Virus record (IMG/VR): IMGVR_UViG_3300021479_000209
Span: 1 to 20,297 of that record
Length of the DNA: 20,297 nucleotides
From: a virus
Strand: one strand, 5' to 3'
Part shown: piece by piece, positions 1 through 20,297 of the stretch
Position numbering within the stretch: the first letter of the stretch is position 1
Layout of the letters: each line of letters opens with the position of its first letter
Notes under the pieces: model-generated
The model's database searches: none
Told to the model about the DNA's origin: nothing
What the model saw: the letters and a program-made list of their open reading frames with translations, nothing else
Made by a program: the position numbers and the translations under genes

Positions 1-573
1 GGCCTCGTGGCCGATCCCCCAGCCGTTCACGAACGCGTTGACGTAGTTCGGATCCGAGGTGTTTGCGTAGGTCGCCCACTCCGAGGGGTACACGATGATC
101 CAGAGGTCGGACCACCACCCGGCGCGCTCGGGGTTCGAGACGCTGTCCCAGTTCCAGGTGGGATCGGTGGCCTGGGTTGTCGTGCCGTTCGAGGCGCGCG
201 TCACGAAGAGACCCGCGCGCGTGACGATTCGCACCACGGGCGTATTGCCCAGGTAGGACTGGATCTGCTCGGCGAGGACGCTCGAGGAGCCCGCGTTCGT
301 CCAGGTGGTGAGCCAGTTTTGGAGGCGCAGCGCGAAGTGCGCGGCCGTCTCCGCCTCGCCTTGGATGAGCCCGCGCGTCGCGCCGATCGCGGCGAGGTTG
401 TCTGTGCGCGGTCCGTAGCCGGGAAACCACGCATAGATGCCCTCGACGGCCTGGTCGATGAGGAGATCCGCGTACGCCGCGATGACCCACAGGTAGCGGT
501 ACCCCACGGACATCGCATTGATGATCCAGCGGAGCGGGATCGCGTTTCGCAGGGTGTCGCGAATGCCTCTCAT
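1..573 (-). CDS. Phage tail protein downstream of baseplate J (partial, runs off left edge)
   Basis: The frame opens with ATG at 573 in an ATGA overlap with the stop of the baseplate J gene and stays open for 191 codons to base 1, so the C-terminus is missing. The N-terminal 50 residues are amphipathic and hydrophobic (segment YRYLWVIAAYADLLIDQAV). They are followed by a helical stretch around residues 58-107 (NLAAIGATRGLIQGEAE, then ALRLQNWLTTW) and a Trp-rich region near residues 142-165 (TWNWDS, WWSDLWIIVYP). By position it corresponds to the tail protein after baseplate J in Mu (gp48) and P2 (gpI), which joins the baseplate to fibres. That role is inferred from gene order plus general resemblance, not from a decisive motif. 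Confidence 0.75.
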   Translation of the reverse strand, partial: MRGIRDTLRNAIPLRWIINAMSVGYRYLWVIAAYADLLIDQAVEGIYAWFPGYGPRTDNLAAIGATRGLIQGEAETAAHFALRLQNWLTTWTNAGSSSVLAEQIQSYLGNTPVVRIVTRAGLFVTRASNGTTTQATDPTWNWDSVSNPERAGWWSDLWIIVYPSEWATYANTSDPNYVNAFVNGWGIGHEA

Positions 574-1760
574 GACGCCATGACCCCCGTGGAGAGGACG
601 CGGACGAGCACCGACACGCCATTGGTAGCCACCAGCCCCGGCGTGAGGGCGAGATCGGGGGCGCCCTGGGAGCTGTAGTAGGTGCCGCCCAAAGCGGCGA
701 TTGCCTGGGCACAAGCGCCGGCGACCGAGCCACCGAAGAGGCCCTGGAAATTGCTCTGGGTGTCGTCCGACGCGAGGACGCCGCCGATCCTGTAATTGGC
801 GAGCACGGTCGCGACCGAAGCCGCGCAGGCCGCTTGCGCCTGGGCCGCGGTCACGCCCGGGGGTAGGGCGCACCAGACGGTTACCGTGGGCGCATAGGTG
901 ACTGTCGTGGCGCTCGTGGTCGTGACCGTGACGGTGTCCGGTCGCGCGATCGCCTCGATGTTCGCGGCGACCCCCGCGATCGCCGTCCCGGAGGCCGGGC
1001 CCGACGGGCTGGCGAGAATCACGCTCACGGTGCCCGTGTGCGAGCTCGCGGACACCAAGTAGCGATTGACCTCGACGGGGTAGACGGGCGCCTGGGTCAC
1101 CGAATCGAGCGCCGTCAGGATGGCGTACGCATAGGCCGTCCGGACGCCGCGCACGGAAAGCGCCCCGAGCTTGCTCTGGCAGAGGATCGTATAGGTCGCA
1201 TCGTCCAGCGCGTCGGCGCCGGCGACCGCGAGGGGATTGGAGACCGTCACGCCAGCCATGGGGGGCGAGACGATGGTGTCGATCGCCCCGGGCGTCGCCG
1301 AGCTCGCGGACCCGGCCTGCAAGGCCTGGAAGTTTACCCCGGAGAGGGTCGACGTGGGGTTGACCGTAAAGGGCGCGGTGTTCGTGTAGTACTGGCCCGT
1401 GGTGCTGTCCCTGAAGGACCCGGCGAAGGCCGCGACGGGGTAGACCCCGCCGCCTGCGTTGACGAAGGTGAGCTGCCCGGCGGCCGCGACGGCGGGCGGC
1501 CGCGTCACGCCAAAGACGTATTGCCCGAGGAGATCCAGCCACGGGCCCTTGGCAATGCCCAGAAAGCCCGACCCGATCGCCTGGGCGATGAGAAGGGAGG
1601 CCGTCGCGAGGATGTAGCTGCACGCCGTGAGGATCGAGGAGAGCGGGCCGCCGACGCGCCATTGGTCGGCGGGGATCCCCATGCCCACGAGGAGCGAGAC
1701 CAAGGTGGCCCGGACCTGCGTCTGATTCGACGCACTGACGAGGTTGGCAAAGGCGATCAT
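570..1760 (-). CDS. Baseplate J-like protein (baseplate wedge)
   Basis: This 396-residue protein fits the baseplate J / Mu gp47 family, which forms the wedge ring that triggers sheath contraction. It has an N-terminal helical region (residues about 10-75), then a beta-rich part with a GQLTF strand near residue 98. The segment VSNPLAVAGADALDDATY, near residues 175-192, is the family-like point where the chain leaves the beta domain for the helical region that includes RGVRTAYAYAILTAL. The C-terminal half carries repeated beta strands. It starts with ATG in an ATGA overlap with the wedge gene before it and ends in an ATGA overlap with the next tail gene. Length is normal for the family. Family assignment rests on pattern recognition and on position after a gp25/W-like gene. 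Confidence 0.87.
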   Translation of the reverse strand: MIAFANLVSASNQTQVRATLVSLLVGMGIPADQWRVGGPLSSILTACSYILATASLLIAQAIGSGFLGIAKGPWLDLLGQYVFGVTRPPAVAAAGQLTFVNAGGGVYPVAAFAGSFRDSTTGQYYTNTAPFTVNPTSTLSGVNFQALQAGSASSATPGAIDTIVSPPMAGVTVSNPLAVAGADALDDATYTILCQSKLGALSVRGVRTAYAYAILTALDSVTQAPVYPVEVNRYLVSASSHTGTVSVILASPSGPASGTAIAGVAANIEAIARPDTVTVTTTSATTVTYAPTVTVWCALPPGVTAAQAQAACAASVATVLANYRIGGVLASDDTQSNFQGLFGGSVAGACAQAIAALGGTYYSSQGAPDLALTPGLVATNGVSVLVRVLSTGVMAS

Positions 1761-2173
1761 GGGCTGGGCAGAATGGTCAGGCCGGCATTGGCGTCATAGG
1801 AGTACGCGAGGCCCAGGACTTGGGCGCCCACTTCGACCTCGATCTGAATGAGAAACGAGCCGTCGGTTTGCTGGGAGACCGTGGCATTGCAGGCCGTGAT
1901 CCGATCGTCCTGCAGAAAGTCCGCCTCGATGCGCGGGCCGATCGCCGCGACGTCGACGGTCGCCCCGGAGAGCATGTCCTCGATGCCCACCCCATGGATC
2001 GGCCCGCCCGGGTCGCGCAGTTCGTCGGCGTTGCTCCCGTGGGTTTGGATGAGCCAGTGGTAACAATCCTGCTGGAGCGCTTCGAAGTCCGACGCGACGG
2101 TGCGGTCGTACGGATCGAAGTCGTCGTAACAGAGCGCCTCGGGGTAGGTGAGGGGCAGAAGGGGATTGGTCAT
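1757..2173 (-). CDS. gp25/W-like baseplate wedge protein (Mu gp46-like)
   Basis: The protein is 138 residues and starts at an ATGA overlap with the preceding hub-like gene. The segment GVGIEDMLSG (61-70) followed by IGPRIEADFLQDDRITA (78-94) and then alternating beta residues matches the layout of GPW/gp25 proteins. In these, a short helical lead-in precedes an L..D.RI motif and a two-strand hairpin. These proteins link the tube-end hub to the sheath initiator and to baseplate J, which is the next gene here. The N-terminal 60 residues are acidic and aromatic (CYDDFDPYDR) and not informative. A much longer open frame extends upstream, but it overlaps the hub-like gene and reads as Arg/Pro-rich shadow sequence, so I use the internal ATG. 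Confidence 0.76.
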   Translation of the reverse strand: MTNPLLPLTYPEALCYDDFDPYDRTVASDFEALQQDCYHWLIQTHGSNADELRDPGGPIHGVGIEDMLSGATVDVAAIGPRIEADFLQDDRITACNATVSQQTDGSFLIQIEVEVGAQVLGLAYSYDANAGLTILPSP

Positions 2174-3342
2174 CCGGTGCTGCCTTTCGCACTGAGGAGC
2201 AGCGTCGGAAGGGAGGGCACGTAGCTCCCCCCCACCCCGCTGATCGCCGTCGCGATCTTGCCCAGCTCCACCATGAACTCGTCGCCGAGGACCAGGGCAT
2301 GGCCCCCGCCGGCGATCGCCACGCCCGCCGACGACGGGCCCAGGTGCGTCGTCGCGGTCGCGTCGACCGTGACCTCGAGGGGAAGGTCGGTGGACTTCCA
2401 GCCCTCGACCTTGGGCTGCGCGGGGTCGCCGGCGATGAAGGACACGAGGCACTCGCTCGAAAGGAGCACTTTCGCCGTCACCCCTTGCATGCCCGTCCAG
2501 ATCGAAAGCGGCAAGGTGTCCGGGACCCCTGCAGACGTCTGCACGGCCTGGAGCTGGACGCGCCCGTCGCCCCCCTGGAGGACCACGCGGTAGCGGTAGC
2601 ACTTGAGGTACGCGGGGCGGACGGCGACGCGGGCGATCGCCTCGAGGTCCGAGAGGAGCGGCGAGGCCGCGCCGGCGGCGCAGTAGAGGGTCGCGCGCGC
2701 CCCGCCCGCGCGCGTGAACGTCTGGTCGACGTCGCGCACGATCGGGGTCGCGCCGTTGAAGCGCGCGTCGGAGAGCACCGTCCCGGGCGCGATGAGGGCA
2801 TCGCAGGACACGACCGCGCGCCCCTCGAGGGGGTACCACTCGAGGACCTCGAGCGTGCTGTCAGGGGTCGCCGGCGTCCTCGAGCTCACTTGGGTGATGC
2901 CCGTGAAGTCCACGAAGTAGTCGCGCCCATCGAAGATCGCGACCGCGGGCCCCCGGACCCGCTCGTAGGAGAGGCCGAGCACGGACGGGGTGACGTCGTT
3001 CGCCGTCTCGCCGATCGCCGTCGCCGTCGCCGTATAGACCTGCGTCGAGGACACGCCGGCATCGTCCCCCCAGGATTGCGGGTCGAGGACGGTGTCCCAC
3101 GCGCCGCCGCCGGCGATAACGCGCGCCGTCGCCGAGGAGACGAAGGACCCGGACCCCCGCGGGTCGATCGTTCCCTTGAGCGTCACGCCTCCCACGACGA
3201 GCGAGGCCGGGCCCGACGTCGGCGCGGTGCTCACGACCTCGGGGTCGAGGTCGACCTCCGCGATCCAGGCGCCGCGCCACGGGATGAACATCCACACGGA
3301 GAGGGCCCGCAAGCCGTTGAGCGTGGGCGGGGTCGCGCTCAT
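2170..3342 (-). CDS. Baseplate hub/spike-like protein
   Basis: This is a 390-residue, beta-rich protein with a start in an ATGA overlap with the gene before it. The N-terminal 90 residues (GAWIAEVDLDPE, then VVGGVTLKGTI) look like the first beta domain of small hub proteins. The middle (AGGGAWDTVLDPQSWGDDAG, and ATAIGET) is typical of poorly annotated baseplate proteins of high-GC phages. Around residues 295-315 a stretch ECLVSFIAGDPAQPKVEGW matches the strand-GDP-P-V-G pattern of OB folds in gpV/gp45/gp5-type spikes. I infer that hub and spike functions may lie in one chain, because no separate spike gene is seen. No lysozyme motif or metal-binding HxH tip is visible. The hub-like family is fairly well supported; the exact role is less certain. 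Confidence 0.66.
   Translation of the reverse strand: MSATPPTLNGLRALSVWMFIPWRGAWIAEVDLDPEVVSTAPTSGPASLVVGGVTLKGTIDPRGSGSFVSSATARVIAGGGAWDTVLDPQSWGDDAGVSSTQVYTATATAIGETANDVTPSVLGLSYERVRGPAVAIFDGRDYFVDFTGITQVSSRTPATPDSTLEVLEWYPLEGRAVVSCDALIAPGTVLSDARFNGATPIVRDVDQTFTRAGGARATLYCAAGAASPLLSDLEAIARVAVRPAYLKCYRYRVVLQGGDGRVQLQAVQTSAGVPDTLPLSIWTGMQGVTAKVLLSSECLVSFIAGDPAQPKVEGWKSTDLPLEVTVDATATTHLGPSSAGVAIAGGGHALVLGDEFMVELGKIATAISGVGGSYVPSLPTLLLSAKGSTG
2530..2543. repeat. 14-bp perfect palindrome, copy 1
   Basis: TGCAGACGTCTGCA reads the same on both strands. It lies inside the hub/spike-like gene, where the - strand codes VQTSA. An identical copy with the same following CG occurs at 16317-16330. Confidence 0.8.
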
Positions 3343-3908
3343 GGGTTATTCGGCGCGCTCTGGAGCGCCGTCGTGAGGCGATTGGTCTCGACGTCCTGCT
3401 GGTCCTGCGCGGTCGGAAGGCCCTGCGAGACCGCGGGGAAGGCCGCGTCGGGCCTCGAGAGCGCGGGTTTCGGCCGCCGGTATTGCTTCATGTAGATTTG
3501 GCACGACCACCCGCCGTAGTCGTCGCCCTCGATCCCGTCGGCGTCCTCCACGACGCACTGGACGATCCGGATCGGGGGGCACGTGAGCTGCGGGTGCTGG
3601 ATCCCGAGCGCTCGAGGACGGATCGAGCCGGGCATGAAGCGGACGGACTTGTCGAAATACTTCGCGGCATAGGCCTCCCAAAGGGGATAGTCCGCCGGAT
3701 CCCAGAATTCAAAACGCATCGTGAACTTGCCGAGCGGATCGCCCTTCGGGACGAGCGTCGCGCCCGTGAGCGCGTACCCCTGGCGCTCGTCCCACCCGCG
3801 CGGCGAATTCGCGCCCAGGATCCGCACCTGGCCCGGGCTCTTGTCCCCGTTGATGACCACCCAATCGAGGATCGGGAAGTCCGGGGCGAGGATCGCCGGC
3901 TGGGTCAT
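3339..3908 (-). CDS. Distal tail protein of unknown family, after tape measure
   Basis: The gene encodes 189 residues and starts in an ATGA overlap with the end of the tape measure gene, so it is probably translated by coupling. The first 140 residues are mixed alpha/beta with many aromatics (FEFWDPADYPLWEAY, YGGWSCQIYMKQY). The last 45 residues are polar and Gln/Ala/Pro-rich and look flexible (RPDAAFPAVSQG, QDQQDVETN). There is no signal peptide or membrane segment. In Mu-like and P2-like tails this position holds a DNA-circulation or distal hub-adapter protein, but this chain is much shorter than Mu gp43. I therefore describe it only as a distal tail or baseplate-hub adapter, inferred from position. 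Confidence 0.8.
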   Translation of the reverse strand: MTQPAILAPDFPILDWVVINGDKSPGQVRILGANSPRGWDERQGYALTGATLVPKGDPLGKFTMRFEFWDPADYPLWEAYAAKYFDKSVRFMPGSIRPRALGIQHPQLTCPPIRIVQCVVEDADGIEGDDYGGWSCQIYMKQYRRPKPALSRPDAAFPAVSQGLPTAQDQQDVETNRLTTALQSAPNNP

Positions 3909-5827
3909 GTGGGCACCGGCGAGCTCGTGGGGATGCCGCCGGCCTGGGCGACGTTGCGCACGGCGCGTGTCAACTGCGCGAGGATCGAGGGCTCGGTGAT
4001 GGCGGCTGCGATCTCCTGTCCCTTGGTCTCGCTCGTCGCGTGGACGATGACGTGGACCTCTACGACCTCGCTCGAGCCGCGCCCACCCCCGCCAGCGGCC
4101 GCCTGGACCGCGACGGGCGCCCGCGCCGGGACCTGGGGGACCATGTCCTCGACGGCGTCCTGGGCCCCGCCGCCGTCCTTCTTGACGCCTCGAACGTAGC
4201 CCTCCGTGGACTCCTCGCCCTTCTGCTCGAACCAGCGGGACGGGGAGTGCGCATCGATCCCCTTTTTCCCGCTAAATGCGTCCTTGATCCACCCGGCGAG
4301 CGTTTCGGTGGCCTTGGTCACGGCGTACTTGCTCGCGGCGCCGGCGATCCCCGTCGCGAGGCCTTGCGAAATCTGCGCGCCGATCCCCGCGGCGCCGAGC
4401 GCGGCTTTCGGGGCGAAGTCGGGCGTACCCACCTTGGGGAGCGCGCCGCCGGTCGCGCCCTCGATGACCTCTTTGCCCACCGTCTCGACCGGATGCGCAC
4501 GGAAGTCGTTCCAGAGGTCGAGCAGGTGCTTGACCTCGATCGCCGCCTTCTGCACCCCGTGCAAAATGTCTTTGATGTCCGCGACCAGCTTGGTCGCGTC
4601 GATGTTCGCGAGCCGCGTCCCGAATTCCGTGAAGATCGCCTTGAGTGCCGCGCCGCTCGCCGTGCCCTCGTCGAACTGGGAGAGGATCTTGTCGAGCGCC
4701 CGGAGGAGCGGCTCGAGGATGGCGCCGCCGGCAAGCTGTTTCAGGTGATCGGAGAACTTCTGAAGCTGGACGTCGACCGAAAGGAGCTTCTTCGCGTTGA
4801 TGTCCCCGTAGCGCTCCTCGAGCGTCGCCTTGAGCGCCTTGGCGAAGGCGTTGGACTCGACGCGGTTCTCGTAGAGCGCCGCCATGGCCTCCTGGATCGG
4901 CACCTTGGTCTGCGCGGCGAGGTTTGCGGCGAGCTTCTGAATCTTGACGCCTGTCCCCTGGAGCTCGAATGCATTGGTACCGGCGCGCCCCCACATTTTG
5001 GCGCGATCGATCATCTCCCGGAAGGTATTGGAGACCTTGGAGCCCATCGCGGCGTCCGCGGTCCCGATCGCGGCGAAGGCGTCGAGGATGCCCTGGCCGG
5101 TGTAGGTGGTGTTATTGAGCGTCCGCGCCAGCTCGTCGCCGAGGTCGTGCGCGGCCTGGCGCGAGATCGGGAGCTTGCGCGAGATCCGATCGATCTGGTC
5201 GCCGAGGTTTTTCCCGTTCGCGACGCTCCCGGCGACGGCCTCGTCCATGATCCGGATGTTGCGATCGGCGTCCGCAGCCCCGACCGCCCACCGGGCGAGC
5301 GCGGCGGCCGCCGCGATGAACCCCACGCCCAGCGCCACCACGCCCGCCGTGAGGCCCGCGAGGAGGTAGGTCATGCCCTGGCCTCCCCCGATGATGGAGC
5401 GGGCCTTCTCGAGGCCGTCCGACCACCCCTTGACGGGTCCCCCGGCGGCCGCCAGGGCCATGTTCGCGAGCTGCTGACGCTCCCGGAGCTCGTCGGCGGC
5501 CGCCTTGGCGACCTGGGAGGCCTTCTTTTGCTTCTGCGCCAGCCGCTCATAGGTCACGCCGTGCTTGAGGAGCTGGAGGTTTGCGCGCGAGACTTTGTCC
5601 CGCTCGGCCTCGATCTTCGCGACGAGCATCTTTTTCGCGGCCAGGACGTCCGCCGTCTTGCCACGAAGGGCGCGCTGCGCCGAGCCCATCTCGCGCAGGG
5701 CATCGCTCGAGCCCTTGATCCGGTCCCGGAGCTTCTCGAGCTCGTCCGCGTACGCGCTCGCCTCCTCCGGACCGTCCCCGAGGTCCGTGGAGAGAGAGAA
5801 GCGTGCTTCCGCGTCATTCGCCGGCAC
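3905..5827 (-). CDS. Tail tape measure protein
   Basis: This 640-residue protein sets tail length and lines the tube before DNA ejection. The start is GTG at 5827. Residues 20-125 are charged and heptad-like, consistent with coiled coil (ELEKLRDRIKGSSDALREM). A strong hydrophobic segment at about 153-184 (TYLLAGLTAGVVALGVGF followed by Ala-rich helix) is the usual tape-measure membrane-type helix. Further helical repeats follow. Residues 527-546 hold the family C-terminal motif HSPSRWFEQKGEESTEGYV. A Gly-rich linker and a short beta/helical tail end the protein. It overlaps the frameshift product of the tail chaperone by 14 bases upstream and the next gene by ATGA downstream. At the usual 0.15 nm per residue the tail would be near 95 nm (inference). 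Confidence 0.93.
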   Translation of the reverse strand: MPANDAEARFSLSTDLGDGPEEASAYADELEKLRDRIKGSSDALREMGSAQRALRGKTADVLAAKKMLVAKIEAERDKVSRANLQLLKHGVTYERLAQKQKKASQVAKAAADELRERQQLANMALAAAGGPVKGWSDGLEKARSIIGGGQGMTYLLAGLTAGVVALGVGFIAAAAALARWAVGAADADRNIRIMDEAVAGSVANGKNLGDQIDRISRKLPISRQAAHDLGDELARTLNNTTYTGQGILDAFAAIGTADAAMGSKVSNTFREMIDRAKMWGRAGTNAFELQGTGVKIQKLAANLAAQTKVPIQEAMAALYENRVESNAFAKALKATLEERYGDINAKKLLSVDVQLQKFSDHLKQLAGGAILEPLLRALDKILSQFDEGTASGAALKAIFTEFGTRLANIDATKLVADIKDILHGVQKAAIEVKHLLDLWNDFRAHPVETVGKEVIEGATGGALPKVGTPDFAPKAALGAAGIGAQISQGLATGIAGAASKYAVTKATETLAGWIKDAFSGKKGIDAHSPSRWFEQKGEESTEGYVRGVKKDGGGAQDAVEDMVPQVPARAPVAVQAAAGGGGRGSSEVVEVHVIVHATSETKGQEIAAAITEPSILAQLTRAVRNVAQAGGIPTSSPVPT

Positions 5828-6472
5828 TGGGGAGCCTCCGCAGATGAGCCAAACCGTCGACCAAGAGAAGGGCGACCAAAAGGCCGCGTTCGTAACCGTC
5901 CGTTCCGAGGGCGTCCTCCTCGCCCACCAAGCCGAGGCCCTCGGCGAGGAGCTCGGCGGCCGCGAAGCGCTTGCGCGGCTGGTCGAGCGAGGAGAACTCC
6001 TTGAAACGGTCCGCTATTTTTTTTGGGCCTTGTCCTCCCAGAGGCCAAAGAGGGTCGAGACCGCGTCGACCAGCTTCGGCAGCAGAAACTTCCGGTTGAA
6101 AATGATCTCGTGGAGCTCCTTGGTGGACGGGTACTCCACGTTCGGGGTGACGAAGGCGATATCGTCCTCGTCGGTCGGGCTGTAATTGGCCTTTCGGAGC
6201 TTCGCCCGGTAGGCCTTCGCGGTGACCGCGTCACCGCGCTTGACGACGATCGGCCCGTGCGGGCCCGCGTCGACCAGGTCCCAGTCCTCCCCCCGGCGCC
6301 CGAACTTTTCGGTGTACTCGACCTCGAGCTCCGCCATGCGCAGCAGGCGATCTTCGTCCTCCGAATCGTTCTTCTTCTCGATCTCGTAGATCCGTCGCCG
6401 GAGCTCGGCGAGGCGCTCTTGCTTGGTGAGCGGCGCCCCCGGGGGCGCGCTCGAGGGGATCGTGTCGCTCAT
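5814..6472 (-). CDS. Tail assembly chaperone, -1 frameshift long form (about 219 residues)
   Basis: If ribosomes slip back one base on the A8 run at 6017-6024, residues 1-152 of the short form continue with codon ATA at 6017-6015 for another 67 residues and stop at TGA 5816-5814. The added part begins IADRFKEFSSLDQPRKRFAA and is well-behaved protein: amphipathic helices, then a hydrophobic YERGLLVALLLVDGLAHL and a short tail. Without this extension about 190 bases between the short form and the tape measure would be non-coding, which would be odd in so compact an operon. Many phages make a G/GT chaperone pair this way just upstream of the tape measure to help load it. Slippage itself is inferred; the open frame and slippery run are seen directly. 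Confidence 0.82.
6014..6025 (-). promoter_or_regulatory. -1 ribosomal slippery site ending in the zero-frame stop
   Basis: On the coding strand the site reads C AAA AAA AAT AG, i.e. codons CAA AAA AAA TAG in the zero frame. Two Lys-tRNAs on AAA AAA can re-pair one base back and then read ATA. The stop immediately after the slip site would pause the ribosome. I did not identify a stable downstream pseudoknot. Confidence 0.8.
6014..6472 (-). CDS. Tail assembly chaperone, zero-frame short form
   Basis: This form is 152 residues, highly charged, with an N-terminal helical region (LTKQERLAELRRRIYEIEKK) and a mixed C-terminal half (STKELHEIIFNRKFLLPKLV, then LFGLWEDKAQKK). ATG at 6472 has a good AAGGA about eight bases upstream. 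It lies between the tail tube and tape measure genes, the standard place for the G-type chaperone that keeps the tape measure soluble and recruits tube subunits. The TAG stop directly follows the A8 slippery run, so termination and frameshifting compete at the same spot. I saw no homology-level motif beyond this; the call rests on position, charge, size and frameshift architecture. Confidence 0.84.
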   Translation of the reverse strand: MSDTIPSSAPPGAPLTKQERLAELRRRIYEIEKKNDSEDEDRLLRMAELEVEYTEKFGRRGEDWDLVDAGPHGPIVVKRGDAVTAKAYRAKLRKANYSPTDEDDIAFVTPNVEYPSTKELHEIIFNRKFLLPKLVDAVSTLFGLWEDKAQKK

Positions 6473-6498
6473 GGGTCAATCCTTCGGGTGAGAGAGTT

Positions 6499-6999
6499 TC
6501 AGCCGTTGCCGCCGAGGCCACGGATCACGGACCAGAGGCGCATGCCGTTGCGGGTCATTTGCAGGCCCCCAATGGTGACCTCGAGAAGGTTCTCCTCGAT
6601 GCCCTCCTCGTAAGTCACCTTGTCCCCGTCCCAGGTGCAGTCTTCAAAGACCATCGTGATCGGGATCGCGCCGGGCACGGGCTCGGAGACCTGGAGCAGA
6701 AAGGAAAAGTCGGCGTCGCCGTACGAGCCGAGCCCTTTTTGCGTGAGGTATTGCTGGAGCTCGAGCGCTTGGGCCTCGAACATTTTCACTGCCATGGGCT
6801 CGAGGCTGTACTTGCCTGGCGTCTTGCCGCGCGGTCGCCCGGTCTTCCGGTTGGAGTAGACGATCTTTCGCTCGCGCTTCTGCGCGTAGTCGACGGAGAC
6901 CACGTTCCAGGGGTTGCCCGAGGGCGTAGTCAGAAGGCCGTCAAACCGGAACTCGGTCGACGTCCAGCTGTAAATCGAAGTTCCTACACGGAGCGGCAT
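6499..6999 (-). CDS. Tail tube protein
   Basis: The protein is 166 residues, beta-rich and without signal or membrane segments. It directly follows the sheath gene, the universal sheath-tube order in contractile tails. ATG at 6999 is preceded by AGGAGA at eight bases, one of the best ribosome sites in the window and fitting for a high-copy protein. Sequence features that fit a tube fold are the early SWTSTEFRFDG strand, a basic loop KRERKIVYSNRKTGRPRGKT (residues 41-60), a central helix FEAQALELQQYL, and C-terminal strands NLLEVTIGGLQM. The basic loop could face DNA in the lumen (inference). Assignment is mainly by position and fold impression. Confidence 0.77.
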   Translation of the reverse strand: MPLRVGTSIYSWTSTEFRFDGLLTTPSGNPWNVVSVDYAQKRERKIVYSNRKTGRPRGKTPGKYSLEPMAVKMFEAQALELQQYLTQKGLGSYGDADFSFLLQVSEPVPGAIPITMVFEDCTWDGDKVTYEEGIEENLLEVTIGGLQMTRNGMRLWSVIRGLGGNG

Positions 7000-7026
7000 G
7001 GGGTTGTTCTCCTGGGGGGCGAGGCC

Positions 7027-8550
7027 TTACGAGGCGAGCGGGATCTGGATCGTTCGCGTAATGCTCTTGACGAACTTCTGGACCGCGTTGATCCCCTTGA
7101 TGTACGCGAGCGCCTCGACGTTGATGTCCGCATTGAGGAACGCGCCCGCGTTGCTCGAGACGTCGTCGTCGCGGTGCAGCGTGGCCTGGACGTCGGTCAC
7201 CTGATTCTCGAGGGCCGCCGCAAGCTTCGTGTTGACGTCCCCGTCGATGGCGTCGAGGTCGGTCCCGAGTGCGTAGACTTTCCCCGTCGTGGGGTCCGGC
7301 TGGCCCTTGCGAAGCCCGCGAGAGAGCTGCGGCTGATAGAGCTGGAAGGCCTGGCCGCACGCCACGTTGGAGACGCGCGCGTGCTGGTCGTAGACAAAAT
7401 CGCTATTCGTGGGCGAACAGATATTCGCATTGTTGATGTACGTCCCCACCCGCCCAGGAACGCTCCGGAGCGTCGAGAGCTTGAGCGCATCGATTCCCGG
7501 ATAGACCTGCTCGTCATGCCACGCGGGCCCGGTGTTGGGATTCTGCGGGTCGGTGAGCTGGAAGCCCGGGATCGGGTTGAGCGCGATCCACGCCGGATCG
7601 ATTCCGACGGCCAGGGGGTTGGTGCGCGTCGCGATCGCGAGCGACGTTGGGCGGACCTGGAGCAGGCCCGTCACGTTCGAGGGCGAGTAGCCACCATCCG
7701 CGCCGACGTCGACGCGAATGGTCGGGCTCGTCGCGTTGATCGCGAGCGTGGTCAGTGCCGTCAGGTACGCGGCCTCGCTCTCCGTGCCCGGTACGGGTGT
7801 GTTCTTGTGACGCGTATTCATCCACGCCATGGCGTAGCGGCCCACGGCCTCGAGCCCGGAGAGCCACGAGTCCACGGTGGCGACCATGGTGGAGGTCGCG
7901 TCCGTGTCGATGAGGACGTTATCCCAGGGGATCGCCGTCGTGCGGAGAACCTCCAGCGCGGTCACGAGGTCCGCATTCGTCATCTTGGGGCGCGAGGTCT
8001 GAAAGCGGACGCGGTCGCCCGCGATGAGCGTCCCCGCGGCAAAGTTCAGCGTCGCGCCCGTCGACCCGGCGGCCGCCGGCTTTTGGACATTGAGGACCAG
8101 CGTGGTCGCGGTCCCGAGGGCGAAGGGCCCATAGAACGTATTGCCGTTGTCCAGGCTGTACTGGTAGGTGATCCCGATCGTGCCGATCGTCCCCCCGGTG
8201 AGCACTTGCCACACGACGTCGTAGTCATCGAAGGGCGCGCCCGTCGCGGTGATGACGGAGGTCCCCGTGACCTTGGACACGTCGACCGTGCCGCAGAGTC
8301 CCGCCGTGGAGCACGACGGCGAGATCAAGAGCACCGGCTTTTTGGCCGTGTTGATGTAGTACGCGCTGTACTCGAGGCCCGGGCCGAGCCCTCCCTGACT
8401 CAGAATGTCCCCTTGCTTGGTGAAGGAGAAAGCCTGATTCGGGACGAGGCTGTGCACGAACGCGATGATCGCCAGGACCCCCGTCGTCGCCGGTTGGGTG
8501 ACTCCGGTATTGCCGTCGCTCTTGGACACATTGACGTTCGGGGTACCCAT
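7027..8550 (-). CDS. Contractile tail sheath protein
   Basis: This 507-residue protein forms the outer contractile sleeve around the tube. ATG at 8550 has AGGAG seven bases upstream. The N-terminal 60 residues include a hydrophobic strand (TTGVLAIIAFVHSLVP). Residues about 96-188 are a beta-type module with ITYQYSLDNGNTFYGPF and LNFAAGTLIAGDRVRF. Residues 190-330 are alpha/beta. The C-terminal third has the sheath-type pattern YPGIDALKLSTLRSVPGRVG followed by TYINNANI and long terminal helices ending TIQIPLAS. Size and the tube gene directly downstream agree. It resembles the DUF2586-type sheaths of high-GC phages (from memory, not searched). The module is discussed separately because a similar one appears in the neck protein at 10279. 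Confidence 0.82.
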   Translation of the reverse strand: MGTPNVNVSKSDGNTGVTQPATTGVLAIIAFVHSLVPNQAFSFTKQGDILSQGGLGPGLEYSAYYINTAKKPVLLISPSCSTAGLCGTVDVSKVTGTSVITATGAPFDDYDVVWQVLTGGTIGTIGITYQYSLDNGNTFYGPFALGTATTLVLNVQKPAAAGSTGATLNFAAGTLIAGDRVRFQTSRPKMTNADLVTALEVLRTTAIPWDNVLIDTDATSTMVATVDSWLSGLEAVGRYAMAWMNTRHKNTPVPGTESEAAYLTALTTLAINATSPTIRVDVGADGGYSPSNVTGLLQVRPTSLAIATRTNPLAVGIDPAWIALNPIPGFQLTDPQNPNTGPAWHDEQVYPGIDALKLSTLRSVPGRVGTYINNANICSPTNSDFVYDQHARVSNVACGQAFQLYQPQLSRGLRKGQPDPTTGKVYALGTDLDAIDGDVNTKLAAALENQVTDVQATLHRDDDVSSNAGAFLNADINVEALAYIKGINAVQKFVKSITRTIQIPLAS

Positions 8551-8554
8551 GTCG

Positions 8555-9163
8555 TTACTCCTGCAGGGGAATGGGGTGCGTTTCGGGCAGGCTCAAAGGC
8601 CGGTGGAGCTTGAGGGAAGGCGTGACGATCGGAGACGCGACGTCCAGGAACACCGTCGCCAGGGTGCATTTCATGACGACCTCGACGCCCTGGAGGTTGT
8701 CGCTGTTCTCGTCGAATTCCCGGTACTCGCCCGGCTGCACGAGCGAGAAGAGAGAGACGGGCATCGAGGCCGGCTTGCCCTCGGAGCGCGCCTCGAGGTT
8801 TTGTGGGTTGATCGTGGAGCGCCGAAGCGAAGAGAAGACCGTTTCGAGCAGCCGATCGGCTGCCGTGAAGTGCTCTCCCCAGCTCTCCGCCTCGGGCGCG
8901 ATCGCCCAGGCGAAGATCCGAAAGCGAAAGGGGATCACCACGTTCTCTCGTGGGTTGCCCGCCTTGCCGGTGCGCTCGCCGATCCCGAGTACTCCGCCAT
9001 CGTCCCAGCCGGGCACGAAGAGGACTCGGCCGCCGATCGGTTCGTCGCTCTCCGTCCGCCATCGGGCGCGCCGCGAGCACTCGCCCACGACCGCGGCGAT
9101 CTCGTGCGCCTTGAAGTAGCGGCGCACGGCGTCCGCCACGATGAGGAGGCCGTGAGGGCTCAT
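8555..9163 (-). CDS. Probable tail terminator / neck protein before sheath
   Basis: The gene encodes 202 residues from an ATG in an ATGA overlap with the preceding small gene and stops five bases before the sheath start. It is alpha/beta: an N-terminal helix (GLLIVADAVRRYFKAH), a middle with strands (NVVIPFRFRIFAWAI), a helix (TAADRLLETVFSSLRR) and C-terminal strands (VVMKCTLATVFLDV). That helix, multi-strand sheet and helix order fits the tail terminator fold of gpU or Mu gp37. In myoviruses the terminator caps the tube and sheath, and its gene usually stands just before the sheath gene. The name is therefore an inference from position and secondary-structure impression; no diagnostic motif is seen. 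Confidence 0.6.
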   Translation of the reverse strand: MSPHGLLIVADAVRRYFKAHEIAAVVGECSRRARWRTESDEPIGGRVLFVPGWDDGGVLGIGERTGKAGNPRENVVIPFRFRIFAWAIAPEAESWGEHFTAADRLLETVFSSLRRSTINPQNLEARSEGKPASMPVSLFSLVQPGEYREFDENSDNLQGVEVVMKCTLATVFLDVASPIVTPSLKLHRPLSLPETHPIPLQE

Positions 9164-9549
9164 GCCTCGACCTCGATCCACGCGCCCGACGTGTCCGAGG
9201 GCGGGTCGTAGCGAAACGTCACGGAGCACGGGCCCAGCATCGGGCCGACGTCGCCGCCGATCAGGGTGATGATCCGTGTTCCGAGCGTTTGCCCCGCGAG
9301 CAGGTTCTTGACCGTCACGTTATGCGCCGCGGGGAAGTAGAGGCGCAAGGTGCCCGCGCCCGAGGCCGGCGCCGCGATGGACTGGATCGTCACGTCGCCG
9401 GCGGCCGTGACCGTGACCTCGGAGAACCCCGCGAAGTCTGGAGACGCGCCCGAGTGATTGCCCGCGGCCCACGCGACCGCTCCAGGCGCGCCTCCGCCTC
9501 CGCCGCCCCCACCCCCGCCGCCGGTGCCACCGGTGTAAAAGCCGCTCAT
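9160..9549 (-). CDS. Small Gly-run, beta-rich virion protein
   Basis: The start is an ATG in an ATGA overlap with the gene before. After MSGFYT comes a run of Gly residues (about residues 7-20, broken by one Thr), then a beta-rich body with Thr/Val strands (FSEVTVTAAGDVTIQSI, then LRLYFPAAHNVTVKNLLAG) and an end SVTFRYDPPSDTSGAWIEVE. This looks like a flexible anchor followed by a fibre-like or decoration beta domain of the kind that ends phage fibres. It is 129 residues and has no signal peptide. It sits between the tail-completion and terminator genes, not among the tail fibres, so it may decorate the neck or capsid. I do not recognise the family with confidence. Confidence 0.72.
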   Translation of the reverse strand: MSGFYTGGTGGGGGGGGGGGAPGAVAWAAGNHSGASPDFAGFSEVTVTAAGDVTIQSIAAPASGAGTLRLYFPAAHNVTVKNLLAGQTLGTRIITLIGGDVGPMLGPCSVTFRYDPPSDTSGAWIEVEA

Positions 9550-9884
9550 GCGCCGAATCTCGCCGCGAACGTGTGATCGGCCGCCGTGGCCGCCGTGTAC
9601 GTCGATTGCGTGGTCGACCACGCGAACACCAGGCCGGTCGCGAAGCGCAGGCCCTGTCCAAGGAACGTCGTGTCGACGATGAGCGAGGACGTCCCCCACA
9701 TTTCGATCGAGTCGATGAGCGTCCCATGGCCCGCCACGCCGTCGGCCGTGTCCCAAAACTGCAGGTACCGCGCGACCGCGTTGCGGTTCTCCGCGCGAAA
9801 CGCATAGAGGCACCGTTCGCCGCTCCCCACGTTGGCGGTCACGCTCGCGATCCACGAATAGAACCCCGTCGCCGGTGCGGTCAT
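9546..9884 (-). CDS. Small beta-sandwich-like virion protein
   Basis: This is a 112-residue protein flanked by ATGA overlaps on both sides, which fix its start and its place in the operon. It contains ARYLQFWDTADGVAGHGTLI (residues 38-57), then FLGQGLRFATGLVFAWSTTQ (74-93) and STYTAATAAD. The pattern of a strand, 'YLQ' segment, a Gly turn, a 'G..F..G.....ST' strand and a 'TYTAA.AAD' end recalls small surface beta-sandwich proteins found among phage tail and capsid accessory genes. Together with the next gene it probably supplies exposed decoration. Function is not known. Confidence 0.72.
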   Translation of the reverse strand: MTAPATGFYSWIASVTANVGSGERCLYAFRAENRNAVARYLQFWDTADGVAGHGTLIDSIEMWGTSSLIVDTTFLGQGLRFATGLVFAWSTTQSTYTAATAADHTFAARFGA

Positions 9885-10282
9885 GTGCCCCTCATCGTTT
9901 CGTTGAACGCATCGATCGCGGCCTTGCGCATCGCCTCGAGGACGACGCTGGGGAGCTCGGCGCCCGCGTCCGGGAGGATCTGACGCTTGGGGTTGCGGTT
10001 GTCGCCAAAGTTGTGGATCACGTCGGGCCCCGTGAGGGTGAGGACGATCGTCGACCCGTCGACCCGCACCGAAAGGTGCTCGGCCGCATGCTCGAGGGGA
10101 CGCCCGCCGTCCTTCCTGGGAGGCCACGGGACGCCCTCGGGGGTCGTCCCAGCCTTCGCGGTGCGTTGGATGGCCTGGAGGACCCGCGGCGCCCCCAGCG
10201 CGGCCGCGCGCGGGCCCACGGCGCCGTAGCGGCGGAGCTTCGCAATGTGCGCCGCGAGCACGGCGTCCCCGTCGTCGCTCAT
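9881..10282 (-). CDS. Virion morphogenesis / tail completion protein (gpS / Mu gpG-like)
   Basis: The protein has 133 residues. After an N-terminal helical part (AAHIAKLRRYG), residues about 46-64 read TTPEGVPWPPRKDGGRPLE, the 'P.G.pW.p' motif of phage virion morphogenesis proteins. This is followed by LSVRVDGSTIVLTLTG strands, a DVIHNFGDNRNPKRQILPDA segment like the family's HxFG and R.iLP elements, and a C-terminal helix. P2 gpS, Mu gpG and HK97 gp10-type proteins join finished heads and tails. ATGA overlaps link it to the connector gene before and the small gene after. It is a good family match by eye. Confidence 0.8.
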   Translation of the reverse strand: MSDDGDAVLAAHIAKLRRYGAVGPRAAALGAPRVLQAIQRTAKAGTTPEGVPWPPRKDGGRPLEHAAEHLSVRVDGSTIVLTLTGPDVIHNFGDNRNPKRQILPDAGAELPSVVLEAMRKAAIDAFNETMRGT

Positions 10283-11067
10283 GACCCAACCCCGCTATTG
10301 TCCTCGGTGCTGCCTTGGATCCCCTGGCGGGACATCGAGGTATAGGGGGACTGTTCCGAATAGCCGTTGACGCGCGCGGTCGTCCGGGCGCTGTCGCCGT
10401 CCGCGCTCGTCGGAATGTCGAAGAGACCCGCCACGCCGTCCGCGACCTCTCGCAGAAAGCCCTCGCAGCGCTCGTGCGCGGCCTCGAGCTTGACCGCCGT
10501 CGGGTCGTTTGGCTTGAACCCGAGCAGCCCCCGGATCTCCCAGTACACCATGATCGAAAGCCACCGGAGGAGGACCTCCGGAACGGCCGTTTCCGACTGG
10601 TAGACGTTGTCCAGGCTGTAGGCGCCCGCGGGGAACGCGAGCGAGAGCCCGGTACCTGCGAGCGCGACAAGGGCGCCCGTCACGACCCCGGAGACGTACG
10701 TGGGGACGGGGTCATAGGCGCGCGCGGTCCACTTGAAGACGGCCGTACCCACCGGGCCCGCCGTCGTGATGCTCGCGCCGACCTCGAGGCATCCGAGGAC
10801 GGGCGCGCCCACGAACGTCACGCCCGGGGGAAGGGTCCCCGTCGCATTGAGCGGCGGGGGGAGCTTTCCGAACTGCAGCGAATTCCCCCACGTCGGGGAC
10901 GCGCCGTAGCCCTTGCGAAGGCGCGCCTGCATTTCGTCGGTGCAGCCGCGCAAGCTCTGAGCGGCCGCCCCCGGATACGTCTGCTCGCACACGTCGAGCT
11001 CCGACGGGCGCACCATCGCGTAGACGGAGCGCCGCCGAAGGCCGGCCATGTCGAGGTACGGAATCAC
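10279..11067 (-). CDS. Neck/connector-like protein (DUF1320-like ends with inserted beta module)
   Basis: The gene encodes 262 residues from GTG at 11067, with AAGGAG about eleven bases upstream. An ATG seven codons in lacks a good site. The N-terminal helical part (RPSELDVCEQTYP, EMQARLRKGYG) and the C-terminal helical part (EVLLRWLSIMVYWEIRGLLG, AAHERCEGFLREVADGVAGL) together resemble head-tail adaptors of the Mu gp36/DUF1320 kind. Between them, residues about 80-160 form a beta-type insert (GTAVFKW, then TGLSLAFPAGAYSLDNVY). The family's usual size is about 140 residues, so the excess is mostly this insert and a flexible tail rich in Ser/Thr/Gly. Position right after the major capsid gene fits an adaptor. 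Family call is moderate. Confidence 0.68.
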   Translation of the reverse strand: MIPYLDMAGLRRRSVYAMVRPSELDVCEQTYPGAAAQSLRGCTDEMQARLRKGYGASPTWGNSLQFGKLPPPLNATGTLPPGVTFVGAPVLGCLEVGASITTAGPVGTAVFKWTARAYDPVPTYVSGVVTGALVALAGTGLSLAFPAGAYSLDNVYQSETAVPEVLLRWLSIMVYWEIRGLLGFKPNDPTAVKLEAAHERCEGFLREVADGVAGLFDIPTSADGDSARTTARVNGYSEQSPYTSMSRQGIQGSTEDNSGVGS

Positions 11068-11094
11068 GGGGGCGTGTTCTCCTTGGAATGCCGC

Positions 11095-12183
11095 TTAGGT
11101 GGGGTCGATTCGATGAAACGCATATGGGTGCCCATACCCACTTACGTTCCTTCCCTGAATGTGCCACTCGAGCTCACGCGCTCGATCGAGGATGGCGTCG
11201 ACGCCCGTCCCTCCGCCCTGGCCCGTGTAGTACGTCACCCGGAAGGGCTCGCGGTCGACGTACACGAACGCGCCGAGCTGCGAAGTGCGGAGCTCCTCGA
11301 GCGCGCAATACCAGGTGAGATCCTGCTGGACGGAGTCGGCCGACGTCGCGCCGGCCAGTTCCTGGATCTCGATCGGCTGGAGGAACCCCCAGTACTGGAT
11401 GATCGAGGACACGTCGCCCGAGCCTCCGCCCGAGCTTGCGGCCTGGGCGATGTACTTGGCGTTCGTGAGCTGCAGCGCGCGCGGCATGAGCCGCGGGCCG
11501 ACCGCGAGGCGCCGAGGACGAAGGAAGCGCGGCGTCACTCCGTTGGGCATCTTGATTGAAGCGACGTAGCTGAAGAACTTGCCCATGTTCTTGAACGCGG
11601 TGTCGAGCGACACCGATTCATCGATGGGAAGCGCTCCCGGGTATTCGCCCGACGCGGCGCCCGTGAACCAGTTGAAGTAGACGCCCGCCCCCGTCTGTTT
11701 GGGGTTGACGTAGTGCCCGGTCTGCGTCGCGTTCTGGAAGTAGTTTTGCCCATCGTACGCAACCCCGCTGTTTGCGGTCGCGCCGTTGAGAATCAACGTG
11801 GTGATGAGCTGTTGCGGCCAGTACGCACCGAGGGCTCCGACCTCCGCGGACCAAAAGCCCGCGTATTCGAACCCGTCGCCGTCGTTGTCCTCGACCTGAT
11901 TCACCTCGAGCTGGAGGCCGGCGTTCGCGTTGCGGACGTCATACTCCTGCGTCACGGCCATCATGTCGTCGAACCGGATCCCGCCCCCGGTCGGGCCTCC
12001 GTCGTAGATTTGCGCGTTGGAGATCAGCCACGCGATGATCTCGCGCCGCTTCCCGGTGGTGCGCACCTTGGCGATGTCGCGATACCAGAGAACGTCGCTC
12101 GCGCTGATTCGCGCGAATTCGTTTTCCGTTATCACCATCATCTCGCTCTCAAAATCGAATAAAAAGGAGACTGTGAGGGCCAT
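11095..12183 (-). CDS. Major capsid protein (Mu GpT-like)
   Basis: This 362-residue protein has ATG at 12183 with AAGGA at eight bases. It shows features of the Mu gpT group of HK97-fold capsid proteins. There is an N-terminal helical region (ENEFARISASDVLWYRDIA) and an E-loop/spine region. The GVAYDGQNYFQNATQTGHYV segment (residues about 145-164) matches the conserved 'YDG..ff...H' part. A PRRLAVGPRLMPRALQLTNA stretch is the usual 'L.VgP.L...A' near the P-domain, and the C-terminal half carries strands GAFVYVDREPFRVTYY. It follows the protease/scaffold and a small probable decoration protein, the normal head-module order. The chain is longer than Mu gpT (about 305 residues). I saw no sign that it is cleaved. 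Confidence 0.88.
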   Translation of the reverse strand: MALTVSFLFDFESEMMVITENEFARISASDVLWYRDIAKVRTTGKRREIIAWLISNAQIYDGGPTGGGIRFDDMMAVTQEYDVRNANAGLQLEVNQVEDNDGDGFEYAGFWSAEVGALGAYWPQQLITTLILNGATANSGVAYDGQNYFQNATQTGHYVNPKQTGAGVYFNWFTGAASGEYPGALPIDESVSLDTAFKNMGKFFSYVASIKMPNGVTPRFLRPRRLAVGPRLMPRALQLTNAKYIAQAASSGGGSGDVSSIIQYWGFLQPIEIQELAGATSADSVQQDLTWYCALEELRTSQLGAFVYVDREPFRVTYYTGQGGGTGVDAILDRARELEWHIQGRNVSGYGHPYAFHRIDPT

Positions 12184-12223
12184 TGGTCGGATTCCTTCGT
12201 TGGGTGTGTGGGACCAGGCCCCG

Positions 12224-12646
12224 TTAGACCTTTTCGATCATGACGCCGCGGACGGCGTCGACGTCGTAGATGGTGCCGGCGATCGTGTTCGTGCCCGCGG
12301 TCGCGGTCGCGGTCGCGTTGTCGAGAAAGTAGGCCAGCGAAAAGAGCTGCGCGGCCTTGGTGATCGTGCCGTCGTTCTTCAGCCAGAAAAAGGTCTTCTC
12401 TTTGATGAAGTCGACCTCCAACGCCGCGCCTCCGGCGAGCACCGTGCCCGCGGCCACGCCCCCGAAGACGTGGCAGAGGCCCAGCGAGATAAAGGTCGCC
12501 GTCGCGGCGACTACGTTTTTGACGTTGTGAGTCGCCGGGTCCCCGACGATCCACGCGTTCTTGTAGTAGGTGCCCGCTGCAGCGGGAAAGCTGTAGCGGG
12601 TCCACTTGTCGATCAGTTTGGCCGTATCGGCCGCGAGCGCTGTCAT
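12224..12646 (-). CDS. Probable capsid decoration protein
   Basis: The protein has 140 residues and lies between the protease/scaffold gene and the major capsid gene, where capsid cement proteins usually lie. ATG at 12646 follows a GGAT-type site about nine bases upstream. It is rich in Ala, Gly, Thr and Val with alternating strands (GTYYKNAWIVGDPAT, NVVAATATFISLGLCHVFGG, GGAALEVDFIKEKTFFWL). Its end, ATATATAGTNTIAGTIYDVD, has a small-barrel look like DUF2190 or gpD-like proteins. A short Ala-rich start may be the flexible arm. The role is inferred from position and composition. Confidence 0.66.
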   Translation of the reverse strand: MTALAADTAKLIDKWTRYSFPAAAGTYYKNAWIVGDPATHNVKNVVAATATFISLGLCHVFGGVAAGTVLAGGAALEVDFIKEKTFFWLKNDGTITKAAQLFSLAYFLDNATATATAGTNTIAGTIYDVDAVRGVMIEKV

Positions 12647-12679
12647 GGGGCTTGATCCTTTCGGGTGGCTGCGGCCGGG

Positions 12680-13576
12680 TTACGCGACCTTGGCTTTTTG
12701 GATGTCGACCTCGCGGATATGCGCGAGGATCTCGGGATTCACGGAGAAGCCCGAGGAGGGCAGATCGAGTCCTCGCTTGGCGAGAAACTCCGCCGCGGTC
12801 CGCCGATCCATGACGGGCAGGACGAGGTCGTGCCCCTCGAGGAAGGGCTCCTTGGGGCGCGTGGCGCGACCGAAGCGGGCCGCGATCTCGCTCCGCTCCT
12901 TGGCCTCGCTCATCGAGGCGCGGATTCCCGTGCTCTCGTCGCGATCGCCGGCGCCGCGACCGTTGCCCACCTGGGAGCGGCCGCGCGTCGCCTGGACGTT
13001 CGGCTGGGCGGCCCGAGCTCGGACGTTTGCGGTCGCGCCCGGGGGAGGCGCGAGCACGGGAGAGGCCAGGAGGTCGCGGACCTCCGCCAAGGGTTTCTTG
13101 GCGAGCCAGGTGCGCTGTCCTTCGGTGAGGTCGGGGCGAGCGGCCAGGAGGCCCTCGCGCGTCTTGGAGTCGTTCTCCGCGGTGAGCGCGGCGACCGTCT
13201 GGTCGAGCGTTCCCACCTTTGCGACGAGCTCCGCGACGTCGGCCGTCGCGTGAACGGTCGGCGCTGGCGTGCGGGTCGTCGTCGTCGCGGGCTTGGGGGC
13301 AGGCTTTGCGCTCGCCGCGAACGGGGGCGCGTTGGCTCCAGCGGCGGCCGCAGCGACCGCGGCGGAGGCCTCTTCCTTCTTCTCCGGGGGCTTGCTCTCG
13401 CCCGGGTCCTTGCCCTCTTTGTTCTCGCCCTCCTCGCCAAACATCGCAGCAAGGATCGCCGCATGGCACTTGGTGCGGTCCTCGTCGCCCATCGCGGCGA
13501 TCGCGGCGCGGGCCTTTTCCTTCTCGTCCCCGTCCTCGCCGAGCATCGCAGCGGCGATCGATTTGAAGTCGTGCAT
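12680..13576 (-). CDS. Nested scaffold protein from internal start (GpZ-like)
   Basis: An in-frame ATG at 13576 (Met170 of the protease gene) is preceded by AAAGGATCC and a three-base spacer, a good ribosome site. Translation from here gives 298 residues starting MHDFKSIAAAMLGEDGDEKE, exactly where the protease domain ends and the charged scaffold begins. Mu makes its scaffold gpZ from an internal start in gene I in the same way. The second start is an inference from site and domain boundary; the sequence itself is seen. Confidence 0.62.
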   Translation of the reverse strand: MHDFKSIAAAMLGEDGDEKEKARAAIAAMGDEDRTKCHAAILAAMFGEEGENKEGKDPGESKPPEKKEEASAAVAAAAAGANAPPFAASAKPAPKPATTTTRTPAPTVHATADVAELVAKVGTLDQTVAALTAENDSKTREGLLAARPDLTEGQRTWLAKKPLAEVRDLLASPVLAPPPGATANVRARAAQPNVQATRGRSQVGNGRGAGDRDESTGIRASMSEAKERSEIAARFGRATRPKEPFLEGHDLVLPVMDRRTAAEFLAKRGLDLPSSGFSVNPEILAHIREVDIQKAKVA

Positions 13577-14083
13577 GGTGGATCCTTTGGTGGTGCTGGC
13601 AAGTGCAGTGACGAAATGCGTGGCGGGATTGATGGTGATCGCGCAGTTGAGGTACCGCGTGATCTCGCCGCTCTTGCTCGTGGAGTAGGCGGGTGAGAAG
13701 TACTTCCACTTGGGCGGGCGCTCCTCGAGGCCGGCGCGTACCTCGGCGCTCCACTCGCAATCCTCCGCCCAGAATTCGGGCCCGTCGGCGCCGTCGCGGA
13801 TCCCCACCCGGTGGTAGCCGACCGCGGCGTGAAGCTCGGGCGCGGCCTTCGGGTCGAGTGACCCGTGGTCAATGTCGAAGCTGTAGAGGTTTCCTCGCGT
13901 CGCTTGATCGGCGATGAGCAGCGCCGCGCTCGCTTCGGTGAAGCGGTGGAGACCGTAGTCGGTTCGGTTGTCGCCGGCGCGCCAGATCCGGAACGCCGTC
14001 GGCGCGCCTCCGGGGGTCGCGCGCTCTACGCCGTCCTCCGCCTCGACGGCGATCGACGCGAACACGGTTCCCTTGGGGAACAT
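12680..14083 (-). CDS. Head maturation protease with C-terminal scaffold (Mu GpI-like)
   Basis: This 467-residue protein starts at ATG 14083 in a TGATG overlap with the portal stop, with GGAGGG upstream. Residues 1-165 are protease-like: NLYSFDIDHGSLDPKA (about 65-80) resembles the family's 'D..H' active-site region, and WKYFSPAYSTSKSGEITRYL (about 120-140) followed by NCAITINPATHF is the characteristic 'yFSP.....G...r..naglt.nPa' motif of Mu-like proteases. From residue 170 the chain becomes charged, Ala/Lys/Glu-rich and disordered or coiled coil (VAELVAKVGTLDQTVAALTA), as expected of a scaffold. The last 60 residues (AAEFLAKRGLDLPSSGFSV) are the usual compact capsid-binding end. Upstream sequence in the same frame is a shadow of the portal gene. 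Confidence 0.86.
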   Translation of the reverse strand: MFPKGTVFASIAVEAEDGVERATPGGAPTAFRIWRAGDNRTDYGLHRFTEASAALLIADQATRGNLYSFDIDHGSLDPKAAPELHAAVGYHRVGIRDGADGPEFWAEDCEWSAEVRAGLEERPPKWKYFSPAYSTSKSGEITRYLNCAITINPATHFVTALASTTKGSTMHDFKSIAAAMLGEDGDEKEKARAAIAAMGDEDRTKCHAAILAAMFGEEGENKEGKDPGESKPPEKKEEASAAVAAAAAGANAPPFAASAKPAPKPATTTTRTPAPTVHATADVAELVAKVGTLDQTVAALTAENDSKTREGLLAARPDLTEGQRTWLAKKPLAEVRDLLASPVLAPPPGATANVRARAAQPNVQATRGRSQVGNGRGAGDRDESTGIRASMSEAKERSEIAARFGRATRPKEPFLEGHDLVLPVMDRRTAAEFLAKRGLDLPSSGFSVNPEILAHIREVDIQKAKVA

Positions 14084-15519
14084 CAGGCGGCCCTCCGGAC
14101 GTCGGGCACGTCCTCGCCCGGCGGGCGATAGAGCTCGGAGCGCTGGCGCGCGCGCTCGATAAGGCGATCCTGCCGATCCTTGAGCTCGGTGATCTGGCGG
14201 ACCCGCGCCTGATACCCCTCGACGCTCGGGGCATCGCCCTTGAGCGCGCGCACGGGGATCCCGTAGCGGACCATCATTTCGTCGATGTCCACTTCGCGGC
14301 CGTACTTCGCGAGGAGCTCCTGGACCTTGGCGATCGCCTCGGCGGCCGCGCCCATCGATTCGGCCTCCGCCTTGAGATCCTTGGGGCGCCGCGAGTCGTA
14401 TTCCACGATCGCGCCCGTCTGGATCGCGTCGACGCCCCAACGCGATCCGATGAGCGCGGGCAAGGCCTGGCAATTCACCGTGTGCGCGAGGTTGTGCGCG
14501 GCGCGCGTGATCTTGTCCCCGCGGATCAGGCGATGAATGTCCGAGTTTTGGAAGCCGGCGCCGCCGTCGACGGTGACCACCTGGCCGCAGATGGCGATCG
14601 CGGCCTCGCGGTCGCTCGTGTCGATGTCCTGCTGAAAGACCTGGTAGCCCTCGCCCTTGGATTCGAGCAGGCCCACGTCCCAGCCGGCGGGGAGCTCAAA
14701 CACGGTATTCACGCCCCACGCCATGAGCCGCGCGAGCATGCCCATGCGGTCGGGCTCGCTCGCGCCCGCCGGCGCCTTGGAGTAGCGCGCGGCGTTCGCG
14801 AGCTTCATTCCGTAGTTTGCGCGATGCAGGATGGCATGTTCCTTGTTGACGTACGCGCGTCCGAGGCACAGCCAATTTGCAGCCATCCACGGGGCGACGC
14901 GCGCCCGCGAGTGAAGGATCCAGCGGCCGTCCCCGGGAGTGATCGGGAGCGTCGCTGCGACGCTGTTGTAGTACCATCGGTTCTCCTGCCACCGGTAGCG
15001 CAGGAACTCCGGCTCGAGCCGGATCATGATGGGAAAGTCGCGCCCCTCGACGGGCACGAGCTCGGCGACCGAAACGCCGATCTTCTCCTCGTCGTCCAGC
15101 ATGAGCTCGAGCTCGGACGGGGGGAGCATGTCGTCGTAGACGGAGCGCGAGCCGTTGCGCGCCTCGAGCGCCTCGATCTGGTCGAGGGGCCCATAGAACT
15201 TGCGCGGGAGCGCGACAACGCCCGAGGTCAGCGTGGACATGAGCCCCGAGATCGTGCCGTCGCGGCGCATCGCGCGGGCGAGCCGCGCAATGATCTCGAT
15301 GTTGCCGCTATCCGCGTTCGATTGCGCGACCTCGAGGTCCGCGAGATACCATCGAAGCTTGGTGAGCGGAATGGGGACGAGCTGCCCGCCCATCGCCTCG
15401 CGGATCCGCTTGACCACCGGGTCGTCGAGGTCCAGGCCGCGCGCCGGCGCCTGGTCGTACGCGCTCACCCCGAGCAGCGCGGACCGCAGCTTGTCGCGGA
15501 GGACGTCGCGGAGACCCAC
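14083..15519 (-). CDS. Portal protein (DUF935 / Mu gp29-like)
   Basis: The protein is 478 residues. It forms the ring at the packaging vertex to which the terminase docks. N-terminal helical and strand elements are followed by KLRWYLADLEVAQSNADSG and LSTLTSGVV. The segments FLRYRWQENRWYYNS (near 172-186) and RAYVNKEHAILHRANYGMKL match the DUF935-type 'G......w......k.......w...ae.fG' core. The C-terminal region is long helical, charged (QARVRQITELKDRQDRLIER). The best start is GTG at 15519; only a weak CCGGAT lies before it. An internal ATG at codon 43 has no better site. It overlaps the protease start by TGATG. Note that the gene immediately upstream in the genome (61-aa HTH) lies on the other strand, so this gene either needs its own promoter or is read by transcripts crossing that unit. 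Confidence 0.85.
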   Translation of the reverse strand: MGLRDVLRDKLRSALLGVSAYDQAPARGLDLDDPVVKRIREAMGGQLVPIPLTKLRWYLADLEVAQSNADSGNIEIIARLARAMRRDGTISGLMSTLTSGVVALPRKFYGPLDQIEALEARNGSRSVYDDMLPPSELELMLDDEEKIGVSVAELVPVEGRDFPIMIRLEPEFLRYRWQENRWYYNSVAATLPITPGDGRWILHSRARVAPWMAANWLCLGRAYVNKEHAILHRANYGMKLANAARYSKAPAGASEPDRMGMLARLMAWGVNTVFELPAGWDVGLLESKGEGYQVFQQDIDTSDREAAIAICGQVVTVDGGAGFQNSDIHRLIRGDKITRAAHNLAHTVNCQALPALIGSRWGVDAIQTGAIVEYDSRRPKDLKAEAESMGAAAEAIAKVQELLAKYGREVDIDEMMVRYGIPVRALKGDAPSVEGYQARVRQITELKDRQDRLIERARQRSELYRPPGEDVPDVRRAA

Positions 15520-15610
15520 TACCGATCCGGATACGAGGTCCCCCCGCCGGGGAGCCAGGACAACGCGCGGCAGTCCCCGGTTTTCCCCAACGCTGCTACG
15601 CTAGGGATTC
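15520..15610. promoter_or_regulatory. Divergent intergenic region between portal and + strand HTH gene
   Basis: These 91 bases separate the GTG of the portal from the ATG of the HTH gene and must hold any promoter for either. On the + strand, TGC-TACGCT at 15594-15602 could be an extended -10 element, but no convincing -35 is seen. No good - strand promoter stands out. It contains the inverted repeat described next. Confidence 0.45.
15547..15580. repeat. 7-bp inverted repeat in the divergent region, possible operator
   Basis: CCGGGGA at 15547-15553 is followed after 20 bases by its exact reverse complement TCCCCGG at 15574-15580. The arms are too far apart for a strong hairpin with so short a stem and have no T-tail, so two half-sites of an operator are more likely. 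A smaller palindrome CCCCG-C-CGGGG at 15542-15552 overlaps the first arm. Confidence 0.5.
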
Positions 15611-15796
15611 ATGGGCGCACCCACACGGATCAAGAATGCCACCGTCTTGCGGCTCGCGGCCGAGTCGAACCGCGACCCGCGCACCGTGCGTCGGGCGATC
15701 GCCGGCGACCCCAAGGTGAGCGAGAACAGCCGCGAGGCCATCATCAAGGCGGCCGCCCAGCTCGGGGTCGAGCTTCCTGACCCCACGAAGCCCTAA
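15611..15796 (+). CDS. Mini LacI-type HTH DNA-binding protein (reverse-oriented)
   Basis: This is the only believable + strand gene. It encodes 61 residues, almost entirely one DNA-binding domain: TVLRLAAESNRDPRTVRRAI (residues 11-30), then PKVSENSREAIIKAAAQLGV (34-53). This is the layout of a LacI-type helix-turn-helix with the 'RVS..tR..I..AA..LG' third helix, and the sensor domain is absent. AGGGA lies just before the ATG with a short spacer. It ends shortly before a strong terminator. The opposite-strand frame across the same bases reads as Ala/Arg/Ser-rich shadow and lacks motifs. It probably represses or activates a nearby promoter, possibly its own or the portal's, through the inverted repeat (inference). 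Confidence 0.78.
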   Translation: MGAPTRIKNATVLRLAAESNRDPRTVRRAIAGDPKVSENSREAIIKAAAQLGVELPDPTKP

Positions 15797-15801
15797 ACAC
15801 T

Positions 15802-15844
15802 GGGGCCCGGCCCACCCCGCGGAGTGAACCGGGCCCCTCTTCTT
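15802..15844 (+). terminator. Rho-independent terminator of the HTH gene
   Basis: The arm GGGGCCCGG (15802-15810) pairs perfectly with CCGGGCCCC (15829-15837) across an 18-base loop, followed by TCTTCTT. It starts six bases after the HTH stop codon. Read on the - strand, the stem has only AGTGTTT after it, so it should act mainly on + strand transcripts. Confidence 0.8.
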
Positions 15845-15852
15845 GGGTATTC

Positions 15853-16206
15853 TTATTCGCTCGAGCGCGGGCCCCTCGAGGGGCGCGGCGAGGGTGACAC
15901 GGGGTCGGCCTTCGGGGCGGGCGGGGAGTCGTCCTTGGTCTGCTCGGTGGGCGGGGTGTCCGTCGGCGCGGCACCGGGCGGGGTCACCATTGGGGCCTGG
16001 TCGGCCTCCTTGGGCACGCCTGGCGCGAAAAACTTCACGGCGAAGTCCCGGCCGACGGCGATCGCGCGCGACACGGCGTCGCCATCCGAGATCGGGAGCG
16101 TGCGCCCGTGGACATCGGTCTCCGTGTGGCCCAGCAATTCGCCGAGGGCATCGCGGGCGATGGCGAGGGCAAGATGATCTCGATCGGACTGGCTGGGGTC
16201 GGTCAT
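15853..16206 (-). CDS. Small protein with Pro-rich disordered tail, between terminase and HTH unit
   Basis: The gene encodes 117 residues from ATG 16206, seventeen bases after the terminase stop. The ribosome site is weak. Residues 1-68 are ordinary alpha-type sequence (DHLALAIARDALGELLGHTE, then DAVSRAIAVGRDFAVKFFAP). Residues 70-117 are Pro/Thr/Ser-rich and probably disordered (PTDTPPTEQTKDDSPPAPKA). It stops 16 bases before the terminator tail of the convergent HTH gene. Position between terminase and portal suggests a packaging or head accessory role, but nothing in the sequence shows one. I do not recognise the family. Confidence 0.7.
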   Translation of the reverse strand: MTDPSQSDRDHLALAIARDALGELLGHTETDVHGRTLPISDGDAVSRAIAVGRDFAVKFFAPGVPKEADQAPMVTPPGAAPTDTPPTEQTKDDSPPAPKADPVSPSPRPSRGPRSSE

Positions 16207-16223
16207 GGTGCGCCCAGCATACC

Positions 16224-17906
16224 TCAGGACGCGCGGCGGCCGCCATAGGGCGAAACCTGGCCCCCGTAGGGGTCCACCTGGCCCGCGTACGGGTCGACCG
16301 TCGCGGGCCGCGGGCTTGCAGACGTCTGCACGTCGCTCGAGCGCGCGCCGCCTCGCAGATCAGGCGGGACCCACGCGGCGAGCGCGAACGCGTCGCCCCC
16401 GTCCGAGGAGCGTCCGAGCTGCGCGCGGATCTCGCTCTTGGGCTCGAGCTCGGAGCGCCCGCCCTCGACGGGACGCCAGCGATAGGCCACCAGATCCCCC
16501 TGGAGCTTGACGTCCGTCGGAATGCACCCGCCCTCTTTCACCCACTGCGCGAGACCCGCAAAGAGGAGATCGCGATAGTAGCGATAGGCCTCGGCGAGCT
16601 TGCCTTTCGGGGGCGGGTTGCCCGCGTGGAACTCCTGGAGCCGGAACGCGCGCGCCTGCGCCTCGCCCTGCGCGCGGTACGCCCGGAACGTGTGCACCCA
16701 ACGCGTCGCGATCTCGCCGTCCGCGTCGAGCGTCACCACCGGGAGGTTGCCGTCCTCGAGGTCCTCGCGGGTCCGGTGCTTGTTGAGGAGCTCCCACGCC
16801 TGGAGCAGGCCCCCGTCCTCCGAGATGCTCCGGTGGCGCACGATCTCGAGCCACGCGTCGCCACGGAGCAGCACGAAGACCGTCTCGTCGCCCTCGAGGC
16901 CGGCGCCGGCGATATCGATCCCGAGGCGAAGGCGTCCAACGCGCGAGCACTTCGCCAGCCTGTCCGGATGGCTCGCCGCCTTGACGACCTCCCACGGAAA
17001 GAGCTGGCCCTGGGAGGCCTTCGGAAAGCGCCCCTCGACGTCCGAGGTCCAGAGGATCGAGCCTCGTCCCCACGCGCGATCGCGCTCCTCGAGCCAGAGA
17101 CGGCTCGCCAGGCCAGGGAAGACCTCGCGCCCCTCGAGGACGTTCGGGCTCTCCTCGCTCGAACAGACGATCCGCCGATAGAGATCCATCTCTTCGTGAA
17201 ACGCCCGATAGAAAAACCCGTACGGCTTGGTGGGGTTCGAGGTCAGCACCGTATGACAGTCGAACGCGGCGAGGTTGCCCACGACCGCGGCGAAGTAGGC
17301 CTCTTTGACGTCCGAGGCCTCATCGATGAGCGCGAGGATCTTGTGGCCGGAGAACCCGCGGAGCTGGCCTGCATTCGTGGCCGTCTTTCCGAAGATATGG
17401 CGGAAGTCGGGCGCCCGGACGCCTGTTCGCGCTTGGGTTCCGACGTTGCCCGTCAGGATTTGGGAGTGTCGACACGGCGCCGGCGCCTCCGGGTCGTCGC
17501 GCTTGCACTCGACGCACTTCCCGCTCTCCGCGATGAGCTGGCGGATCTGTAGGTACAGGATCCCGTCGAGCTGCGCATAGCTCGGCGCGAGCATGAAGAC
17601 TTTCGCGCCCGGAAACGACGCGTACCACCAGAGGGCCGCGACCGCGACGGCGAAGTCCTTTCCGATCTTGCGGCCGCCGGCGGCCGCCACGTGACGGTTG
17701 TCGCGGATGGCCTCGAGGAACTCCGTCTGGAAGCGCCAGAGGCAGACGCCCAGGACGAAGTGTGCAAACCCTACCGGATCGGTTTGCCAACGGGGCGACG
17801 GCCAGGCCTTCGCGACGTGGCGATCATGCACGAGCCGCAGACGCGCCCCGAGCTCGGCAAACGGGTTTGCCCCTCGAGGGCGGAATGCGCGCGCTTCACC
17901 TGGCAA
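16224..17906 (-). CDS. Terminase large subunit
   Basis: This 560-residue ATPase/nuclease drives DNA packaging. The ATPase domain shows GGRKIGKD (residues 77-84) as Walker A, ILALIDEA (190-197) as Walker B with D195/E196, and TSNP (222-225) as the coupling motif. The RuvC-like nuclease domain shows GIDIAG with D331, VTLDAD with D394 or D396, and SSDGGDAFA with D505. A pair of Cys at 131/134 plus C145/H147 forms a loop insertion after the ATPase helix. The last residues are three imperfect (D/S)PY(G/A)GQV repeats. The start is TTG at 17906 with GAGG about eight bases upstream. No ATG in frame is better. The Asp after the Walker lysine is unusual, as Thr or Ser is usual. Confidence 0.93.
   Translation of the reverse strand: MPGEARAFRPRGANPFAELGARLRLVHDRHVAKAWPSPRWQTDPVGFAHFVLGVCLWRFQTEFLEAIRDNRHVAAAGGRKIGKDFAVAVAALWWYASFPGAKVFMLAPSYAQLDGILYLQIRQLIAESGKCVECKRDDPEAPAPCRHSQILTGNVGTQARTGVRAPDFRHIFGKTATNAGQLRGFSGHKILALIDEASDVKEAYFAAVVGNLAAFDCHTVLTSNPTKPYGFFYRAFHEEMDLYRRIVCSSEESPNVLEGREVFPGLASRLWLEERDRAWGRGSILWTSDVEGRFPKASQGQLFPWEVVKAASHPDRLAKCSRVGRLRLGIDIAGAGLEGDETVFVLLRGDAWLEIVRHRSISEDGGLLQAWELLNKHRTREDLEDGNLPVVTLDADGEIATRWVHTFRAYRAQGEAQARAFRLQEFHAGNPPPKGKLAEAYRYYRDLLFAGLAQWVKEGGCIPTDVKLQGDLVAYRWRPVEGGRSELEPKSEIRAQLGRSSDGGDAFALAAWVPPDLRGGARSSDVQTSASPRPATVDPYAGQVDPYGGQVSPYGGRRAS
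16239..16295 (-). repeat. Three tandem heptad-type repeats at the terminase C-terminus
   Basis: The coding strand carries three near copies of a 21-base unit coding DPYAGQV, DPYGGQV and SPYGG. The repeat is in frame and ends four codons before the stop. It looks like slippage-expanded flexible tail sequence. Confidence 0.7.
16317..16330. repeat. 14-bp perfect palindrome, copy 2
   Basis: TGCAGACGTCTGCA, identical to 2530-2543, again in frame so that the - strand codes VQTSA near the end of the terminase gene, using the low-frequency codons TCT and GCA. Confidence 0.8.
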
Positions 17907-17916
17907 GCGGCCCGCC

Positions 17917-18300
17917 TCATCGCGTGAGGCGAGCTCGCCGCGGGGGGATCGCGAGACGCGGGAAGTCGTTTGTATAGTGATCGGGCTCCTCGGGGCGGAG
18001 CATCCGGCACCCGGGGATCACTTCGCACATGCCCTCGTAGACCCCATCGGCCGCGTCCTCATCGAGGAAAAACCCGCGCTTCTCAAAGGCGCGCTTCAAG
18101 CCCTTCGTGACGAGCTTGATCGTGTCGCGCTGGGTGAGAAAGAGGAGCTCGGGGAACGCGGCCGCCTTCGATCGCAACACCCGGATCGCGACCTCGCGCG
18201 CCTGGGCTCGTCCGATCGGCCGCATCCCCGCGGGCATGGTGACCGTGGATCCGGGGTTCGTCTCATGGTCGTTTCCGGCCTGGAGGTTCGATTCGCTCAT
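17917..18300 (-). CDS. Unknown protein directly before terminase
   Basis: The protein is 127 residues when started at ATG 18300, which has AGGG nine bases upstream. The longer frame upstream begins with Arg/Pro shadow-like residues. Residues 1-30 are polar and likely flexible. A helical core follows (AREVAIRVLRSKAAAFPELL, TIKLVTKGLKRAFEKRGFFL), then an acidic stretch DEDAADGVYEGMCEVIPGC. The stop lies ten bases before the TTG of the terminase. Its place immediately upstream of TerL would fit a small terminase, but it lacks a recognisable HTH, and the XRE-type gene at 19283 is an alternative candidate. Function is left open. Confidence 0.75.
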   Translation of the reverse strand: MSESNLQAGNDHETNPGSTVTMPAGMRPIGRAQAREVAIRVLRSKAAAFPELLFLTQRDTIKLVTKGLKRAFEKRGFFLDEDAADGVYEGMCEVIPGCRMLRPEEPDHYTNDFPRLAIPPRRARLTR

Positions 18301-18334
18301 GGCAATAACCCTAGCTGACCGGCGCGGTGTGCTT

Positions 18335-18547
18335 CTAGGGCCCACGCGGCCGAGCCCACCGGACCACCTGAGCGCAGCTCGAACAGCGGGCCTCCGGGCT
18401 CGGCTTGGCGGTTGTCATGTGCTGCTCGCCGCAGTCCTCGCACTGGACGCGCCACACGGGCCACATGCCGGCCCGCCAGTTCGCTGGGCGGACGATCCCG
18501 AGATCGATCAAGGTTCGTGCAATTTGTACCGTTCTCCGGTCCCGCAC
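18335..18547 (-). CDS. Small zinc-ribbon protein
   Basis: The protein has 70 residues with C36-x2-C39 and C55-x2-C58, a classic zinc ribbon with a 15-residue loop. A basic, helical N-terminus (RRTVQIARTLIDLGIV) and an aromatic WRAGMWPVWRV precede it. GTG at 18547 has AGGGGA eight bases upstream, although it overlaps the sigma4 gene by 40 bases. TTG at 18511 in a TTGA overlap with that gene's stop is the alternative start and would give 58 residues. Its size and Cys layout recall Com-type small regulators of Mu, but no mom-like gene is visible and I do not claim homology. It may bind nucleic acid. Confidence 0.72.
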   Translation of the reverse strand: MRDRRTVQIARTLIDLGIVRPANWRAGMWPVWRVQCEDCGEQHMTTAKPSPEARCSSCAQVVRWARPRGP

Positions 18548-18954
18548 AAGTCGTTCCCCTGGTCGACCAGATCCGGGCCCATCTTGGCCAGCGCGGACGC
18601 CTGCAGCTGGCGCACCCGCTCGCGCGTCACCCCGAGGATCTCCCCGACCTCCTCCAGCGTGTGCGGCGTCTCCGCGAGGTCGAGGGAGCAGGTATGCGCC
18701 AGCTCATCGAGCTCGGCATGGCCGTACCGGTACGAAAGGTTTCCGCTGCGCTCTTGGACCTCGAGGAAGAGATGGTGCCTACACCCGACGAACGGACAGG
18801 GGCGCCGCCCGTCGACGCAATCGGCGCGCGTCTGCGGTCGCTCGAACGTCTCCGGGTATTCCGAGCCCATAAGGAACACCCGACGCTTTGCGCCCCGGAG
18901 GTTTTCGCCCTTCGAAAGGCGCGGGCCTCGATGGCCTCCTCTCACGCGGGGCAT
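18508..18954 (-). CDS. Orphan sigma-70 region 4-like DNA-binding protein
   Basis: The protein has 148 residues from ATG 18954, which overlaps the previous gene by 13 bases. Starts at codon 29 (18870) or the nearby GTG are possible but have no better ribosome site. Residues 98-125 (HTLEEVGEILGVTRERVRQ followed by LQASALAKM) are a clear region 4.2 helix-turn-helix that in sigma factors binds the -35 element. No region 2 is present. Before it, residues 44-63 carry RADCVDGRRPCPFVGCRHHL, with three Cys and two His that could bind metal; I have a memory of this segment in similar orphan proteins of Myxococcota. It probably adjusts host RNA polymerase for phage transcription (inference). Confidence 0.8.
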   Translation of the reverse strand: MPRVRGGHRGPRLSKGENLRGAKRRVFLMGSEYPETFERPQTRADCVDGRRPCPFVGCRHHLFLEVQERSGNLSYRYGHAELDELAHTCSLDLAETPHTLEEVGEILGVTRERVRQLQASALAKMGPDLVDQGNDLCGTGERYKLHEP

Positions 18955-19286
18955 GAGCCCGGGGTCCCGTCCTCGTCGCCATCGCACAGGCACGGGCCCG
19001 CATGGCCCGGCCACCGGTTGCACCACCCGCCACACTCCAGGCTCTTGTTGCAGCACATCGTCCGTCGCTCGCGATCGAGAAGGCTCTCTGTCCTGAGTTT
19101 CTCACGGTAGAAGACCAGCCAAAGCGACGACCCGTGCGTGACAAGCGAGAGGGCACCGGCCGCGACCAAGGTCCGGATCGGGAGACCGCTCTCCAGGAGA
19201 GAGAGGAGCTCAGGGGACACTGTCGAGGCCGGCCACTTGGACGTGAGCTCCCATGAGCGCTGGTCCTCTATGTCCTTACCGATCAT
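18942..19286 (-). CDS. Small protein with hydrophobic segment and Cys-rich C-terminus
   Basis: The 114-residue protein starts in an ATGA overlap with the XRE-type gene. Residues 38-60 are mostly hydrophobic (LVAAGALSLVTHGSSLWLVF) and may be one membrane helix, followed by a basic REKLRTESLLDRERR. The last 38 residues hold seven Cys (C78, C79, C85, C89, C99, C101, C112) and a GHAGPC element of the kind seen in small metal-binding phage proteins. Sequence upstream in this frame is a shadow of the XRE-type gene. No function can be assigned. A small membrane-anchored metal or disulfide protein is a reasonable description. Confidence 0.66.
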   Translation of the reverse strand: MIGKDIEDQRSWELTSKWPASTVSPELLSLLESGLPIRTLVAAGALSLVTHGSSLWLVFYREKLRTESLLDRERRTMCCNKSLECGGWCNRWPGHAGPCLCDGDEDGTPGSCPA

Positions 19287-19849
19287 CGGGCCCCGTACTC
19301 CTCGAATGCCGCCGCGACCGCCGCAACGGCCTCGGGATAGGGTTCTAGCGTCTTCGTGAGGAGCTCGAGGATCTCGCGCCACACCCGCGACCGGACGAGC
19401 GCCGGCCAGGTGATTTCCGTCTGGCCCGTCACCGACGCGAGGAGCTTGCCCTGGGTCGCGATGCTGTTGGCCAGGTGGCGGATCTCCGACGGCGGGCAAT
19501 CGGCCATCCGACCGCGCAGGACTCGGAGCGTCTCCACGACGATCGCTTTGACGTCCTCCGTGGCATCCGCAAGCGGGGGACGAGCGGCCGCCGGAGGTGC
19601 GGCGAGAGCGCTCGCGGCCGCCACCGTCATCTCCTGGAGCGCCCTCGAGCTCGGCTCCACCGGAGGCCAGGTCCACCCCGGGACCGCCTTGGCGACGGCA
19701 AGGAAGTGCGCCGAGGCCAGGGGCCGCTCGCCCTGCTCCACCTGGACGATCATCGAGGGCGCGACCTCGAGGGCCCGAGCGAGCGCTCGGACGCCCACCC
19801 CCGCGGCGAGACGGCACGCGCGGAGATGGGCGCCGAAATCAGAGGGCAT
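19283..19849 (-). CDS. XRE-type HTH protein, candidate small terminase or regulator
   Basis: The protein is 188 residues from ATG 19849, four bases after the lipoprotein stop. A longer frame upstream overlaps that gene and is Arg/Ser-rich, so I reject it. Residues 5-55 are an XRE-like HTH (LRACRLAAGVGVRALARALE then VAPSMIVQVEQGERPLASAH). An Ala/Pro-rich linker follows. The C-terminal 70 residues (IRHLANSIATQGKLLASVTG, then SRVWREILELLTKTLEPYPE) resemble the helical end of some phage proteins encoded before the large terminase. So it may be the small terminase that recognises phage DNA, or a regulator. Choosing between these is not possible from the sequence. Confidence 0.78.
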   Translation of the reverse strand: MPSDFGAHLRACRLAAGVGVRALARALEVAPSMIVQVEQGERPLASAHFLAVAKAVPGWTWPPVEPSSRALQEMTVAAASALAAPPAAARPPLADATEDVKAIVVETLRVLRGRMADCPPSEIRHLANSIATQGKLLASVTGQTEITWPALVRSRVWREILELLTKTLEPYPEAVAAVAAAFEEYGAR

Positions 19850-19853
19850 CGGG

Positions 19854-20237
19854 TCACGGCGAAATGAAGGTGACCGATTCGTATTCGCCCGGTGGGCATG
19901 TGATCGCGACCCACCCGTCGCGCACGCTGGGCGCGTGCACCTGGGCGCCATAGCCCGCATCGACCAGGGGTCCAGGCGCTCCAGGCGCGAAGGTGACGAG
20001 CGCGACCACACGAGCGAGATCCTGGGCGCTCTTGCCAGGGTACGCGTGTGCCGCATAGGTGCCCCCGCCCTGGTCGCAATGCTCGATCGCCGCGACCGAG
20101 GAGGACGACGTCGAGCCGCTGACCGTCTGCGCTGCTGCCGTGTGCTCGGAGCTGCTCGGGCCCGAGGCCGCGAGCTCTGCGCCGCTCGTGGCGCATGCGG
20201 TCAAGAGGACGGCGAGGGCGATGCGGATTCTGTTCAT
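19854..20237 (-). CDS. Small secreted lipoprotein, possible outer-membrane spanin
   Basis: The protein has 127 residues and opens with a lipoprotein signal: MNRIRIALAVLLTACATSG, with LTAC as lipobox and Cys15 as the lipid-bearing residue. The next 35 residues are Ser/Ala-rich and look like a flexible tether. The body has two further Cys (54 and about 115) that could pair. ATG 20237 has AAAAGG seven bases upstream and overlaps the preceding frame by ATGA. Between regulators and terminase is where Mu-like phages keep lysis genes, so an o-spanin-like or lysis role is possible. It is larger than typical Rz1, and a surface-modifying lipoprotein is an equal alternative. Confidence 0.72.
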   Translation of the reverse strand: MNRIRIALAVLLTACATSGAELAASGPSSSEHTAAAQTVSGSTSSSSVAAIEHCDQGGGTYAAHAYPGKSAQDLARVVALVTFAPGAPGPLVDAGYGAQVHAPSVRDGWVAITCPPGEYESVTFISP

Positions 20238-20297
20238 GCTGCAACCTTTTGCTGAACGGCCTTCACTCTTCGGAGATCCGCGTGACGTTTTGCGAGG
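20234..20297 (-). CDS. C-terminal end of an upstream gene (partial)
   Basis: One - strand frame is open from the right edge and ends LAKRHADLRRVKAVQQKVAA at a TGA that overlaps the lipoprotein ATG as ATGA. The basic, helical ending and the overlap pattern shared by the rest of the operon support a real gene. Only 20 residues are visible, too few for a function. Confidence 0.45.
   Translation of the reverse strand, partial: LAKRHADLRRVKAVQQKVAA

Follow-up and report, generated by a model that had tools for sequence, protein, structure and literature searches.

The window, by which we mean the whole 20,297-bp stretch of DNA analysed here (68% GC), is an IMG/VR virus record whose minus strand encodes a Mu-like virion module, comprising a terminase (matching phrog_2), a Mu-type portal (PF06074, E=2e-31), a sheath, a putative tube, a chaperone, a tape measure and baseplate J. 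The chaperone gene immediately precedes the tape measure gene and follows the tube gene, the latter being assigned by position; a family search with the putative tube protein (6499..6999) gave no match of its own. Searches for Rfam families and tRNAs across the window found none. Elsewhere in the window, two ORFs resemble regulators, judged by eye only: the C-terminal part (EEVGEILGVTRERVRQLQASALAKM) of a minus-strand ORF at 18508-19056 resembles sigma-70 region 4 and possibly belongs to a phage late regulator, and a small plus-strand ORF at 15611-15796, opposite the minus-strand virion genes, looks like a short LacI-type helix-turn-helix regulator. The features of the tail region are as follows.

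3905..5827, minus strand: tape measure protein, GTG start (phrog_1686 tail length tape measure, E=3e-6)
5814..6017, minus strand: predicted -1 frame extension (T-type), 67 codons and TGA (translation; leave-one-out profile; homology to the Mx4, MMP7 and Riverbug extensions)
6014..6016, minus strand: zero-frame stop TAG, right after the slip site (sequence)
6014..6472, minus strand: zero-frame tail assembly chaperone (G-type), 152 aa (ORF homologous to the chaperones of relatives)
6017..6023, minus strand: in-register -1 slippery heptamer A AAA AAA, within the A8 run 6017-6024 (sequence; in-register heptamer in 12/12 closest relatives)
6034..6039, minus strand: Shine-Dalgarno-like GGGAGG, about 10 nt 5' of the heptamer, a possible dnaX-like stimulator (duplex energy -10.2 kcal/mol)
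6499..6999, minus strand: probable tail tube protein (position and size between sheath and chaperone, like XkdM in MMP7)
7027..8550, minus strand: tail sheath, DUF2586 (PF10758, E=1.3e-12; phrog_907)

A preliminary description of this DNA had proposed that an A8 run allows a -1 shift at the end of the chaperone gene, fusing two halves of the protein. The anatomy on which it relied is confirmed to the base. The chaperone ORF starts with ATG at 6472, runs for 152 codons and ends ...GCC CAA AAA AAA TAG; the eight A's occupy 6024-6017, with A AAA AAA (6023-6017) as the working heptamer, and constitute the sole A/T run of at least six in the window. Read from 6017 in the -1 frame, the extension (IADRFKEFSSLDQPRKRFAAAELLAEG...RRLPSAGE) has 67 codons before a TGA at 5816-5814, and overlaps by 14 nt the start of the tape measure gene, whose GTG at 5827 has a GGAGG 7 nt upstream. 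An open -1 frame is by itself weak evidence at 68% GC, and within the 186-nt segment the majority of frames on either strand are open. As open frames are so common at this composition, conservation in relatives was used as the test. The GC content by codon position in the -1 frame (0.77/0.42/0.85) resembles that of the flanking genes, for instance the tape measure gene (0.68/0.47/0.90), with the caveat that an antisense frame yields a mirror image.

Searches of viral contigs with the chaperone or the sheath singly returned no relatives, and with the terminase a single remote contig. An alignment of four sheaths yielded 102 loci from genomes and viral contigs, the closest having 47% sheath identity; among cultured phages, Mx4, MMP7/MMP17 and Riverbug have the most similar sheaths (25-28% identity). 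At these loci the arrangement of ORFs from sheath to tape measure was established before any heptamers were sought. All 12 closest usable loci (L005, L030-L037, L039, L040, L047), which represent about ten independent lineages as L033, L034 and L037 are near-identical, have an in-register heptamer within the last 2-3 chaperone codons and a -1 extension of 57-72 aa ending at most 15 nt from the tape measure start. The heptamer is G GGA AAA in 11 of them; L047, a separate lineage, has A AAA AAA in an identical CAA AAA AAA TAG. The same arrangement is found at 14 more distant loci, including Mx4, which brings to 26 the relatives with a heptamer of the form A AAA AA[A/G] or G GGA AAA and a -1 frame running on to the tape measure. 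For each of the 26, the heptamer's zero frame is the chaperone frame according to the chaperone profile, and the zero-frame stop is a few codons at most from the heptamer. The background frequency of in-register A AAA AA[AG] or G GGA AA[AG] is 19 per 47,551 tape-measure codons. The conservation of the -1 frame in related phages, one of the checks suggested by the preliminary description, is therefore borne out.

Several loci were not counted. The automatic heptamer filter let through L014, L017 and L097; the zero frame of the first two is unsupported by the chaperone profile, which gave no match to the third. L021-L027, from Lachnospiraceae and related prophages, have A AAA AAG in register at the end of the chaperone ORF and a -1 extension of 78-79 aa, which stops 70-110 nt before the tape measure and is unmatched by the family's extension profile; they perhaps form a separate frameshift lineage. 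One relative, on the other hand, counts against the proposed frameshift: at L064 the A run is interrupted (GCA AAA ATA) and the -1 frame is still open, although its near twin L063 has an intact run (GCAAAAAAAGG in L063 vs GCAAAAATAGG at L064:10380-10430), a difference that reflects either natural variation or an assembly error.

The refuting condition named in the preliminary description concerned relatives in which the A run is broken, and here too the outcome favours the frameshift. Relatives that lack the run keep the extension, and GGGAAAA, CGA AAA or a +1/-2 UUU C signal takes the place of the run. GGGAAAA is also seen at the -1 junction of L008. Five loci (L009, L081, L082, L100, L101) have CGA AAA at a -1 junction, with the stop at once or one codon later and no classic heptamer; the Bacillus subtilis cdd frameshift site, as cited in PMC5009743, is CGA AAG, near this motif. 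In MMP7 and Riverbug, and at 12 further loci (L006, L011, L042, L044-L046, L052-L055, L059, L065), it is the +1/-2 frame that carries the extension, and NNN UUU C is found where the chaperone ORF ends, which suggests from the sequences that the Thermus/Meiothermus-type relatives use a +1 (or -2) shift in place of -1. The relatives of this type with a conserved NNN UUU C comprise L001, L003 and the same 12 loci.

The proteins are conserved along with the junction. A leave-one-out chaperone profile, built from the 12 close relatives with the window excluded, finds the window chaperone with E=2.7e-21, and when an extension profile that likewise excluded the window was run against its six-frame segments, the -1 frame came first (E=2.9e-4; next best 0.094), a match that is modest (15 bits) though significant. 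Both parts are homologous across the family: comparison of the window clade with Mx4, MMP7 and Riverbug gave a probability of 98% and E=2.7e-13 for the chaperones (hhalign), and 95% and E=1.9e-8 for the extensions (profile-profile). The extension is also under coding constraint. Among L033, L034 and L037, codon changes in the -1 frame are synonymous to non-synonymous in ratios of 12:2, 4:0 and 15:2, while in the other two frames 0-2 changes are synonymous and almost all are non-synonymous.

In structural comparison, tail assembly chaperone folds rank highest for the window chaperone, though short of significance. The AlphaFold model of the zero-frame protein has a pLDDT of 86, and its Foldseek neighbours, all with E>0.3, include the HK97 chaperone 2ob9 in first place, 3fgx in third (probability 0.87, target TM 0.67) and YqbN 3klu in fifth; RBSTP2171 is among the best structural neighbours together with the HK97 tail assembly chaperone and YqbN, none of them E-value-significant. 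A search of solved structures with the sequences of the window clade gave no convincing match, and the Mx4/MMP7/Riverbug profile matches 3fgx with E=2e-4. For the extension, three helices are predicted with moderate confidence (pLDDT 74); a structural search with this model gave no meaningful match.

We propose, with a probability of roughly 0.93, that the gene encodes a G/GT-type tail assembly chaperone with a programmed -1 frameshift and two predicted products. This identification, already made in the preliminary description, is supported by the position between tube and tape measure, the in-register heptamer, and a -1 extension conserved in every close relative. In the mechanism that we envisage, most ribosomes would terminate at TAG and release the 152-aa chaperone (G). 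In a minority, tRNA-Lys on AAA AAA would slip back by one base and pair again on A AAA AAA, and translation of 67 more codons would give a protein of about 219 aa (G-T). The fusion put forward earlier is therefore retained, and its products are better described as a short protein and a minority extended protein than as two halves. In lambda-type G/GT systems, gpG and gpGT both associate with the tape measure, and it is the T part that recruits the tube subunits (PMC5009743). By analogy with lambda, both products may associate with the tape measure protein, and the extension, predicted to be all-helical, may recruit tail tube subunits, so that assembly of the tube begins at the right length. 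That slippage occurs and is ribosomal, its rate, and this division of labour between the products are what we infer. In Escherichia coli reporters, shifting was about 10% at a 7-A site (A AAA AAA) taken from another gene and 6-7% with phage chaperone cassettes (PMC3711429).

The same two products could arise if RNA polymerase slipped on the A8 run, an mRNA with an extra A giving the fusion by ordinary translation and the unedited mRNA giving the short chaperone. The run in the window, with its 8 A's, falls within the range of bacterial A runs (>7) implicated in transcriptional realignment (PMC3711429), and an A11 run in tssM undergoes transcriptional slippage (PMC4256274). This origin is nonetheless unlikely. 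G GGA AAA, the heptamer of L005, L030-L037, L039 and L040, has only four A's, and it is the presence of this site in most close relatives that leads us to favour the ribosome over the polymerase, on sequence grounds, for the A8 run of the window. Other relatives keep the same extension behind a junction with CGA AAA or UUU C, and as all three types of site serve that extension, the mechanism across the family is probably ribosomal.

The alternative of an independent small gene, with translation re-initiating past the chaperone stop or beginning at an internal start of the segment, would be compatible with the stop just upstream, which could permit re-initiation, and with the annotation of the segment as an ORF distinct from the chaperone in Mx4, MMP7 and Riverbug. 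We consider it very improbable: the first 30 codons of the extension segment contain no ATG, GTG or TTG (the first is at reverse-complement position 14368), so an internal start would lose the conserved beginning of the extension, whose conservation reaches back as far as the slip codons, and the in-register heptamer would be superfluous. Even less credible is that the gene is really one continuous frame, broken in the A run by an indel from sequencing or assembly. Errors are frequent in homopolymers, and the window, a virus contig deposited in a public collection, may not be well supported by reads; however, the same split occurs in separate contigs and in a finished phage genome (Mx4), often without a homopolymer longer than four, and a constitutive fusion gives no reason for a conserved heptamer beside a zero-frame stop. 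Chance, in the form of an ordinary intergenic gap with an accidental A run and an open frame of the kind common in 68% GC DNA, can practically be dismissed, as frame, position, heptamer and protein sequence are all conserved in relatives.

The programmed frameshift that we favour has close parallels in known phages. As in lambda gpG/gpGT and its counterparts in dsDNA tailed phages, the gene lies between those for the major tail (tube) protein and the tape measure, a -1 heptamer ends the first ORF, and a short product would be accompanied by a minority, C-terminally extended one. The window differs from lambda in its heptamer, A AAA AAA followed directly by UAG, in its contractile tail, and in that no sequence similarity to gpG was detected; comparison with known chaperone families likewise gave no detectable sequence match. 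With the myoviruses P2 and Mu the window shares the order sheath, tube, chaperone, tape measure, and its portal is of Mu type, but Mu uses a -2 shift and not -1. Homologues of both chaperone and extension are found in the Myxococcus phage Mx4 and, with XkdN-like (PBSX-like) chaperones, in the Meiothermus phage MMP7 and the Thermus phage Riverbug. Mx4 shares the in-register A8 slip site, whereas in MMP7 and Riverbug entry into the extension would require a +1/-2 shift near UUU C; compared with all three, the window chaperone has a longer N-terminus.

To judge from sequence, the finding is real and was correctly interpreted in the preliminary description, and the G/GT kind itself is already well known: frameshifting at the position between tube and tape measure is established, and tail chaperones are known to use -1, -2 or +1 shifts depending on the phage (PMC5009743). 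What is added is a conserved, unannotated G/GT frameshift in a branch of Mu-like contractile phages, with relatives in Acidobacteriaceae, Myxococcota, Meiothermus/Thermus and many metagenome contigs. Reference records of the lineage carry no frameshift annotation, and for cultured phages, Mx4 among them, the finding would put the annotation right. The earlier expectation that standard gene calling would miss the extension thus holds for the fusion, but not for the segment itself, which in Mx4, MMP7 and Riverbug is annotated as a small hypothetical ORF with a later start. The Mx4 announcements mention neither a frameshift nor the chaperone, and our literature search, whose coverage is incomplete and leaves absence unproven, found no paper on a frameshift in the window's lineage.

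The diversity of signals is an extension of a known theme. With A AAA AAA, G GGA AAA and CGA AAA (-1) on the window's side of the family, and +1/-2 UUU C in the Thermus/Meiothermus phages, we think it probable that a single homologous chaperone family has repeatedly swapped its frameshift signal, and even the direction of the shift, while keeping the extension. If so, the family would be a natural series for studying the evolution of programmed frameshift sites. The slip site adjoining a stop codon also provides a clean assay cassette, and several slip sites in the family serve the same protein.

Possible stimulators of the shift were sought on both sides of the slip site; RNA elements of this kind, either a downstream stem or pseudoknot or an upstream SD, are frequent in such systems without being required. 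A dnaX-like stimulator would sit about 10 nt 5' of the slip site, which is where GGGAGG occurs in the window. This motif, to judge from synonymous shuffles, is accounted for by the amino acids encoded: 90% of the shuffles are equally strong, and the motif is not conserved in relatives. Downstream of the slip site in the window, folding does not differ from that of synonymous controls (z=0.0 by pseudoknot-free MFE). The stop codon adjoining the slip site may itself slow the ribosome and aid the shift. Strong downstream hairpins are present in a few relatives, namely L043 (z=-4.7), L091 (z=-3.2) and L063 (z=-2.7).
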